Shown here piece by piece: positions 1-64,000 of a DNA stretch of 64,000 nucleotides. A program made the translations under genes and the position numbers. The notes below the pieces were generated by a model. The model was not told the DNA's origin, ran no database searches, and saw only the letters and a program-made list of their open reading frames with translations. The stretch's first letter is position 1. Every line of letters starts with the position of its first letter. The stretch is from Neptunicoccus cionae (lineage in GTDB: Bacteria > Pseudomonadota > Alphaproteobacteria > Rhodobacterales > Rhodobacteraceae). The stretch spans positions 62,001 through 126,000 of the forward strand of contig NZ_BMKA01000003.1 in the NCBI RefSeq assembly GCF_014643735.1, written 5' to 3'.

Positions 1-543
1 ATGGCCGATGACAAAGGCCTGCGGATCATGGCGGACGGACTGCATTTCACCAATGAAATCCGCTTTGATGCGGATGAGAGCCATCTCTATGCCGTGGAAA
101 CCTGCGGCATGAAGATCACCCGCTTTAAGGTGGCCGATGACGGCACGCTTAGTGGGCAGGAAACCTTTGGCCCTGAAAGCCACGACGCATTCATCGACGG
201 GATCGCCTTTGACGCCTACGGCAACCTTTGGGGCACCCATGTGATGACCGACCGCATTTTTGCGATCACCTCAGACGGCGATCTGCGCATTCTGCTGGAT
301 GACGACAAAGGCTCGGCTGAAGGGAAAGCCCTTCTGAACGCATTCGCGCAGGATAAGGTCACCCCCGAACTGCAACTGGCTTGTGGTGGCAGCATCGCCA
401 ACTGGATGGCCAGCCTGACCTTTGGCGGCCCCGATCTGACAACCGTTTACATCGGCAGCCTGCGCGCAACGACAATCCCTTACTTCAAATCCCCCGTGGC
501 CGGCCTGCCGATGATCCACTGGAACGAAAGGCACCACCCATGA
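1..543 (+). CDS. SMP-30/gluconolactonase-family protein, C-terminal part (5' end outside the window)
   Basis: The reading frame is open at base 1, so the true start lies upstream. The 180 visible residues resemble the C-terminal half of SMP-30/gluconolactonase/LRE beta-propellers: repeated strand-turn units such as DGIAFDAYGNLWGT and the late LTFGGPDLTTVYIGSL blade, ending in a conserved P-x-x-HW tail. Full family members run near 280-300 residues, so roughly a third or more is missing. These enzymes are calcium-dependent lactonases that open sugar lactones, but the substrate cannot be told from this part. The stop overlaps the start of the OsmC gene (ATGA), so the two are probably co-transcribed. 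Confidence 0.8.
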   Translation: MADDKGLRIMADGLHFTNEIRFDADESHLYAVETCGMKITRFKVADDGTLSGQETFGPESHDAFIDGIAFDAYGNLWGTHVMTDRIFAITSDGDLRILLDDDKGSAEGKALLNAFAQDKVTPELQLACGGSIANWMASLTFGGPDLTTVYIGSLRATTIPYFKSPVAGLPMIHWNERHHP

Positions 544-1040
544 CTGATACCCAAGACCAACCCCAACAAGCGCTGGTCCAGTTTGACTGCAAAGGCCACG
601 CGACCGGAAAAATGCGCAATGATCTGGAAGTGACCATGTCACAACCCTTCGCGGAAGGTCCGTTTCATATGGCCACGGATGAGGGCAGCTTTCACGGTGG
701 CGATGCCTCTGCCCCGCCGCCGCTGGCGCTGTTTGTGGGCGGATTGACGGGCTGTATCATGACCCAAATCCGCGCCTTTGCGAAACGGCTGAAGGTGACA
801 GTGAAGGATCTGGACGTGGAAACCCGCGTGGTCTGGAACTGGGAGGCAAAGGGCCGCGTTTATGAAACCGCGCCGAAGTCCTTTGAAATCGACGTGCTGA
901 TCGACAGCGATGATCCGCAGGATAAGGTGATCGAACTGATCGAAGCCGCCAAAAAGGGCTGTTTTCTGGAACAAACGCTGGGGCAACAGAACACCATACG
1001 CCACCGGATGAAAACACCCGATGGCTGGGTAGACGTATAA
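540..1040 (+). CDS. OsmC/Ohr-family protein
   Basis: This 166-residue protein starts at ATG 540 inside the stop of the preceding gene (ATGA overlap). The open frame reaches further upstream, but that part lies inside the lactonase gene. It has the OsmC fold signature: a cysteine at the start of the central helix (GGLTGCIMTQIRAFAKRL) and a second one in the C-terminal KGCFLEQTL segment. OsmC/Ohr proteins reduce organic or fatty-acid hydroperoxides through this cysteine pair. The spacing and the GLTGC context fit the general OsmC branch better than Ohr. Coupling to a lactonase gene suggests a shared transcript rather than an obvious shared pathway. Confidence 0.85.
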   Translation: MTDTQDQPQQALVQFDCKGHATGKMRNDLEVTMSQPFAEGPFHMATDEGSFHGGDASAPPPLALFVGGLTGCIMTQIRAFAKRLKVTVKDLDVETRVVWNWEAKGRVYETAPKSFEIDVLIDSDDPQDKVIELIEAAKKGCFLEQTLGQQNTIRHRMKTPDGWVDV

Positions 1041-1055
1041 TCTGACGCTATGGTG

Positions 1056-2051
1056 TCAGGGCTTGACCAGCCCTGACATCACATCCGCCGCAATCTCAAA
1101 CGAACGCAACCGTGCCTGATGGTCGTGGATCATCGCGGTCACGATCAGCTCGTCCGGTTTGTAACGCTCCAGAATGATCTGTAACTGCGAATTCACAGTT
1201 TCTGGCGCGCCCACCGCCGACACAGACAGCGCGTGCTCCACGCCCTCCATGACAGCAGGCGGGATTTGCGATTTCACGTCATTCACCGGCAGCGGCAGCT
1301 TCCCCGGTTTACCCGTACGCAACCGCGCAAACGCCAGCAGTTGAGACGACCGCAGATATTCGGCCTGCGCATCCGTGTCCGCCGCACAAACTCCCGCCGC
1401 AACAATCACGTAAGGCTCTGCCAATGTGGGGGACGGACGAAAGGAGCGCCGGTACACATCCAGCGCCTGATCCAGCATGGCTGGGGCAAAATGACTTGCA
1501 AAGGCGTAAGGTAACCCCAGCATCGCGGCCAATTGCGCACCATAAAGGCTCGACCCGAGGATATAGACCGGCACCTGCGTGCCCACCCCCGGAATGGCGC
1601 GCACAGGGGCGTTGTCCGGCATATCATCGAAATAGGCCATCAGCTCTTGCACGTCCTGCACAAAAGTATCTTCAGGTGACATGTGACGGCGCAAAGCCCG
1701 CGCCGTAGCCATATCCGTCCCCGGCGCCCGCCCAAGCCCCAGATCAATCCGCTCAGGATAAAGCGTGGCGAGCGTGCCGAACGCCTCGGCCACCATCAAA
1801 GGCGCGTGGTTGGGCAGCATGATACCCCCAGCCCCAACACGCAACGTCGAGGTCGCCCCCGCCACATGGCCAATCACAACAGCCGTCGCCGCACTGGCAA
1901 TGCCGGGCATATTGTGATGCTCCGCCAGCCAGTAACGGTAGTACCCCGCACGTTCCGCCAGTTGCGCCAGCTCAACCGTATTTTGCAAAGCCTGCCCCGT
2001 GGTCTGGCCTTCGGGAACAGGAGAAAGATCAAGTAGAGAAAAATGTTTCAT
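1056..2051 (-). CDS. LLM class flavin-dependent oxidoreductase (luciferase-like monooxygenase)
   Basis: A 331-residue protein of the bacterial luciferase-like superfamily. It opens with [12 protein letters not shown], then the hallmark [14 protein letters not shown] near residue 40 and the [20 protein letters not shown] and DLGLGRAPG segments that form the flavin pocket. This pattern matches the MsnO8/YhbW group, usually annotated as FMNH2- or F420-dependent monooxygenases of unknown substrate. It converges on the OsmC gene, with only 15 bases between their ends. No flavin reductase is encoded nearby. Confidence 0.88.
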
Positions 2052-2662
2052 ATTAGCCTATGTAAGCATGGGTTTCAGTTCCCCAAGGGGATTGCTGACA
2101 GATCAACCGGAGTTTGTGGCGGAGTACAAGGGGAACGGTGGGTCGTTTGGTGGGGGTGACCAGACTGCGCGGTACCTAGGCACGGACAAAGCATCGCGGA
2201 ATTGAATAGACGGCGGGGTGCTTTCAGGAGATCGAAGTTTGACTGGCGACGGGCCTTCAGCACTCCAAATGCTCTGGGTTGCACCAAAATTTTCACTCCC
2301 TTCTGGTCGAACAAATCACGTACATAACAAGAAAACCATTTAAGCGTCGAAAAACTTGTTTAAAATAACAAATTGTAGTATATCTCTAACTATATCATAT
2401 ACTTGAAGAGTAAAATTCCGGACTTTACCTAGGAACAAATACAGAATTTAACGTGAACATCCGAGCGAATTGAGAACGACATATAATCCACGCGCACTCC
2501 CCCTCTGTTTTCGATCATAAAACCAAGATGAGGAGTTCCCAACGCCACCGTCTGAACGAAAAGCGATCAAACCCGTGGCGAATGGTAACGCAGCGCGAAA
2601 CCGTTCAAATCTAGTGATTGGTTAAGTGTTCTGAAACTTGGAACGTATCCAATGTTTTCAAA
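2052..2662. other. AT-rich intergenic gap without a supported gene
   Basis: About 610 bases between the luciferase-like gene and tRNA-Leu. The section around 2330-2480 is clearly AT-richer than its surroundings, with runs such as AAAATAACAAATTG. The open frames present (for example 79 codons on the minus strand at 2075-2314) show no recognisable domain, convincing ribosome site or codon bias. I saw no transposase remnant, no integrase and no direct repeat of the tRNA 3' end. Confidence 0.5.
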
Positions 2663-2747
2663 TGGTACCCGAGGCCGGACTCGAACCGGCAAACCTTGCG
2701 GCGGGGGATTTTGAATCCCCTGCGTCTACCAATTCCGCCACTCGGGC
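2663..2747 (-). tRNA. tRNA-Leu, anticodon CAA
   Basis: The minus strand folds as an 85-base tRNA with an encoded CCA end. The acceptor stem GCCCGAG pairs with CTCGGGT. The anticodon stem GGGGA/TCCCC closes the loop TTCAAAA, which places CAA at positions 34-36 (plus-strand bases 2711-2713). The T arm is CCGGTTCGAGTCCGG. The long variable arm is as expected for leucine. The gene reads UUG codons. Confidence 0.97.
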
Positions 2748-2812
2748 AACGCTTGGGTGATTTAGCGGTCCGGCTTACTCGCGTCAACGGGAAAAATCGG
2801 GTTTTTTCAATG

Positions 2813-3667
2813 TTACAGCGAACTTGCTCCGAAGGTGTCGCATTGCTGGATGTCGGCGGTCTCAAATCCTCTCTGGAACCAGTTTTGGCGCTGGGCGGAG
2901 GTGCCGTGGGTAAAGCTGTGGGGATTGGGGCGCTGGCCTGCGTTGCGTTGCAGGGTGTCGTCGCCGATCTGACGGGCAGCGTTCAGCGCTTCGTCAAAAT
3001 CGCCCCGTTCCAGCGTGCCAAGACGGTCCTGCGCATAACGCGCCCAGATGCCGGAAAAACAGTCCGCTTGCAGTTCGATCATCACCGAAACGCGGTTGCT
3101 TTCAGCCTGCCCCATGCGGGACCGCGCCTTATTGGCTTGCGCCAATATGCCAAGTTCGTTTTGCACATGATGGGCAATTTCATGGGCCACAACATAGGCC
3201 GCCGCAAAATCCCCTGACGCGCCAAGCCTGCGGGACAGTGTGGTGAAGAAATCCGTGTCGAGATAGGCCTTGCGATCGGTCGGGCAATAAAACGGACCAG
3301 AGGCACCGTTGGCCCCGCCGCAAGGAGACTGGGTTGCGCCCTTGAACAGCACCATTGTTGCGGGGCGGTAGGTGGCGTTCAACTGTTGTTCGAATATTTC
3401 AGCCCAGACGGTTTCCGTGTCAGCCAGCGTGACAGACACGAACTGCGCCGCCTGTTCGTCCTCGGGCGTCAGTTCCACCGTGCGGTTGCTGGTGACCTGA
3501 CTGCCGCCGAGATTCAGGAACGGCGTCACATCCACCCCTAGGAAATAGCCAATAGCCAGCACGGCGATCAGGCCAAAGCCCCCAATTCCCCCGGCAGCGC
3601 GCACGCCCCCGCCCGAGCGGCGGCGATCCTCGATATTTCGGCTCCCCTGACGGCCTCTCCATTTCAT
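2813..3667 (-). CDS. Neutral zinc metallopeptidase (YpfJ/KPN_02809 family)
   Basis: A 284-residue protein with a basic, glycine-rich N terminus, one membrane segment near residues 30-45 (GFGLIAVLAIGYFLG) and an extracytoplasmic catalytic domain. The zinc-binding HEIAHH lies at about 162-167 and a third ligand probably comes from E198 in ELQADCFSG. The cysteine-bearing CGGANGASGPFYCP segment before the active site is typical of this family (Pfam Zn_peptidase_2). The substrate is unknown. It is transcribed away from the YqaA-like/dsbB pair and ends just upstream of the tRNA. Confidence 0.9.
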   Translation of the reverse strand: MKWRGRQGSRNIEDRRRSGGGVRAAGGIGGFGLIAVLAIGYFLGVDVTPFLNLGGSQVTSNRTVELTPEDEQAAQFVSVTLADTETVWAEIFEQQLNATYRPATMVLFKGATQSPCGGANGASGPFYCPTDRKAYLDTDFFTTLSRRLGASGDFAAAYVVAHEIAHHVQNELGILAQANKARSRMGQAESNRVSVMIELQADCFSGIWARYAQDRLGTLERGDFDEALNAARQIGDDTLQRNAGQRPNPHSFTHGTSAQRQNWFQRGFETADIQQCDTFGASSL

Positions 3668-3753
3668 CGTGCTACTCCCGAAAATGTGATTTTAATTGAA
3701 ACTAGTGCGGCCGCAGAAAGGCGCAAGGCTTGACCCGTCTGATCCAACGGGGC

Positions 3754-4362
3754 ATGAGAAACAAAAAACGAGAGGCGCGCGCAGTGTTACGCAGATTTTA
3801 CGAGTGGATCCTGTCCCTCGCCCAGTCCCGCTGGGCTGTGGCGGCGTTGACGATTATTGCGTTTCTGGAAAGTTCGGTCTTTCCGATCCCGCCGGATGTT
3901 CTGCTGATCCCGCTGATCCTTGCTGCGCCGACCAGAGCATTCCCATTGGCGCTGATTTGTACCGTTTCTTCCGTGCTGGGTGGCGCGTTCGGCTATTATA
4001 TCGGCGCGGAACTGTTTGACGCCATCGGGCGCCCGATCCTTGACTTTTACCACAAAGCCGATGCGTTTGAGGTGTTCAAGGTCCGGTTTAATGAACAGGG
4101 CCACTGGGCGGTGCTTTTCGCGGGGATTACACCGTTTCCGTATAAGGTTATCACCATCACCTCGGGGGCGACCGACCTGCCCTTCTGGTCCTTCATGTTC
4201 TGGTCCCTGATCGCACGCGGCCTGCGGTTCTTCATTGTGGCGACGCTTTTGTGGCACTTCGGCGCACCTATCAGGGATTTCATTGAACGCCGCCTTGCCT
4301 TGGTGTTCACTGTGTTCCTGATACTCCTTGTGGCTGGATTCTGGGCGGTTAAATACTTCTGA
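3754..4362 (+). CDS. YqaA/DedA-like VTT-domain inner-membrane protein
   Basis: A polytopic membrane protein of about 202 residues with an early FLESSVFPIPPDVLLIPLIL segment, GGAFGYYIGAELFD, then GITPFPYKVITITSGA. These are marks of the SNARE-associated/VTT (DedA) superfamily, closest to the YqaA subgroup. DedA proteins include flippases for undecaprenyl phosphate and phospholipids, but the YqaA role is not settled. I chose ATG 3754; a TTG at 3730 and a GTG at 3784 are alternatives, and no strong ribosome site decides. The stop overlaps the dsbB start (TGATG), so the pair is translationally coupled. Confidence 0.85.
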   Translation: MRNKKREARAVLRRFYEWILSLAQSRWAVAALTIIAFLESSVFPIPPDVLLIPLILAAPTRAFPLALICTVSSVLGGAFGYYIGAELFDAIGRPILDFYHKADAFEVFKVRFNEQGHWAVLFAGITPFPYKVITITSGATDLPFWSFMFWSLIARGLRFFIVATLLWHFGAPIRDFIERRLALVFTVFLILLVAGFWAVKYF

Positions 4363-4826
4363 TGCAACAGAGACTTATACTACTGGCAGCGCTTGGTTCG
4401 GCGCTTATGCTTGCGACGGCTTTCGGATTCCAGCACATCGGCGATATGGCGCCCTGCAAGCTGTGCCTGTACCAACGCTGGCCCCATGCCGTGGCTGTTC
4501 TGATCGGTCTGGTAGCGGCCCTGTTTCCCCATCGCCTGCTCGCATTGCTTGGTGCCGCGGCGGCCTTTACCACCTCTGCAATCGGGCTGTATCACGCCGG
4601 AGTGGAGTGGAAATGGTGGGAAGGTCCGACGACCTGCACCTCCGGTTCTGTCGGGGATCTTGCCGTAAAAGACTTGCTGAACCAGATTTTGGAGGCGCCA
4701 ATGGTGCGCTGTGATGAAATCCCGTGGGAGCTGTTCGGCTTGTCCATGGCGGGCTGGAACGGCGTTATCTCGCTTGGCCTGACACTGATCTGGCTGGCAG
4801 CGGCCTTTCAGGGCAAGCGCCGCTAG
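4362..4826 (+). CDS. dsbB: Disulfide bond formation protein B (DsbB)
   Basis: A 154-residue protein with four membrane segments. The first periplasmic pair is C32-K-L-C35 in APCKLCLYQRWP, the quinone-linked CxxC of DsbB. The second periplasmic loop carries C92 (PTTCTSGS) and C117 (MVRCDEIPW). DsbB reoxidises DsbA and passes the electrons to quinone. The start ATG overlaps the stop of the YqaA-like gene. It converges with the HNH gene, 6 bases away. Confidence 0.93.
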   Translation: MQQRLILLAALGSALMLATAFGFQHIGDMAPCKLCLYQRWPHAVAVLIGLVAALFPHRLLALLGAAAAFTTSAIGLYHAGVEWKWWEGPTTCTSGSVGDLAVKDLLNQILEAPMVRCDEIPWELFGLSMAGWNGVISLGLTLIWLAAAFQGKRR

Positions 4827-4832
4827 GCGCGA

Positions 4833-5417
4833 TCACGCTTCCAGTTCGGCATCCCAGTACAAGAAATCCATCCAGCTATCGTGCAAGTGGTTCGGGGGAA
4901 ACTTGCGGCCAGCGTTCAGCAACTGGTTGGCCGATGGCTGCATCGGGGTGCGCCGCAGCTTCATACTGGCCTGTCGCAGCGACCGCGCGCCTTTACGCAG
5001 GTTGCACGGACCGCAGGATGCCACCACATTCTGCCATGTCGTCTTACCGCCACGGGACCGCGGCACCACGTGATCAAAGGTCATATCCCCGCGCGAGCCG
5101 CAATACTGGCAGGTAAACTCATCCCGCAGGAAAAGGTTGAAACGGGTAAACGCGGTGGTTTGGGCCGGTTTGACGTAATCCTTCAGCACAATCACCGATG
5201 GGATACGGATTTCGACCGACGGGGAGTGAACCGTCCGTTCATACTCCGCAACGATGGTTACGCGATCCAGATATGCCGCTTTCACGGCCTCCTGCCAGCG
5301 CCAGATAGATAGTGGAAAATAGCTGAGCGGCCTGAAATCTGCATTCAGGACCAGCGCGGGATTTTCCCGCAGGCCAGCCGGATTTCGGATAAACTCTTGT
5401 GTAAACTCGGAAGTCAT
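4833..5417 (-). CDS. HNH endonuclease-family protein
   Basis: From ATG 5417 the protein has 194 residues. The zinc-stabilised HNH fold shows C103-x-x-C106, D115-H116 in MTFDHVVPRSRGG, and C135-x-x-C138 in ASCGPCNLRKG. The conserved N-terminal ALVLNADFRPLSYFPLSIW module is shared by a large family of chromosomal HNH proteins in alphaproteobacteria. These are not linked to a known restriction system, and none is encoded beside it. A longer frame to 5456 exists; the internal ATG gives the usual family start. Confidence 0.87.
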   Translation of the reverse strand: MTSEFTQEFIRNPAGLRENPALVLNADFRPLSYFPLSIWRWQEAVKAAYLDRVTIVAEYERTVHSPSVEIRIPSVIVLKDYVKPAQTTAFTRFNLFLRDEFTCQYCGSRGDMTFDHVVPRSRGGKTTWQNVVASCGPCNLRKGARSLRQASMKLRRTPMQPSANQLLNAGRKFPPNHLHDSWMDFLYWDAELEA

Positions 5418-5563
5418 AAGCGTCACGCATCCCTGCTCTGTTGCGTTGGTTGGCATCAGAGCGGGGCATCCCGCCCGTCACCGTAAGGAAAACTATATAT
5501 AGATGGTTCCCTAGAACAACCCTCTATATTGAGCAGGTAACAGGCTTATGACGGGTTAAAGGA

Positions 5564-6166
5564 TCAGGTTTTATCTTCTTCCGTGCTGTGCCGCGCGAAC
5601 AGTGGCCCTTGCACGATGAAGAAAACGAACACCAGCGCGGTCAGACCGAAAGTCTTGAAATTCACCCAAGCATCTGTGGACATCAACCGCCAGACCAGCT
5701 CATTCGCGAGCGCCAGTGCCAGAAAAAAGGCACACACCCGCTTGGTCAGGATCATCCAACCTTCATGGGTCATCGGCACCATTTCATCCATGACAGATCG
5801 CAGATAAGACTTGCCCTGCAGTAGGCCGATCCCCAGCAATCCGCCGAACAGTACATAGATAATCGTCGGCTTCATCTTGAAGAAACGGTCGTCGTTGAAC
5901 CAGATCGACATGCCACCGAAAACCACAACCAGAACGGCTGTCATCAGTTGCATACGTGACAGCTTACCCGTGAGCCACCACAGCAATCCGGTCGACAGCA
6001 AAAGCACCGGAATAAACGCGGCTGTGGCCACGATGAACCCTTCATAGCTTTGGCCGAACAGATCAAATTCCCGATCCTTCATCCGCGTATAGGCGACAAA
6101 GAACAGGACAACAGGCCCAAGCTCCAGCCCGAGTTTCAGCATCGGGTTGACTGACTTCTCACTCAT
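5564..6166 (-). CDS. yciB: Inner membrane septation protein YciB/IspZ
   Basis: A 200-residue polytopic protein with the YciB signature: GLELGPVVLFFVAY at the N terminus, FKMKPTIIYVLFGGLLGIGL in the middle and ANELVWRLMSTDAWVNFKTFG toward the C terminus. YciB interacts with cell elongation and division proteins and affects envelope integrity; its biochemical role is unsettled. It ends with a short acidic tail. The DMT transporter gene lies 34 bases upstream on the same strand, so the two may share a transcript. Confidence 0.92.
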   Translation of the reverse strand: MSEKSVNPMLKLGLELGPVVLFFVAYTRMKDREFDLFGQSYEGFIVATAAFIPVLLLSTGLLWWLTGKLSRMQLMTAVLVVVFGGMSIWFNDDRFFKMKPTIIYVLFGGLLGIGLLQGKSYLRSVMDEMVPMTHEGWMILTKRVCAFFLALALANELVWRLMSTDAWVNFKTFGLTALVFVFFIVQGPLFARHSTEEDKT

Positions 6167-6200
6167 AAAATTTTGCCTCTAAGCTACCGTTTCTTGTGAT

Positions 6201-7115
6201 TTAGCCGCTAAACTCTACCAAAACCGCGCCGCCTGCAATGGCAACCATCAGCGCTGCGCGCAAAAGACCGACTTTCTCATGTAGGAACAGCCAGCCGATC
6301 AGCGCGGCAAACACCACAGAGGTTTCCCGCAGCACCGCAACCTCTCCGACTTTGTCGAGCCGCGTTGCAAACATGATGGAGCCAAAACTCGCAAAGGCAA
6401 CCAACCCGCCAATGATACCCCGCCCCGCCATAGACCGCACCGAAGGCTGGACAGTCATCCTACGATAGCGGTAGAGCGCGATCCACGGGAACACCAGCCC
6501 GTCCAGAAAGAACAGCCAGAAGATAAAGGTGAACGGATTGACTGTGGCGCGCACCCCGTAGGCATCCCAAGTGGTATATGCGGCCACGCCAAAGCCTGTC
6601 AGCACCGCAAAAAACAGCCCCATGCCCATCGTGCGCCGGTCAATCCCGCCTTGCATCAGGTTGATCCCCGCCAACAGGAAAATGGCCGAGGACAGCAGCA
6701 GAACACCCGACCACTGCACCAGATTATAGCTCTCTTGAAACTTGTGCTGGAACACGATCCCCACAAACAGCATCGTCACCAGCGGCCCCATGCCCCGTAC
6801 AACCGGATACACAACCGTATAGCTGCCCCGCGCATAAGCCATAGCCTGAAAGAACTTATACACTAGATGGATACCCATCGCCCCGAACAGCAAAGGCCAC
6901 AGATGTGGTTCCGGCCAGGGCACCAGAAACAGGATCACCGGCAATGCCATCAGGCTGTAGCTTACATCAATCGCGCCGCGTGCCAGCCAGGGATCAAGCT
7001 TTCCCTTTTGCAACGCGCCAAAGACCGCGTGCAACATGGCCGCCAGTATCGCCAGCGCCAGTGCAAGATTGCGCCCTGTCTGGGTTCCGTCTACTTCTAA
7101 TAACCATTCGGCCAT
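6201..7115 (-). CDS. EamA/DMT-family transporter
   Basis: A 304-residue protein with about ten hydrophobic segments in two EamA halves. Typical elements are YKFFQAMAYARGSYTVVYPVVRGMGPLVTMLF in the first half and LRETSVVFAALIGWLFLHEKVGLLRAALMVAIAGG in the second. DMT transporters export metabolites such as amino acids; the substrate cannot be assigned. Its start codon lies only 27 bases from that of the divergent MgtC gene, so their promoters must overlap or lie inside each other's 5' regions. Confidence 0.87.
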   Translation of the reverse strand: MAEWLLEVDGTQTGRNLALALAILAAMLHAVFGALQKGKLDPWLARGAIDVSYSLMALPVILFLVPWPEPHLWPLLFGAMGIHLVYKFFQAMAYARGSYTVVYPVVRGMGPLVTMLFVGIVFQHKFQESYNLVQWSGVLLLSSAIFLLAGINLMQGGIDRRTMGMGLFFAVLTGFGVAAYTTWDAYGVRATVNPFTFIFWLFFLDGLVFPWIALYRYRRMTVQPSVRSMAGRGIIGGLVAFASFGSIMFATRLDKVGEVAVLRETSVVFAALIGWLFLHEKVGLLRAALMVAIAGGAVLVEFSG

Positions 7116-7142
7116 ATCCGGCCCCCGATTGCAGGATTTAAT

Positions 7143-7664
7143 ATGTATTCAGCTCTTGTCGACGAGTTTCAGATCAACGGTTCGGTTGTACCGCTCGGTA
7201 TCGTCATTTTCCGTATGTTTGCGGCAACCTTAATGGGTGGTATTATCGGTTGGGAGCGGGAACACAACGCCCGCGCTGCCGGATTGCGCACCCATATGAT
7301 GATTTCCGTTGCGTCCTGTCTGTTTGCGATTGTGGCGCTGGACCTGATCGCACTGGATACCGAAGATCAGGACCGGATCAAAGCCGACCCGATCAAGCTG
7401 ATCAGCGCGATTACATCCGGCGTGGCGTTTCTGGCCGCTGGTTCGATTATCATATCAGGGGGCAAGGTCCACGGGCTGACCACAGGGGCAAGCATGTGGC
7501 TGGTCGGTGCTGTCGGGCTTAGCTGTGGCACCGGACGCATTCCACTGGCACTGGTCGCAACTGTAATCGCCCTGATCATCCTTTGGATTGTGAACCGTGT
7601 GGCGGCACGCCCGAAAAAGGACCTCGAAGAGAAAAAAGAAGACGAGGATGTAGAGCCGGTCTAG
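7143..7664 (+). CDS. MgtC/SapB-family membrane protein
   Basis: A 173-residue membrane protein containing the MgtC signature FAATLMGGIIGWEREHNARAAGLRTHM near the N terminus, followed by TSGVAFLAAGSIIISGGKVHGLTTGASMWLVGAVGL. The C-terminal tail is short, charged and rich in K, E and D (DLEEKKEDEDVE), unlike the ACT-like cytoplasmic domain of Salmonella MgtC. The family is tied to magnesium limitation and F-type ATPase regulation. It is divergent from the DMT gene and converges on ftsY. Confidence 0.9.
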   Translation: MYSALVDEFQINGSVVPLGIVIFRMFAATLMGGIIGWEREHNARAAGLRTHMMISVASCLFAIVALDLIALDTEDQDRIKADPIKLISAITSGVAFLAAGSIIISGGKVHGLTTGASMWLVGAVGLSCGTGRIPLALVATVIALIILWIVNRVAARPKKDLEEKKEDEDVEPV

Positions 7665-7686
7665 CGCGCGACAAAGGGCCTGCGCA

Positions 7687-9132
7687 CTATTCCAGTCCTG
7701 TCAAGGCGCGGGCAAATTCTTCGGGATCAAAGGGCGCCAGATCGTCGATCTGTTCCCCCAGCCCGATGGCGTGGATCGGCAGGCCGAACCGGTCCGCCAG
7801 TGCGACCAGAACGCCGCCTTTGGCCGTTCCGTCCAGCTTGGTCATCACCAGCCCCGAAACATCCGCGATCTTCTGGAAAATCTCCACCTGTGACAGCGCG
7901 TTCTGACCCGTAGTCGCATCCAGTACCAACAGTGTGTTGTGGGGCGCTTCGGGATCCTTTTTACGGATCACCCGCACGATCTTGGCCAGTTCTTCCATCA
8001 AGTCCTGACGGTTCTGCAACCGCCCCGCCGTGTCGATCATCAACAGGTCGGCCCCGTCTTCTTCCGCCTTAGTCATAGCATCAAACGCCAGCGACGCCGG
8101 ATCGGACCCTTCGGGCGCTGTCAGCACCGGCACGCCGGCCCGCTCCCCCCAGACTTGCAATTGTTCCACGGCGGCAGCGCGGAATGTATCGCCTGCTGCA
8201 ATCACAACAGTCTTGCCCGCTGCCTTGAATTGGCTGGCCAGCTTGCCGATGGTTGTCGTCTTGCCAGAACCGTTCACCCCGACCACCAGAACCACCTGCG
8301 GGCGTTTCGCATAGAGCGGCATCGGACGGGCAACAGGTTCCATAATCCGCGTCACTTCACTGGCCAACAGCGATTTCAATTCAGCGGTAGACAGCTTCTT
8401 GCCCATACGTCCTTCGGCCAGATTGGCAGAGACCCGCATCGCGGTTTCAACGCCCATATCGGCAGTGATTAGCAAATCCTCGATGCTTTCCAGCATGGCA
8501 TCGTCAAGCGCACGGCGCACAACAGTTTTGTCCGCAGTACGTCCACCAAACAAACGCCCCAGAAGTCCCGGCTTGGCGGCTTCGGCCTCTTGGGCCGCCT
8601 TTGCAGCCTCTGCCTCTGCTGCAGCCTGACGGGCGGACTCTGCTTCGGCTGCGGCTTGTTCGGCCCGCTTGCGCTCCTCGGCCTCGGCTGCCTCTTCGCG
8701 GCGGGCTTGTTCTTCGGCCTCAATCCGCGCCAGTCGCGCAGCCTCGGTTGCTTCGGCAGCTTTGCGTGCGGTTTCTTCGGCCTCGCGCTCTGCTTTGGCA
8801 CGGCTCTCAGCGTCAAGACGCGCGGTTTCCTGCGCCTCCGCCTCAAGCTGTTCTGCATGACGTCGCGCCGCCTCTTCCCGCTCGGCCTTGGCCGCGTCTG
8901 CCGCAGCTTGCGCTTCTCGCGCAGCCGCTTCCTGTTCCGCCAGTTCCCGCGCAGCAGCCGCTTGGGCCTCTTGCGCTTGGCGTGCGGCGGTGGCTTCGGC
9001 CTGACGGGCCAGTTCCGCTTCACCGGCCTCTGCTTCGGCTGTGCCGCCATCCTCTACAATCGCGTCAAGCCCCTCTTCGATCTTGGAAGAAGAGTTGAAC
9101 ATGCGGTCTTTGAGTTTCTTGAAAAAGGACAT
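7687..9132 (-). CDS. ftsY: Signal recognition particle receptor FtsY
   Basis: A 481-residue SRP receptor. Residues about 25-190 form a long A domain very rich in Ala, Glu, Gln and Arg, likely coiled coil. The NG domain follows: the P-loop GVNGSGKTTTIGKLA, DTFRAAAVEQL, DTAGRLQNR, TKLDGTAKGG and the C-terminal IGLGEQIDDLAPFDPEEFA. It docks ribosome-SRP complexes at the Sec translocon. The A domain composition is normal for alphaproteobacterial FtsY and explains the long antisense open frames across 8469-9098. Confidence 0.97.
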   Translation of the reverse strand: MSFFKKLKDRMFNSSSKIEEGLDAIVEDGGTAEAEAGEAELARQAEATAARQAQEAQAAAARELAEQEAAAREAQAAADAAKAEREEAARRHAEQLEAEAQETARLDAESRAKAEREAEETARKAAEATEAARLARIEAEEQARREEAAEAEERKRAEQAAAEAESARQAAAEAEAAKAAQEAEAAKPGLLGRLFGGRTADKTVVRRALDDAMLESIEDLLITADMGVETAMRVSANLAEGRMGKKLSTAELKSLLASEVTRIMEPVARPMPLYAKRPQVVLVVGVNGSGKTTTIGKLASQFKAAGKTVVIAAGDTFRAAAVEQLQVWGERAGVPVLTAPEGSDPASLAFDAMTKAEEDGADLLMIDTAGRLQNRQDLMEELAKIVRVIRKKDPEAPHNTLLVLDATTGQNALSQVEIFQKIADVSGLVMTKLDGTAKGGVLVALADRFGLPIHAIGLGEQIDDLAPFDPEEFARALTGLE

Positions 9133-9258
9133 ATGACGGTTGCTCTTATAGAAGTGATTTCACATGCAGGATGCTCTATTGCACCTAACCTCCGACAGAG
9201 GATTTTTAAAGCCCGATTTTAGCGTGCCCTGCCCGTCCGTTGCGATATATCCCCCATT

Positions 9259-10152
9259 ATGCGCCTGATCTTCATCCTTTTCCTGCTTACCGCTCCGCTT
9301 GCCTCGCCCGTGTTTGGCGAACCGCCCGACAGGCAATGCAACACAGGTCGTTGGGGTGCGATCTGGTGTATCCGCAATGATTTCATCGCCTATGACACCT
9401 GTCTGGCAATCCGCAATGCGGCAGCGTTGCACAAACTGGACACAGGGTTTTTCGCCCGCCTGATCTGGCAAGAAAGCCGGTTTGATCCATACGCCCTGTC
9501 ACCCGCAGGGGCCGAGGGCGTGGCCCAGTTTATGCCCGGCACCGCAAAACTGCGCGGCCTTGGCGCCAGCTACAATCCGGCAGAGGCGCTGGATCATTCG
9601 GCCCATTACCTCGCTGAACTAATCGGGCGTTTCGGGAATGCCGGACTGGCCGCAGTGGCCTACAACGGCGGGGAACGCCGCGCGGCAGAGTTTATCGCAG
9701 AAACTGGCGGTCTGGCCCAAGAAACCGAAAATTACGTGCGCATCATCACTGGCCAAAGCGCGCAGGACTGGCGCGACACCCCGCCAGAAATCCTCGATAT
9801 GTCTTTGAACAAAGACAAGCCCTTCCTGCCCGCCTGCCTCGCGCTGGCCCGTACCAGTCGCGTCAGCAAGCTGAAATCTCTGCGCCCCGTCCCAACCCTG
9901 CCACCGTGGGGCGTTCAACTTGCCTCCGGTTCCACAAAGGCCAAAGCCGCCAGCAGCTTTGAACGAAACTCCCACGCCTGTGACGCAGAAATCGGGAAAC
10001 AGAAACCTGCGTACATCCGAAAGAAACCTCAAGTGGCTGGGCGCAAAGCCTATTACGTGGCCCGCCTTGGCGCCGTGTCGCGCGGGGCGGCCCAGCAACT
10101 GTGCAACCGCCTGCGCAAATTCAATTGCGCCTGCACGGTCTATAAGAACTGA
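9259..10152 (+). CDS. Secreted lytic transglycosylase (SLT domain)
   Basis: A 297-residue protein with a signal peptide (MRLIFILFLLTAPLASPVFG) and an SLT goose-lysozyme-like domain. E72 in WQESRFDPYALS is the likely catalytic acid, followed by GAEGVAQFMPGTA and AVAYNGG. The last 40 residues (KAYYVARLGAVSRGAAQQLCNRL) look like a short SPOR-type peptidoglycan-binding module. It would cleave the glycan strand between MurNAc and GlcNAc in the periplasm. It stands alone, followed by the AT-rich orphan gene. Confidence 0.88.
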   Translation: MRLIFILFLLTAPLASPVFGEPPDRQCNTGRWGAIWCIRNDFIAYDTCLAIRNAAALHKLDTGFFARLIWQESRFDPYALSPAGAEGVAQFMPGTAKLRGLGASYNPAEALDHSAHYLAELIGRFGNAGLAAVAYNGGERRAAEFIAETGGLAQETENYVRIITGQSAQDWRDTPPEILDMSLNKDKPFLPACLALARTSRVSKLKSLRPVPTLPPWGVQLASGSTKAKAASSFERNSHACDAEIGKQKPAYIRKKPQVAGRKAYYVARLGAVSRGAAQQLCNRLRKFNCACTVYKN

Positions 10153-10270
10153 CACCTTTCCCCGTTAGCCAAAAAATTAATTGTGCAAACCGGATGCGAG
10201 GCATAGGATCAACGCAATTCCTAATTTTTCATTAAGCTATTTAATTCCCTCGCACGGAAAGGTGGACCCA

Positions 10271-11275
10271 ATGGCTGCCAGCAAAGACAGCGCAATTATC
10301 GAAAGTTATGCGTCCGACAGCTTTAACAAAGCTTTGAGAATAATAAATAAAGACAAAGATACCGCGATAGGTGTTTTGTCGCAAAACCTGTCAAAAATCA
10401 AAAGCATCGCAATTCCGATTTCCCCAAAAGGAGTGTCGGAGTACGCAAAGAACAAAGCCAGTTGCGAGAAAGCTTACAAAGCTTTCATGCAGGAAATGAA
10501 CGCGGTTTGGAGCAAAAAGGCGAAAAGCGGCAAGAAGCTCGACACGCTATATGACAATTACTGCCAGACAATTGCCGAATTAGAAGCCGAGAACGATCGC
10601 TGGACTGCGGTGCTCGGGGCGGATTTCATTCTGAAGGTTTCAAGCGGCTTGCAGCAATTGTTAAAAATGCGCGAGATGATGAAACTACGTGCCAGCGAGC
10701 TGTTGACGGAAATTGAAGCCCTCAAGAAAGATTTGAAAAAGGCTGAAAAAGAGGAGTGGCACACCTATGTCAAGAACGGCATTTCGATTTGCTGGTCTGT
10801 TGCGACCATGGTCATTCCACCGCTCAGGGCCATGAGCATGGTTCATAAACTGGCGGCGACGGGCTTGGTAGTATTATCTTCCGACGCGATTTTCGGGTCC
10901 AAAAGCGATATTGCCGAAGATGGAACCACTACTGCACTGGATGGCATGAAGATCGCATCAGCAGCCAAGAAGATGGAACGTGCCGCTACCGGTTTTGGCG
11001 CGGCGTCATTGGCTTTGAAGGCTGTCGTAATCCATGGAGATGTAAAGGAAGTTGCCGAAGTACGCTCTAAGGTCGAAGTGCTAAAAGGTAAAATTGATAA
11101 CGCACAGAAATCTGTGAATTATATGAGCAAAACCCTGCGCAAAACCGAGGGTGAGGCGATAAAGATCAAGACCAGTTTGCGTCAGTTGGAAAAGAAGATG
11201 ATGGCGCAGGTCCAGAAGGGACGCGATGCCAGCAAGATGCATAAGAACCTGCTGGCAAAACGCGCGAAGCCCTAA
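10271..11275 (+). CDS. Lysine-rich helical protein of unknown function with a central hydrophobic hairpin
   Basis: Unrecognised 334-residue protein. ATG 10271 is preceded by a GGAAAGGTGG ribosome site; the frame is open further upstream. There is no signal peptide. Residues 1-165 are helical and charged, with strong heptads at about 125-165. Residues 171-205 hold two hydrophobic stretches separated by a turn (ISICWSVATMVIPPL and LAATGLVVLSSDAIFG). Residues 255-330 are again a Lys/Glu coiled coil. Codon use is AT-richer than its neighbours (AATAATAAATAAAG near the start), hinting at horizontal origin. The layout recalls alpha-helical pore-forming toxins of the ClyA/HBL type, but no sequence motif proves it. 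Confidence 0.75.
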   Translation: MAASKDSAIIESYASDSFNKALRIINKDKDTAIGVLSQNLSKIKSIAIPISPKGVSEYAKNKASCEKAYKAFMQEMNAVWSKKAKSGKKLDTLYDNYCQTIAELEAENDRWTAVLGADFILKVSSGLQQLLKMREMMKLRASELLTEIEALKKDLKKAEKEEWHTYVKNGISICWSVATMVIPPLRAMSMVHKLAATGLVVLSSDAIFGSKSDIAEDGTTTALDGMKIASAAKKMERAATGFGAASLALKAVVIHGDVKEVAEVRSKVEVLKGKIDNAQKSVNYMSKTLRKTEGEAIKIKTSLRQLEKKMMAQVQKGRDASKMHKNLLAKRAKP

Positions 11276-11278
11276 CGA

Positions 11279-11307
11279 TAGGGCGCCCTAAGTGATCAGG
11301 GCGCCTT
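11279..11307. terminator. Hairpin between convergent genes, possible terminator
   Basis: AGGGCGCCCT and AGGGCGCCTT form a GC-rich stem of 8-9 pairs around an 8-base loop, between the 3' ends of the orphan gene and fabG. The following U tract is poor, so termination efficiency is uncertain. Confidence 0.45.
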
Positions 11308-11314
11308 ATCCAGT

Positions 11315-12052
11315 TTAGATCATCGCCATACCGCCATTTACGTGCAAGGTCTGGCCGGTGATGTAGCTGGACTCTTCGGACGCCAGATAGGCTACAGCGG
11401 AGGCAATCTCATCGGGATTACCCATACGCCCCATAGGGATAGAGCCGAGCATCCCGTCCTTCACCGCATCGCCAAGTTCCGCAGTCATCGCGGTTTCGAT
11501 GAACCCCGGCGCGACACAGTTCGCTGTAATCCCACGGGATGCAATCTCCTGCGCGTAGGATTTGGTCATGCCGATCATGCCCGCCTTACTGGCCGCATAG
11601 TTCACCTGCCCCGCATTACCCGTCACACCCACAATAGAGGTGATGTTGATCACACGACCCCATTTTTGCTTCATCATCGGGCGCATCACCGATTTCATCA
11701 GCCGCATGGTAGAGGTCAGGTTCACGTCGATAACATCCTGCCAGTCTTCGTCCTTCATCCGCATGAACAGATTGTCCCGCGTGATACCTGCGTTGTTTAC
11801 AAGGATATGCAAACCGCCCATCGCATCAGATGCTTGCCCGGCCAACGCAGTTACAGCCTCTGCATCGCCGAGATTACAAGGGGTCACAAAAGCCCGCTCG
11901 CCCAGGTTCGCGGCTAGTTCTTCCAAAGGACCGACCCGCGTGCCAGAAAGCGCGACTGTCGCGCCTTGTGCGTGAAGTGCGGTTGCAATCGCCCCGCCGA
12001 TGCCACCCGAAGCACCGGTCACGAGAGCGCATTTACCTGTTAAGTCAAACAT
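11315..12052 (-). CDS. fabG: 3-oxoacyl-[acyl-carrier-protein] reductase FabG
   Basis: A 245-residue short-chain dehydrogenase. The NADPH site TGASGGIGGAIA is near residue 13, the conserved NNAG is in ILVNNAGITRDNLFMRM, and the catalytic Ser and YAASKAG (Y-x-x-x-K) follow VINITSIVGVTGNAGQVN. The TRDNL and GFIETAMT segments are specific to FabG of type II fatty acid synthesis, which reduces 3-oxoacyl-ACP. It lies 5 bases downstream of fabD on the same strand. acpP and fabF, which often follow, are absent here. Confidence 0.96.
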   Translation of the reverse strand: MFDLTGKCALVTGASGGIGGAIATALHAQGATVALSGTRVGPLEELAANLGERAFVTPCNLGDAEAVTALAGQASDAMGGLHILVNNAGITRDNLFMRMKDEDWQDVIDVNLTSTMRLMKSVMRPMMKQKWGRVINITSIVGVTGNAGQVNYAASKAGMIGMTKSYAQEIASRGITANCVAPGFIETAMTAELGDAVKDGMLGSIPMGRMGNPDEIASAVAYLASEESSYITGQTLHVNGGMAMI

Positions 12053-12057
12053 TTATC

Positions 12058-12996
12058 TTATCCAATCTTTTCTGCGGCAGCTTTTACGCCGTCGGGATCA
12101 TTCACCGCAACGCATTCGATTTCTTTGGCAATCCGTCGGATCATCCCTGACAGCGCCTTACCGGCACCGATTTCATAGACTTCGCTTACACCCTGCGCTG
12201 CAACATAACCTATGCTCTCGCGCCAGCGCACAGACCCTGTCACTTGTTCTACCAGCAGATCACGGATCACGGCGGCATCTGTTACAGCTTCGGCGCGCAC
12301 ATTGGCGATCAGCGGCACGGCGGGGTCGTTGATGGTCACTTCGGCCAGCGCTTCCGCCATACGATCAGCAGCGGGTTGCATCAAAGCGCAATGGAACGGC
12401 GCAGATACCGGCAGCAACATCGCCCGTTTTGCGCCTTTTTCCTTGGCAATCACCAGTGCGCGTTCAACAGCCGCTTTATGACCGGACACAACCACCTGCG
12501 CCGGATCATTGTCGTTGGCGGCCTGACACACTTCGCCCTGTGCGGCTTCCTCTGCCACTTGGGTGGCCGTGGCAAAATCAAGCCCGAGCAGGGCAGCCAT
12601 TGCGCCAACCCCAACCGGAACCGCCGCCTGCATCGCCTCGCCGCGGATGCGCAACAAACGCGCGGTATCCGCCAGAGAAATCGAACCCGCCGCACAAAGG
12701 GCAGAATATTCTCCGAGACTGTGACCCGCCACGTAAGACGCCGCCTCAATCGTGACCCCTTCGGATTTCAACGCCGCCATTGCCGCCATCGAAGTCGCCA
12801 TCAAGGCCGGTTGTGCATTTTGGGTCAGGGTCAGGGTTTCAATGTCACCTTCCCAGATCAGGCCCGACAGGCTTTCGCCCAAGGCTTCGTCTACCTCGTC
12901 AAAAACAGCTTTCGCTGCGGGATACGCGTCCGCAAACGCCTTCCCCATGCCGATGGTCTGGGCGCCCTGGCCCGGAAATACAAATGCGCGTGTCAT
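12058..12996 (-). CDS. fabD: Malonyl CoA-acyl carrier protein transacylase FabD
   Basis: A 312-residue acyltransferase with FPGQGAQTIGMGK at the N terminus, the nucleophile serine in AGHSLGEYSAL, and the paired catalytic histidine in VSAPFHCALMQPA. It moves malonyl groups from CoA to ACP for chain elongation. fabD and fabG form a two-gene transcript. Upstream at 13000-13240 is the divergent leader of the ribosomal protein operon. Confidence 0.96.
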   Translation of the reverse strand: MTRAFVFPGQGAQTIGMGKAFADAYPAAKAVFDEVDEALGESLSGLIWEGDIETLTLTQNAQPALMATSMAAMAALKSEGVTIEAASYVAGHSLGEYSALCAAGSISLADTARLLRIRGEAMQAAVPVGVGAMAALLGLDFATATQVAEEAAQGEVCQAANDNDPAQVVVSGHKAAVERALVIAKEKGAKRAMLLPVSAPFHCALMQPAADRMAEALAEVTINDPAVPLIANVRAEAVTDAAVIRDLLVEQVTGSVRWRESIGYVAAQGVSEVYEIGAGKALSGMIRRIAKEIECVAVNDPDGVKAAAEKIG

Positions 12997-13149
12997 TGAT
13001 GCCTCTTTTATTTTTTAGCTTCATGTATTTTTAGTGTCTGTTACGGTTGGGGACAAGAAACTTCAACACGCGCGCCGTATTAAGCGCCAATCAGACCACT
13101 GGCACGCTTACAGCTTGCATTCACCTCAGGCTTCGCTATACCCGCCTCA

Positions 13150-13202
13150 TCTTCCGCAGATTTACGTTCACGCGGATGCCTCTCGTACCGGGGGGCGGAA
13201 GA
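13150..13202 (+). promoter_or_regulatory. Structured rpsF leader, possible S6:S18-binding autoregulatory RNA
   Basis: Thirty-nine bases before the rpsF start the sequence forms an 8-pair stem, TCTTCCGC with GCGGAAGA, enclosing a region that ends in TACCGGGGG. An unpaired CCG beside a G run is the feature I associate with the published rpsF (S6:S18) leader motif, which copies the S6:S18 site of 16S rRNA. The stem is seen directly; the assignment to the motif is inference. Confidence 0.42.
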
Positions 13203-13241
13203 TTAACCCGGTTTTGAAGCACGCTTACATATGGTGATAAA

Positions 13242-13595
13242 ATGGCGCTCTACGAGCACACATTTATTGCGCGTCAGGATCTTTCCAACGCGCAGGCCGA
13301 AAGCCTGATTGAGCATTTCGGCGCCGTTCTGACAGACAACGGTGGTAAAGTTGTCGAGAACGAATACTGGGGCCTGAAGACTATGGCCTACAAAATCAAC
13401 AAAAACCGCAAGGGCCACTACGCCTTTCTGAGATCAGACGCCCCTGCGCCTGCTGTCGCAGAAATGGAACGCCTGATGCGTTTGCACGATGACGTAATGC
13501 GCGTTCTGACCATCAAAGTTGATGAGCACGAAGAAGGCCCTTCCGTTGTAATCCAAGCTAAAAACTCCCGCGACGAACGTCGCCGCGAACGTTAA
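13242..13595 (+). CDS. rpsF: 30S ribosomal protein S6
   Basis: A 117-residue protein beginning ALYEHTFIARQDLS with the S6 core WGLKTMAYKINKNRKGHYAFL. It binds the 16S central domain as a dimer with S18. First gene of rpsF-rpsR-rplI, the standard bacterial order, with short spacers of 16 and 11 bases. The C-terminal tail is basic (SRDERRRER). Confidence 0.98.
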   Translation: MALYEHTFIARQDLSNAQAESLIEHFGAVLTDNGGKVVENEYWGLKTMAYKINKNRKGHYAFLRSDAPAPAVAEMERLMRLHDDVMRVLTIKVDEHEEGPSVVIQAKNSRDERRRER

Positions 13596-13611
13596 GAAAG
13601 GACGCTAAATC

Positions 13612-13839
13612 ATGGCTAACAAACCATTTTTCCGTCGTCGCAAATCTTGCCCGTTCTCTGGCGACAATGCGCCGAAGATCGACTACAAAGATACGAAACT
13701 GCTGCAACGCTACATTTCCGAGCGCGGCAAGATCGTTCCATCCCGTATCACCGCAGTCTCTGCCAAGAAACAACGCGAGCTGGCTAAAGCCATCAAACGC
13801 GCACGGTTTCTGGCGCTGCTGCCCTACGCTGTGAAGTAA
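13612..13839 (+). CDS. rpsR: 30S ribosomal protein S18
   Basis: A 75-residue protein with the S18 pattern [31 protein letters not shown] and [31 protein letters not shown] clear AGGA ribosome site precedes the ATG. It partners S6 on the small subunit platform. A single cysteine remains of the zinc-binding set seen in some S18 paralogs. Confidence 0.98.
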
Positions 13840-13850
13840 GGAGTAACCTC

Positions 13851-14477
13851 ATGGATATTATCCTTCTCGAACGTGTGGCCAAACTGGGCCAAATGGGTGA
13901 CGTGGTTTCCGTAAAGCAAGGTTACGCCCGTAACTTCCTGCTGGCCCAAGGCAAGGCGCTGCGCGCCACCAAAGGCAACATGGAAAGCTTTGAAAACCGC
14001 AAAGCTCAGCTGGAAGCACAGAACCTCGAAACCAAAAAAGAAGCCGAAGCTGTGGCTGCGAAACTGGACGGCGAGCAATTCGTTGTGATTCGTTCCGCTT
14101 CCGACTCCGGTTCGCTTTACGGTTCCGTTTCTACACGGGACGCAGCAACTGCTGCGACCGAAGCCGGCTTCACAGTCGACAAGAAACAACTGGTTCTCGA
14201 AGCACCGATCAAGGAACTGGGCGTACACACAATGCGTGTTGTCCTGCACCCTGAAGTCGAATGTTCCATCGAAGTCAACGTAGCCCGTTCTGCTGAAGAA
14301 GCCGAACTGCAAGCCTCTGGTAAATCCATTCAGGAACTGGAAGCAGAAGCAGAAGCAGAATTCGAAATCGCCGAACTGTTCGACGATATCGGTGGCGCAG
14401 CGCTTGACGATCTGGAAGACAATGTTCCGGCTGCTGAAGAAGAAGCAACTGGCGAAGAAGAAGAGCCTAAGGCTTAA
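13851..14477 (+). CDS. rplI: 50S ribosomal protein L9
   Basis: A 208-residue protein with the L9 N-terminal signature [26 protein letters not shown] long connecting helix and a C-terminal RNA-binding domain follow. Beyond the usual end near residue 150 there is a highly acidic Glu/Ala tail of more than 50 residues ([13 protein letters not shown] onward), a common alphaproteobacterial extension. It closes the rpsF operon and is followed by a strong terminator. Confidence 0.97.
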
Positions 14478-14512
14478 TCTTCCGACTGTTTTTCAAGTCA
14501 GACCAAATTTGA

Positions 14513-14545
14513 AAGGCCCGCTGGTTTCAGCGGGCCTTTTCTTTT
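14513..14545 (+). terminator. Rho-independent terminator of the rpsF-rpsR-rplI operon
   Basis: The stem AAGGCCCGCT/AGCGGGCCTT has a five- to six-base loop and is followed by TTCTTTT. It lies 35 bases after the rplI stop, just before the convergent lipoprotein gene. Confidence 0.9.
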
Positions 14546-14565
14546 GCGCGGCACGTAACGCCGCC

Positions 14566-14976
14566 CTAACCCGCCAGCCGCGCGATGCTGTCGGTCAGGC
14601 GACGGGCATCTGCAATCGCTTTGCTAAGGCTCTCGACCCGCGCCGGATCGGACCGCAGCGCGGCGGCCACCTGTCCTTCTTGTGTGGCGTTCAACCTGAC
14701 ACCGGCGGCCTGCGCTTTGGCACGCGCTGCGATCAGATCTGACTTAATGGCGCTGTGTTCCCCCCGCAGGCGGGCCAGCTCTGCCGTAAGGCGTGCGTTT
14801 TCCGCCTGTGCGCTGTCCACTTCGGCCTGACGGCTGGCGACACGACCATCATAAGTGCCGTTACTGGCACCAGCGACTCCGTTGAAGAAACCGCCGTCGC
14901 CGGGGTCTTCAGACGTCACACATCCGGCAAGTGTGGCAGCGGCCAATGGGATTGTTAACCTGCGAATTAACTTCAT
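14566..14976 (-). CDS. Small predicted lipoprotein with a coiled-coil domain
   Basis: Unrecognised 136-residue protein. The N terminus is a lipoprotein signal: basic MKLIRR, a hydrophobic stretch and the lipobox LAGC, so Cys19 would be lipidated. A glycine-rich linker (DPGDGGFFNGVAG) leads to a heptad region RQAEVDSAQAENARLTAEL and a further helix. The start overlaps the stop of the upstream coiled-coil gene (ATGA), so both are made from one transcript and may act together in the envelope. Confidence 0.7.
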   Translation of the reverse strand: MKLIRRLTIPLAAATLAGCVTSEDPGDGGFFNGVAGASNGTYDGRVASRQAEVDSAQAENARLTAELARLRGEHSAIKSDLIAARAKAQAAGVRLNATQEGQVAAALRSDPARVESLSKAIADARRLTDSIARLAG

Positions 14977-15680
14977 GACTTTGTTACCCCTTTCATCTGA
15001 TTGGCCACGGATTTCATCGCAGCGATCCTTTGGGACAACAGGGCGATTTCAGTGTCTATTCCGGTCGCCTGTCCTTTGATCAGCCGCAGCGAACGGGTTG
15101 ATTTAAATTCCTTTTCCCATTTCTGCGCCCCTTTTATGGCTTTGCTCATATTGTTAAGATTGGCCTTCGCCTGCTTTAACTCTCGGCGGATTTGCCGCTT
15201 TTTCGCACCGGAGGCGCGCAGGCCGTTCAGCTCGCTCTGTTGATAGGCCACGACCGCCTGCATCGTCGCAATAGAGGCCGCCAGTTCCTGATTGGCGCGG
15301 GTGACATCGTCCCTGATCCGCTCCAGCCGCAGTTCCTTGCGGCGGTATTTCTTCTGAAGTCGCGCCACATAGCTGCCGGAAATTGCACCAGCACCAATAC
15401 CAATCTGCAAGCCGGAGTTATTGTCGTTACTGCTGAGCATATCCGCCAGCAATCCGACAGCAGCCCCCGCGACAATTCCTTCCGCCATTGTCCGTTGAAA
15501 CGCCTTCGCCTGTCGCGCGAGTTCCGCCTCGCTGTAATGGGTCGCCGCAGATTTTGGTTGGTTGCGGATAAGCGGCGGATCTTCCCCAAGGGCGCGGGTC
15601 CGCGCACCCTGCGCAGAGGCCGTGGTAATCTGAAGAGTAACCAGCGCAGCGATCAGTGCCGTAAAGATCATCCGAAACAT
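14973..15680 (-). CDS. Secreted coiled-coil protein with a glycine-zipper-like segment
   Basis: Unrecognised. From ATG 15680 (ribosome site AAAGGG) the product has 235 residues. A signal peptide ends at TASAQ. A glycine/alanine-rich stretch (GIVAGAAVGLLADML, then GIGAGAISGSYVA) resembles glycine-zipper membrane motifs. A long basic coiled coil fills the rest (KKYRRKELRLERIRDDV to the end). A frame extension to 15749 exists but lacks a start context. It is co-transcribed with the lipoprotein downstream; together they look like a small outer-membrane or periplasmic scaffold. No function can be assigned. Confidence 0.7.
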   Translation of the reverse strand: MFRMIFTALIAALVTLQITTASAQGARTRALGEDPPLIRNQPKSAATHYSEAELARQAKAFQRTMAEGIVAGAAVGLLADMLSSNDNNSGLQIGIGAGAISGSYVARLQKKYRRKELRLERIRDDVTRANQELAASIATMQAVVAYQQSELNGLRASGAKKRQIRRELKQAKANLNNMSKAIKGAQKWEKEFKSTRSLRLIKGQATGIDTEIALLSQRIAAMKSVANQMKGVTKS

Positions 15681-15887
15681 AACAAAACCCTTTCGGTTCG
15701 TTGTCTTAACCCTACGGTAGAGCGAGCCGGTGCAGGAATGAAATGTCAAAGATCACTGTTTTTCAATTCGCAGCATTTTTTGGTTGGGTCACTTTTACGT
15801 ATAAATGCTATCACAGCAGGCATTTTCGGCTAAGCTCGTCGGAAATACCTATCTGTTATCTTTTTCGAAACCTTTGGGAGTTTTACT

Positions 15888-16421
15888 ATGAAGATCATTG
15901 CAACCATCGGCTCCGGCCTGCTGGGTTTGTCTATCGCCACCGCCGCGCTGGCCGCTGGGGATGGCAATAGCAGTTCCACGCCAACTGAAGCGGCATGCAA
16001 AAAGAAAGGTATGGTGCTCGACACGGACAAGAAAAAATGTGTAGAGGCTGAAAGGGGCCTGTTCACGGATGAGGTTCTTTATATAAACGCACGCGCAATG
16101 GCCTATGACGGCCAGTACAACGATGCGATCCGGCTGTTGTCGCTTGTTCAAACCAAAGACGACCCCCGTGTGCTGAACTATCTGGGGTTTTCCCATCGCA
16201 AGCTCGGGGATTTACAAACCGCCCTGACCTACTACCAGCAAGCCTTGCAGATTGATCCCGATTACATCCTCGCCCGCAGCTATATGGGACAAGGCTTTGT
16301 GGCGGATGGCAATATGGATGGCGCACGTCAGCAACTAAGCGAAATTCGCACCCGTGATGGTGAAACCTCATGGGCCTATGTGATGCTGGAAAACGCGATT
16401 GAGACCCGCGTGACCTACTAA
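15888..16421 (+). CDS. Secreted TPR-repeat protein
   Basis: A 177-residue protein with a signal peptide (MKIIATIGSGLLGLSIATAALA) and a GGGAG-type ribosome site seven bases before ATG 15888. After a cysteine-bearing linker (C37-KKKGMVLDTDKKKC) come TPR motifs: ALTYYQQALQIDPDYILARSYMGQGFVADGNMDGA is a canonical unit split over two helices. TPR proteins of this size act as periplasmic assembly or binding factors. The partner is unknown. It is divergent from the coiled-coil/lipoprotein pair. Confidence 0.8.
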   Translation: MKIIATIGSGLLGLSIATAALAAGDGNSSSTPTEAACKKKGMVLDTDKKKCVEAERGLFTDEVLYINARAMAYDGQYNDAIRLLSLVQTKDDPRVLNYLGFSHRKLGDLQTALTYYQQALQIDPDYILARSYMGQGFVADGNMDGARQQLSEIRTRDGETSWAYVMLENAIETRVTY

Positions 16422-16507
16422 CCCTCCAACGGTTTCTCCCTGTTTTCCCGTGACAATACCCTTTTGCGCAGCCTATCAATAGGGACTCGCAAAAGGGAAA
16501 TGCCAAC

Positions 16508-16894
16508 GTGACGAATACCGATATGGACGAAAGCCTTAACGTACTCGGAGAGGCGCTAAAGCCCTGCTCCAGCGATCCTGTAACGGGGTTTTACAGGGAC
16601 GGTTGCTGCAACACCGGTCCGGCAGATCACGGCAAGCACACCGTGTGTTGCCTTATGACAGAAACCTTCCTCGCCTTCTCCAAATCGCGCGGTAATGACC
16701 TGTCCACGCCGCGCCCTGAATACGGCTTTCAGGGGTTGAAACCGGGGGACCGCTGGTGTCTGTGCGCTGATCGCTGGGTGCAGGCGGATGCCTTTGATGC
16801 AGCGCCCCATGTGGTTCTAGAATCCACACATATCAATACCTTAGAAACCATCCCGTTTGAAATTCTACGCCAGCGCGCTTTGGATATGAATTAA
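16508..16894 (+). CDS. DUF2237-family protein
   Basis: A 128-residue protein starting at GTG 16508 (alternative ATG at 16523). It carries the DUF2237 pattern: LNVLGEALKPCSSDPVTGFYRDGCCNTGPADHGKHTVCC, then FLAFSKSRGNDLSTPRPEYGFQGLKPGDRWCLCADRW. The many conserved cysteines suggest metal or redox chemistry, but the family has no proven function. It stands alone between the TPR gene and the aminotransferase. Confidence 0.88.
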   Translation: MTNTDMDESLNVLGEALKPCSSDPVTGFYRDGCCNTGPADHGKHTVCCLMTETFLAFSKSRGNDLSTPRPEYGFQGLKPGDRWCLCADRWVQADAFDAAPHVVLESTHINTLETIPFEILRQRALDMN

Positions 16895-17046
16895 CCCAAC
16901 AGGTCCAGCGCGGCTCCAACTGGCCCTATTTGGTGAAAACTCTGGCCCTATGAAACCGGAGCATTTTGCCCCTTTCCTATTATCAGATAATCACGCAGGG
17001 TATGCCCCAAGTGACCTCCTCTTACAGACCCAGAAAGGTGCCCGTC

Positions 17047-18429
17047 ATGGATGCGATAACCACCAACGACATCGAAGATATTATTGAAACAGACCGTGCC
17101 CATGTGTGGCACCACCTGATCCAACACAAGCCTTTTGAAACCATTGATCCCAAGATCATCGTAGAGGGTAAAGGCAACCGTGTCTGGGATGCCCGCGGCA
17201 AGGAACATCTGGACGCTGTGTCCGGTGGCGTCTGGACTGTGAACGTCGGCTATGGCCGCGAGCGGATCGCCAATGCGGTACGCGACCAGTTGGTTAAAAT
17301 GAACTATTTCGCCCAAACCGCCGGTTCCATTCCGGGGTCCATCTTTTCCAAGATGCTGATCGACAAAATGCCGGGTATGAAACGCGTCTACTACGCGAAC
17401 TCCGGTTCCGAGGCGAATGAGAAAGCCTTTAAAATGGTGCGCCAGATCGCCCATTCCAAACATGGCGGCCAGAAGTATAAGATCCTCTATCGTGAACGGG
17501 ATTACCACGGCACAACCATCGCCTGTCTGTCCGCAGGCGGCCAACCTGAACGTAACGCACAGTACGGACCGTTCACCCCCGGTTTCGTCGAAGTGCCCCA
17601 CTGCCTGGAATACCGCAACCAGTACGGCGTCACTGCCGAACAATACGGCGAGGCCTGTGTCAAAGCCACCGAGGAAGTCATCCTGCGCGAAGGCCCCGAC
17701 ACAATCGGCGCGATCTGTCTGGAACCGATCACAGCCGGTGGTGGTGTAATCGTGCCGCCCAAAGGCTACTGGGAAGGCATTCAGGCGCTGTGTAAGAAAT
17801 ACGAAATTTTGCTGCATATCGACGAAGTGGTCTGCGGCGTAGGCCGGACCGGCACATGGTTTGGCTACCAGCACTACGGCATCCAACCTGATTTCGTGTC
17901 TATGGCCAAAGGCGTAGCGTCTGGCTATGCGGCGATCTCCTGTCTGGTGACAACCGAAGCTGTCTTCGACAACTTTAAAGACAATGTAGACGATCCGATG
18001 AACTATTTCCGCGACGTGTCTACTTTCGGTGGATGTGCTTCCGGTCCGGCGGCTGCGATCGAGAATATGAAGATCATCGAAGAAGAGGGCCTGCTGCAAA
18101 ACACCATCGACATGGGCGAGTATTGCTTGGGCAAACTGGGCGAATTGATGGACAAGCACAAGGTCATCGGTGAAGTGCGCGGCAAGGGCCTGTTTTTGGG
18201 TGCCGAACTGGTTGCAGACCGCGACAGCCGCGAACCGATGGACGAAAAGAAAGTCGCCGCAGTTGTCGCCAACTGTATGGCACAAGGGGTGATCATCGGC
18301 ATGACCAACCGCTCCCTGCCCGGCCTGAACAACACGCTGTGCCTATCACCGGCGCTGATCTCGACAAAAGACGACATCGACGAAATCGCTGGCGTAATGG
18401 ACAAAGCACTGGGCGAAGTCTTCGCGTAA
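17047..18429 (+). CDS. tpa: Class III aminotransferase, probable taurine-pyruvate aminotransferase
   Basis: From ATG 17047 the protein has 460 residues. It is a class III PLP aminotransferase: NSGSEANEKAFKM near 118-130, the aldimine-stacking HIDEVVCGVGRTGTW near 257-271, and the PLP lysine K288 in SMAKGVASGYAA. The opening HVWHHLIQHKPFE and the SGGVWTVNVGYGRERIA block match what I recall of Roseobacter Tpa, which converts taurine and pyruvate to sulfoacetaldehyde and alanine. xsc and pta, the usual partners, are not nearby. Another omega-amine substrate remains possible. The frame extends to 16966. Confidence 0.75.
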   Translation: MDAITTNDIEDIIETDRAHVWHHLIQHKPFETIDPKIIVEGKGNRVWDARGKEHLDAVSGGVWTVNVGYGRERIANAVRDQLVKMNYFAQTAGSIPGSIFSKMLIDKMPGMKRVYYANSGSEANEKAFKMVRQIAHSKHGGQKYKILYRERDYHGTTIACLSAGGQPERNAQYGPFTPGFVEVPHCLEYRNQYGVTAEQYGEACVKATEEVILREGPDTIGAICLEPITAGGGVIVPPKGYWEGIQALCKKYEILLHIDEVVCGVGRTGTWFGYQHYGIQPDFVSMAKGVASGYAAISCLVTTEAVFDNFKDNVDDPMNYFRDVSTFGGCASGPAAAIENMKIIEEEGLLQNTIDMGEYCLGKLGELMDKHKVIGEVRGKGLFLGAELVADRDSREPMDEKKVAAVVANCMAQGVIIGMTNRSLPGLNNTLCLSPALISTKDDIDEIAGVMDKALGEVFA

Positions 18430-18450
18430 ACACGCAGAAGCAGATCAAGA

Positions 18451-18486
18451 AAAAGGGCTGCTCCTTGCGGGGCAGCCCTTTTTTTA
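18451..18486. terminator. Bidirectional rho-independent terminator
   Basis: AAGGGCTGC/GCAGCCCTT stem flanked by an A run on the left and a T run on the right, so it works for tpa on the plus strand and for the phosphate transporter gene on the minus strand. Confidence 0.92.
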
Positions 18487-18517
18487 TGACTACTAAACAG
18501 CGGTAAGGGCAAACGCC

Positions 18518-20002
18518 TTACCCCGCGACGGTGTTCAACAGCAGGAACACCAGTGCGGACAGGATGGATGCTGCGGGTACTGTGATGACCCACGCCGCGA
18601 TGATGGTCAGGAAGTGGGAACGGCGCACCAGTTTGCGGTGTTTGCGCTTTTTCTTGCCTGCCTTACCGGCTTCGGTTTCCACTACTTGTTGAACCAGCTC
18701 GTTGTTGTGGGTCACGCGCCAGTGGGCTTCGCGGAAGAAGCCGACGCCGAACACGGCTCCTACGGCGATGTGTGTAGAGGAAACAGGCAGGCCGAGCCAG
18801 CTTGCTACAATCACCGTAATCGCTGCGGAAAGCGCCACACAATAGGCGCGCAGCGGGTTCAGCTTGGTGATTTGCTCCCCCACCATGCGGATCAGTTTCG
18901 GACCGAACAGCAGCAGGCCAAATGACAGACCAAAGGCACCGACAACCATCACCCAGATCGGGATCGACACTTTGGCAACGACCTCGGCAGCCTCGGCAGT
19001 GTGCACAATCGCGGCGAGCGGGCCGATGGCGTTTGCCACATCGTTGGCGCCGTGGGCAAAGGACAACAGCGCCGCAGCACAGACCAGCGGCAGTGTGAAC
19101 AGCTTGCGCACCGTTTCTTTGGAATTCTCTTTCCCCTCGGACTGTTTGCGGATCATCGGGTGAGAGATGAAGTAGAACAGAACCGCCGAAACAGCCCCAA
19201 TCAGCAGCGCATATTGCAGATCAATCGAGACGATCTTTTTCAGGCCCTTCACTGCAAGGTAGGTGGCAAAAGCCCCCGCCATAATCGCGATCAGGATTGG
19301 CACCCAGCGACGTGCAGCGGTAATCTTGTCTTTTTGGTCGGAAACTTGGGATTTGATCAGCCACAGGAACAGCGCAGCAACGATACCGCCCAGAACCGGA
19401 GAGATCACCCAGCTGGCGGCGATCTGGCTCATCTTTGGCCAGTTCACGGCTGCAAACCCTGCCGCCGCAATACCCGCGCCCATAACGCCACCCACAACCG
19501 AATGGGTGGTCGAGACCGGTGCGCCGACCCAAGTGGCCAGATTCACCCAGACCGCCGAAGCGATCAGCGCAGACATCATCGCCCAGATGAACACACGGGG
19601 TTCTGACACGGCGGTCGGGTCAATGATCCCCTTGGAAATCGTGCCCACCACATCGCCGCCTGCCAGCAACGCACCGGCGCTTTCAAAGATTGCAGCAATG
19701 ATGAGCGCACCGCCCATAGAAAGCGCATTGGCCCCCACCGCAGGGCCGACATTGTTGGCCACATCATTGGCGCCGATATTCAGCGCCATATAAGCCCCGA
19801 GACCGGCCGCCATCGCGATAATCAGGCCGTTGCCTGCCCATCCGAACACCAGACTGGTCAGCAGAATCGCAACGATGATGAATACCCCGCCCAATGCGGG
19901 GGCCACCAGTGGTTTGCGAATGGCGTAGTTGGCGTTTTCCAGCAAGACACGGCTGCCGAGATCCCGGTCTAGTGTCTTATTAGGGCGAGCATTTTTGACC
20001 AT
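18518..20002 (-). CDS. Inorganic phosphate transporter, Pit/PHO4 family
   Basis: Start chosen at ATG 20002 because GGAGG sits six bases before it; the product has 494 residues. Two PHO4 signatures are visible: MALNIGANDVANNVGPAVGANALS in the N-terminal half and LSFAHGANDVANAIGPLAAI in the C-terminal half, with about eleven membrane segments. A basic soluble insert (AGKKKRKHRKLVRRS) precedes the final helices. It imports phosphate as a metal-phosphate complex with protons or sodium. No phoU-like gene sits beside it. Confidence 0.92.
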   Translation of the reverse strand: MVKNARPNKTLDRDLGSRVLLENANYAIRKPLVAPALGGVFIIVAILLTSLVFGWAGNGLIIAMAAGLGAYMALNIGANDVANNVGPAVGANALSMGGALIIAAIFESAGALLAGGDVVGTISKGIIDPTAVSEPRVFIWAMMSALIASAVWVNLATWVGAPVSTTHSVVGGVMGAGIAAAGFAAVNWPKMSQIAASWVISPVLGGIVAALFLWLIKSQVSDQKDKITAARRWVPILIAIMAGAFATYLAVKGLKKIVSIDLQYALLIGAVSAVLFYFISHPMIRKQSEGKENSKETVRKLFTLPLVCAAALLSFAHGANDVANAIGPLAAIVHTAEAAEVVAKVSIPIWVMVVGAFGLSFGLLLFGPKLIRMVGEQITKLNPLRAYCVALSAAITVIVASWLGLPVSSTHIAVGAVFGVGFFREAHWRVTHNNELVQQVVETEAGKAGKKKRKHRKLVRRSHFLTIIAAWVITVPAASILSALVFLLLNTVAG

Positions 20003-20128
20003 TAGAGTCCTCCACGATAGCGGTGATTCCCGCAAACGCGACCGCTATATGAATCTTTTGTAACAGAGATATGACGGGGGTCGGAAAATTCCAGAAATTA
20101 ACCGGAAAGCTATGGCGGAGAACCCGGA

Positions 20129-20347
20129 TCACTTTTGATCCGGGTCTTCCTTGCCAACGCCTTTGAAGACGAATTTGAACGGCAAAGCCCAAGCGACGCC
20201 AAGCACGATATAGATCAGCAACTCTACCAGCATGGGCAGCCGCGGAATCGCGTTCATCACTGTAACAGCGACGATGCAATAGATCGGCAGCCAAACCAGC
20301 AGCAGAACCAAAGACCAGCGCCGGCGCGCCTTATAGGACAATGCCAT
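20129..20347 (-). CDS. DUF2842 small membrane protein
   Basis: A 72-residue protein with two membrane helices (WSLVLLLVWLPIYCIVAVTVM and LLIYIVLGVAWALPFKFVF) and a charged C terminus. It matches the alphaproteobacterial DUF2842 family, of unknown function. It lies 11 bases after purA on the same strand, so it is probably the second gene of the purA transcript. Confidence 0.83.
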   Translation of the reverse strand: MALSYKARRRWSLVLLLVWLPIYCIVAVTVMNAIPRLPMLVELLIYIVLGVAWALPFKFVFKGVGKEDPDQK

Positions 20348-20358
20348 TCAACCGTTCC

Positions 20359-21654
20359 TTAATCGGCAAACGGGTCAGTCACGAGGATCGTGTCTTCCCG
20401 TTCGGGTGAGGTAGAGAGCATGGCTACAGGACAGCCGATCAGCTCTTCCACACGGCGCACGTATTTGATCGCCTCAGCAGGCAGATCCGCCCAAGACCGC
20501 GCGCCTTCGGTGCTTTGGGACCAGCCAGGCATCTCTTCGTAGATTGGCGTGCAACGGGCCTGTTGATCGGCGGCTGTCGGCAAATAGTCTAGCCGCTCCC
20601 CGTCCAGATCGTAAGCGACACAGATTTTCAGGGTTTCGAACCCGTCCAGCACATCCAGTTTGGTAAGGGAAATGCCAGTCACGCCGGATGTGGCACAGGT
20701 CTGACGCACCAATGCAGCGTCAAACCAGCCACAGCGACGCTGGCGGCCTGTTACGGTGCCAAACTCGTGGCCCCGTTCGCCCAGACGTTGGCCGTCGGCA
20801 TCTTGCAATTCAGTCGGGAATGGGCCTTCACCAACACGGGTGGTGTAGGCTTTGACGATGCCAAGCACATAATCAATTGATCCGGGCCCGATCCCAACAC
20901 CGGTTGCGGCTTGACCTGCGATCACGTTGGAGGATGTCACGAAAGGATAAGTGCCAAAATCAATGTCCAGCAGCGCGCCTTGCGCCCCTTCAAACAGAAT
21001 CCGCTTACCCGCTTTGCGCTTTTCGTTCAGCACTTTCCAGACCGGCGCCGCATAGGGCAGGATTTCCTTGGCAATCTCGCGCAGCTGGTCGATCAGCCCG
21101 TCGCGGTCTACAGCTTCGATGCCAAGACCTTTGCGCAGCGGATCATGGTGCTGCAACGCACGGTCCACACGGGCGATCAATGTGGCTTCATCCGCCAGAT
21201 CAGCGACGCGCACAGACCGGCGGCCCACTTTATCTTCATAGGCCGGACCGATGCCGCGCCCAGTTGTGCCAATCTTGGTTCCCTTGGAGGCCGCTTCTTC
21301 CCGCGCGCGGTCCAGTTCACCGTGGATTGGCAGGATCAGCGGAGTGTTTTCCGCGATCATCAGGGATTCGGGGGAGATTTCGACGCCCTGCTCCTGAATC
21401 TTGGCGATTTCCTGCACCAGATGCCACGGATCAAGCACCACACCGTTGCCGATGACCGAAAGCTTGCCGCCACGCACAACACCGGAGGGCAGCGCGTTCA
21501 GCTTGTATACTTTGCCGTCAATTACCAGAGTGTGGCCGGCGTTATGCCCGCCCTGAAACCGTGCGATGATGTCTGCACGCTCTGACAACCAGTCAACAAT
21601 CTTCCCTTTGCCTTCGTCACCCCATTGTGCGCCGACAACTACTACATTGGCCAT
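20359..21654 (-). CDS. purA: Adenylosuccinate synthetase
   Basis: From ATG 21654 the enzyme has 431 residues. Motifs in order: [16 protein letters not shown] (GTP P-loop), [49 protein letters not shown] and [10 protein letters not shown]. It condenses IMP with aspartate using GTP, the first committed step to AMP. The frame extends upstream to 21762 but the added residues are unlike the family. Confidence 0.97.
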
Positions 21655-21991
21655 TTTGGCTGCCTCTTGATGTCTAAAAAACCCTACCCCGTATAACGAC
21701 CCAATGGGGCGGCTGAAACACCAAAATCGCCGCAGGCTGCGGTTGACAGGAAAAACCCGCAATTCAGACAGGATATACCGGTAAAAGCATCACTCTGATC
21801 AAAAGGCGGTGCGACCCCCTGTCCGATCTACAGATCAAGCGGTTGAAACAGGCCGTCAAAGCCGCCATCTAGGGACAACTCGCCAATTCTGCCGGTGTCT
21901 GCACTTCCCAATAGACACCCCCAGCACAATCCGTTAGACACCCCCCGAAGCCGAATGATCCGGCCCACAGGCACAAAATCCGAGACCGCAC
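21655..21991. other. Intergenic region between purA and secG
   Basis: About 337 bases holding the divergent 5' regions of purA and secG. No coding sequence, repeat or riboswitch was recognised. C-rich runs such as GACACCCCC occur twice near 21916 and 21938. Confidence 0.5.
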
Positions 21992-22354
21992 ATGCAGAAC
22001 ATCGTCCTTGTTATCCTTCTTATTCTGGCCCTGAGCCTGATTGTGACCGTGCTGATGCAGCGCTCCGAGGGTGGTGGACTTGGCATTGGCGGCGGTGGCG
22101 GCAATATGTCAGGGCGTCCCCCTGCATCTCCTGCGGCCAAGTTTACATGGATTTTGGGCGCCGGTTTCATGGCGGCCAGCCTTGCGCTGACCATCATCGC
22201 GGCCCGTGAGGATGGGAATAATTCCCTGCTGAACGGCGATCTGACAGCACCTGCTGTTTCTCAATCCGAAGACAGCACCACACCGCTTGGCGGCAATCTG
22301 TTGCCCCCGTCGGCCACAGACGGTCCGGCTACTCCGCCCAAAGCGGAAGACTGA
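21992..22354 (+). CDS. secG: Protein-export membrane protein SecG
   Basis: A 120-residue protein with the SecG plan: first helix IVLVILLILALSLIVTVLMQRSEGGGLGIGGGGGNMSGR, second helix FTWILGAGFMAASLALTIIAA, then a hydrophilic Pro/Ser/Thr tail. SecG joins SecY and SecE in the translocon. Placement before pyrG is the common alphaproteobacterial order. Confidence 0.94.
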   Translation: MQNIVLVILLILALSLIVTVLMQRSEGGGLGIGGGGGNMSGRPPASPAAKFTWILGAGFMAASLALTIIAAREDGNNSLLNGDLTAPAVSQSEDSTTPLGGNLLPPSATDGPATPPKAED

Positions 22355-22429
22355 CCCTATAAATAGTTGGCCTTGCCCCGTGGTCTACAAGATCATGGGC
22401 AAAACACCCTAAAATCATCCATGAATCAA

Positions 22430-22453
22430 GGTGGCAGCTCTTGCGTTGCCACC
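22430..22453 (+). other. Hairpin between secG and pyrG
   Basis: GGTGGCA and TGCCACC form a perfect 7-pair stem with a 10-base loop, 92 bases before pyrG. There is no U tract, so it may be a weak terminator of secG or a leader structure of pyrG. Neither can be decided by eye. Confidence 0.35.
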
Positions 22454-22545
22454 CCGAATCCCGTTATCCTTAAACCCCGTGAGTAGAGGGGCTGAACAGG
22501 TTATCGGCCCACTAGTTTTTTTCTGACACGGGAGCTTTCCAGTCT

Positions 22546-24189
22546 ATGGCGCGTTATATTTTCATCACCGGTGGCGTGGTTTCATCCCTTGGCAAAGGTC
22601 TCGCCTCTGCTGCATTGGGTGCCTTGCTGCAAGCCCGCGGCTATTCGGTGCGTCTGCGCAAGCTGGACCCTTATCTTAACGTCGATCCGGGCACCATGTC
22701 CCCGTTTGAACACGGCGAGGTTTTTGTGACCGACGATGGTGCGGAAACCGATCTGGACCTTGGCCACTATGAACGGTTCACAGGTGTTGCTGCACGCAAA
22801 ACCGATTCCGTGTCCTCCGGTCGGATCTATTCCACAGTGCTGGAAAAGGAACGCCGTGGCGATTATCTGGGCAAAACCATTCAGGTTGTACCCCATGTGA
22901 CCAACCAGATTAAGGAATTCCTCGAAATCGGTGACGATGAAGTGGATTTCATGCTGTGTGAGATTGGCGGCACTGTTGGTGACATCGAAGGCCTGCCCTT
23001 CTTTGAAGCGATCCGCCAGTTCGGACACCAGCGCCCGCGCAACAATTGCATTTATATGCACCTCACACTGCTGCCTTATCTGGCGGCGAGTGGCGAACTG
23101 AAGACCAAGCCGACCCAACACAGCGTGAAAGAACTGCAATCCATCGGGATCGCACCTGACGTGCTGGTTTGCCGATCGGAACATCCTATTCCGGAAAAGG
23201 AACGGGAAAAGCTGGCGCTGTTCTGTAACGTGCGCCCTGAATCGGTGATCGCGGCTTATGACCTTGGCTCTATCTATGATGCGCCGCTGGCCTATCATAA
23301 GGAAGGGCTCGATCAGGCGGTGCTGGATGCGTTTGGCATTACCCCTGCCCCCAAACCCAAGCTGGCAACATGGAATGACGTGTCCGATCGCGTTCACAAT
23401 CCCGACGGCACAGTGCGCGTGGCCATTGTGGGCAAATACACCCAGTTGGAAGACGCCTATAAATCCATCGCCGAAGCCCTGATCCACGGCGGTATGCACA
23501 ACCGTGTTAAGGTTAAGATTGACTGGGTCGATGCGGAGCTGTTTGACACCGAGGACGCAGCCCCCCACCTTGAAGGCTTTAACGCCATTCTGGTGCCCGG
23601 CGGGTTTGGCGAACGGGGCACGGAAGGCAAGATCAAAGCCGCCGAATTTGCCCGCACCCGCAAGGTACCTTACCTCGGGATTTGTCTCGGGATGCAAATG
23701 GCCGTGATCGAAGCGGCCCGCAATCTGGCCGGTTTGAAAGACGCGGGCTCTGAAGAGTTTGACCATGAATCCGGTAAAAAACGCTTCACGCCAGTGGTTT
23801 ACCATCTGAAAGAATGGGTTGAAGGCAACCGCACAATCCAGCGGGATGCGGATGACGACAAAGGTGGCACCATGCGCCTTGGGGCCTATAACGCCACACT
23901 GAACGAAGGCTCGCAAGTGGCTGAAATCTATGGTGGAACCGCCATTTCAGAACGCCACCGTCACCGCTATGAGGTAGACATCCAATACCGCGACGATCTG
24001 GAAAAGCACGGTCTGGAATTCTCGGGCATGAGCCCCGACGGCCGCTTGCCGGAAATCGTCGAGTTCAAGGATCACCCGTGGTATATCGGCGTGCAGTTCC
24101 ACCCTGAACTGAAAAGCAAACCGTTTGAGCCCCATCCCCTGTTCCGCGACTTTATCAAAGCCGCTGTGGAACAATCACGGCTGGTATAA
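22546..24189 (+). CDS. pyrG: CTP synthase
   Basis: A 547-residue two-domain enzyme. The N-terminal amidoligase domain shows [58 protein letters not shown] and [12 protein letters not shown]. The C-terminal class I glutaminase domain shows [14 protein letters not shown], the nucleophile in [16 protein letters not shown], and the His/Glu pair in [10 protein letters not shown]. It makes CTP from UTP, ATP and glutamine. Confidence 0.98.
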
Positions 24190-24245
24190 ATCCGTTCACG
24201 GACTTTATATTTGCCCATCCGGATACAGCGCACTAGGTTCCGATC

Positions 24246-24698
24246 ATGTTTCAAGCTTTGATAGACCTGTTCACCGTTCCCGATGCCCGTGCCGATCTTC
24301 AACCCGAAGACGCGCGTGCTGCTTTGGCCACGCTTCTGGTGCGGATTGCCCGCGCGGATGACCGTTATGACCCTGCGGAGCACCAGATGATTCTGGATGT
24401 TTTGCAGGACCGCTACCAGCTAGGCCTTGAGGCCGCACAAGAGTTGAAAGCGGATGCAGAACGGTTGGAGTCCCAGGCCCCTGATACGGTCCGTTTTACC
24501 AAGATCGTGAAAGATGCCGTACCTTACGAGGATCGTATCAGCGTGGTTGAGGCGCTTTGGCGGGTGGCGATGGCCGATGGTCAGCGCGATCACGAAGAAG
24601 ACGGTTTCTTGCGCCTTGTCGTCAATCTGCTTGGGGTGAATGATCGCGACAGTGGTCTGGCCCGTCAGCGGGTGATTGCCGCGCTCGATAACAGTTAA
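24246..24698 (+). CDS. TerB-family protein
   Basis: A 150-residue helical acidic protein matching the stand-alone TerB-like group (COG4103): ALATLLVRIARADDRYDPAEHQMILDVLQDRY, then ISVVEALWRVAMADGQRDHEEDGFLRLVVNLLGV. The paired Asp-rich helix ends resemble the metal-binding sites of TerB. The rest of the tellurite (ter) system is absent, so a role in tellurite resistance should not be assumed. A terminator follows. Confidence 0.83.
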   Translation: MFQALIDLFTVPDARADLQPEDARAALATLLVRIARADDRYDPAEHQMILDVLQDRYQLGLEAAQELKADAERLESQAPDTVRFTKIVKDAVPYEDRISVVEALWRVAMADGQRDHEEDGFLRLVVNLLGVNDRDSGLARQRVIAALDNS

Positions 24699-24716
24699 AA
24701 AGATTTTCGCTTAATG

Positions 24717-24761
24717 ACTGCGGCCCTGCGATCTCTTGATCGTCAGGGCCGCAGTTGTTTT
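24717..24761 (+). terminator. Rho-independent terminator after the TerB gene
   Basis: A 12-pair stem, ACTGCGGCCCTG/CAGGGCCGCAGT, followed by TGTTTT. It also sits just past the 3' end of the convergent glutaryl-CoA dehydrogenase gene. Confidence 0.9.
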
Positions 24762-24769
24762 ACGGCGTC

Positions 24770-25993
24770 TTAAAAGAACGCCTGCAGGCCCGTTTGCGCG
24801 CGGCCAAGAATCAGCGCGTGAACATCGTGGGTGCCTTCATAGGTGTTCACTGTTTCAAGGTTCATCATATGACGGATCACTTGAAACTCCTGTGAAATAC
24901 CGTTGCCGCCGTGCATATCCCGTGCCATCCGCGCAATATCCAGCGCCTTGCCACAGTTGTTGCGTTTGATAATCGAGATCATCTCGGGCGCGGCATTTGC
25001 AGCATCCATCAGACGCCCTACTTGCAGGGCCGCTTGCAGGCCAAGCGTGATTTCGGTTTGCATATCTGCCAGCTTCTTCTGGAACAGTTGCGTTTGCGCC
25101 AGCGGTTTGTTGAACTGCTTGCGATCCAACCCGTATTGACGCGCCGCGTGCCAGCAGAACTCTGCTGCGCCCATCGCACCCCAAGCGATGCCGTAACGGG
25201 CACGGTTCAGACAGCCAAACGGCCCTTTCAGACCTTCCACATTCGGCAGCAGCGCATCGTCAGACACTTCTACTCCGTCCATCACGATTTCACCGGTAAT
25301 AGACGCGCGAAGGGACATCTTCCCTTCAATCTTAGGCGCGGACAGCCCCTTCATACCTTTTTCCAGAACGAACCCACGGATTTTACCGCCGTGTTCATCG
25401 GACTTGGCCCAAACCACAAAAACATCTGCAATCGGTGAATTGGAGATCCACATTTTTGCACCGTTCAGCACATAACCGCCCTGCACCTTTTCAGCGCGAG
25501 TCTTCATGCCGCCCGGGTCAGAACCAGCATCCGGCTCTGTCAGTCCGAAACAGCCGATCCATTCGCCGCTGGCCAGTTTCGGCAGGTATTTCTTACGCTG
25601 CTCTTCCGAGCCATAGGCGTAGATCGGGTACATCACCAGAGACGACTGAACCGACATCATCGAACGATAACCGGAATCAACCCGCTCCACTTCCCGCGCG
25701 ACCAGACCGTAGGTCACATAGCCCGCGCCAATTCCACCGTATTCTTCTGGGATTGTGGTCCCAAGCAAGCCCATCTCGCCCATTTCGCGGAAGATTTCCG
25801 GATCGGTCGTTTCCTTGGCGAAAGCTTCAATCGCGCGGGGCGCCAGCTTTTCGGCGGCATAGGATTTCGCAGCATCGCGGATCATCCGCTCTTCTTCGTT
25901 CAATTGGGATTCCAGCAGCAGCGCGTCCTCCCATTGAAAAGATCCCAGATCAGGTTTGTCTTTTGCCTTCAGGCTTGGCGCTTGCGCGGTCAT
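24770..25993 (-). CDS. gcdH: Glutaryl-CoA dehydrogenase-type acyl-CoA dehydrogenase
   Basis: From ATG 25993 the protein has 407 residues. It has acyl-CoA dehydrogenase marks: [66 protein letters not shown] and the catalytic glutamate in [22 protein letters not shown]. The YEGTHD context and the [12 protein letters not shown] segment fit glutaryl-CoA dehydrogenase, which oxidises and decarboxylates glutaryl-CoA to crotonyl-CoA in lysine and tryptophan breakdown. It is divergent from the amine-catabolism trio. Confidence 0.88.
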
Positions 25994-26146
25994 GGTGTCA
26001 CTTTCAGTTATTATATATAATTTGCTGATCAAAGGGGTAAGGCACCATCGTGCGATTGGCAAGTGCGCGCACCTCTGCACTCTATCCGCTTGCCTGTCCC
26101 TGCCACTCTGTGCAAGCTGTGGCCAAACAACTCTTACAGGTGAATT

Positions 26147-26836
26147 ATGAAAATCGGTATTCTGCAAACTGGCAGATCCCCCGAACAGCTTGTGGCCAAG
26201 CATGGCGAATACGGCGAAATGTTTCAAATCATGCTTGCAGACCGCGGCTTTGACTTTCAAACCTACGATGTGATTGAAGGTGAGCTTCCTGAAAACATAG
26301 AAGAATGCGACGGCTGGATCATCACCGGATCAAAGTTCGGTGCCTATGAAGCCCATCCGTGGATTGCGCCGCTCGAATCACTGGTCCGTGCCCTGCACAA
26401 AGCCAAACGCCCTTTGGTCGGGGTCTGTTTCGGCCATCAAATCATTGCCCAAGCTATGGGCGGCAAGGTTGAAAAATTCAGGGGCGGATGGTCGGTGGGC
26501 CGCGTCGATTATCCGATGAGCGACGGGCGCACCCTGCCCCTGTTCGCCTGGCATCAGGATCAGGTCACCACACCGCCTCCCGGCGCCGTGACAGTAGCAA
26601 GTACAGAATTCTGCAAACATGCGGCCCTGACCATCGGCGACCACATCTACACCATCCAGCCCCATCCCGAGTTCAAAGCAGGTTTCGTCGAAGGCCTTGC
26701 GATGACACGGGCCGTGGGCGTTGTGCCCGAACCGCTGCGGCTCGCCGCTATCGAAAGCACCAAGACACCGGTTGCGCAGGCTGAAATGGCCGATCTTTTT
26801 ACCGCAGTTTTCAAGGGGGCTATGGCTCATGGATGA
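26147..26836 (+). CDS. Class I glutamine amidotransferase (GMP synthase-like)
   Basis: A 229-residue stand-alone class I glutaminase with the full triad: nucleophile C94 in [15 protein letters not shown], and H173 and E175 in [10 protein letters not shown]. It belongs to the GMP-synthase-like group rather than the PuuD group. Its last bases overlap the start of the glutamine synthetase-like gene (8-base overlap). In this context it may hydrolyse a gamma-glutamyl amide intermediate or supply ammonia, but that is inference. It is the first gene of a three-gene operon. Confidence 0.87.
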
Positions 26837-28199
26837 TAGTTTGAAATGGATAGAAAAAATCCCGCAGGCTGCACAGGACTATATCGCCAATCGCCGCCTT
26901 GAAGAGGTGGAGTGCATCATCTCGGACACCACGGGCATCAGCCGTGGTAAATGTATGCCAGCACGCAAATTCGGGCGGCTCGATCCGATGTATCTGCCCG
27001 ACAGCATCTTTTATCAAACCGTGACCGGCTCTTATGTTGATATCGAAAACATCGAGAACCAGTACACGGAAGGGGATATGGTGCTTTCGCCCGATTTTTC
27101 TTCGGCAACTGCTGCACCTTGGACGGGCGATATTACGCTGCAAATCATCCATAACGTGACCGATGTTCACGGCGCGCCGATGCCACTGGTGCCGCGCAAT
27201 GTGTTACGGCGCGTTCTCTCCTATTACGAGGCCGAGGGTTGGGAACCCGTTGTCGCGCCGGAGATGGAGTTTTATCTGGTGGCGCGCAACACCGACCCGA
27301 ACCAACCGGTTGTCCCTAAACTTGGCCGCACAGGGCGACCTGCGGCTTCTATGCAGGCCTACTCCATGTCTGCAGTGGACGAATACGGTCCGGTGATCGA
27401 CGACATCTACGATTTCGCCGAATATCAGGGCTTTGAAATCGACACGATCATTCAGGAAGGCGGTGCCGGTCAGGTTGAAATCAACCTCAAGCACGGCCAC
27501 CCGATCAAGCTGGCGGATGAGGTATTCTACTTCAAGCGCCTGATCAAAGAAGCCGCACTTCGCCACGATTGTTATGCAACCTTCATGGCAAAACCGATGG
27601 GCGACCAACCGGGTTCGGCCATGCACATCCACCATTCCATTCTGGATAAATCCACCGGCAAGAACATCTTCAACGATGCGCAGGATCAGCCGACACCGGC
27701 CTTTGGCCACTTTATTGCCGGCCTGCAAACCCACCTCCCCGCCGCCACACCGTTTATCGCCCCCTATGTGAACAGCTACCGGCGATATGTGGCGGCTTTC
27801 TCGGCACCCATCAATCTGGAGTGGGCCGAGAACAACCGCACAACCGGCATCCGCGTTCCGATCTCCTCGCCTGAATCGCGACGGGTGGAAAACCGCGTCG
27901 CTGGCATGGACTGCAATCCCTACATCGGGCTTGCTGCCTCTCTCGCCTGTGGGTTTCTCGGCATAAAAAACAAACTGGAACCCCGGATCGCAGCTTCTGG
28001 TGAAGCCTATGACGCGGATCGTGACATCCCGCCCACTATGTACGAAGCCCTGACCCTGCTTAGCGAAAACGAAGAACTAGCCGATATGATGGGACCAGAG
28101 TTCACGGCCGTTTATACTGCGGCGAAGAACAAAGAATATGACGAGTTTCAGGAAGTCATCAGCCCGTGGGAACGGGAACACCTGTTGATGAACGTCTGA
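26829..28199 (+). CDS. Glutamine synthetase-family enzyme, PuuA-like gamma-glutamylamine synthetase
   Basis: From ATG 26829 the protein has 456 residues. It shows the glutamine synthetase core: an N-terminal beta-grasp ECIISDTTGISRGKCMPARKF, the metal-site glutamate in APEMEFYLV, GAGQVEINLKHGHPIKLADEVFYFKRLIKEAA, MAKPMGDQPGSAMHIHHSIL, and NRTTGIRVP. The GISRGK start and the missing adenylylation loop mark a PuuA-like paralog that ligates glutamate to an amine such as putrescine. The substrate is not proven. Coupled to both neighbours by overlaps. Confidence 0.88.
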   Translation: MDDSLKWIEKIPQAAQDYIANRRLEEVECIISDTTGISRGKCMPARKFGRLDPMYLPDSIFYQTVTGSYVDIENIENQYTEGDMVLSPDFSSATAAPWTGDITLQIIHNVTDVHGAPMPLVPRNVLRRVLSYYEAEGWEPVVAPEMEFYLVARNTDPNQPVVPKLGRTGRPAASMQAYSMSAVDEYGPVIDDIYDFAEYQGFEIDTIIQEGGAGQVEINLKHGHPIKLADEVFYFKRLIKEAALRHDCYATFMAKPMGDQPGSAMHIHHSILDKSTGKNIFNDAQDQPTPAFGHFIAGLQTHLPAATPFIAPYVNSYRRYVAAFSAPINLEWAENNRTTGIRVPISSPESRRVENRVAGMDCNPYIGLAASLACGFLGIKNKLEPRIAASGEAYDADRDIPPTMYEALTLLSENEELADMMGPEFTAVYTAAKNKEYDEFQEVISPWEREHLLMNV

Positions 28200-29512
28200 T
28201 GGCTTTGAACCTACTTCACGCCAATGACACCGCAGGAACCTACCCGCAAAGCTGGTACGCCGCGACTGCCGATACCCTGCCGCCCTTTCCGACACTGGAA
28301 GGGGATCACAGCGCGGATGTTTGCGTCATTGGCGGGGGCTTTACCGGATTATCAGCCGCACTGCACCTGGCAGAACGGGGCTTTCGCGTCACCCTGCTAG
28401 AGGCCCAACGCATGGGTTGGGGCGCGTCAGGGCGCAACGGCGGTCAGGTTGGCTCCGGTCAGCGGCGCGATCAGATGGAACTGGAGAAAATGGTCGGGCG
28501 CGATGATGCCCGCCACCTGTGGTCCCTGTCCCAAGACGCCAAGGCGCTGGTCAAATCCCTAAGCGAGACCCACGGCATTGACTGCGCCCATAAACCCGGC
28601 GTTGCCCATGTGGACTGGAAAGCTGGCGATGTCGCGGATGAACACGCCTACGCCGAACATCTCGCCAAAAACTACGGCTATACCAAAATCAAACCGCTTG
28701 ACCGGGCGGCGGTCTGTGATCTGCTTGGCACCGATGTCTACCACGGTGGCACGCTGGATATGGGGGCGGCCCACATCCACCCCTTAAACTTCGCGTTGGG
28801 CTTGGCCCGCGCCGCGCAAAAAGCAGGCGTGACCCTTTACGAACAATCCGAAGTCACAGGTATTCAGCAGGGTGATCCGGTTACAATCAACACTGCCAAG
28901 GGCAAGATCAGCGCCAGTCATCTGGTGATCGCCTGTAACGCCTACCTCGGCGGGTTACACGAAAAAACTGCTGCACGCGTGATGCCGATCAACAATTTCA
29001 TCGTCGCGACAGAACCCCTCGGTCAGGACGGCGCAGAAGCGCTGATCGCGCAGGATGTGGCCATAGCCGACAGCAAATTCGTGGTGAACTACTATCGCCG
29101 CTCCGCAGACCATCGGCTGTTGTTTGGCGGCGGCGAAACCTACAGCTATCGTTTCCCCAAAGACATCCGCGCGCTGGTGCGCAAACCCATGCTGGAAATC
29201 TACCCACAACTGAAAGACGTAAAGCTCGACTACGCATGGGGCGGCACCCTTGGGATCACTGTCAACCGGATGCCCTATTTCGGACGGATTGCGCCGAACA
29301 TCCTGACCGCATCAGGGTATTCCGGCCACGGCGTAGCCCTTGCAACCCTTGCAGGGCGGATCACAGCCGCAGCCATCGCAGGACAGGCCGAAGACTTTGA
29401 CGTTATGTCCCGCGTCCCAACCATCCCGTTCCCGGGCGGCCGCACCCTGCGCTACCCCAGTCTCGTGCTTGCCATGTCATGGTATGCGCTGCGGGATCGG
29501 TTCGGGCTCTGA
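28199..29512 (+). CDS. FAD-dependent amine oxidase, PuuB-like (gamma-glutamylputrescine oxidase family)
   Basis: From ATG 28199, overlapping the previous stop (TGATG), the protein has 437 residues. It opens with YPQSWYAATA, then the dinucleotide site VCVIGGGFTGLSAALHLAERG, GWGASGRNGGQVGSGQR (DAO-family marker), and a C-terminal GYSGHGVALATLAGRITAAAI FAD segment. PuuB/OrdL oxidases deaminate gamma-glutamylputrescine to the aldehyde. Together with the amidotransferase and PuuA-like synthetase this makes a gamma-glutamylation route for an amine. No aldehyde dehydrogenase (PuuC) is in this window. Confidence 0.88.
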   Translation: MALNLLHANDTAGTYPQSWYAATADTLPPFPTLEGDHSADVCVIGGGFTGLSAALHLAERGFRVTLLEAQRMGWGASGRNGGQVGSGQRRDQMELEKMVGRDDARHLWSLSQDAKALVKSLSETHGIDCAHKPGVAHVDWKAGDVADEHAYAEHLAKNYGYTKIKPLDRAAVCDLLGTDVYHGGTLDMGAAHIHPLNFALGLARAAQKAGVTLYEQSEVTGIQQGDPVTINTAKGKISASHLVIACNAYLGGLHEKTAARVMPINNFIVATEPLGQDGAEALIAQDVAIADSKFVVNYYRRSADHRLLFGGGETYSYRFPKDIRALVRKPMLEIYPQLKDVKLDYAWGGTLGITVNRMPYFGRIAPNILTASGYSGHGVALATLAGRITAAAIAGQAEDFDVMSRVPTIPFPGGRTLRYPSLVLAMSWYALRDRFGL

Positions 29513-29519
29513 CGCCATC

Positions 29520-29548
29520 GCTCTTTTTGGTTCAAATATCCAAATTCC
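29520..29548. repeat. 29-base intergenic repeat, copy 1
   Basis: This stretch is identical to 51849-51877. It begins 8 bases after a plus-strand stop codon, as copy 2 begins 21 bases after one. It contains the small inverted pair TTTGG/CCAAA around a nine-base AT-rich loop. It abuts the 3' end of the minus-strand flavoprotein gene. Confidence 0.85.
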
Positions 29549-29551
29549 GCC

Positions 29552-31972
29552 CTATACCCGCAAACGATGCCCCGCAGGGTCAAACAACGGCTCCGCAAGT
29601 ATCACGGCACGGTGGGGCCGCCCGAGAACCGCAACATCAAGTTCGGTCCCCGGCCCCGCATGGGCTGTTTTTACAAAGGCCAAAGCACAGGACGCCTCCA
29701 CGGTATAGCCGTACGCCCCCGAAGTGATACGCCCCACAGGCGTGCCGTTAGGCAAGAAGATCGGCTCTCCGCCCGAACTGTCTGCATCTTGTGTTTCAAT
29801 CCGCACACAAACCAGCTTTTCCCGCGGCGCTTTATCCTTGATCGCAGCATAGGCGTCGCGGCCCAAAAACTCCGGCTTGTCCATCTTGACCAACCGCTCG
29901 AAGCCGACCTCCTGTGGCCAATACTCCGGCGAATACTCGCGGCTCCACGATCCGTAGCCTTTCTCGATCCGCAAAGACCCAAGCGCACGGCTCCCCACAG
30001 GGATCACCCCGAGATCACGCCCCGCCTCAAACAGCGCTTCCCAAAGGCGGATCTGGTCCGCTTCGGCCACGTAAACCTCCCAGCCAAGATCGCCGGTGAA
30101 GGAAACCCTGATCCCGATCGCTGCGATTCCTGCAAGGGTGAAACGGCGGGACCGCATGAAAGGCCAACCGCTGTTTGACAAATCCTCTTGCGTCAGGCGT
30201 GCCAGCAATTCACGGGATTTTGGGCCCGAAATATTCACGCCGCAATAGGCTTCGGTCACACTCTCAAAAGCAGCATCTTCCGGCAGCGGCACCATCTGGA
30301 AATAGCGCTGGTGATAGCGTTCGGCGATGCCGGTACCGACCATGAAAAAAAGATCCTCCGCCAGTTTCGTTATGGTGAAATCCCCGGCGATTCCGCCGCG
30401 CAAACCCAGCATTGGTGTCAGACAGGAGCGACCAATCTCGGTCGGCACATGGTTCGCCACGACACGGTTCAGCCAATCAGCAGCGCCCTTGCCGGTAATC
30501 TCGTATTTGCCGAAATTGGAAATATCGATCACGCCGACATTTTCCCGCAAGCTGCGGCATTCCCGCCCCACCGGCTCAAACCAGTCCTGTCGGGTAAAGC
30601 CATAACTTTCCTGCCCGCTCTGCCCCTCTCCAGCGTACCAGAGCGGATGCTCCCAGCCATAGTTCAGACCATGCACCGCCCCCATTTCCTTCTGACGCCG
30701 GTACATCGGGCGCAAACGTGTTTCGCGGCCTGCCTGCCGTTCTTCATAGGGGAAATGAATGGCGAACCGATTGGCGTATTGATCGGCCACTTTCTCCTGT
30801 GTGAACTTACGATCCGCCCAATTCCCAAACCGGCTCAGATCCCACGGGAACATATCAAATTCGGGCTCGCCATCAACGATCCACTGGGCTGTCATCAATC
30901 CCAGACCGCCCGATTGGCTAAAGCCCGGAATGATACCACAACAGCAGAAGTAGTTCTTTAGCTCCGGTACCGGCCCGTACAATGCGGCACTGTCGGGCGA
31001 CCAGATCATCGGTCCGTTGATCACCCGTTTGATCCCCGCCGTGGCTGCAACCGGCACGCGCTCCATCGCCCGTTCCAGATTTTCCATGATCCGGTCAAGG
31101 TCTCCGTCGAACAACTCATGCCCGAAATCCTGTGGTGTGCCGTCCTCGGCCCAGAACTTTAGCTGTTTTTCGTAAGCGCCAATCAGCAGGCCATTGCCTT
31201 CCTGACGCATGTAATATTCCCCGTCCCGATCCGCGACTGACGGCAATCGTTCCGTCATGGCCGCGATTTCAGGGATGGTTTCGGTCACCAGATACTGGTG
31301 CTCGGTCGGTTGTAGCGGCAGTTTAACACCCGCCATAGCCGCCACTTCCCGCGCCCAAAGCCCTCCCACATTCACCACCCATTGCGTGTGAATGTTGCCT
31401 TTCGGCGTTTCCACGATCCAGCTGCCATCGAGTTGTGGATGGGTCGCTGTGGCTGGACAGAACCGATAAATCTCTGCCCCCATCTGACGGGCGCCCGCTG
31501 CATAGGCTTGGGTCACACCGGAGGGATCGACGTTGCCTCCGTCCTCCTCAAACATGATGCAGCGCACTCCGTCCAAATTCAGCAGCGGGTTCTTTTCCAG
31601 CGCCTGCTCGGGGGTGAGTTCGTAAAATTTCTCTTGGAAATACCGTGCTTTGGATTCCTGCAAGCGCAACTGGTGTTCCCGCGCTTCGGTCTGGGCGAGG
31701 TAAATGGAACCGGGTTGGAACACGCCACAGCCCTGTCCGGTCTCCTGTTCCAGTTCTTTATACAGATTCATCGTATAGTACTGAATTTTAGAGATATTGT
31801 TGTTGTCATGCAGGCCGTGCAAATTGGCCGCTGCATGCCAAGTGGAGCCGGACGTGAGTTCGTCCCGTTCAAGAAGCACCACATCACGCCAGCCCAGTTT
31901 GGCAAGGTGATAGAGGATCGAGCAGCCCACTAGACCGCCTCCGATGACGACAGCTTGTGCGTGGGTTTTCAT
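29552..31972 (-). CDS. Dimethylglycine dehydrogenase-like FAD/GcvT fusion protein
   Basis: An 806-residue two-part enzyme. The N-terminal FAD oxidoreductase has AVVIGGGLVGCSILYHLAKLGW and the flavin-binding SGSTWHAAANLHGL, where the histidine is the usual covalent FAD anchor in dimethylglycine/sarcosine dehydrogenases. The C-terminal aminomethyltransferase (GcvT) part, from about residue 430, has NVGVIDISNFGKYEITGKGA, CGVNISGPKSRELL and SFTGDLGWEVYV. Such fusions demethylate N-methylated amino acids and pass the methyl group to tetrahydrofolate. It lies downstream of the Rieske oxygenase and a small gene, fitting stepwise demethylation of a betaine. Confidence 0.9.
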   Translation of the reverse strand: MKTHAQAVVIGGGLVGCSILYHLAKLGWRDVVLLERDELTSGSTWHAAANLHGLHDNNNISKIQYYTMNLYKELEQETGQGCGVFQPGSIYLAQTEAREHQLRLQESKARYFQEKFYELTPEQALEKNPLLNLDGVRCIMFEEDGGNVDPSGVTQAYAAGARQMGAEIYRFCPATATHPQLDGSWIVETPKGNIHTQWVVNVGGLWAREVAAMAGVKLPLQPTEHQYLVTETIPEIAAMTERLPSVADRDGEYYMRQEGNGLLIGAYEKQLKFWAEDGTPQDFGHELFDGDLDRIMENLERAMERVPVAATAGIKRVINGPMIWSPDSAALYGPVPELKNYFCCCGIIPGFSQSGGLGLMTAQWIVDGEPEFDMFPWDLSRFGNWADRKFTQEKVADQYANRFAIHFPYEERQAGRETRLRPMYRRQKEMGAVHGLNYGWEHPLWYAGEGQSGQESYGFTRQDWFEPVGRECRSLRENVGVIDISNFGKYEITGKGAADWLNRVVANHVPTEIGRSCLTPMLGLRGGIAGDFTITKLAEDLFFMVGTGIAERYHQRYFQMVPLPEDAAFESVTEAYCGVNISGPKSRELLARLTQEDLSNSGWPFMRSRRFTLAGIAAIGIRVSFTGDLGWEVYVAEADQIRLWEALFEAGRDLGVIPVGSRALGSLRIEKGYGSWSREYSPEYWPQEVGFERLVKMDKPEFLGRDAYAAIKDKAPREKLVCVRIETQDADSSGGEPIFLPNGTPVGRITSGAYGYTVEASCALAFVKTAHAGPGTELDVAVLGRPHRAVILAEPLFDPAGHRLRV

Positions 31973-32001
31973 CTGCGTTCTCCTGTGGACGGCTGCACGG
32001 T

Positions 32002-32030
32002 GGGATTTGAGTATTTTTGGAACATTGAAG
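32002..32030. repeat. Diverged relative of the intergenic repeat (tentative)
   Basis: GGATTTGAGTATTTTTGGAA followed by CATTGAAG resembles the reverse complement of the 29-base repeat at 29520 (GGAATTTGGATATTTG, then AACC). It lies just upstream of the 806-residue gene, so that gene would be flanked by related elements. Alignment by eye only. Confidence 0.35.
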
Positions 32031-32036
32031 CGGGTT

Positions 32037-32255
32037 TCAGGCTTCGCGTCCGTAGGAGCGGAGTGTGGAATGCAGGGTTTCGGCTTCGGGCAGACCCGCC
32101 TCTAGTGCGTAGATGTAAGCGTGGGTCAGGTAAAAGCAGCCGCGTATTTCGTCCATTTCCAGCGCTGAGTTTCCGGCCTGTTGGTAAAGCCGCACCAAAG
32201 CGGGGGAATTCTGTGCCGCGTGGGCGTCCAGCAGAGCCTGATCGAGCGGGATCAT
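32037..32255 (-). CDS. Small helical protein encoded between Rieske oxygenase and demethylase genes
   Basis: Unrecognised 72-residue protein. ATG 32255 overlaps the stop of the Rieske gene (ATGA), so it is translated from the same message. Sequence features: LLDAHAAQNSPALVRLYQQAGNSALEMDEIRGCFYLTHAYIYALEAGLPEA, which reads as three amphipathic helices, possibly a TPR-like fragment. No metal motif is present. It may be an accessory factor of the oxygenase or the demethylase. The strict coupling argues for a real gene. Confidence 0.7.
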   Translation of the reverse strand: MIPLDQALLDAHAAQNSPALVRLYQQAGNSALEMDEIRGCFYLTHAYIYALEAGLPEAETLHSTLRSYGREA

Positions 32256-33418
32256 TTTTTTCGCTCCGACGCGGCGCGGATCAGCGCATCTGCGACCCAT
32301 TTGTGAAACAGATGCGTCGGCCCGTCCATCACCGGAGAGAATTTGCCACCGTCAAAGTACGGGGCGTGCCGACCCTTTTGCATGCCCTCTACAACGAAGA
32401 TGTCCTCTTCAAAAATCTCTTTCCACTGACGGGTGTTCTTTTCACGTAGAGGGGCGAACTCCGCGTCTGCTGCCTCGGGTTTGGCATAGAAAATCTCAAC
32501 ATGCTCGCGGGTTTTGTCGAGCGAGAGGGGTTCCAGCAGGATGGCATAATAATGGTCGCGGTGCGCCCCCAGCAGTACATTCGGGAACACGCTGATATAT
32601 TCCGCGCCTGTGTCCCATTGCGGCCCGAGACCTTCAAAATCGGGAAAAACCGTGCCGTTTTCGCCGGCAAGTTGGCGGTACACCAACGTACCCTGCCCCG
32701 CGTAGCGATCCTCTTTCGTGATGTTGTAGTGATCCTCTAGCCGTGAATAGCTGTTCAGACCGGGGTGGACCCAAGGCAGATGATAGCTTTCGCAGTAATT
32801 TTCCACTGCCAGCTTCCAGTTACATGAGACTTCTAGGCAGAAAGAGCTGTCAGGACCGGCATGGTGCAGCGGCTTTTCAAACATCGACCAGCGAGCCATC
32901 AGATCTTTATGGACGTCTTCAAACGGCGCGGCTGTGCCCGAGACGTTCGCATAGACCACACCCAACCAGACGAAGCTGTTGATCTCGATCAGCCCCAGTT
33001 CATCCCGTTTGATGTCTTCGTGGATGTTCTGGCCCGGACCGCCCACATGAGGGGTGGACCGCAAGCGCCCGTCCAGCCCGTAGCACCAGCTGTGATAGGG
33101 GCAGCGTATGGTTCCGCGAATATTGGCAGGTTTGTCGAGAAGGATCATCCCGCGATGGCGGCATGTGTTTTGATAGACCCGCACCAGACCTTCATGATCT
33201 CGCAGGATCAACAGCGGCACGCCGAGAAAATCGACCGGTTTCGCATCACCGGAATTTGGCACATCCTTGACAAAGCCGATGCCGGACCAATTGTCGAAAA
33301 GAACGGCTTTTCGTTCCTGATCAAAGACGTCCTGATTCGTATAATGGGCATTTGGCAGCCCACGCGCCTGTGCGACATCCTGTGTCACTGCGTTCAAATC
33401 CGAAAGAGCGATTGTCAT
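32252..33418 (-). CDS. Rieske-type oxygenase alpha subunit for a quaternary amine (GbcA/CntA/stachydrine demethylase-like)
   Basis: A 388-residue ring-hydroxylating-type oxygenase. The Rieske 2Fe-2S ligands are C86-x-H88 and C106-x-x-H109 in NTCRHRGMILLD and RCPYHSWCYGLDG. The mononuclear iron region is AVENYCESYHLPWVHPGL, and the C-terminal EEDIFVVEGMQKGRHAPYF matches members that act on glycine betaine, carnitine or dimethylproline. These monooxygenases start N-demethylation or cleavage of the quaternary amine. The partner reductase is not encoded here. The next genes are the 72-residue protein and the dimethylglycine-dehydrogenase-like enzyme. Confidence 0.88.
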   Translation of the reverse strand: MTIALSDLNAVTQDVAQARGLPNAHYTNQDVFDQERKAVLFDNWSGIGFVKDVPNSGDAKPVDFLGVPLLILRDHEGLVRVYQNTCRHRGMILLDKPANIRGTIRCPYHSWCYGLDGRLRSTPHVGGPGQNIHEDIKRDELGLIEINSFVWLGVVYANVSGTAAPFEDVHKDLMARWSMFEKPLHHAGPDSSFCLEVSCNWKLAVENYCESYHLPWVHPGLNSYSRLEDHYNITKEDRYAGQGTLVYRQLAGENGTVFPDFEGLGPQWDTGAEYISVFPNVLLGAHRDHYYAILLEPLSLDKTREHVEIFYAKPEAADAEFAPLREKNTRQWKEIFEEDIFVVEGMQKGRHAPYFDGGKFSPVMDGPTHLFHKWVADALIRAASERKK

Positions 33419-33511
33419 CCTGCCACCCGTCCCAAACTGGTTTCCTAGCGCTGACTATGCTTTTGTAAAAGCGACACTGCCAAGATCGAGAAACTTGTTT
33501 TTGAGATGAAT

Positions 33512-34405
33512 TCAGCTCATGTGACGTTCGCGCATCCAGTCATAAAGCGTCCGTGTGGCGTCTGGCATAGCGGGGTTGGCTGCGATTAGGTAGAAGGCGC
33601 CGGGTGCGGCGCAGCTGTGATCGTCAAGGGTTACCAGCTTTCCCTGATCCAGCAGAGGCGCGGTCAGTTTGCGCCAGCCGAGCGCCAGCCCTGCCCCTTC
33701 CTGTGCCAGTTGTATGGCAATTGAATAATTGTTTACGCGGCGTGCCGGTGCGATGGGGCCGTGATATTTCATCATATCGAACCAGACCGCCCATGTAGTC
33801 CAGTTTTCATTGCGGGCGTCCATGTTGATCAGCGGTTCCCGTGCAAGATCTTCCAGTGTTGCGTCTTGCAACCGTTCTGCCAATGCGGGCGTGCAAACCG
33901 GCACCAGTTCATCCCCGAACAAGCGGGTGTGCTCTGGTTCTCTGGGCGGCGTCAGGCGGTATTCGATAGCCAGATCCGCGTGGATCGGTCTTTGCAGCAA
34001 CCGGTCCGAGATTTGCTGATTGATCTGGATGCTCTCGAACTCTCGCCAGAACGAAATGATCCGCGGCGTCAGCCAGAGAGAGGACACCGCCGTGGTGGTC
34101 GCGATCTCCACTTTTGGCGCATCCGCCTGATTGCGCAAGGAAGCGGTGATGGCGGCAATGTCGCGAAAGCTGTGGCTGAGCACCGCAAAAAGCCGCTCTC
34201 CGTCGTCGGTCAGGGTCACGGCGCGGTGGCCACGGGTGAACAGCGCCAGACCCAGCCATTTCTCCAGCGCTTTGACCTGATGGCTAACAGCACCCGGTGT
34301 AACGTTCAGCTCGGCAGCGGCCTCGTTGAACGCGCCACGGCGGGAGGCTGCCTCAAACGCGCGCAGCATGGTTAATGGCGGCATATCATAGGGTTTGGAT
34401 CGCAT
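33512..34405 (-). CDS. LysR-family regulator, GcvA-like
   Basis: A 297-residue LysR regulator with the GcvA-type start MPPLTMLRAFEAASRRGAFNEAAAELNVTPGAVSHQVKALEKWLG (helix-turn-helix at about 20-45) and a periplasmic-binding-like effector domain. It sits 93 bases upstream of the Rieske gene on the same strand, so it is the likely regulator of the amine-demethylation genes, and may be co-transcribed with them. The effector is unknown. Confidence 0.88.
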   Translation of the reverse strand: MRSKPYDMPPLTMLRAFEAASRRGAFNEAAAELNVTPGAVSHQVKALEKWLGLALFTRGHRAVTLTDDGERLFAVLSHSFRDIAAITASLRNQADAPKVEIATTTAVSSLWLTPRIISFWREFESIQINQQISDRLLQRPIHADLAIEYRLTPPREPEHTRLFGDELVPVCTPALAERLQDATLEDLAREPLINMDARNENWTTWAVWFDMMKYHGPIAPARRVNNYSIAIQLAQEGAGLALGWRKLTAPLLDQGKLVTLDDHSCAAPGAFYLIAANPAMPDATRTLYDWMRERHMS

Positions 34406-34462
34406 GGACGTACCTGCTTGCGGATGGGGCGTCAGAACAGGTTACACAAGTTTGCCCCTCGA

Positions 34463-35131
34463 TCAATCAGCGAGTGGTTCGCGCAACTGTGGACCTTCCA
34501 CCCGTCCTGAGTTGACCTCAACCCCGACGCGGTGGCGGGCAAAGTAGGCCGGATCAGCAGAGCGCATGAGCGTGGCAGCCCCTTTGCCTTCCTCCCCGAG
34601 CCAGAGACCGAAGTTTTCAGGTGTCACAGTAACGGGTTCGCGGTGGTGAACCTCGGCGATGTCCGCGCCTGCATCAGTTGTGACCATGGCGCAGGTGACG
34701 GAACGGGCGCCGTCAGGGCCGCTCCAGACCTGCCAGATCCCACCAAAGGCCATTAGCGGGTCTTTGGCCGCATAGATGTACCAAGGTTCCTTCCCTTTGC
34801 CTTTCTCGCGGTGCCATTCGTAAAACCCGTCCGCTGGTATCAAACAGCGGCGGCTGCGCACCGCATCGCGGAAGGCTGGTTTTTCGGCGATTGTTTCGGC
34901 GCGCGCGTTGATCAGCAGCGGTCCGTCGGTCGGGGATTTATACCACTTGGGCAGAAACCCCCAGCGCATCGGGACCAAATGGCGCGCCCCGTCGTGCAAA
35001 ACCGCCACGGGGATATCCTGCGTTGGACAAATGTTATAGTGCGGTTGCTCCCACTGTGCGGTGATCTCGGTTGCGCCAAACCAGCCAGCAACAGCATCGG
35101 TCGGAAGGGTCAGGGCAAATCGGCCGCACAT
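34463..35131 (-). CDS. yedK: HMCES/YedK-family abasic-site protein (SRAP domain)
   Basis: From ATG 35131 the protein has 222 residues and begins MCGRF, giving Cys2 after methionine removal. Other SRAP marks are PHYNICPTQDIPV, VPMRWGFLPKWYK, LINARAET, LIPADGFYEW and VHHREPVTVTP. SRAP proteins crosslink through Cys2 to abasic sites in single-stranded DNA and shield them. The usual histidine motif (often HDRMP) reads HHREP here, a modest variation. Upstream frame extensions would bury Cys2 and are rejected. Confidence 0.92.
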   Translation of the reverse strand: MCGRFALTLPTDAVAGWFGATEITAQWEQPHYNICPTQDIPVAVLHDGARHLVPMRWGFLPKWYKSPTDGPLLINARAETIAEKPAFRDAVRSRRCLIPADGFYEWHREKGKGKEPWYIYAAKDPLMAFGGIWQVWSGPDGARSVTCAMVTTDAGADIAEVHHREPVTVTPENFGLWLGEEGKGAATLMRSADPAYFARHRVGVEVNSGRVEGPQLREPLAD

Positions 35132-35151
35132 TTTACTACTCCTAAAAGCGA

Positions 35152-36117
35152 TTACTCCACGCGGAAATCCGGCCCCATCCAAGGAAACTTCTCAAGGCAG
35201 GGCTCCACCAGCTTCTGGCGGATCAAAGGGCGCATCAGGCCCGCAACATCACCCGCGATAGTGTCCATCTCTCCCTGACGGGCAATCAGGGAAATACTGC
35301 GGGTCAGCGCCTTGAAAGGCAGTGGCATCACATCAAGCGCACCATGAAAGCGCTGCGCGCTCATGTAGCCGAGAGGCGTGGTAACCGACCAACTGCGCCC
35401 GCTTGCCACCATTGAAAGGATCGCGTGGTAGCTGCCAAATTCGAAACGGTTGGGAAGGTTGATCCGCTGGCGCGACAGATGTGCCTCTATTTGACGGCCC
35501 ATCATCTGGCGGGAAGAATAGCGCACGAAAGGCAGTTTTTCGAGCTGTTCCAAAACGGGTTTGGACTGGTCCACATAGCCCTTAGGGGCCACAGCGACAA
35601 AAGGCTCCTGCATCAGGCTATGCACTTGCATCCACGTCTCGGCGATATTCAGATCCGCCACCACCACCAGATCGAGCGCACGGGACTCCAAAGCATCCGA
35701 CAGGGTGTAGCTGCTGGCACTTTCCAGCAAGAACTGACACCCCTTGAGCGCACCGGCAAGCTGCTCCATCAGGGCGGGCGTGACCTCGGCGTCAAAATCC
35801 TCAATCAGGCCAAGGCGCAACCGGCTCATTTGCGAAAAGTTATAAACTGCCAGTTCGGCTTTGGCCTGATTTGCTTCTGATAAGATGGCCTGTGCCCGCT
35901 TTAAAAACAGGCCACCCGCAGGGGTCAATTGTTGGGGCCGCGTGCTGCGATCCAGAAGGCTCGCGCCGAGCGCGGCCTCCAGATTGGTCAACTGTTGGGA
36001 CACAGAAGAAATGCTTGCCGAAAGGCGCTTGGCCGCATTGGACACAGAGCCTTCCTCAACAGCCGCTATAAAAACTTCAATCGCCCAAAGCGATAATTTT
36101 CCAGGGGTATCTACCAT
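35152..36117 (-). CDS. LysR-family transcriptional regulator
   Basis: A 321-residue LysR protein with the N-terminal helix-turn-helix FIAAVEEGSVSNAAKRLSASISSVSQQLTNLEAALGASLLDR and a typical effector domain. It is followed 20 bases later by yedK and preceded by another LysR gene on the same strand. No divergent target gene lies beside it, so its regulon cannot be inferred from position. Confidence 0.86.
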   Translation of the reverse strand: MVDTPGKLSLWAIEVFIAAVEEGSVSNAAKRLSASISSVSQQLTNLEAALGASLLDRSTRPQQLTPAGGLFLKRAQAILSEANQAKAELAVYNFSQMSRLRLGLIEDFDAEVTPALMEQLAGALKGCQFLLESASSYTLSDALESRALDLVVVADLNIAETWMQVHSLMQEPFVAVAPKGYVDQSKPVLEQLEKLPFVRYSSRQMMGRQIEAHLSRQRINLPNRFEFGSYHAILSMVASGRSWSVTTPLGYMSAQRFHGALDVMPLPFKALTRSISLIARQGEMDTIAGDVAGLMRPLIRQKLVEPCLEKFPWMGPDFRVE

Positions 36118-36168
36118 AGCACCATTAAGGGCAGCAGTTCGCTTGGAACAAGTCCCTTTCTAACAAAA

Positions 36169-37092
36169 TCAGGGTTTTGGGCGGTAGTAAATTTCGGCAC
36201 GCATCCGATTCAGCCGATCATCTATGTGATCCAGAAACGTCTGGATCAGCGGAAGGCGCACATTATTTTTCCGCCATTGTGCAAAGAATTCCAGCTGCTG
36301 GACAGGCAATTCTTCGAGCACCCGCACCAAGCGTCCACTTACCAGATCCTGGCCGACCCGTGATTTCGGCAGAATGGCAAGTCCCGCGCCGCAACGACAG
36401 AGATTGTGAACCAGACCAATATCATCACATTTAATCCGATAGGAGATCGCAGGAAAAACACTGCCCGCGCCGTGGTAAAACAGCTTCGCCCATTCCGAAG
36501 CCGAAAAATCCGTACCCAGCAGGATCGGAATCTTCGACGGTATTTCGCGGATAGGTGTGGCCTTGACCCGTTCGGCCAGATCAGGGGCAGCATAAAACGC
36601 GGCTCCGGTGCCTTCAATCTTGCGAAAGCTGATGTCTTTGCTGGTCGGGCTGTCAGAGGACACCACCAAATTAAACAGCTCCAGCCCTTTTTCAGAGGTG
36701 TCCTGCTCAAAATTCAGTTCGATACTCACGGTGGGATGGGCCAGCAGAAAATCCTGAACCACCTCGCGCAGAATGCCGCCTGACAGAAAAACCGGCATAT
36801 CCAGCCGCAATACCTGCGCCCGCGCACCACGGTCACCGGTCAGGGTTTCCAACCCTTCGCTGCCGATTTCCATCATTTCCCGCGCAGTCTGATAAATCCG
36901 CTGCCCCTCTGTGGTCAGCTCGAAAGAGCGCGCACGACGAATGAGCAGCTGTTTGCCCAGTCGATCCTCTAGGTTAGAAATCAGATCAGATGTTTTTGAC
37001 TCAGAAAACCCGAGAGCCTGCGCCCCCGCCTTGACGGAGTTGTGGTCCGCCACGACGGCGAAAGCAATCATGGAGAGATGCGAGTCAATCAT
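36169..37092 (-). CDS. LysR-family transcriptional regulator, divergent helix-turn-helix
   Basis: A 307-residue LysR protein: FAVVADHNSVKAGAQALGFSESKTSDLISNLEDRLGKQLLIRRARSFELTTEGQ. The recognition helix reads SESKTSDLISNLE rather than the common S-x-x-S-x-x-I form, so DNA specificity may differ. It is the first of two tandem LysR genes. A run of C (ATACCCCCCCACC) and AT-rich DNA lie upstream. Confidence 0.83.
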   Translation of the reverse strand: MIDSHLSMIAFAVVADHNSVKAGAQALGFSESKTSDLISNLEDRLGKQLLIRRARSFELTTEGQRIYQTAREMMEIGSEGLETLTGDRGARAQVLRLDMPVFLSGGILREVVQDFLLAHPTVSIELNFEQDTSEKGLELFNLVVSSDSPTSKDISFRKIEGTGAAFYAAPDLAERVKATPIREIPSKIPILLGTDFSASEWAKLFYHGAGSVFPAISYRIKCDDIGLVHNLCRCGAGLAILPKSRVGQDLVSGRLVRVLEELPVQQLEFFAQWRKNNVRLPLIQTFLDHIDDRLNRMRAEIYYRPKP

Positions 37093-37207
37093 AACAGTTT
37101 GGCCGATAAACGAGGGTAAATCTAAAAGTCACTTTTACATTTACCTTACAGTAACAAGATACCCCCCCACCTTCAACAAATAGAACATTGACCCAACGGC
37201 AACCGAA

Positions 37208-38539
37208 TTAATCTCCAACCGGTGTCAGGCCGGATGGAACGGTGTCAGGTACGGTTTGAAGGTTCATTTGATCGCGGGACAAAGTGCTGGAGGACGGGGC
37301 CGACAGGCTGTGCAGAAAGTGAATCAACTGGTCAATCTGCTGCGAGTCCAATGTAGCAGGCACTTGCGCTGCACGGGGATAGGCCAGAAAGGCCGCGCGA
37401 ATGCGGTTAAGCTCGGTGACATCCTGCCAGTGCGGCATCGTATCTGGCGGGATGAAGTCTGCCAATCCTACCAACGGGTCCATATGATGCCAGATCACAG
37501 CGCGCAGCGTCGGGAAGGCACCGTTATGCCCATAAGGCGCGGTATGGGCCACATTGCGCAGAAACGGCGTACGAAAGCGATAGCTGTCCCTGACGTCATC
37601 GCTGACCGCCAGCCGCCCCGTATCACGGGCCACCGGATCGAACCGGCGGATGCGCCCCGGCCCCAACGGTGGCATTGCAAGGTTATGGAACGTCTGATCC
37701 GACAGCAGCGGACCGCTATGACACTGGCTGCACTGCGCAACGCCGTAAAACAGCGCCATGCCGTCACGTTGATCCGCCGTCAACGCGGTGCTCTCCCCCT
37801 CCAGATAGCGGTCAAAAGCCGAACCGGTACTGCGGAACGCGGTCGATATATAGGCCGCCAGCGCGTTTGCAAGCAGCGCTATATTTATGTCGTCGTGCCC
37901 TGCCATTTCACGGTAGCCAGCAATCGCCGCAACCCGATCTGCGATCCTGTCCCATGCTTGCGGGGCCGTTTGCTGCGCGGCGGCGGCGATTTCGTTGCTT
38001 TTCGGATGACCGCCCATTTCCATACGTGCGATCAGCGGAAACAGCACCTGCGCTGCCAACAGGCCGTTTAATCCTTCGGGCAGCAGTTCCCCCGCCGGAG
38101 AGCGGATCACCGCCCCCTGCCATTCCACCCGCCCGTCATGGAACAACCGCCGCACCTGTCGCGCGCCCAAATCCCACAGTGCCGGAGCATTGCGCGCCTG
38201 CCGTCCCACCGCCTGCCCCATCTGTCGCCCTGCCCCGTGGCCGGTTCCACCTTCCCCGATCCCAAGCGCCTGTCCGTCACTGCCCCCATATCGGGGATTG
38301 TGACAGGTGGCACAGCTTATGTTCCGGTTGCCTGACAGCACCGGATCAAAGAACAGCGCACGACCGAACGCGACCTCATTGGCGGGGTATTGCGCGAAAT
38401 CCCCCGCGACCAGAGCCTTGGGCAACTCTTGCGCCTGTGCTACTCCAGCGAACAGCCCTGCACAGTAAAGGACGATCCAATGCGTAAACTTGCCCTTGCC
38501 GCCTGCGTCCTCGCCGCGCCGGCGTTCGCCGATATGCAA
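37208..38539 (-). CDS. Di-haem cytochrome c peroxidase/MauG-family protein; start uncertain
   Basis: The mature part is clear: two c-haem sites, SCATCHNPR and QCSQCHSGP, with FGRALFFDPVLSGN, LFHDGRVEWQG and FLRNVAHTAPYGHNGAF, as in bacterial peroxidases and MauG-like enzymes of the periplasm. The signal-like segment HWIVLYCAGLFAGVAQAQE has no ATG, GTG or TTG at its head. The nearest usable start is TTG 38539, which would overlap the divergent Sel1 gene by 60 bases. An ACG at 38485 lies exactly where a signal peptide should begin. The upper coordinate is therefore tentative. A long tail follows the second domain. Confidence 0.83.
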   Translation of the reverse strand: MHIGERRRGEDAGGKGKFTHWIVLYCAGLFAGVAQAQELPKALVAGDFAQYPANEVAFGRALFFDPVLSGNRNISCATCHNPRYGGSDGQALGIGEGGTGHGAGRQMGQAVGRQARNAPALWDLGARQVRRLFHDGRVEWQGAVIRSPAGELLPEGLNGLLAAQVLFPLIARMEMGGHPKSNEIAAAAQQTAPQAWDRIADRVAAIAGYREMAGHDDINIALLANALAAYISTAFRSTGSAFDRYLEGESTALTADQRDGMALFYGVAQCSQCHSGPLLSDQTFHNLAMPPLGPGRIRRFDPVARDTGRLAVSDDVRDSYRFRTPFLRNVAHTAPYGHNGAFPTLRAVIWHHMDPLVGLADFIPPDTMPHWQDVTELNRIRAAFLAYPRAAQVPATLDSQQIDQLIHFLHSLSAPSSSTLSRDQMNLQTVPDTVPSGLTPVGD

Positions 38540-38956
38540 GCTGCGCGAGATGCGTTTCAGCGGGGACAATTTACGCAAACTGTCACACTGCTTACCCCAG
38601 CAGCGCACTCGGGCAATGCAGAGGCAGAGTTCCTTTTGGGGCGGATTTACGCGCTGGGCCTTGGCCACTCGAAAGATCCCGTAAGGGGCGTCGAATTTCT
38701 GAAACGCGCAGCAGGCAAAGGCCATCCGGCGGCGCAATTGCATCTTTCCAAAGCTTACGCCAGCGGTGCAGGACTGGCCGCGCCTGATCCGCTCCGCGCG
38801 CTTCTTTGGGCGGAACTTGCCGTTCAGGCCAAGGCCGAAGGCGCAACGGACCATCTGGCCGAACAACGCCGCAGCCTGCCTGAACAGGACCAAACCCGTC
38901 TTGCGCCATTGTTGTCCGATTATCGGAAGCATCTGTTTCCCTTCACGCCCGAGTAA
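38480..38956 (+). CDS. Secreted Sel1/TPR-like repeat protein
   Basis: From ATG 38480 the protein has 158 residues with a signal peptide (MRKLALAACVLAAPAFA). Sel1-type repeats follow: AEAEFLLGRIYALGLGHSKDPVRGVEFLKRAAGKGHPAAQLHLSKAYASGAGL. It is a probable periplasmic adaptor. It is divergent from the di-haem peroxidase and their 5' ends touch or overlap, so they may be co-regulated. Confidence 0.82.
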   Translation: MRKLALAACVLAAPAFADMQAARDAFQRGQFTQTVTLLTPAAHSGNAEAEFLLGRIYALGLGHSKDPVRGVEFLKRAAGKGHPAAQLHLSKAYASGAGLAAPDPLRALLWAELAVQAKAEGATDHLAEQRRSLPEQDQTRLAPLLSDYRKHLFPFTPE

Positions 38957-39077
38957 CACAGAAATCCGACCCGACTGCAACATTGCACCCTGCGCTGCGC
39001 GTTGATCCATCTTCCCCCTTGGAACAGCCGCCCTGCCAGCCTATAACGCGGCCAAACACCAGCAAAGGCCCTGCCCC

Positions 39078-39671
39078 ATGCGCACAGCGACCCTGACACG
39101 AAACACCGCCGAAACCGCCATCACGGTTGAAATCAACCTCGACGGGACCGGCGTTTATGACAATGAAACCGGCGTTGGCTTCTTTGATCACATGCTGGAC
39201 CAGCTTTCGCGCCATGCGCTGATTGATATGAAGGTGCGGGCCAAAGGCGATTTGCACATTGATGACCACCACACCGTTGAAGACGTGGGACTGGCGCTGG
39301 GCAAGGCGCTGGCCGAGGCTGTGGGCGACAAACGGGGTATCCGGCGTTACGGCTCCTGTTTGCTGCCAATGGACGATGCGCTTGTGCGCGCTGCACTTGA
39401 TCTGTCGGGGCGGCCCTATCTGGTTTGGAAAGTCGACCTGCCCACTGCGAAAATCGGCAGCTTTGACACCGAACTGGTGCGCGAATTTTTTACTGCCTTT
39501 GCCATGCAAGGGGGCATCACCCTGCACGTAGAGGCGCTTGACGGGTTCAACAGCCACCACATCGTGGAAGCTGCCTTCAAATCTGTCGCGCAAGCTCTGC
39601 GGGCCGCGCTTGAAACTGATCCGCGCAAGGCGGATGCGATCCCGTCGACCAAAGGCACCCTGTCCGAATGA
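39078..39671 (+). CDS. hisB: Imidazoleglycerol-phosphate dehydratase
   Basis: A 197-residue enzyme with the metal-binding pairs of His[39 protein letters not shown] and [20 protein letters not shown]. It removes water from imidazole glycerol phosphate in histidine synthesis. It is the monofunctional form, without a phosphatase domain. It heads the his cluster and overlaps hisH (ATGA). Confidence 0.97.
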
Positions 39672-40303
39672 TTACTGCGATTGTAGATTATAACTCCGGC
39701 AACCTGCGCTCTGCGGAGAAAAGTTTCCAGCGTATGGCGTCCGAAGTGGGTGGCGGCGATATCATCGTCACCGACGACCCCGATCAGGTGCGCCGCGCGG
39801 ATCGCGTGGTACTTCCGGGCGTGGGCGCATTTGCGGATTGCCGCAGCGAACTCGGCGCTATTAACGGTTTGTTCGGCGCGATCGAAGATAAGGTGAAGGC
39901 GGGCAATCCGTTCCTTGGCATATGTGTCGGCATGCAGATGATGGCCACTTGGGGGCGCGAGCATGGCAATCACACAGGCTTTGACTGGATCAAAGGCGAG
40001 GTTGTCGCCCTGACCCCCAACGATCCTGCACTGAAAATTCCCCACATGGGTTGGAACAGCCTGAACCAGACACCGGACCACCCTGTGTTTGACGGGATTT
40101 CAGCAGGCGATCACATGTATTTCGTACACTCCTACCATCTGGTTCCTGAAAACCCTGAGGACATCGTGGCCACAGTGGATTACGGCGGCGACATCATCGC
40201 AGCCGTGGGGCGCGACAACATCATCGGCACCCAGTTCCACCCCGAAAAGAGCCAAGCAACCGGCCTGCGCCTGATCGGTAACTTCCTGAAATGGGCCCCG
40301 TAA
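39668..40303 (+). CDS. hisH: Imidazole glycerol phosphate synthase, glutaminase subunit
   Basis: A 211-residue class I glutaminase with [26 protein letters not shown], the nucleophile in [18 protein letters not shown], and the His/Glu pair in [13 protein letters not shown]. It feeds ammonia to HisF. The start overlaps the hisB stop. hisA and hisF follow after a single minus-strand gene. Confidence 0.97.
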
Positions 40304-40328
40304 CAGAGGCCCGTCTCAAACCTGTCGC

Positions 40329-40718
40329 TTATTTCACCCGCGCCCAAGTGCCACCACTGCGACACACGCCCAGAACGCAGCCTTTGACGTTCAGGCTGTT
40401 CCCGTTCAGCACCAGTTTGCCGGAGTAGGTTTTGTCACGATCCGGCGAATACACCTTGCCGCCGCCATAGTTCCCGCCACCCTTGTTCTGCATATCATAG
40501 ATCAGTTTGCGGCCCTGATTTTCCGACTTGAACGCCTTACCGTTCTTATCGAAAGAGTTCACCAACACGCCACAAATCTTGCTGCCACAAGGGCCAACCT
40601 TAATGTGACCGGAATTGCCGTTGTCATCCGCAATCGTGCGCCATGTGCCATAGATATTATCCGCATAAGCCGGTGCCCCCAGCGCTGCGAGTATGGCGAT
40701 AACTGCCAGTTTCTTCAT
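40329..40718 (-). CDS. DUF2147-family secreted protein
   Basis: A 129-residue protein with a signal peptide (MKKLAVIAILAALGAPAYA) and the DUF2147 pattern: GTWRTIADDNGNSGHIKVGPCGSKICG, KAFKSENQGRKLIYDMQ and a C-terminal LNVKGCVLGVCRSGGTWARV. The four cysteines would form two disulfides. Function is unknown. It is inserted between hisH and hisA on the opposite strand, so it interrupts the his transcript. Confidence 0.85.
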   Translation of the reverse strand: MKKLAVIAILAALGAPAYADNIYGTWRTIADDNGNSGHIKVGPCGSKICGVLVNSFDKNGKAFKSENQGRKLIYDMQNKGGGNYGGGKVYSPDRDKTYSGKLVLNGNSLNVKGCVLGVCRSGGTWARVK

Positions 40719-40855
40719 AGTATCCTCCCTAGTTCTTTGTGATCCTGCGCAGCCCTTGGCCGCCGGTCAAGCAAAACCCAAGGGAAAGCAGACCTTTGCA
40801 ATTCTGCGCCTATGGGGCTAGAGGAAGGCGGAACGACGAAACTTCGGGCAATACC

Positions 40856-41578
40856 ATGATTCTATACCCTGCGATTGATCTTAAAGACGGCGCCTGTGTG
40901 CGGCTTTACAAAGGCGAGATGGATCAGGCGACCGTGTTTAACGACGATCCGGCGGCGCAGGCGCAGGCGTTTGTAGATCAGGGCTGCGACTGGCTGCATC
41001 TGGTGGATCTGAACGGGGCTTTTGCAGGGGAACCGGTGAACGCACGGCCTGTGGAAGAAATACTGACGAACGTAAAAGTCCCCGCACAACTTGGCGGTGG
41101 CATCCGTGATATGGCCACTATCGAGCGCTGGCTGTCCAAAGGATTGCAACGGGTGATCCTTGGTACTGTCGCCGTCGAAGACCCCGATCTGGTACGCCAA
41201 GCCGCCAAAGCCTTCCCCGGTCATGTGGCCGTGGGAATTGATGCGCGTAACGGCATGGTTGCGACCCGTGGCTGGGCCGAAGAAACAACCATAAACGTCA
41301 CCGATCTGGCACGCCAGTTCGAAGACGCAGGGGTTGCTGCAATCATTTACACAGACATCAACCGCGACGGTGCGATGCAAGGCCCTAATGTGGAAGCCAC
41401 CGCTGATCTGGCTCGCGCGGTTTCCATTCCGGTGATTGCATCGGGTGGCGTGTCCTCTATGGCCGACTTGCAAGCCCTCAAAGATTGCGGCGCACCACTG
41501 GACGGGGCAATTTCAGGCCGTGCGCTTTATGACGGGCAGATCAACGTGGCCGATGCAGCAGCGCTTTTGAAGGCATGA
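40856..41578 (+). CDS. hisA: Phosphoribosylformimino-5-aminoimidazole carboxamide ribotide isomerase
   Basis: From ATG 40856 the enzyme has 240 residues and the half-barrel repeats of His[64 protein letters not shown] and [14 protein letters not shown]. It catalyses the Amadori rearrangement of ProFAR to PRFAR. Its stop overlaps the start of the small membrane gene (ATGA). Confidence 0.97.
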
Positions 41579-41853
41579 GGCTGAAGCAAATCCTCGTCGT
41601 GCTCTACACCCTGCCCTTGATGGTGTTTCTGTGCACCACCATCTTTGCAGTGATTGCGGATATGATCGGAAGCTGTGCCTATATTGATGGCACTATCACG
41701 AATTGTACCGCTTGGGGGCGGGATTACAGCTGGATGTATGACACCGCTACCCCTGTCGGTTTCATGTCCAACTGGGCCTTCCTTGTCGCATGGATTCTCC
41801 TTGGCGGCTGTACTATGTATGCGCTGGACTGGTTGAAGAAACGTAATGCTTAA
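41575..41853 (+). CDS. Small two-helix membrane protein between hisA and hisF
   Basis: Unrecognised 92-residue protein with two membrane segments ([27 protein letters not shown] and [18 protein letters not shown]). A short external loop holds two cysteines ([17 protein letters not shown]) that could form a disulfide. It overlaps hisA by four bases and hisF by eight, so it is translated with the his genes. No histidine-pathway role is known for such a protein. Confidence 0.78.
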
Positions 41854-42604
41854 AACCCGAATTATTCCCTGCCTTGATGTAAAAGACGGTCGCGTTGTAA
41901 AAGGCGTGAACTTCGTTGATCTGATAGATGCGGGCGATCCTGTTGAATCTGCGAAAGCCTATGATGCGGCTGGCGCCGATGAACTGTGTTTTCTGGACAT
42001 TGCCGCTACGGTGGAAAATCGCGGCACCATGTTTGACGTGGCGCGGCGCACGGCGGAACAGTGTTTCATGCCGCTGACCATCGGTGGTGGCGTGCGTTCC
42101 CCTGATGATGTGCGCAACTTGCTGCTGGCCGGTGCGGATAAGGTCTCGTTCAATTCTGCCGCTGTGGCAAATCCTGATGTGGTGGCCCAATCCGCCAACC
42201 GGTTCGGATCCCAATGTATTGTGGTGGCGATTGACGCGAAAACCGTATCCCCCGGAAAATGGGAGATTTTCACCCACGGCGGCCGCAAGGGTACGGGCAT
42301 CGACGCGGTGGAATTCGCCAAAGACATGGCTGCGAAAGGCGCCGGAGAAATTCTGCTGACCAGCATGGACCGCGACGGCACCCGCGCAGGGTTCAACCTG
42401 CCCCTGACCCGCGCTATTTCCGACGCTGTAAACATTCCCGTAATCGCTTCGGGCGGTGTTGGCACCCTTGACCATCTGGTGGACGGCGTGACGCAAGGCG
42501 GCGCTTCGGCCGTTCTCGCCGCGTCTATTTTCCACTTTGGCGACTTCACTATTCAAGAGGCCAAGCAGCATATGCAGGCCGCAGGTATTCCGGTAAGGCT
42601 CTGA
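41846..42604 (+). CDS. hisF: Imidazole glycerol phosphate synthase, cyclase subunit
   Basis: A 252-residue (beta-alpha)8 enzyme: [79 protein letters not shown] and [18 protein letters not shown]. The acid pair D11 and D130 region is intact. It forms imidazole glycerol phosphate and AICAR with HisH. Confidence 0.97.
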
Positions 42605-42608
42605 GATC

Positions 42609-42926
42609 ATGGCAAATGTACTGACGCGGCTGGCCCGCACGATAGAGTCCCGCAAAGGGGCAGACGACAAGAAATCCTACGCATCAAAGCTTTTTGCCCG
42701 CGGCCCTGAAAAATGCGCTGAAAAGTTTGGCGAAGAGGCTGTAGAAGCAATCATCGAAGCGGTGAAAGGCGACAAATCCAAACTTACAGAAGAAGCCGCC
42801 GATGTGCTGTTTCATCTGCTGGTTATGTTGTCCGCGCGCGATGTAAAGCTAGAGGACGTTTACAAAGAACTGGAGCGGCGCGAAGGCACCTCCGGCATTG
42901 TGGAAAAACAGTCCCGCAGCAAATAA
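42609..42926 (+). CDS. hisE: Phosphoribosyl-ATP pyrophosphatase
   Basis: A 105-residue MazG-like helical enzyme: SYASKLFARGPEKCAEKFGEEAVEAIIEAVKGDK, then LTEEAADVLFHLLVMLSARDVKLEDVYKELERREGTSG. It hydrolyses phosphoribosyl-ATP, the second step of histidine synthesis, as a separate protein rather than a HisIE fusion. It ends the his cluster. Confidence 0.96.
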   Translation: MANVLTRLARTIESRKGADDKKSYASKLFARGPEKCAEKFGEEAVEAIIEAVKGDKSKLTEEAADVLFHLLVMLSARDVKLEDVYKELERREGTSGIVEKQSRSK

Positions 42927-42953
42927 CAATCGCTGCGACGGCGTTCGCGCCGG

Positions 42954-44030
42954 TTAGCGATACCACATATTGGCCTTTTTAATCTGCTGACGGATCGCCT
43001 GTTCCTTGCGCGGCAGGTTGTCCCGATCAAACATGTCCCGCAACTTGCGCCCCTTGCCCTGAAACACCAGACGGCGGAACGGTTCGTGGGCTTTCACGAC
43101 CTTCTTGATCGGATTCGGGGCAAGCACCTTTTCTAACACCTCGACCGTCTCATCCGGCGCTGTCGCGTATAGCAGCGGCAGGTAGCGGTAATGCCAACTG
43201 ACCTCCCCATCAAGCAGACCGGACGGCAACGTATCCCGCGCGCCACCCAATTTGTGGATCACCAGCGGCAGCGCGATCTGATCCAGCCATGGATAAAGCT
43301 GTTGAGTCTCGATCTGCCACGGCGGGTCTCTCTCGATCTCGCTGGCATAATGGGTAAAATACGTCGCAAATTCAGCGGGATCCTTGTAGAAAAACCACCC
43401 GGCGTTGAAATAGAGATAGCGTTTCCAATATTCGTCAGGCTGTGACAGATCCAGCGAACTGGCATAATCCAGTTCGAATTTATCATAGAGCGACTTCCAC
43501 ATTTCACCGTAACCCGGACCATAAAGATCAACCTCCGGCCAGGTGTTTTCCCGCTTCATGGAGGCCGTGGGACGGTCAAAATCAAATGGGACAGCATTCA
43601 GACGACCCGTGAAAATCGTATCGGTGTCAAAGAAAACGAACGGCTCGTTGTCGGGTAAAGCTGTCAGGCCGATAATCTTGTTGCCGTTCGGATATCGGCT
43701 GCCAAAAACCCCGTTCTGGAACGGGATAATTTCCGCGCCAAGGTCTTGCAAAAGGCGGCGCACCTGCGGGTTCTGAATCCGCGGGTCGTACTCCCAGCGT
43801 TCTGAAGGTTGCGGCTCTCCCAGAATCAAGCGCCCGGTGAAATTCGGGTTCTTGTCAAAAAACGAGGCGACGAAAAGGACCGCCTCATATTCAAGTCGTC
43901 CGCCCTGCACGATTGCAAAAACATTATAGTCTTGTGCCACTGTCACTGCCCGTTTTGGTTTTGCCGATCTATAGCCAATCGGGGCAAACAATGGAATGGA
44001 GTCGGACCCGTCATGCGAAATTTCTTGCAA
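42954..44030 (-). CDS. Predicted GT-A-type glycosyltransferase
   Basis: A 358-residue protein starting at TTG 44030 with an AGGGAG ribosome site directly upstream; nearby GTG codons are alternatives. The N-terminal part, VFAIVQGGRLEYEAVLFVASFF, is followed by FVFFDTDTIFTGRLN, a DxD-type metal/nucleotide-sugar motif as in family 8 glycosyltransferases. Aromatic motifs follow (YWKRYLYFNAGWFFYKDP, PWLDQIALPLVIHKLGG). The fold suggests transfer of a sugar to a surface glycan, but the acceptor and exact family are unknown. It has no membrane segment or neighbouring polysaccharide genes. Confidence 0.65.
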   Translation of the reverse strand: MQEISHDGSDSIPLFAPIGYRSAKPKRAVTVAQDYNVFAIVQGGRLEYEAVLFVASFFDKNPNFTGRLILGEPQPSERWEYDPRIQNPQVRRLLQDLGAEIIPFQNGVFGSRYPNGNKIIGLTALPDNEPFVFFDTDTIFTGRLNAVPFDFDRPTASMKRENTWPEVDLYGPGYGEMWKSLYDKFELDYASSLDLSQPDEYWKRYLYFNAGWFFYKDPAEFATYFTHYASEIERDPPWQIETQQLYPWLDQIALPLVIHKLGGARDTLPSGLLDGEVSWHYRYLPLLYATAPDETVEVLEKVLAPNPIKKVVKAHEPFRRLVFQGKGRKLRDMFDRDNLPRKEQAIRQQIKKANMWYR

Positions 44031-44074
44031 ATCTCCCTAAGTCGCGCAGAGTTTCCTAATAGAGAGGACCCGAT

Positions 44075-44572
44075 ATGTGCAGAATCTTCCCATTTTACCA
44101 AAGCCCGAGAATGCCTGTGTCCAAGCCGAACAATGGCTTGTCCCGTTTCCCGATCCTAAAAATCGCAGCCTTAATGCCTTTGCTCGCTTTATCCCTGCCC
44201 CAAACCGCAATGGCGCAGGGCAAGTTTCTGACTGCCGCCCAGATTAAACCGATCCTGACTGCCACCAAAGCCAACTGGATCGCTGTGCGCGAATACGGTG
44301 GGCAGGATTTATTGTATTTTACACACCTCCTGTCGTGGCGTTGCGGTCTGACATCTATAGCCTACAGCCTGAATGATGAAGAAACCTTTAAGGACTGGCC
44401 GATTGGTCATTGTGACGAAGACCTGCCCAATCCGAACGTGCTGGCAGACGATCAAAATATCTACACTGGCTTCCCGCCCGATACGATCAAGGCGGTTACA
44501 ATCAGGATTACCTATGATGATGAAACGCAGGACGAGACCCGGTATGAACGCAAGTCAGTGCGGATTCCTTAG
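44075..44572 (+). CDS. Secreted protein of unknown function
   Basis: Unrecognised 165-residue protein. ATG 44075 has GAGAGG seven bases upstream. A long basic n-region leads into a hydrophobic stretch ILKIAALMPLLALSLPQTAMA with a signal cleavage site. The mature part has two cysteines (WRCGLTS, GHCDEDLPN) and ends in beta-like strands with many Asp and Glu (TYDDETQDETRYERKS). It is divergent from the glycosyltransferase, 44 bases apart. Confidence 0.65.
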   Translation: MCRIFPFYQSPRMPVSKPNNGLSRFPILKIAALMPLLALSLPQTAMAQGKFLTAAQIKPILTATKANWIAVREYGGQDLLYFTHLLSWRCGLTSIAYSLNDEETFKDWPIGHCDEDLPNPNVLADDQNIYTGFPPDTIKAVTIRITYDDETQDETRYERKSVRIP

Positions 44573-44623
44573 GTACAAGTGGTTGCTTTAACTAATTAAA
44601 TTTCAATTCACACCACATTCCAA

Positions 44624-44647
44624 AGCGGCGACAAAACTGCCGCCGCT
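44624..44647. terminator. Hairpin between convergent genes, possible terminator
   Basis: AGCGGCG/CGCCGCT, seven pairs around a ten-base loop, followed by CTTGTGTT. The U tract is weak. It lies between the secreted-protein gene and the coiled-coil gene, whose 3' ends face each other. Confidence 0.45.
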
Positions 44648-44697
44648 CTTGTGTTAAGATAATTTTCACACTTCATCAGGTATTATAACATCCGAGG

Positions 44698-45969
44698 TTA
44701 CTGGAGCGCCTCATAACGGCCTTTGGCCTCGTCCGCAGCAGTCTGGCGGGCGGCGGCCTGTTCCGTTGCTTCTGCCGCTTCCTCCTGCGCGTTTGAAGCT
44801 TGGGTTTGGGCCGTTTCAACGTCTGCGCGGGCGTCCGTTTCTGCCTGCTGTGCCGCGTTCAGTTCGGCTTGGGCTTGCTGCAGGCTAGACTGGGCTGTTT
44901 CGATGGCTTCCCTTGCAGTTTGCAGCGCAGCTTCTGCTTGGGCCTGCGTGTTAGAGGCTTCACCGGCTGCGGTTTCGGCCTCACTGACCAGTGTGGCCGC
45001 TGTGTCATACTCGGACTGGGCCTGTGCCAGTTCGGCGCGGCGCTGCTCTGCTGCGGCTTCTGCATCGGTTACAGCGGCTTGTGCGGCAGCGATGGCATCC
45101 TTGAAGCCCTGTGCGGCTTCGCTTGCCGCATTCAAACGCTGTTGGGCTGCATCTGCTTGGGCCTGATCGCTTTGCGCTTTGGCTTCGGCGGCTTCGAGGG
45201 CTTCTTGTGTGGCCCGCGCAGCGTCTCGGGCGGTCTCTGCTGCTGTTCGGGTCTGGTCGAGCAGTGTTTCGTCGATCGCCGCTTGGGTTTCAGCACCATC
45301 GCTGGAACCAACCTGTGATTCCAGTTCCGCCAGCTTTTCTTCGGCGGCGGCGGCGTTTTCTTCCGCCTGCTCGGCCACGTTTCGGGCATTGTGGGCGGGA
45401 CCGGCAGAGGCCTCGGCGGTGGCAACTGCGCTGCTCATTTCACGCTCTGCTACGGCTTCTTGGGCCAGCTCGTCCTGACCTTCGGCCTCAGCCGCGTCTA
45501 GGGCGGATTGTGCGGCGGTAACATCGTCCTGTGCTTTGGCGTAGGCGGCTTTCGCCCCTTCTAGCGTTTCCATTGGCGCGTCCAGCGACTCTTCTTGGAC
45601 TGCATCGCGTGCAACCTGTGTTGCCTGCGCTGTTGTCTCAACTTGGGTTTCAGCTTCGGGAAGTGCAGCCTCCGCAGCAGACACCGCCTCTTCGGCCGCA
45701 GCGACAGCTTCTTGTGCCGCCTTAACTGCCGCCTCGCTCGTTGCCACCCGCTGTTGGGCTGTTTCTACCGCAGCACCGGCGGCTTCGGCCCGCGCAACTG
45801 CGTCGGCTTGTGTCTGCACGGCGGTTTGTGCTGCAACCTGCGCTGACTCCGCTTCGTTCTTTGCCGCCTCAAACACAGCCTGACGGTCCCGCGAGTTTTT
45901 GTCGACGACCCCCCAAACAGCAATCAGCACGATCAGCGCAAGCGCGATAAATCCAGCAATCTTTTTCAT
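44698..45969 (-). CDS. Membrane-anchored Ala/Gln/Glu coiled-coil protein
   Basis: Unrecognised 423-residue protein. I chose ATG 45969: an AAGGGA site lies six bases before it, whereas the ATG at 45975 is too close. An N-terminal anchor (KKIAGFIALALIVLIAVWGVVDKNS) is followed by about 390 residues made almost only of Ala, Gln, Glu, Thr and Asp in helical repeats (AAQEAVAAAEEAVSAAEAALP). There is no cysteine or catalytic motif. It would form a long coiled-coil rod outside the cytoplasmic membrane. Low complexity means homology calls would be unreliable. Confidence 0.72.
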   Translation of the reverse strand: MKKIAGFIALALIVLIAVWGVVDKNSRDRQAVFEAAKNEAESAQVAAQTAVQTQADAVARAEAAGAAVETAQQRVATSEAAVKAAQEAVAAAEEAVSAAEAALPEAETQVETTAQATQVARDAVQEESLDAPMETLEGAKAAYAKAQDDVTAAQSALDAAEAEGQDELAQEAVAEREMSSAVATAEASAGPAHNARNVAEQAEENAAAAEEKLAELESQVGSSDGAETQAAIDETLLDQTRTAAETARDAARATQEALEAAEAKAQSDQAQADAAQQRLNAASEAAQGFKDAIAAAQAAVTDAEAAAEQRRAELAQAQSEYDTAATLVSEAETAAGEASNTQAQAEAALQTAREAIETAQSSLQQAQAELNAAQQAETDARADVETAQTQASNAQEEAAEATEQAAARQTAADEAKGRYEALQ

Positions 45970-46180
45970 TTCCATCCCTTGGTCTTTTAACAGGCCACCC
46001 CAACACCGGTGGTGGCGATAATGCGCTTTTCAGCTTGGGGATTTGGGCGAGGCTTGCAAGACCTAATTGGAATGATACCCCTAATTCCGACGGCACCAAG
46101 TGTTTTCGGGGCCTATTAAAAATGGGAGGTTGAACCTTTCGCAGTGCAGGGCTACATAATAGGCACATTTTAAAGCTACA

Positions 46181-46185
46181 AAGGA
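46181..46185 (+). promoter_or_regulatory. Ribosome-binding site deciding the infC start
   Basis: AAGGA lies ten bases before an ATA codon at 46196. An in-frame TAG three codons before the ATA rules out any start further upstream. Confidence 0.7.
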
Positions 46186-46195
46186 CTAGAAACCG

Positions 46196-46747
46196 ATAGC
46201 CCGCAGACCTCATCACGCGCCACCACAGCGCGACACTGGCCCCCGCGTCAATGAACGCATTACCTCCAATGAAATCCGTCTTATCGGAGCAGAAGGCGAA
46301 AACGTCGGCGTTGTGACGCCAGCGAAGGGTAGAGAACTCGCTGCCCAAGCCGGTCTGGATCTGGTTGAGATCTCGCCAAACGCCAAGCCGCCTGTCTGTA
46401 AGATTATGGACTTCGGCAAGTTCAAATACGAACAGCAAAAGCGCGAGTCCGAAGCCCGCAAGAAGCAAAAGATCATCGAAGTTAAGGAAGTCAAATTCCG
46501 TCCGAACACGGATAACAATGACTTTGATGTGAAAATGCGTAATGTTTTCAAGTTTCTGGGCAATGGCGACAAGGTGAAGATCACCCTGCGTTTCCGTGGT
46601 CGTGAAATGGCGCACCAGCGTTTGGGCTCGGAACTTTTGCACCGCGTTGCGGATGCTGTGACAGAAGCCGAGGCCGGTAAAGTGGAAAATATGCCCAAGA
46701 TGGAAGGTCGTCAGATGATTATGATGATCGGCCCCGTCAGCAAGTAA
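46196..46747 (+). CDS. infC: Translation initiation factor IF-3, ATA start codon
   Basis: The protein begins at ATA 46196, reading [20 protein letters not shown], followed by [20 protein letters not shown], the conserved IF-3 N-terminal domain. The C-terminal domain has [23 protein letters not shown], then [15 protein letters not shown] and [12 protein letters not shown]. No ATG, GTG, TTG or CTG lies between the upstream TAG (three codons away) and GTG 46313, which would delete 39 conserved residues. Escherichia coli infC starts with AUU, and IF-3 represses such starts on its own mRNA, so an AUA start suits the same feedback. Total 183 residues. rpmI and rplT do not follow. Confidence 0.93.
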
Positions 46748-46782
46748 GCGGCAGCTCCTATATTCGGAGATACCAAGATTTT

Positions 46783-46808
46783 AAGGCGCCTTCGGGCGCC
46801 TTTTATTT
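46783..46808. terminator. Rho-independent terminator of infC
   Basis: AAGGCGCC, a TTCG loop, GGCGCCTT, then TTATTTT. It overlaps the last codons of the convergent GrdB-like gene and may also act for that strand. Confidence 0.92.
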
Positions 46809-47693
46809 TGCCTTCACGGCTTTGGCCTGTTCCTTGACCCGATCAAATTCCGCCCGTTTGGCGGCAATCTCTGCCGCGCTCAGCAAATCGGGATTGGAAT
46901 AATCCTTCTGCCAATCTGCCTCGCCGGACCAGACGATTGGCGACTGACGTGTTGTTCGCGGTGCCGTGGCATCAGCCAAAAGCTGCACCGCCATGCGGGC
47001 TGTTTCCAGCTGCGCGTCCGGATTATCGGGCAAACCAGCACCGTTCCCCAGAGGAAAGTTGCAGAACAACAGCCGAGGCACCCCGACACGTTCAACAATA
47101 TCCCGCGCGCAGCCCATGACCACCGTTGGAACGCCGGCCGCTTCCAGCGTGTGTGCCGCAATCGAAACTGACTGATGGCAGACCGGGCAATTCGGCACGA
47201 GAACAACCCCGTCGAGCGCATCTTCCTGCGCAAATCCGACCAGCGCCTCGGCATCCGCGCGCGTGCGCGACTGGGACCGGTTGGTGGGGAGCCCGTAAAA
47301 CCGCTGTGCAACTGCTCCGATTTCTCCGGCGGCGGCCAGCTTTTGCAGGGCTTGCAACGGAAAATAACTCCGCTGGTCCGCCGCAGTCGTGTGCACACGA
47401 TCATAAGCGATGTGGGATATGCCAAGCACCGGTTCAGGGTCCACAGTCGCAGCGAAAGGTTCGAAAAACTTCGCCGCCCCGTTATACGGCGCACCCGCGC
47501 CCTGCTCTCCCGCGCCCGCCTTTATCGGGGCTGCCGTGGTAACAATCCCGATACGCGCCGCGCCCAACGATGTGGCAAGCGGCGTGAACGGCACTGTTTC
47601 ATGAACCGCCCATTCATAAGGCGCACCATAGCCAAGCGCTTGATAATAGGCGCGAATGCGCGGGATGTAGTCAAGTGGCGGGTGCGTTGTCAT
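46803..47693 (-). CDS. GrdB-like protein (glycine/sarcosine/betaine reductase selenoprotein B family)
   Basis: A 296-residue protein resembling proteobacterial members of the glycine/betaine/sarcosine reductase B family: MTTHPPLDYIPRIRAYYQALGYGAPYEW, RIGIVTTAAPIK, SHIAYDR and DGVVLVPNCPVCHQSVSIAAHTLEAAGVPTVVMG. The PNCPVCH motif sits near the place of the redox-active site in GrdB, where selenocysteine occurs in anaerobes; here both positions are cysteine. Its activity in aerobes is unknown. It is divergent from the nitrile hydratase operon, 73 bases apart, so the two may share regulation. Confidence 0.62.
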   Translation of the reverse strand: MTTHPPLDYIPRIRAYYQALGYGAPYEWAVHETVPFTPLATSLGAARIGIVTTAAPIKAGAGEQGAGAPYNGAAKFFEPFAATVDPEPVLGISHIAYDRVHTTAADQRSYFPLQALQKLAAAGEIGAVAQRFYGLPTNRSQSRTRADAEALVGFAQEDALDGVVLVPNCPVCHQSVSIAAHTLEAAGVPTVVMGCARDIVERVGVPRLLFCNFPLGNGAGLPDNPDAQLETARMAVQLLADATAPRTTRQSPIVWSGEADWQKDYSNPDLLSAAEIAAKRAEFDRVKEQAKAVKAK

Positions 47694-47766
47694 GAAATCT
47701 CTCGTTGTTATCTTACCCTACGTTACGTGGCTTGCCCCTGCAATCCAACTCCCCTAACGTCAGCTT

Positions 47767-48111
47767 ATGGAAACGGATAAAATACACCGCTGGCATGATA
47801 TGGGTGGCCAGCCCGCCGGAGAGATCAATCGCGAAGAGCACGATTTTGCCCTTTGGGAAAAGCGTGTTGATGCCTTGCAGGTGCTGACCTCTACTAAGGG
47901 GTACTTCACCGTGGACGGCCTGCGCCGCGTGTTGGAGGATATGGGCGAAGAAGCCTTTGAAACCATGACCTATTACGAACGCTGGGTGCAATCTGTGAAC
48001 CAGAACCTGCTGGAGGCCGGCGCTTATACGATCGCTGAACTGGCTGAACGGATGGAGCAGGTCCAATCCCGTGGCGAAACTTACGGCGAATGCGCCGGAC
48101 CGGGCGAGTGA
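47767..48111 (+). CDS. Nitrile hydratase beta N-terminal half, or NHase accessory/thiocyanate hydrolase beta-like subunit
   Basis: A 114-residue protein with the N-terminal domain of nitrile hydratase beta chains: MGGQPAGEINREEHDFALWEKRVDALQVLTS, then FTVDGLRRVLEDM (carrying the arginine position that contacts the active site in full beta chains) and YYERWVQSVNQNLLEAGAYTIAELAERM. It stops where the beta linker would begin. Homologs include cobalt-inserting accessory proteins and the beta subunit of three-part thiocyanate hydrolase. Its stop overlaps the next start (TGATG). Confidence 0.85.
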   Translation: METDKIHRWHDMGGQPAGEINREEHDFALWEKRVDALQVLTSTKGYFTVDGLRRVLEDMGEEAFETMTYYERWVQSVNQNLLEAGAYTIAELAERMEQVQSRGETYGECAGPGE

Positions 48112-48389
48112 TGGGCCAACCGCAAAGAGTGCGTGTCAAGGACTGGCACCCCCCCGGCCATATACGCGCACCACACTATCTGCGCGGAAAAACCGGAGAG
48201 ATAGAGCGGGAACTCGGTCCGTTCGCCAATCCCGAAGAACTCGCCTACGGACACAAAGCTAGCCGCCGCCGACTGCTGCGGGTCCGCTTTACGATGGGTG
48301 AGCTCTGGGGGGCAGAAGCGGAAAACCCTGCCGATATCCTAGAAGCTGAAATTTACGAACACTGGTTGGATCCGATCAATGCCACATGA
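48111..48389 (+). CDS. Nitrile hydratase beta C-terminal half (SH3-like domain), thiocyanate hydrolase alpha-like
   Basis: A 92-residue protein from ATG 48111 that matches only the C-terminal SH3-like barrel of nitrile hydratase beta: VKDWHPPGHIRAPHYLRGKTGEIERELG and RLLRVRFTMGELWGAEAEN, ending YEHWLDPI. The HIRAPHYLRGK segment carries the second arginine that clamps the metal claw. Together with the previous gene it makes one full beta chain from two genes, as in thiocyanate hydrolase or toyocamycin nitrile hydratase. It overlaps the alpha gene by 11 bases. Confidence 0.85.
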   Translation: MGQPQRVRVKDWHPPGHIRAPHYLRGKTGEIERELGPFANPEELAYGHKASRRRLLRVRFTMGELWGAEAENPADILEAEIYEHWLDPINAT

Positions 48390-49032
48390 CCACCACGACC
48401 ATTCGCACGAGACCGACGGGCTCAGCCCTTCGGGGCATCCGTATCAACCGGATCAGGATCACAAGATAACCCGCTGGCAAACAATGGAAATTGCTATGCG
48501 TGAATTGCTGATAGAAAAAGGTATTATCACGGCTGCGGAAATCACAGCGACAGTAGAACAAATGGATCGCCGCTCCCCTGCGGATGGTGCAAAGGTTGTG
48601 GCGCGGGCTTGGGTTGACCCCGCTTTCAAAGCGCGCCTGCTTGAAAACGGCACCGAGGCTATCCGTGAATTAGGTGTTGAACCGGGCGTCCTGAAACTGA
48701 TCGCGGTGGAAAACACGTCAGCGGTGCATAACGTTGTCGTTTGCACGCTGTGTTCGTGTTATCCGCGCAATCTGCTGGGCCTGCCGCCGGATTGGTACAA
48801 ACAACGGGCCTATCGCTCTCGCGTGGTGAAAACACCGCGTAAAGTGCTGTCCGAATTTGGACTGGAACTGCCCGATTCTGTGCAGGTTCGTGTCCACGAC
48901 AGCACCGCTGACATGCGCTATCTGGTGGTTCCGCAGCGTCCCGACGGCACCGACGGAATGGACGAAACCGCGTTGGCAGATCTTGTCAGCCGCGATGCAA
49001 TGATCGGCGTCGCCGTCGCGCGGCACCTGTAA
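48379..49032 (+). CDS. Cobalt-type nitrile hydratase alpha (or thiocyanate hydrolase gamma) subunit
   Basis: A 217-residue protein with the metal claw C122-T-L-C125-S-C127 in VVVCTLCSCYPRNLLGLPPDWYK. Threonine after the first cysteine is the cobalt-type form; iron enzymes have serine. Two of the cysteines are normally oxidised to sulfinic and sulfenic acids. Further family marks are ARAWVDPAFKARLLENGTEA and VRVHDSTADMRYLVVPQRP. The N terminus is histidine-rich (MPHDHHDHSHETDG), possibly for metal capture. The enzyme hydrates nitriles to amides, or thiocyanate if of the three-subunit type. Coupled to both neighbours. Confidence 0.9.
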   Translation: MPHDHHDHSHETDGLSPSGHPYQPDQDHKITRWQTMEIAMRELLIEKGIITAAEITATVEQMDRRSPADGAKVVARAWVDPAFKARLLENGTEAIRELGVEPGVLKLIAVENTSAVHNVVVCTLCSCYPRNLLGLPPDWYKQRAYRSRVVKTPRKVLSEFGLELPDSVQVRVHDSTADMRYLVVPQRPDGTDGMDETALADLVSRDAMIGVAVARHL

Positions 49033-49931
49033 TGGCTGCGCTTAACCGGTATTGGAGCGGGCTTGGACCGCTGGCCAAGGGTGCGCTGATGTTCATCCTC
49101 ACTATCTTTTTGTTTTCCATCATGGACAGTATTGCGAAGTCGCTGTCCCAAAGGCATCACCCGCTGGAAGTCGTCTGGGCCCGTTACACCGCGCAAACCG
49201 TGATCGCCTTTCTGGTGCTCTCACCGCATCTGCGACGCCTTTTACGCACAGATCATTTAATGCTGCAGATTGTTCGCTCGGCTTTTCTGTTCGGCGCTAC
49301 GATGTGCTTCTTTACGTCACTGGCTTTTATGGAAATGGCATCCGCCACTGCAATATTTGAGATCGCGCCCCTGTTCCTGACCATTGCCGGTTATTTCGTC
49401 CTCAAGGAAAAGGTCGGCCCGCGCCGCTGGATCGGGGTTTTTATCGGCCTGATCGGAGCCATGATTATCATCCGCCCCGGATCTGACGTATTCACGCCGG
49501 TTGCCCTGCTGCCTGCACTGGCCGCCGCCTGTTTCAGTGGCTACGCGATTTCCACCCGTTTTCTGGGGCAGGAAGAAAGCCCCTGGACCAGTTTCCTCTA
49601 CACAGCTTTGATCGGCTGCATCGCCAGTTGCTTTATCGTCCCCTTCGTCTGGTCGACACCATCACTGGTTGATGTGGGTCGTATGTCGATGATGGGTGTT
49701 GTCGGCGGCATCGGCCACCTGTTCCTGATCCGCGCCTTCACCATTACCGAGGCGTCATACCTTGCGCCTTTTGGCTATCTAACCCTGCTATTCAACGCTT
49801 TTTGGGCCTATATGTTCTTTGCAGAAGTCCCCGACCGCGCCACGGTTATTGGTGGCGCAGTGATCGTCTTTGCAGGCGTTTATGTCTGGTATCGAGAGAG
49901 TTTTGGCGCGAAAAAAGCGGTCACAACCTAA
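49032..49931 (+). CDS. EamA/DMT-family transporter of the nitrile hydratase operon
   Basis: A 299-residue protein with about ten membrane segments and two EamA halves: DSIAKSLSQRHHPLEVVWARYTAQ, LFGATMCFFTSLAFMEMASATAIFEIAPLFLTIAGYFVLKEKVG, and SYLAPFGYLTLLFNAFWAYMFFAEVPDRATVIGGAVIV. The start overlaps the stop of the alpha subunit (TAATG), so it belongs to the same transcript. It may move the substrate or product of the hydratase; the group is broad and specificity cannot be read from sequence. Confidence 0.87.
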   Translation: MAALNRYWSGLGPLAKGALMFILTIFLFSIMDSIAKSLSQRHHPLEVVWARYTAQTVIAFLVLSPHLRRLLRTDHLMLQIVRSAFLFGATMCFFTSLAFMEMASATAIFEIAPLFLTIAGYFVLKEKVGPRRWIGVFIGLIGAMIIIRPGSDVFTPVALLPALAAACFSGYAISTRFLGQEESPWTSFLYTALIGCIASCFIVPFVWSTPSLVDVGRMSMMGVVGGIGHLFLIRAFTITEASYLAPFGYLTLLFNAFWAYMFFAEVPDRATVIGGAVIVFAGVYVWYRESFGAKKAVTT

Positions 49932-49943
49932 AGCGCAGCGGTA

Positions 49944-50660
49944 TTAATCCGACCGCCGCGCCGCAAGCACAGGGCCGAGGTTTTCGGACTGCACAACCAC
50001 CGCATAATGGGCAGATTCCTCTACCGGATAGGTCAGGCTCATCGGGGTCGCGCCATCCCACTGGTCGACAGTAGACCAGTCCGTCACGGTATTCACGTAG
50101 TCCATATGGCGACCTGCGTTCTCCCCGTGTTCGATCTTCACTTCAACACTCGGCTCGAATGAAACCACATGAACGTCGGACGGCACAGACTGCCCTTCTA
50201 TCGGGGTGATAACGATCTTAAGCGCACCGCCATCCCGTGACAGCACAACGCGCGCCCGCTCCGGTTCGTCCGAGAGCATCTCAATATAGTCGAGTATTTT
50301 CTGACGTTTGGCACCCGCGACATAGTCCCGCCCGTTAAAGATCATCTGCGGCGTCACAAGCCGGTACTTGCTATCCATTTTCGTATTAAACGCCGCCTGA
50401 CGCTCTGCAAATTCCGGTTGGGCCAGATGATCCTGCCACCCCAAATAGTCCCAGTAATCCACATGCAAACCCAGCGCGAGCACGTCATCCCGTTGCGCGA
50501 TCTCTGACAGGATCTCATCCGCTTCCGGACAGGAAGAACATCCCTGAGAGGTGTAAAGCTCTACCAGAACCAACGCGCCATCCGCCTGCGCTGTCTGAAT
50601 TAAACCGGTTGTGGAAATGGCCATAGCGGCCAGAAATCTGCGCATGAACTGTGCTCGCAT
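49944..50660 (-). CDS. DUF1223 thioredoxin-like secreted protein
   Basis: Start taken at ATG 50660; ATG 50645 is an alternative. The protein of 238 residues has a signal peptide (FLAAMAISTTGLIQTAQA) and the DUF1223 pattern LVELYTSQGCSSCPEADEILSEIA, a CxxC redox motif, then HVDYWDYLGWQDHLAQPEFAERQ and TPQMIFNGRDYVAG. It is predicted to be a periplasmic thioredoxin-fold protein of unknown client. It converges with the transporter gene, 12 bases away. Confidence 0.88.
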   Translation of the reverse strand: MRAQFMRRFLAAMAISTTGLIQTAQADGALVLVELYTSQGCSSCPEADEILSEIAQRDDVLALGLHVDYWDYLGWQDHLAQPEFAERQAAFNTKMDSKYRLVTPQMIFNGRDYVAGAKRQKILDYIEMLSDEPERARVVLSRDGGALKIVITPIEGQSVPSDVHVVSFEPSVEVKIEHGENAGRHMDYVNTVTDWSTVDQWDGATPMSLTYPVEESAHYAVVVQSENLGPVLAARRSD

Positions 50661-50814
50661 CAAAGTCTGTTAAGTCTTTTATAAACCTCTTCGCCCCTAT
50701 TTGACCAATAAAGGTTTCGAGAGGTTTATGTTACAAAGCCCGTCTTCCGGCTATCGCTGCAGGGCTGAAGGGGCTTAGGATAAAGCAAACCCGATGTAAC
50801 TTTGGACGGATGGC

Positions 50815-51828
50815 ATGATCTCACCCGAATCCCCTGTCGTAATTCTGGGCGCTGGTGCCATTGGATGTTACCTTGGCGCGCAATGGGCCGCTGCGGGGGT
50901 GCCGGTTACTCTGCTTGGTCGGGACAGGCTACTCTCGCTGAACGACACAGGCTTTGCGGTGGAAGGCGGCCCTGATTTCACCGGCGCAGAGCTGGCCCGG
51001 AACCCAAAGGTCACGACCGAACCTGCCGTTCTCGCGAATGCTGGTCTCATCGTGCTGACGGTCAAATCAACGGCATTGGACGCAGCCGTTTCTCAGATCA
51101 GCACATTCAGCGCAAGCCATACACCCGTTTTGTGTCTGCTCAACGGCATCGCGCCCGTCCGCAGATTAGCAGCCGCTTTGCCCGAACGGGAGATCAGCGC
51201 AGGGATGGTGCCGTTCAACGTGGTGTGGCGCAATGCCAGCACCCTGCGCCGCTCCTCCGTTGGAGAGGTCATTCTAGAACGCTCCCCTGCAACCCGCGCC
51301 CTTAGCGCAGCAATTGGCGGCTCCGGCATAAGTCTCAGCGATGACATCCGCGCGGTGCAATACGGTAAGCTGCTGCTAAACCTGAACAATCCGGTGAACG
51401 CGCTCTCAGGAAAGTCTCTCTACCACCAACTGCGGGAACGTCCCTATCGTCTGGTCTATGCCGCAGCCCTTCAGGAAGCGCTGGATGTTTACGAGGGCGC
51501 ACAAATCGCCCATGCAAAATCCGGTCCCCTGCCCGCAAACCGGATCGTGCAAATGCTGCGCGCGCCTGACTGGTTGTTCAACACCGTTGCCCTGCGTCTG
51601 CAAAAACTGGACCCGCAGTCACAAACTTCAATGGCGCAAGATCTGGCGGCTGGGAAGCCGACCGAAATCGACACAATCAACGGAGAGATCGTCGATCTCG
51701 CCACTGCAACGGGCCAGATCGCGCCCGTAAACACCAAGCTGGTGGAACTGGTCAAATCCGCCAGCGCCGGCGGACAGAAAACCTACACCGGCGCAGAACT
51801 GCACCGCGCGGTCCTTTCCACACCTTAA
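50815..51828 (+). CDS. 2-dehydropantoate 2-reductase family protein
   Basis: A 337-residue protein with the NADPH site VVILGAGAIGCYLGAQWAAAG, the ketopantoate reductase KST element in LTVKSTALDAAV, LLNGIAP and KLLLNLNNPVNALSG with the catalytic lysine. The C-terminal domain has a conserved EIDTINGEIV. It reduces ketopantoate to pantoate in pantothenate synthesis, but PanE-family paralogs acting on other 2-oxo acids exist, and the stand-alone location does not decide. Confidence 0.85.
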   Translation: MISPESPVVILGAGAIGCYLGAQWAAAGVPVTLLGRDRLLSLNDTGFAVEGGPDFTGAELARNPKVTTEPAVLANAGLIVLTVKSTALDAAVSQISTFSASHTPVLCLLNGIAPVRRLAAALPEREISAGMVPFNVVWRNASTLRRSSVGEVILERSPATRALSAAIGGSGISLSDDIRAVQYGKLLLNLNNPVNALSGKSLYHQLRERPYRLVYAAALQEALDVYEGAQIAHAKSGPLPANRIVQMLRAPDWLFNTVALRLQKLDPQSQTSMAQDLAAGKPTEIDTINGEIVDLATATGQIAPVNTKLVELVKSASAGGQKTYTGAELHRAVLSTP

Positions 51829-51848
51829 AAACAGGGCAAACCGCCACG

Positions 51849-51877
51849 GCTCTTTTTGGTTCAAATATCCAAATTCC
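51849..51877. repeat. 29-base intergenic repeat, copy 2
   Basis: Identical over 29 bases to 29520-29548, again placed just after the stop of a plus-strand gene. The next bases (ACCCT here, GCCCT at copy 1) also nearly match. It precedes the acnA terminator. Confidence 0.85.
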
Positions 51878-51890
51878 ACCCTCACCACGC

Positions 51891-51923
51891 AAAAAAGGCG
51901 CCGCAATGGGCGCCTTTTCCTTT
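51891..51923. terminator. Terminator between the panE-like gene and acnA
   Basis: AAAAGGCGCC and GGCGCCTTTT form a stem with a six-base GCAATG loop. A runs on one side and T runs on the other make it usable in both directions, for the reductase gene and for acnA. Confidence 0.9.
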
Positions 51924-51942
51924 CATTTCTTTAACAGTTAGA

Positions 51943-54723
51943 TCAGGCAGATTTTGCCAGATTGCGCAGCACATAGTGCAGAACGCCACCGTTCTTGATG
52001 TAGTCGATTTCAACTTCGGTATCGATACGACACTTCAGTGTGATCTCTTTCACATCGCCGTTTGGATAGGTGATGGAACACAGCACGTCTTGCAACGGCT
52101 TCACAGTTTCCAGACCCTTAATCGAAACAGTTTCCTCACCGGTCAGATCCAGCGATTTGCGTGTATCGTCACCTGTGAACTCGAACGGTACAACACCCAT
52201 CCCAACGAGGTTGGAGCGGTGGATACGTTCGAAGCTTTCAGCGATCACGGCTTTAACACCCAGAAGCGCTGTGCCTTTGGCGGCCCAGTCACGGCTGGAA
52301 CCCGCACCGTATTGAACACCACCAAAGATCACCAGCGGCGTGTCGTTGGCCTGATGAGCCATCGCTGCGTCATAGATCGAGGTTTGCTCGCCATCGGTCC
52401 CTTTGGTGTAACCCCCTTCAACACCGTCCAGCATCTCGTTCTTGATACGGATGTTGGCAAAGGTGCCGCGCATCATCACTTCGTGGTTCCCGCGACGGGA
52501 GCCATAAGAGTTGAATTCACGCACAGGCACTTGGTGGTCTGTCAAATATTGACCAGCCGGTGTGGACTGTTTGAACGAACCCGCAGGGGAAATATGGTCG
52601 GTTGTGATCATATCGCCCAGCAATGCCAGAACCTTGGCGCCTTCGATGCTGCTGATTTCAGAAGCAGGATCTTTGGACATGCCTTGGAAATACGGCGGGT
52701 TACGCACGTAAGTGGACGAAGCAGGCCAGTCGTAGGTCAGGCTGTCAGTTGTATCAACGGCCTGCCATTTCTCGTCGCCTTCAAATACGGAAGCGTATTT
52801 TTCAAGGAAGGCTTCACGGGTCACGGTTTGCTCGACCAGCTCGGCAACTTCCTGTGTGGAAGGCCAGATGTCTTTGAGGTAAACATCATTGCCGTCTTTG
52901 TCCTGACCGAGAACTTCAGTGGTGATGTCCACATTCATGTCCCCCACCAGAGAGTAAGCAACAACTAGTGGCGGAGAGGCCAGATAGTTGGCGCGCACAT
53001 CAGGGCTGATCCGCCCCTCAAAGTTCCGGTTGCCAGACAGGATCGACGTTGCAATCAGGTCATAGTCGTTGATCGCCTTGGAGATTTCAGGCTCCAGCGG
53101 ACCGGAGTTCCCGATACAGGTCGTACAGCCGTAACCCACAAGGTTAAAGCCGATGGCGTCCAAATCTTCTTGCAGGTTAGCTGCTTCCAGATAGGCGGAA
53201 ACCACTTGGCTGCCCGGTGCAAGGGATGTTTTCACCCAAGGCTTGCGGGTCAGACCCTTTTCGCGGGCTTTACGCGCCACAAGACCGGCACCGATCATCA
53301 CATACGGGTTGGATGTGTTGGTACAGGATGTGATGGACGCAATTACGATAGACCCGTCATGCAGCTGGTAGTTACCATCTTCAGTGGCGACATAGCCGCG
53401 TTGGTGGTGGCCTTCATCACCTGGAATATCCTGTGGCTCTGGCTGTCCGCCCTCACCTTCCCAACGCACTTCCGAACGCTCGCTGGTGTCTTTTGCTGAC
53501 CGCTCGCCCTTCACATACTGGGTGAAGGTTGTGCTCGCCTTGTTCAGTGCAATGTAGTCTTGCGGGCGTTTCGGACCGGAAATCGCCGGAACGATAGTGC
53601 CCATATCAAGGGACAGCGTGTCGGTGTAGATCGGTGCGTAATCCGCGTCGCGCCACATGCCGTTTTCCTTGGCGTAGGCTTCGACCAGCTTGATGCGCGC
53701 CTCATCTCGACCGGTTGTGCGCAGGTAACGCAGGGTTTCTGCATCGATCGGGAAGAAACCACAGGTCGCGCCGTATTCCGGTGCCATGTTCGCAATGGTC
53801 GCGCGGTCAGCCAGTGGCAGTTTATCCAGACCGGAGCCGTAGAATTCGACAAATTTGCCGACAACGCCTTTTTCGCGCAGCATCTCAACAACTTTGAGCA
53901 CAAGGTCAGTCCCGGTTGTGCCTTCCAGCATCGCGCCGGTCAGTTCGAACCCGACAACTTCAGGGATCAGCATGGAAATCGGTTGGCCGAGCATGGCTGC
54001 TTCGGCTTCGATCCCGCCAACGCCCCAACCCAGAACAGCCGCGCCGTTCACCATTGTTGTGTGGCTGTCTGTCCCGACGAGCGTGTCAGGATAGGCCACT
54101 TCCACGCCGTCTTGGTCTGTGTCAGTCCAAACAGTTTGGGACAAATACTCAAGGTTTACCTGGTGGCAGATGCCTGTGCCCGGTGGTACAACGCGGAAGT
54201 TGTTAAACGCGCTTTGGCCCCATTTCAGGAAGGTATAACGCTCCATGTTGCGTTCGTATTCGCGGTCCACGTTCATCTGGAACGCCCGCGGGTTGCCAAA
54301 TTCGTCGATCATAACCGAGTGGTCGATGACCAGATCAACCGGGTTCAGCGGGTTAATTTGTTCCGCGTCACCACCCAGTGCAACGATCCCGTCACGCATT
54401 GCTGCCAGATCCACAACCGCCGGAACACCGGTGAAGTCCTGCATCAGAACGCGGGCCGGACGGTAGGCGATCTCACGCGGGTTTTTCCCGCCGTTCGCGC
54501 CCCATTTTGCGAATGCTTTGATGTCGTCCACAGAAACCGTGCGCCCGTCATCTTCAAAGCGCAGCATGTTTTCCAGAACAACCTTCAACGCAGCTGGCAG
54601 ATTGGTGAAATCCCCGAGACCGGCTTCTTGCGCCGCAGGAATTGAGTAATAGTCCACAGAAACGCCATCAACGCTGAGGGTTTTGCGGGTTTTGCTGGTA
54701 TCGTTGCCGACGGATACGGTCAT
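51943..54723 (-). CDS. acnA: Aconitate hydratase A
   Basis: Start chosen at ATG 54723, six bases after GGAGG; the product has 926 residues. Aconitase marks include LQDFTGVPAVVDLAAMRDG, GTDSHTTMVNGAAVLGWGVGGIEAEA, the cluster cysteines in GYGCTTCIGNSGPL and in SITSCTNTSNP, and the C-terminal GAGSSRDWAAKGTALLGVKAVIAESFERIHRSNLVGMGVVP. It is the IRP1/AcnA type that isomerises citrate in the TCA cycle. Upstream frame extension to 54834 is rejected. Confidence 0.98.
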   Translation of the reverse strand: MTVSVGNDTSKTRKTLSVDGVSVDYYSIPAAQEAGLGDFTNLPAALKVVLENMLRFEDDGRTVSVDDIKAFAKWGANGGKNPREIAYRPARVLMQDFTGVPAVVDLAAMRDGIVALGGDAEQINPLNPVDLVIDHSVMIDEFGNPRAFQMNVDREYERNMERYTFLKWGQSAFNNFRVVPPGTGICHQVNLEYLSQTVWTDTDQDGVEVAYPDTLVGTDSHTTMVNGAAVLGWGVGGIEAEAAMLGQPISMLIPEVVGFELTGAMLEGTTGTDLVLKVVEMLREKGVVGKFVEFYGSGLDKLPLADRATIANMAPEYGATCGFFPIDAETLRYLRTTGRDEARIKLVEAYAKENGMWRDADYAPIYTDTLSLDMGTIVPAISGPKRPQDYIALNKASTTFTQYVKGERSAKDTSERSEVRWEGEGGQPEPQDIPGDEGHHQRGYVATEDGNYQLHDGSIVIASITSCTNTSNPYVMIGAGLVARKAREKGLTRKPWVKTSLAPGSQVVSAYLEAANLQEDLDAIGFNLVGYGCTTCIGNSGPLEPEISKAINDYDLIATSILSGNRNFEGRISPDVRANYLASPPLVVAYSLVGDMNVDITTEVLGQDKDGNDVYLKDIWPSTQEVAELVEQTVTREAFLEKYASVFEGDEKWQAVDTTDSLTYDWPASSTYVRNPPYFQGMSKDPASEISSIEGAKVLALLGDMITTDHISPAGSFKQSTPAGQYLTDHQVPVREFNSYGSRRGNHEVMMRGTFANIRIKNEMLDGVEGGYTKGTDGEQTSIYDAAMAHQANDTPLVIFGGVQYGAGSSRDWAAKGTALLGVKAVIAESFERIHRSNLVGMGVVPFEFTGDDTRKSLDLTGEETVSIKGLETVKPLQDVLCSITYPNGDVKEITLKCRIDTEVEIDYIKNGGVLHYVLRNLAKSA

Positions 54724-54945
54724 ATTGGTCCTCCGAAACTGGATGTATAGAACTGGCTGGCCCGTCAATGCACCATTTTGCTGAGTCCTGCAAGGGTTCC
54801 GGTATACAATTGTGCACAATAAACCGCCGACCACTCTGGCGAAAGTAGTTCTTGATTATTTTACACGGGTTTGGGCTGGCTCAACCTGCTCAGCGCGTCT
54901 GATTTTAAGGATGACATCGCACTGCCGGACGGGCAATGTCATTCA

Positions 54946-55929
54946 ATGAACACCCCGACAAATGCCCCCGCCCCTCACACCAGTTGCGCCTTCCTGTTTG
55001 ACGGGTCCGGCGCGGCTGTCGCGCTAGACCTGAATACGACGCCTGCTATCCCAGACAGCGGGTTTCTCTGGGTGCATCTGGTCAAGGATGATCCTGCTAC
55101 CCCCCTTTGGCTGGCAAAGGCCGATCTGCCCCCGATGATCGAAGCCGCGATCAGTGCAGAGGATACCCGCCCCCGCTGTACTCCCCACGGCAACGGCGCG
55201 GTGATTATCCTGCGCGGTGTGAACCTGAACGAAGGCGCACGGGCCGAGGATATGGTGTCCATCCGGCTGTGGGTCACGCAACATTGCATCATCAGTTACG
55301 CACAACGGCGGCTGCGCGCGCTGGAAGACATCCAGACATCCGCTGCCAGCGGCCCCACCGCCCATTCTCCGGGTGATTTTCTCGGGCGGCTGACCCAGCG
55401 GCTTGCGGATCGTGCAGAACCGACAGTGTCCGAATTGAACGAGCAGCTAGACGGGATAGAGGAAACCCTTCTGGACGAAGGCACCCTGCCCGACCGCAGC
55501 AGCCTCGGGGAAATCCGCCGCGCCGCGATTACCCTGCGCCGCTATATGATGCCGCAAAGGGATGCGCTCACGACCTTATTGATTGAGGACTTTAACTGGC
55601 TGTCAGACGCCGACCTCGCCCGCCTGCGCGAAGCGACGGAGCGGATTACCCTTTTGTCCGAAGAACTCGACGCGATCCGCGACCGCGCACAGGTGGTACA
55701 CGATCAGATTCTCGACAAACGGTCTGAAACCATGAACCGCCAAATGTTCATCCTGTCATCAGTGGCGGCGATCTTCCTGCCTCTTGGCCTGATCACCGGA
55801 TTGCTCGGGATTAATGTGGGCGGCATTCCAGGCACCGAAAACCCGAGCGCCTTTGCCCTTGTCACCATCGGTTTGGTGGTAATGGGCGGCCTGCTGGTCT
55901 GGCTGTTCCGCAAATGGGGGCTGCTTTAG
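54946..55929 (+). CDS. CorA-family transporter, ZntB-like
   Basis: From ATG 54946 the protein has 327 residues: a cytoplasmic funnel domain, a long helix region (LRRYMMPQRDALTTLLIED, ITLLSEELDAIRDRAQVVHDQI) and two C-terminal membrane helices. The GxN pore signature appears as GLLGINVGGIPG instead of the YGMNF of CorA, which fits ZntB-type zinc transporters. The frame extends to 54871. It is divergent from acnA and lies 54 bases before ccmA. Confidence 0.87.
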   Translation: MNTPTNAPAPHTSCAFLFDGSGAAVALDLNTTPAIPDSGFLWVHLVKDDPATPLWLAKADLPPMIEAAISAEDTRPRCTPHGNGAVIILRGVNLNEGARAEDMVSIRLWVTQHCIISYAQRRLRALEDIQTSAASGPTAHSPGDFLGRLTQRLADRAEPTVSELNEQLDGIEETLLDEGTLPDRSSLGEIRRAAITLRRYMMPQRDALTTLLIEDFNWLSDADLARLREATERITLLSEELDAIRDRAQVVHDQILDKRSETMNRQMFILSSVAAIFLPLGLITGLLGINVGGIPGTENPSAFALVTIGLVVMGGLLVWLFRKWGLL

Positions 55930-55983
55930 CCTGCGCCCTTTGGTCTCTTCCCCCCCGTTGTCAATTGCCGTAAGGCTTCGCCC

Positions 55984-56610
55984 ATGATGACAGTCACCGA
56001 TCTAGACTGCCTGCGCGGGCAAAGACGCGTGCTAAGCGGGGTATCCTTCGCGCTAGACGCGGGCGATTGTCTGATCCTGCGCGGCCCAAACGGTGCGGGC
56101 AAAACCACGCTTTTGCGCACATTGGCAGGGCTTAGCCCCGCGCCCCGTGGCGCGCTGTCCACCGCACCCGAGGATCTGGTTTATACCGGCCACCTTGATG
56201 CGGTGAAACCGCAGCTGACCGTGGCTGAAAATCTGACATTCTGGCAAGGCATCTATCAAAACGCGCCGCAAGACACCCTCAATAGCTTTGATCTGGACGA
56301 ACTGGCAGACCGCCCCGCCGCCACCCTGTCCGCCGGACAGAAGCGGCGGCTTGGCCTTGCGCGGTTGCATGTATCGGGTCGCAAAATCTGGTTACTCGAC
56401 GAACCGACAACTGCGCTTGATGCTGATCACGTCGCCCGTTTCACCGACACCCTGCAAGCCCATTGCAACGGAGGCGGCATCGCGATCATCTCAACCCATC
56501 TGGATATAGCCCTGCCCCAAGCGCGCACCCTGAATGTGGCCGATTTCGCTGCAAGGCAGGACAGAACAGCGGACGAAGAAGCCGATCCGTTCTTACAAGG
56601 GGCTTACTGA
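55984..56610 (+). CDS. ccmA: Cytochrome c maturation ABC transporter ATP-binding protein CcmA
   Basis: A 208-residue ABC ATPase: Walker A GPNGAGKTTLLRTLAGL, the signature LSAGQKRRLGLARL, and Walker B WLLDEPTTALDA. The short size, VTDLDCLRGQRRVLSGVSF start and linkage to ccmB mark CcmA, which drives release of haem-loaded CcmE. The stop overlaps ccmB (TGATG). Confidence 0.94.
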   Translation: MMTVTDLDCLRGQRRVLSGVSFALDAGDCLILRGPNGAGKTTLLRTLAGLSPAPRGALSTAPEDLVYTGHLDAVKPQLTVAENLTFWQGIYQNAPQDTLNSFDLDELADRPAATLSAGQKRRLGLARLHVSGRKIWLLDEPTTALDADHVARFTDTLQAHCNGGGIAIISTHLDIALPQARTLNVADFAARQDRTADEEADPFLQGAY

Positions 56611-57266
56611 TGCTGGCGCTGTTCAAACGGGACATCCTGCTGGCCGTCCGCTCTGGCGGCGGCTTTGGTCTGGCGCTGGCGTTTTTTCTGATCCTCGTGA
56701 TGTTTGTTCCCTTTGGCATCGGCCCAGACCGTGCGGTGCTGGCGCGGATTGCGCCGGGGATCTTGTGGATCGGGGCGCTGCTGGCCTGCTTGCTGTCCCT
56801 TGACCGCGTGTTCCAGCTGGATGCAGAGGACGGCACGCTGGAAGCGCTTGCCACCTCTCCGATCCCGCTCACAGGGCTGGTCAGCGCCAAAGCCGCCGCC
56901 CACTGGATTACCACGGGACTGCCCCTGACGCTCGCCAGCGCCCCGCTTGGCTATCTGCTCGGCCTGCCGTCGATTGGCTACGTCTGGTTGATCGCGAGCC
57001 TTGGCGTAGGCACGGTGTCCCTGTCCTTCATCGGCACCTTTGGTGCAGCGATTACGGTCGGCATAAAACGGGGCGGCCTGTTGTTGTCACTGTTGGTGCT
57101 GCCACTTTATATCCCCACCCTGATTCTCGGGGCGCACGTCGTTACACGGGCGGTCACCGGCCAAAATCCAACTCCGTCACTGGCCCTGCTCTGTGGCCTG
57201 ACCCTTCTGACACTGGCCCTGATCCCAGCAGCGGCTGCAATGGCTCTACGCGCGAATATGCGTTGA
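56610..57266 (+). CDS. ccmB: Haem exporter protein CcmB
   Basis: From ATG 56610 the protein has 218 residues and six membrane helices: ALFKRDILLAVRSGGG start, FVPFGIGPDRAVLARIAPGILWIGALLACLLSLDRVFQLDAEDGTLEAL (the CcmB signature), and VLPLYIPTLILGAHVV. It is the membrane partner of CcmA in System I cytochrome c assembly. The open frame upstream to 56463 is only overlap with ccmA. Confidence 0.95.
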   Translation: MLALFKRDILLAVRSGGGFGLALAFFLILVMFVPFGIGPDRAVLARIAPGILWIGALLACLLSLDRVFQLDAEDGTLEALATSPIPLTGLVSAKAAAHWITTGLPLTLASAPLGYLLGLPSIGYVWLIASLGVGTVSLSFIGTFGAAITVGIKRGGLLLSLLVLPLYIPTLILGAHVVTRAVTGQNPTPSLALLCGLTLLTLALIPAAAAMALRANMR

Positions 57267-57328
57267 GCCAGCAGCCACAATCCTGTTATAAAGAATGTGT
57301 TATTTAGACCGAATAAAAGGAATTTATC

Positions 57329-57832
57329 ATGCCACCTTTCCGCACCATTCTTATGACCGCTGCCCTGTCTTTGGCCGCTGCGCCCGCGTTCTCTGCCGAC
57401 TTCAAAGTGAAGCTCGCCGGTGGCTGGAACGGTAAGAAAGTACCTGCTGGCCAACAGTGCAAACTGTTCGGGGGAAATGGCGCCACTCCGCCTATGGTGA
57501 TCAGCGGCTTGCCCGCTGGAACACAGTGGGTGCTGGTACAATACAACGACCGTGACTACAAACCCCTATCAACCAAAGGTGGTCACGGGGCGATCGGATT
57601 TCCGGTCAAAGGCTCCAAAGCGCAGCTTCCTGCAATTCCGGCCAATGTGAAAAAACTGCCAAACGGTATTTTCATCGCCTCCAAAGCCCGCAGCAGTGGG
57701 AAATACGCTTCCAAAGGCTATCTCCCCCCGTGTTCCGGCGGAAAAGGCCACATGTACTTTGCTGATGTCTTCGCGATGACCGGCAAGAATAAGTCGCTCG
57801 GTTCGACCCGCGTAGAGATCGGCCGCTACTGA
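57329..57832 (+). CDS. Secreted protein, faintly PEBP-like, inside the ccm cluster
   Basis: A 167-residue protein with a signal peptide (MPPFRTILMTAALSLAAAPAFS). The order of motifs recalls phosphatidylethanolamine-binding proteins: GLPAGTQWVLVQYNDRDYKPL, GGHGAIGF, and YLPPCSGGKGHMYFADVFAM, but the ligand-site residues are only partly kept, so the match is tentative. The two cysteines could form a disulfide. It lies between ccmB and ccmC on the same strand with larger gaps (62 and 94 bases), suggesting insertion into the operon. Confidence 0.65.
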   Translation: MPPFRTILMTAALSLAAAPAFSADFKVKLAGGWNGKKVPAGQQCKLFGGNGATPPMVISGLPAGTQWVLVQYNDRDYKPLSTKGGHGAIGFPVKGSKAQLPAIPANVKKLPNGIFIASKARSSGKYASKGYLPPCSGGKGHMYFADVFAMTGKNKSLGSTRVEIGRY

Positions 57833-57926
57833 TCCAAGCCTCCACGGCCAAGGGCATCGGACCGGTTACGAACCTGTGACCCGATGTCCATTGGCGTGTT
57901 CCCAAAAACCCGTTACACACGCGGCT

Positions 57927-58655
57927 ATGTCGATCTGGGAATATGCAAATCCGGTTAAATTCATGGCTCTCTCGGGCCGTGTATTGCCGTTCGCCACTCT
58001 GCTCTCCGCCTCGCTGCTGCTGACCGGTCTAGTCTGGGGCTTCTTCTTCACAGCGGACGATTACAAACAAGGGTCCACCGTCAAGATTATCTTCCTGCAT
58101 GTGCCTGCCGCGCTCATGGCGATCAACATCTGGCTGATGATGCTGGTGGCTTCACTGGTCTGGCTGGTGCGCCGGCACCATGTCTCTGCACTGGCCGCAC
58201 GCGCAGCTGCTCCGATTGGCATTACGATGACGCTGATTGCCCTGTTCACCGGCGCAATCTGGGGCAAGCCAATGTGGGGCACGTACTGGGCGTGGGACCC
58301 GCGTCTGACGTCTTTTATGATCCTCTTCGTCTTTTACCTCGGCTATCTCGCCCTGTGGCAAGCGGTTGAAGATGACGATACTGCCGCAGACCTGACCTCT
58401 ATCCTGTGCATGGTCGGCTCGGTTTTCGCGCTGCTGTCGCGCTATGCGGTGAACCTGTGGAATCAGGGGCTGCATCAGGGCGCAACACTGACCGCAACCA
58501 AGGAAAGCCCGATTGACGGCAGCTATTACTATCCGCTTCTGATCTGCATCGTTGGCTTTATTACCCTGTTTATCACACTTGTTTTGCTGCGCACGCGCAT
58601 GCACATCAGACTACGCCGCAGCCGCGCTGTTCTGGCACGAGAGGCCACAAGATGA
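57927..58655 (+). CDS. ccmC: Haem lyase/exporter CcmC
   Basis: From ATG 57927 the protein has 242 residues. It has six membrane helices, the tryptophan-rich haem motif in WGTYWAWDPRLTSF, and the two periplasmic histidine regions (IIFLHVPAA and NQGLHQGATLT). CcmC hands haem to CcmE. Its stop overlaps ccmD (ATGA). Confidence 0.96.
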   Translation: MSIWEYANPVKFMALSGRVLPFATLLSASLLLTGLVWGFFFTADDYKQGSTVKIIFLHVPAALMAINIWLMMLVASLVWLVRRHHVSALAARAAAPIGITMTLIALFTGAIWGKPMWGTYWAWDPRLTSFMILFVFYLGYLALWQAVEDDDTAADLTSILCMVGSVFALLSRYAVNLWNQGLHQGATLTATKESPIDGSYYYPLLICIVGFITLFITLVLLRTRMHIRLRRSRAVLAREATR

Positions 58656-58804
58656 TCCCAGATCTCGGAAAATATGCCAGCGACGTGCTGTCGGCCTATG
58701 TGATCGCCCTCCTGCTGCTCGGCGGGTTGGTGGTGATAAGCCTGCGCCAGTCGGCAAAAGCCCGCAAGATACTGGAAGACGCCGAACGAAAGACCCGAAA
58801 ATGA
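58652..58804 (+). CDS. ccmD: Haem exporter protein CcmD
   Basis: A 50-residue protein. It begins MIPDLGKYASDVLSAYVIAL, continues with the membrane helix to VVISLRQSAKA, and ends in a charged KILEDAERKTRK tail. The Tyr-bearing N terminus, single helix and basic tail are typical of CcmD, which stabilises the CcmABC complex. The four-base overlaps with ccmC and ccmG confirm the gene despite its length. Confidence 0.93.
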   Translation: MIPDLGKYASDVLSAYVIALLLLGGLVVISLRQSAKARKILEDAERKTRK

Positions 58805-59334
58805 GCCGCATTTCTCCGTGGGTGGTGCTGCCGCCCGTGCTGTTTCTCACGATTGCTGCAACTTTCCTGTTGGGGCTTAACCGGTCCGATCCCAATGCGC
58901 TGCCCTCTACCATGATCGGCAAGCAGGCCCCGCCCCTGCAAGCTGAACCGCTCGGCGATCTGCCACCTGCCACCGAAGAACTGCTGCGCAGCGGAGACTT
59001 TAAACTGGTTAATTTCTGGGCGAGCTGGTGTGGCCCCTGCCGCGTGGAACACCCGAACCTGACCGAACTTGCCGATAACGGGATGCCGGTGATCGGGCTT
59101 AATTACAAAGACAACCCAAAAAACGCGCTGGCCTTCCTCGAAGAGCTGGGCAATCCCTATGTGGGCGCGTCATCGGTTGACGGACGTGCAGCGCTGGAAT
59201 GGGGTGTTTACGGGGTGCCAGAGACCTTTTTGCTGGATGCAGACGGTACGATCCTGATGCGCACCGCCGGTCCGGTGACACAGCGCATCATCCGCGAAAA
59301 ACTGGTCCCCGCAATGGAGGCAGCGCGCAAATAA
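58801..59334 (+). CDS. ccmG: Thiol:disulfide interchange protein CcmG/DsbE
   Basis: A 177-residue membrane-anchored thioredoxin: N-terminal helix (SPWVVLPPVLFLTIAATFLLGL), active site W-C77-G-P-C80 in NFWASWCGPCRVEHP, and YGVPETFLLDADG with the cis-proline. It reduces the apocytochrome CxxCH cysteines before haem attachment. The start overlaps ccmD. ccmE, ccmF and ccmH are not in this window. Confidence 0.94.
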   Translation: MSRISPWVVLPPVLFLTIAATFLLGLNRSDPNALPSTMIGKQAPPLQAEPLGDLPPATEELLRSGDFKLVNFWASWCGPCRVEHPNLTELADNGMPVIGLNYKDNPKNALAFLEELGNPYVGASSVDGRAALEWGVYGVPETFLLDADGTILMRTAGPVTQRIIREKLVPAMEAARK

Positions 59335-59356
59335 ACGCGCCGCCCGTTGGCAAAGA

Positions 59357-59776
59357 TTACATCGCCAGAACCGATTTGACCGCACCTGCGGCCTCGGCAC
59401 CTTTTTTGACGAAATGGGCCTTGTAAAAGGTCTCGTGCTCGGCAGTTTCCTGATAATGATGCGGCGTCAGACTGACGGAAAACACAGGCACACCCGTGTC
59501 CATCTGCGCGCGCATCAACCCGTCCACAACAGCAGCGGCAACGAAATCGTGGCGGTAGATACCGCCATCCACAACCAGCGCGGCGGCGACAACAGCATCA
59601 AATTCGCCAGTCTCGGCCAGTTTTTTGGCCAGAAACGGCATTTCAAACGCGCCGGGCACATCGAAGGGCTTCACCTCCGCATCGGGCATTTCTGCCAGAA
59701 AGCCTTCATAGGCGCGATCCACGATATCCGCATGCCAGCGGGCTTTGATAAAAGCGATTTTAGCGGGTTTTGTCAT
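59357..59776 (-). CDS. ribH: 6,7-dimethyl-8-ribityllumazine synthase
   Basis: From ATG 59776 the enzyme has 139 residues, the short form resembling the RibH2 type of Brucella. Marks: FIKARWHADIVDRAYEGFL, FDVPGAFEMPFLAKKL, VDGGIYRHDFVAAAVVDGLMRAQMDTGVPVFSVSLTPH. It condenses the pyrimidine with dihydroxybutanone phosphate. The 3' end converges with ccmG. An FMN riboswitch precedes it, and no other riboflavin gene is near. Confidence 0.93.
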   Translation of the reverse strand: MTKPAKIAFIKARWHADIVDRAYEGFLAEMPDAEVKPFDVPGAFEMPFLAKKLAETGEFDAVVAAALVVDGGIYRHDFVAAAVVDGLMRAQMDTGVPVFSVSLTPHHYQETAEHETFYKAHFVKKGAEAAGAVKSVLAM

Positions 59777-59848
59777 TGCTCTGATCCTTTCCTTCAACAA
59801 GACAAGACCCAGAGCGTTCAGACCCATGCCCCCAACGGGAACACAGCT

Positions 59849-59962
59849 CCATTCTCTTCCATCCGGACTATACCGTCGGCTCCGGAATTTCACCGGTATC
59901 TGCCCTGTGACAGGCTCGCGGGCTGTAACCGCCGGTGGGGAATTGCACCCCGCCCTGAGAAT
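59849..59962 (-). promoter_or_regulatory. FMN riboswitch (RFN element) upstream of ribH
   Basis: On the minus strand the RFN core is plain: CAGGGCGGGGTGCAATTCCC, then ACCGGCGGTTACAGCCCGCGAG, then CCGGTGAAATTCCGGAGCCG followed by ACGGTATAGTCCGGATGGAAG and AGAATGG. All conserved helices are represented. It sits 72 bases before the ribH start and should lower ribH expression when FMN is abundant. Confidence 0.95.
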
Positions 59963-60149
59963 AGCCAATCGCTAGCAAGCTCTGTGCGCGGAAACAAGCC
60001 AAATCATCCCGACATTACGTCACTCCGGTGCAATTCAATGTTCCAGAAATACTCAGCGAACCGCCGACATCACCAATTGGCCCCAAAACTCCTTGCCCAC
60101 CGCCCGTTCAGTTTTGTATCAGCAAGCAACAACACAGGAGCAACCTCCC

Positions 60150-61187
60150 ATGACCAGCCTAACCATCCGCCGCCCCGACGACTGGCACCTGCATTTGCGC
60201 GACGGGGATATGTTGCGCGGCGTGCTGCCCGAAACGTCCCGCGATTTCGCCCGTGCGATTGTGATGCCGAACCTCGTGCCACCCGTGGTGACAGCCAAGG
60301 ACGCCGCCGCCTATAAGGACCGCATCCTCGCCGCTCTGCCCGCAGGCAGCGATTTCCAGCCGCTGATGACGCTTTACCTGACCGAAACCACTGATCCGGC
60401 AGATGTTGCTGCGGCCTATGCAGACGGGCTGATCCACGCGGTGAAACTCTATCCGGCTGGCGCAACGACCAACTCCGCCTCCGGTGTGAAAGACATCAAC
60501 AAGGCGATGCCGGTTCTCGAAAAAATGGCCGAAATCGGCCTGCCGATGTGCGTCCACGGTGAAGTCACCGATGCGGATGTGGATATTTTTGACCGCGAGG
60601 CCGTGTTCATCGACACGAAACTTGATCCCCTGCGCCGCCGCTTGCCCGAATTGCGAGTGGTAATGGAACATGTGACCACCAGCGACGGGATTGATTACAT
60701 CAGCGAGGCAGAGGAAAACCTCGCCGGTACGATCACCACGCACCATCTGATCATCAACCGGAATCACTTGTTGGTGGGTGGCATCAAGCCCCATTACTAC
60801 TGTCTGCCTGTTGCGAAACGCGAAGAACATCGTCTTGCCCTGCGCAGTGCGGCGACTTCGGGGGACGAACGCTTCTTCCTTGGCACGGATTCCGCGCCCC
60901 ATACCGACCCGAACAAGCTGTGTGATTGCGGCTGTGCTGGCGTATTTTCTGCGACCAACACGATGGCCTGTCTCGCCCATGTATTTGAAGAAGAAAACCG
61001 GCTCGACAATCTGGAGGCGTTTGCGTCGCTGAACGGTCCGGCCTATTACAAGCTACCGGTGAACGAAGGGACTATGACCCTGACAAAACAGGACTCTCCG
61101 GTCGCCTATCCCAAGACGATAGAAACCGGTGAAGGCCCCGTAACCCTGTTCGATCCGGGCTTTCCGCTGTACTGGTCTGCGTCCTAA
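60150..61187 (+). CDS. pyrC: Dihydroorotase, PyrC (class II) type
   Basis: From ATG 60150 (CAGGAG upstream) the enzyme has 345 residues: [16 protein letters not shown] (first metal histidines), [17 protein letters not shown] with the likely carbamylated lysine, [20 protein letters not shown] and FLGTDSAPH with the catalytic aspartate. It cyclises carbamoyl aspartate to dihydroorotate in pyrimidine synthesis. It is the Escherichia coli-type single enzyme rather than the PyrC-like dihydroorotase fused or paired with PyrB. Confidence 0.96.
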
Positions 61188-61201
61188 AGACAGTTACCCA
61201 A

Positions 61202-61231
61202 TAAAAAACCCGGCTGCCGTAGCAGCCGGGT
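61202..61231 (-). terminator. Rho-independent terminator oriented on the minus strand
   Basis: ACCCGGCTGC/GCAGCCGGGT with a four-base loop. The U tract (six T) exists only on the minus strand, where it follows the stem; on the plus strand the stem is followed by AAGTGC. It therefore ends a transcript that comes from 61232-61500 on the minus strand, not pyrC. Confidence 0.8.
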
Positions 61232-61640
61232 AAGTGCACCTGATGAATGACCGCCGACCTCGGAGGGAAGGACAGTCATGAGGCAGTTAAAAGAACCACA
61301 GTCCGAGTCTAACCGAAATTAGCAATGTTGGGTGGCCGACGCACAAAAATCGGATCAGCTTCCGCATCACCGAGACGAGGATTTGCACGCAGACAATCCA
61401 CACCCGATTCGAGTCCTCATAGAAAAAGCCTAGCACGAATTGTATAGATACAAAAGTTTTCCACTATATTTTGTGGGAGCCCATTTCACGCAGAATTATT
61501 TTTCGCTGTGAATTTCCCTGCATAAGCCAGCCGATCCAACCGCTTTTTTCGCCTTATCCACAAGCAACCCGCCGTGTTTTCCAGATTGCCATTTGTCGGC
61601 CAATATCCCACATTGCAGACAATCAGAACAAGAGGACGAG
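61232..61640. other. Non-coding region between pyrC and dnaB, candidate minus-strand small RNA
   Basis: About 410 bases without a plausible coding frame. On the minus strand it holds several possible helices: GAGGA/TCCTC, CGGA/TCCG, and AGACTCGGA pairing with TCCGAGGTC apart from a one-base bulge. It ends at the terminator at 61202. AT-rich DNA around 61430-61500 could hold promoters for this RNA and for dnaB. I could not match it to tmRNA, RNase P, SRP RNA or 6S RNA by eye. Confidence 0.45.
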
Positions 61641-63143
61641 ATGAGCGGAATCGCAGCAATACCGGAACCCGGCCCAACCCCTGACACAGGCGAGAAATCC
61701 AGCCCGCTGCCCCATTCCATTGAGGCAGAACAGGCGCTTCTCGGGGCTTTGCTGGTCAACAACGAAGTCTATGACCGTGTGGCATCGCTGGTGAACGAAT
61801 CCCACTTCTTTGATCCGGTCCACGGTCGTATCTTCGAAGTAATCGCGCGCCGCATCCAGAAGAACGCGCTCGCCTCTCCGGTGACGATCAAAGCTTTCCT
61901 AGAGGATGATCCCGGCCTCGCCGAACTGGGCGGTCCGGCGTATCTGGTTCGTCTTGCAGGGGCTTCTATGTCGGTGTTTGCAGCGCGGGATTATGCGCAG
62001 ATGATCTATGATATGGCGATCCGGCGCGACCTGATCGCGATTGGTGAAGAAATCAGCGCCAAAGCCACAGAAATCAGCGTTGACGACGAACCAAAAGAGC
62101 AGATCGTCGCTGCGGAACAGCGGCTTTATGCGCTTGGCGAACAGGGTAGCGTGGACAGCGGCTTCCAGTCCTTTCTGAAAGCCGTGACCGAAGCGGTCAA
62201 TGTGGCCAACACTGCCTATCAGCGGGACGGCGGGCTTGCGGGTATTTCCACCGGGCTGAGGGATATGGATGGCAAGCTAGGCGGCTTGCATAAATCCGAC
62301 CTTCTGATCCTTGCCGGACGCCCCTCTATGGGGAAAACCTCGCTGGCGACCAACATCGCCTATAACATCGCCAAAGCCTATAAGAAGGGCATCACACCCG
62401 ATGGCAAAGAAGGCGCGATTGAAGGGGGCGTTGTCGGGTTCTATTCGCTTGAGATGTCCGCCGAACAGCTGGCGGCGCGTATTCTGTCCGAAGCATCCGA
62501 GGTCGAATCCCACAAGATCCGCGCCGGTGACATGACAGAGGAAGAGTTCCGCCGCTTTGTTGAAGCCGCGAAAAGCCTCGAAAACTGTCCGCTGTTCATC
62601 GACGACACCGCCGCCCTGCCGATTTCCCAGCTTGCCGCCCGTGCCCGCCGCTTGAAACGAACCCACGGGCTCGATGTGCTGATCATCGACTATTTGCAGC
62701 TTGTCCGCCCCGCCACCGCCAAAGACAGCCGCGTGAACGAGGTATCCGAGATCACCCAAGGCATGAAAGCCATCGCCAAGGAACTGGACATCCCCGTGAT
62801 CGCCCTGTCCCAGTTGTCCCGTCAGGTGGAAAGCCGCGACGATAAACGCCCGCAACTTTCAGACCTTCGGGAATCCGGCTCGATCGAGCAGGATGCGGAC
62901 TGTGTCATGTTCGTGTACCGCGGCGAATATTATAAGGAACGGGAAAAACCGGCAGAGCATGAGGCCGAGAAAATGATGACTTGGCAGGCCGAAATGGAAG
63001 ACCTGATGGGAAAGGCCGAAGTGATCATCGGCAAGCAGCGTCACGGTCCTATCGGGTCTGTCGATCTGGCATTTGAGGGCCGTTTCACCCGCTTTAGCGA
63101 TCTCGCCAAACCTTGGCAAAGAGACCGCGAAGAAGAATATTAA
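61641..63143 (+). CDS. dnaB: Replicative DNA helicase
   Basis: From ATG 61641 the protein has 500 residues. The N-terminal domain has PHSIEAEQALLGALLVNNEVYDRV; the RecA-like domain has GLRDMDGKLGGLHKSDLLILAGRPSMGKTSLATNIAYN (Walker A), EMSAEQLAARI, DVLIIDYLQLV (Walker B), ALSQLSRQVESRDDKRPQLSDLRESGSIEQDAD and KQRHGPIGSVDLAFEGRFTRF. It unwinds DNA at the fork. There is no intein. An alanine racemase gene follows, a common alphaproteobacterial neighbour. Confidence 0.97.
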   Translation: MSGIAAIPEPGPTPDTGEKSSPLPHSIEAEQALLGALLVNNEVYDRVASLVNESHFFDPVHGRIFEVIARRIQKNALASPVTIKAFLEDDPGLAELGGPAYLVRLAGASMSVFAARDYAQMIYDMAIRRDLIAIGEEISAKATEISVDDEPKEQIVAAEQRLYALGEQGSVDSGFQSFLKAVTEAVNVANTAYQRDGGLAGISTGLRDMDGKLGGLHKSDLLILAGRPSMGKTSLATNIAYNIAKAYKKGITPDGKEGAIEGGVVGFYSLEMSAEQLAARILSEASEVESHKIRAGDMTEEEFRRFVEAAKSLENCPLFIDDTAALPISQLAARARRLKRTHGLDVLIIDYLQLVRPATAKDSRVNEVSEITQGMKAIAKELDIPVIALSQLSRQVESRDDKRPQLSDLRESGSIEQDADCVMFVYRGEYYKEREKPAEHEAEKMMTWQAEMEDLMGKAEVIIGKQRHGPIGSVDLAFEGRFTRFSDLAKPWQRDREEEY

Positions 63144-63261
63144 GGTTAAATCACAGGCTTGGGGGGGTCCTTTCGTCTGTGTCGCAACCGCACAGGTTTA
63201 AATCCTCTTGACCTCTGCAAGGCTCTGGTGTCCCTACAAATCAAGATAAAAGGAACACGCC

Positions 63262-64000
63262 ATGGCTGTAGCGACACTTACGATTGATCTGAACTCCCTA
63301 GTCGAAAACTGGCGCGCGCTCGACGCTGTGTCGGCAGATGCCGTTGAAACCGCTGCCGTGGTGAAAGCGGACGGTTATGGACTGGACGCGGGACGGGTCG
63401 CAGCTGCACTGGCGAAAGGTGGGGCAAAAACATTCTTTGTTGCCGTAGCCGAAGAAGGCGTCGCCGTCCGCAAGGCTGTTGGTGCGGAGCCAGAAATCTA
63501 TGTCTTTTCAGGCTGTTGCGGTGAAGATGCCGCGCTTCTTAACTCCCACGACCTGATCCCGCTGCTGAACTCTCCTGAACAGGTTTATCAGTTCCTCCCA
63601 AGTGCCAAACCCTTTGGCATCCAACTTGATTCTGGGATGAACCGGCTTGGTATGGAACCCGAAGAATTCGCTGCCCTCAAAGATCAGATCACTGGCGCCG
63701 GCCCCAAACTCGTTATGTCCCATCTGGCCTGTGCTGATGAACCGGAGCACCCCCAAAACAAGGCGCAGCTGGATTGCTTTCGCGCCATGACGGAAGGCTT
63801 GACCGCACGCAAATCGCTCTCCGCGACCGGTGGCACGCTGCTGGGGGCTGATTATCACTTCGATCTGAACCGTCCGGGCGTAGGTCTTTACGGCGGTGCC
63901 CCTTTCGTAGACGCCAAAGCGGTGGTGCGCCTGTCGATCCCCGTGATCCAGACAAGAACAGTGCGGGAAGGCGAAACCGTCGGCTATGGCGCAAACTGGA
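63262..64000 (+). CDS. alr: Alanine racemase, N-terminal part (cut by the window end)
   Basis: The frame starts at ATG 63262 with AAAAGGA nine bases upstream and runs open to the last base, giving 246 residues of an expected 345 or so. The PLP lysine is K35 in AAVVKADGYGLD. Further marks are FGIQLDSGMNRLGM, SHLACADEPEHP and NRPGVGLYGGAP. It converts L- to D-alanine for peptidoglycan. The C-terminal tyrosine domain lies outside the window. Confidence 0.95.
   Translation, partial: MAVATLTIDLNSLVENWRALDAVSADAVETAAVVKADGYGLDAGRVAAALAKGGAKTFFVAVAEEGVAVRKAVGAEPEIYVFSGCCGEDAALLNSHDLIPLLNSPEQVYQFLPSAKPFGIQLDSGMNRLGMEPEEFAALKDQITGAGPKLVMSHLACADEPEHPQNKAQLDCFRAMTEGLTARKSLSATGGTLLGADYHFDLNRPGVGLYGGAPFVDAKAVVRLSIPVIQTRTVREGETVGYGANW

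Follow-up and report, generated by a model that had tools for sequence, protein, structure and literature searches.

A three-gene hydratase cluster with a split beta chain and apparently no separate activator, widespread in Rhodobacterales

Classical cobalt nitrile hydratases are encoded as nthA-nthB-activator, mostly with a fused beta chain and with the activator as a separate protein. Toyocamycin nitrile hydratase (ToyJ/K/L) has three subunits, as has the cluster described here. Thiocyanate hydrolase (SCNase; ScnA/B/C, PDB 2dd4) is also of three-part build, and the order of its genes is given in one review as alpha-beta-gamma-activator (PMC7193024). A close counterpart of the present cluster is AnhD-AnhE-AnhA of Streptomyces canus CGMCC 13662, which is presented as a three-subunit cobalt nitrile hydratase without an activator (PMC7329996). 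According to the same report, in which enzyme activity and cobalt content were measured, AnhD was shown biochemically to serve both as a beta half and as a chaperone, and it binds apo-alpha in an AnhD2-A complex (PMC7329996). The toyocamycin enzyme appears there as TNHase of S. rimosus, and its alpha subunit alone is described as having been reported sufficient for activity (PMC7329996).

The window, which is the whole 64-kb stretch of DNA analysed, holds a cluster of a kind that is already known through S. canus AnhDEA. As in that system, beta is divided between an N-half gene and a C-half gene and the order is N-C-alpha; no activator gene is found within the 64 kb, and a cobalt enzyme is predicted. 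The features of the cluster are as follows.

47767..48111, + strand: b1 (114 aa), nitrile hydratase beta chain, N-terminal half, equivalent of AnhD and ScnB; PF21006 (NHase_beta_N), 8.9e-18
47923..47928, + strand: Arg53-Arg54 pair of b1, aligned with the columns of SCNase Arg91 (Arg53) and Arg92 (Arg54)
48111..48389, + strand: b2 (92 aa), beta chain, SH3-like C-terminal half, equivalent of AnhE and ScnA; PF02211 (NHase_beta_C), 4.5e-19
48379..49032, + strand: alpha, metal-binding subunit, 217 aa; PF02979 (NHase_alpha), 1.1e-81; nitrile hydratase model TIGR01323, 257.1 bits, above the cut-off of 249.85
48742..48759, + strand: cobalt-type claw C-T-L-C-S-C, alpha residues 122-127
48766..48768, + strand: alpha Arg130, third residue past the claw, at the place of SCNase gamma Arg136 by residue comparison
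49032..49931, + strand: transporter of the EamA (DMT) type, 299 aa, next gene downstream of alpha; PF00892 (EamA), 1.7e-27, two stretches

The coordinates and Pfam matches bear out a sequence-only reading of the locus as three overlapping genes, the first two for the N and C halves of beta and the third for an alpha chain with a CTLCSC claw. Both b1 and b2 start with ATG and stop with TGA, the ATG of b2 taking its A from the TGA of b1, and b2 overlaps alpha by 11 nt. The transporter start had also been placed correctly inside the alpha stop codon, its ATG beginning at the final base of the TAA (one-base overlap). The alpha sequence is HNVVVCTLCSCYPRN, with a His-rich N-terminus (MPHDHHDHSH). 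The beta model TIGR03888 matches b1 in its N part with 60.7 bits and b2 at positions 143-225 with 67.9 bits, against a cut-off of 152.2 bits, so that neither separate half scores as a single beta chain. The accessory (activator) model TIGR03889 gives no match to b1, which matches TIGR03888 alone of the two.

Since the two beta halves overlap by 1 nt and are not read in the same frame, a beta gene broken or frameshifted by sequencing has to be considered, and an error of this kind had been named beforehand as one that would join the halves. Among 80 fetched relatives, however, 77 keep both halves, always as separate ORFs in separate frames (77 of 77). The three exceptions are L029 and L070, in which a contig end cuts the locus, and L026, in which there is room for beta-N and yet no beta-N match. 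The dN/dS values against the close relatives L001-L003 are 0.021-0.026 for b1, 0.036-0.057 for b2 and 0.037-0.058 for alpha; in the comparison with L006, which is more distant, they are 0.081 for b1 and 0.117 for alpha, b2 being saturated. With the same split throughout and dN/dS of 0.02-0.06 among close relatives, the split is therefore no sequencing error, a pseudogene is ruled out, and the likelihood of a broken beta gene is negligible. A separate full-length beta gene elsewhere, the other objection raised in advance, did not appear either: no further beta or alpha gene, including a second N gene, is found within the window, and the genomes of L001, L002 and L003 have one PF21006 match each.

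The cluster seems to belong to a one-N hydratase branch, in which a single beta-N protein is present and a separate activator is apparently lacking. The window and 83 other N-C-A loci each have a single N in the cluster, whereas a second N is present in 41 of 42 clusters of other builds. The three-gene type occurs in 35 of 148 sampled Rhodobacterales genomes, whose clusters are all typed N-C-A, and it is also found beyond Rhodobacterales. In 34 of these 35 genomes every beta-N-like (PF21006) protein found sits in such a cluster. One genome, G351, has both the three-gene and the classical types, and therefore an activator may possibly be shared between them there. Classical clusters have an activator in 40 of 41 cases (the exception, L100, has none in its stretch), and at one locus (L143) alpha alone is visible, with no other subunit gene. 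A three-subunit hydratase without activator, for which the literature consulted has a biochemical description from a single Streptomyces (PMC7329996), is thus widespread in Rhodobacterales.

The two kinds of cluster may be told apart by one residue. The CTLCSC claw itself is present in 134 of 135 typed loci, including the window (the sole exception, L020, has RTLCSC). As third residue after the claw, every one of the 93 one-N clusters has Arg; none of the 41 classical (two-N) clusters does, and these have Trp, His or Phe there. In a fresh sample picked by this residue alone, the three-gene N-C-A arrangement was found in 19 of 20 Arg loci and in 0 of 20 Trp loci. Judged by the claw motif, the Arg form is about as frequent in Alphaproteobacteria as the classical Trp form, each being found in 40 of 240 genomes. 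One after-claw residue hence predicts whether or not a separate activator is present, and the chaperone question is therefore directly testable.

By alignment, the RR pair in the N half is shared by all 22 one-N rows and the two SCNase beta-N rows, as against 0 of 26 classical beta-N rows. Its first Arg, in the column of beta Arg52 in the usual numbering of classical enzymes, is shared with the classical enzymes, as are the domains and the claw. The pair is not a perfect mark of the type: by a loose pattern it was found in 15 of 19 fresh loci, with RK in L154 and degenerate forms in L136, L137 and L147, and the same pattern matched 2 of 20 Trp loci. Likewise, a His-rich alpha start is rejected as a mark, because it occurs in both kinds; by a rough rule, at least four His are present in 87 of 92 one-N alphas and in 18 of 42 other alphas.

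These observations bear on the suggestion, made in the sequence-only reading, that the cluster may encode a thiocyanate hydrolase. If the window enzyme were SCNase or a close functional equal, a pocket Arg would bind thiocyanate or a similar anion, and carbonyl sulfide and ammonia would be formed. The proposed correspondence of subunits is upheld, beta-N being equivalent to ScnB and beta-C to ScnA; the beta split is the same, the RR pair is shared, and the Arg136 equivalent is common to SCNase and all the one-N clusters. In contrast, alpha scores 211.4 bits against the curated thiocyanate hydrolase gamma model TIGR03887, below the cut-off of 291.45, whereas Roseomonas ScnC scores 359.2 bits, and alpha falls under another NCBI equivalog. 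Two arginines are said to govern the selectivity of SCNase. At the place of SCNase beta Arg90, presumably a functionally important residue, b1 has Leu52 and not Arg. PDB 3vyg chain C has Trp at the gamma 136 place, and would be the mutant that corresponds to the selectivity arginines. SCNase also differs from the window in an insert before the claw and in an activator-like second N (L087), while the window type has no separate activator. A plain thiocyanate hydrolase is not supported, since alpha falls short of the curated cut-off, and the reading as SCNase or a close functional equal appears quite unlikely.

In the family tree, calculated after both diagnostic Arg columns had been masked, the one-N clusters and SCNase stand apart from the classical clusters (100/99), so that the window lies on the SCNase side; the two thiocyanate hydrolases, however, form a clade of their own (100/100) on a long branch, and the window is outside it. 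SCNase is nested among the one-N clusters (94/96). Nevertheless, one-N rows without SCNase are not rejected as one group (p-AU 0.47 and 0.554, the latter with slightly higher likelihood), and descent of SCNase from one-N clusters is therefore not proven. In the N-domain tree, b1 falls together with the N domains of one-N clusters and SCNase (99/100), and the SCNase activator (one row) joins its own beta-N (96/90). Since a tree that constrains all activators to a single group is not rejected (p-AU 0.166), two separate origins of the activator are not proven. One-N clusters may or may not predate the duplication that gave the activator: the classical beta-N proteins as one side are not rejected either (p-AU 0.32), and no roots are inferred for the trees.

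The beta chain is divided elsewhere as well. The A-N-C-N loci of Aminobacter MSH1 and Gloeocapsopsis (L089 and L093) resemble the window in having beta in two genes, but keep a separate activator and Trp; they lie inside the classical side of the tree and hence represent a separate case of beta splitting. A Streptomyces locus, L124, was used as a stand-in for S. canus. It has the same N-C-A order and lies on the same tree side as the window (100/99), but is not its sister or nearest kin, and groups with a C-A-N plasmid type (98/94). At the SCNase Arg90 place L124 has Lys where the window has Leu, and downstream it has aquaporin and NiCoT genes where the window has EamA. Because the pockets differ, the nitrile activity of S. 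canus may not carry over to the window enzyme.

Taken together, the domains, the split and the S. canus precedent support the three-part hydratase foreseen from the sequence. We consider it probable (about 0.7) that the pair b1 and b2 takes the place of the beta chain, that alpha holds a Co(III) claw and that b1 is both subunit and chaperone, all three making up one cobalt enzyme. Complex formation, the chaperone role, the cobalt and the pocket are predictions from sequence. By this mechanism b1 would first bind apo-alpha, as AnhD does in AnhD2-A; cobalt would enter alpha and the claw cysteines would become oxidised; alpha would then be passed into the b1-b2-alpha enzyme, b1 acting as chaperone and subunit in a cobalt-and-swap scheme. 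The metal-bound claw would hydrate a small substrate with a C-N triple bond, in a pocket lined by alpha Arg130 and b1 Arg53 and Arg54 and presumably of higher polarity than the pocket in classical nitrile hydratases.

The double role of b1, put forward earlier as a cobalt-chaperone option for the first gene, fits because 34 of the 35 Rhodobacterales genomes have no beta-N protein outside such clusters, and AnhD provides a precedent in the report on S. canus (PMC7329996). Alternatively, b1 may be a purely structural half, with cobalt going straight into alpha without any chaperone. The S. canus apo-enzyme under DTT is indeed reported to have taken cobalt without an activator, reaching 36% of full activity, but holo-AnhDA brought it to 54% (PMC7329996). 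Moreover, the PF21006 domain is common to activators and beta-N proteins, and the SCNase activator groups with its own beta-N. A purely structural b1 therefore appears rather unlikely.

The double-role enzyme may also be compared with an ordinary hydratase of organic nitriles, for example of indole-3-acetonitrile for auxin; the transporter would then carry its substrate or its product. Alpha passes the nitrile hydratase model, and marine Rhodobacterales nitrile hydratases, which may be of either cluster type, have been read in print as auxin-related (PMC12114110, PMC3230580). In contrast, the S. canus three-subunit enzyme is described as having almost no activity on indole-3-acetonitrile (PMC7329996), and Arg takes the place of Trp past the claw. 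The idea that the cluster has its own transporter is weakened too: EamA adjoins the cluster in only 21 of 80 loci (window included), is not a constant partner, and is downgraded as a coupled functional partner. A lipid A acyltransferase family gene lies downstream in 51 of the 80; both genes are present in 11 and neither in 19, some of which lie on short contigs. Homologues of a PrdB-like neighbour occur in 5 loci, no amidase or cobalt transporter is among the annotated neighbour families, and the commonest unannotated neighbour family (44 loci) has no Pfam match. An ordinary organic-nitrile hydratase is hence rather unlikely, and auxin synthesis from indole-3-acetonitrile should not be read off such genes by name.

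A broader view may be offered tentatively, as a possibility more doubtful than probable. The superfamily would consist of two great halves, and in the overlooked half one beta-N would both build the enzyme and load cobalt, the pocket would carry the SCNase-type Arg, and the true substrate would be a small or anionic C-N compound and not organic nitriles. Thiocyanate hydrolase would belong to this half, and its activator would stem from a second duplication of beta-N, separate from the first.

In a search of the open-licence PMC literature, neither the three-gene type in Rhodobacterales nor the after-claw residue rule was found stated. The beta halves of this type are easily missed in annotation. 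In loci of the same build, the RefSeq-derived name 'SH3-like domain-containing protein' is given to both halves in L081 and to one in L124. A published tree, as described in its report, treated the beta of Roseobacter CCS2 as truncated (PMC3323583); this 'truncated' chain would be the split beta.

The arrangement proposed in the sequence-only reading, two beta halves followed by an alpha gene with a C-T-L-C-S-C claw and an adjoining transporter, was confirmed by ORF coordinates and Pfam domains:

47767-48111, + strand: b1, N-terminal half of beta, 114 aa, Pfam NHase_beta_N
48111-48389, + strand: b2, C-terminal half of beta, 92 aa, Pfam NHase_beta_C
48379-49032, + strand: alpha, metal-binding subunit, 217 aa, Pfam NHase_alpha
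49032-49931, + strand: EamA transporter, 299 aa, Pfam EamA

The four genes lie on one strand with zero intergenic gap. On the NCBI beta model, which has 226 positions, b1 matches 2-103 and b2 matches 143-225, so the absent part is mainly linker. The alpha has a cobalt-type claw, C-T-L-C-S-C, followed by Y-P-R. A separate beta gene, named in the same reading as a finding that would refute it, was not found within the 64-kb window, nor was a further alpha gene. The beta-N and alpha profiles cross-match weakly (14.4 and 13.7 bits; 47767-48108 versus 48379-49029), as they do in a good part of the loci with Arg after the claw; the beta-N helix may have a common origin with the helix that precedes the claw region.

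The beta split is genuine. Genome contigs were scanned with the window alpha and the best 80 of 548 loci retained, including L061, which is from the same assembly as L060 and resembles it. The top three, at 89-91% identity, come from a Rhodobacteraceae MAG, Neptunicoccus sediminis and Amylibacter cionae. Both halves were found in 77 of these 80 loci, and in all 77 they occupy different ORFs in different frames, a result that answers the concern about a sequencing error. Two of the exceptions, L029 and L070, are truncated by a contig end; in L026 the C half and alpha are present and the N half is undetectable. Compared with three close relatives (L001-L003), dN/dS is 0.021-0.026 (b1), 0.036-0.057 (b2), 0.037-0.058 (alpha) and 0.033-0.051 (transporter); compared with the more distant L006 it is 0.08-0.12, with b2 saturated.

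Cluster builds were typed in 135 loci, window included, with profiles grown from the window proteins (N, C and A denote the beta-N, beta-C and alpha genes; + denotes one ORF). There are 84 N-C-A, 3 C-A, 6 C-A-N, 31 A-N+C-N, 7 N+C-A-N, 3 A-N-C-N and 1 A-N+C, proportions that are no census since the first 80 loci were chosen as kin of the window alpha. The N-C-A and C-A-N builds each contain a single N gene. The A-N+C-N, N+C-A-N, A-N-C-N and A-N+C clusters number 42, and 41 of them have a second N, the activator, which was not found within the stretch examined in L100. Plasmids carry one-N builds as well: N-C-A in Planktothrix (L081) and Streptomyces (L124), C-A-N in Rhizobium, Agrobacterium, Microvirga, Polymorphobacter and Azospirillum. 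The three A-N-C-N loci have a split beta, keep the activator and are placed in the tree among the classical enzymes (cobalt nitrile hydratases with a separate activator); therefore, beta splitting arose more than once.

The third residue after the claw is Arg in all 93 clusters with a single beta-N and no activator (one-N). In the other 42 it is Trp in 37, His in two, Phe in two and Arg in one (L087), a thiocyanate hydrolase (SCNase) by annotation and score. Selectivity of SCNase is governed by gamma Arg136 and beta Arg90. The third residue after the claw corresponds to gamma Arg136 in the Thiobacillus thioparus enzyme, and PDB 3vyg has Trp at that site. In a fresh search of 240 alphaproteobacterial genomes, claw + Arg was found in 40 and claw + Trp in 40, and 20 loci of each were typed among the matches listed, with N/alpha cross-matches of ≤19 bits excluded. 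Among these, 19 of the 20 Arg loci are N-C-A, and a second N scoring above 20 bits was not found in the 1.25 kb scanned downstream (0.4 kb in L135, 0.6 kb in L146); in the other, L143, only alpha was found, and a contig end lies 249 nt away. None of the 20 Trp loci is N-C-A, 18 have a fused beta, and 18 have a second N downstream of C, which was not found within 1.25 kb in L164 and L167. The overlap with earlier sets consists of one Trp locus (L173, the same gene as L115) and two genomes already sampled (G046 and G169). Three Arg-type loci (L136, L137, L147) have a shortened or degenerate N gene without the usual Arg53 region. The alpha of L020 (Jannaschia pagri) reads RTLCSC, with the first claw cysteine replaced in an otherwise normal cluster, and is either a dead copy or an assembly error; L186, probably the same contig, reads likewise.

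A single PF21006 match was found in 26 of 30 genomes picked from the fetched loci. The same cluster occurs twice in G030, two three-gene clusters occur in G018, and G019 and G022 each have two extra N places that resemble a classical set. PF02979 and PF21006 each matched in 93 genomes of an evenly drawn sample of 148 Rhodobacterales genomes, which overlaps the earlier set since some are genomes of L001-L080. An N gene precedes alpha by 250-800 nt, with both on one strand, at 37 places in 35 of these genomes. All 28 newly fetched places, L186 among them, are N-C-A with Arg after the claw; the remaining nine were among the 135 loci typed above (L002, L007, L032, L044, L047, L129, L130, L131 and L133). 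PF21006 matches fall exclusively within three-gene clusters in 34 of the 35, the exception (G351) having a classical set in addition. G442, one-N by count, proved classical with a weak activator once typed (L132). No match was found in 14 control genomes. A second subfamily of N-C-A clusters in Rhodobacterales, divergent from the common type, is represented by L129-L131 (LITCTLCSCYPRSILGQPPSWY; SFYRRR replacing TYYERW). It also carries Arg after the claw and occurs beside the common type in two genomes and alone in one.

The alpha tree, built from 70 loci and T. thioparus, has one branch that separates Arg rows from the others (100/99). The joined N, C and alpha tree, which covers 55 loci and T. 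thioparus in 382 columns with both diagnostic Arg columns masked, separates 31 classical rows from 23 one-N rows and two SCNases (100/99). The SCNases form a long branch (100/100) adjoining the rows of Streptomyces and of the C-A-N build (94/96, not starred), and the common-type Rhodobacterales rows form one clade (100/99). A single group of one-N rows without SCNase is not rejected (p-AU 0.47 and 0.554); thus SCNase may be nested in one-N or sister to it. The N-domain tree has 77 rows and 108 columns; in it, 26 classical activators form one side (100/99), while another unites the one-N rows with SCNase beta-N and the SCNase activator (99/100). The SCNase activator groups with its own beta-N (96/90), which suggests that an activator may have arisen a second time in SCNase; the test does not reject one common origin of the activators (p-AU 0.166).

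The window enzyme is a further member of a kind known from one enzyme, AnhD-AnhE-AnhA of Streptomyces canus (PMC7329996). In that enzyme AnhD and AnhE are beta halves, both required, and the activator gene is absent; the enzyme contains 0.84 mol cobalt per mol, AnhD2-A can pass holo-alpha to apo-enzyme, and acetamiprid is transformed, with almost no activity on indole-3-acetonitrile. By analogy, these properties may extend to the window enzyme. The wider pattern, in which Arg follows the claw, the activator is absent and the enzymes fall on the SCNase side of the family, was not found stated in searches of open-licence papers; further sources are cited in part (PMC3323583, PMC7321127, PMC10098168, PMC13243292, PMC7193024, PMC12114110, PMC3230580, PMC2603476, PMC2770081).

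Neighbour families were counted in 80 loci (the best 80 of 548 with the window included and L061 left out). The frequent ones are DUF1223 (56), aconitase (53), a lipid A acyltransferase family gene (51), an unnamed 196-aa ORF (44), a FliG-like gene (38) and EamA (21). Among the representatives annotated, one each for part of the 45 families listed, neither an amidase nor a cobalt transporter is present. The neighbourhood in these loci points to no substrate, and the site has the look of a stable chromosomal location, not of an operon for nitrile degradation. On the minus strand of the window, 44698-45975 encodes a 425-aa Ala/Glu/Gln-rich repetitive protein with weak, coiled-coil matches only. 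The minus-strand protein at 46803-47693 has no Pfam match and no PDB relative found by sequence; it shows a weak similarity to D-proline reductase PrdB and to selenoprotein B of glycine/betaine reductase (TIGR04483, 66.8 bits against a cut-off of 300), and its ORF family occurs in five of the 80 loci, window included.
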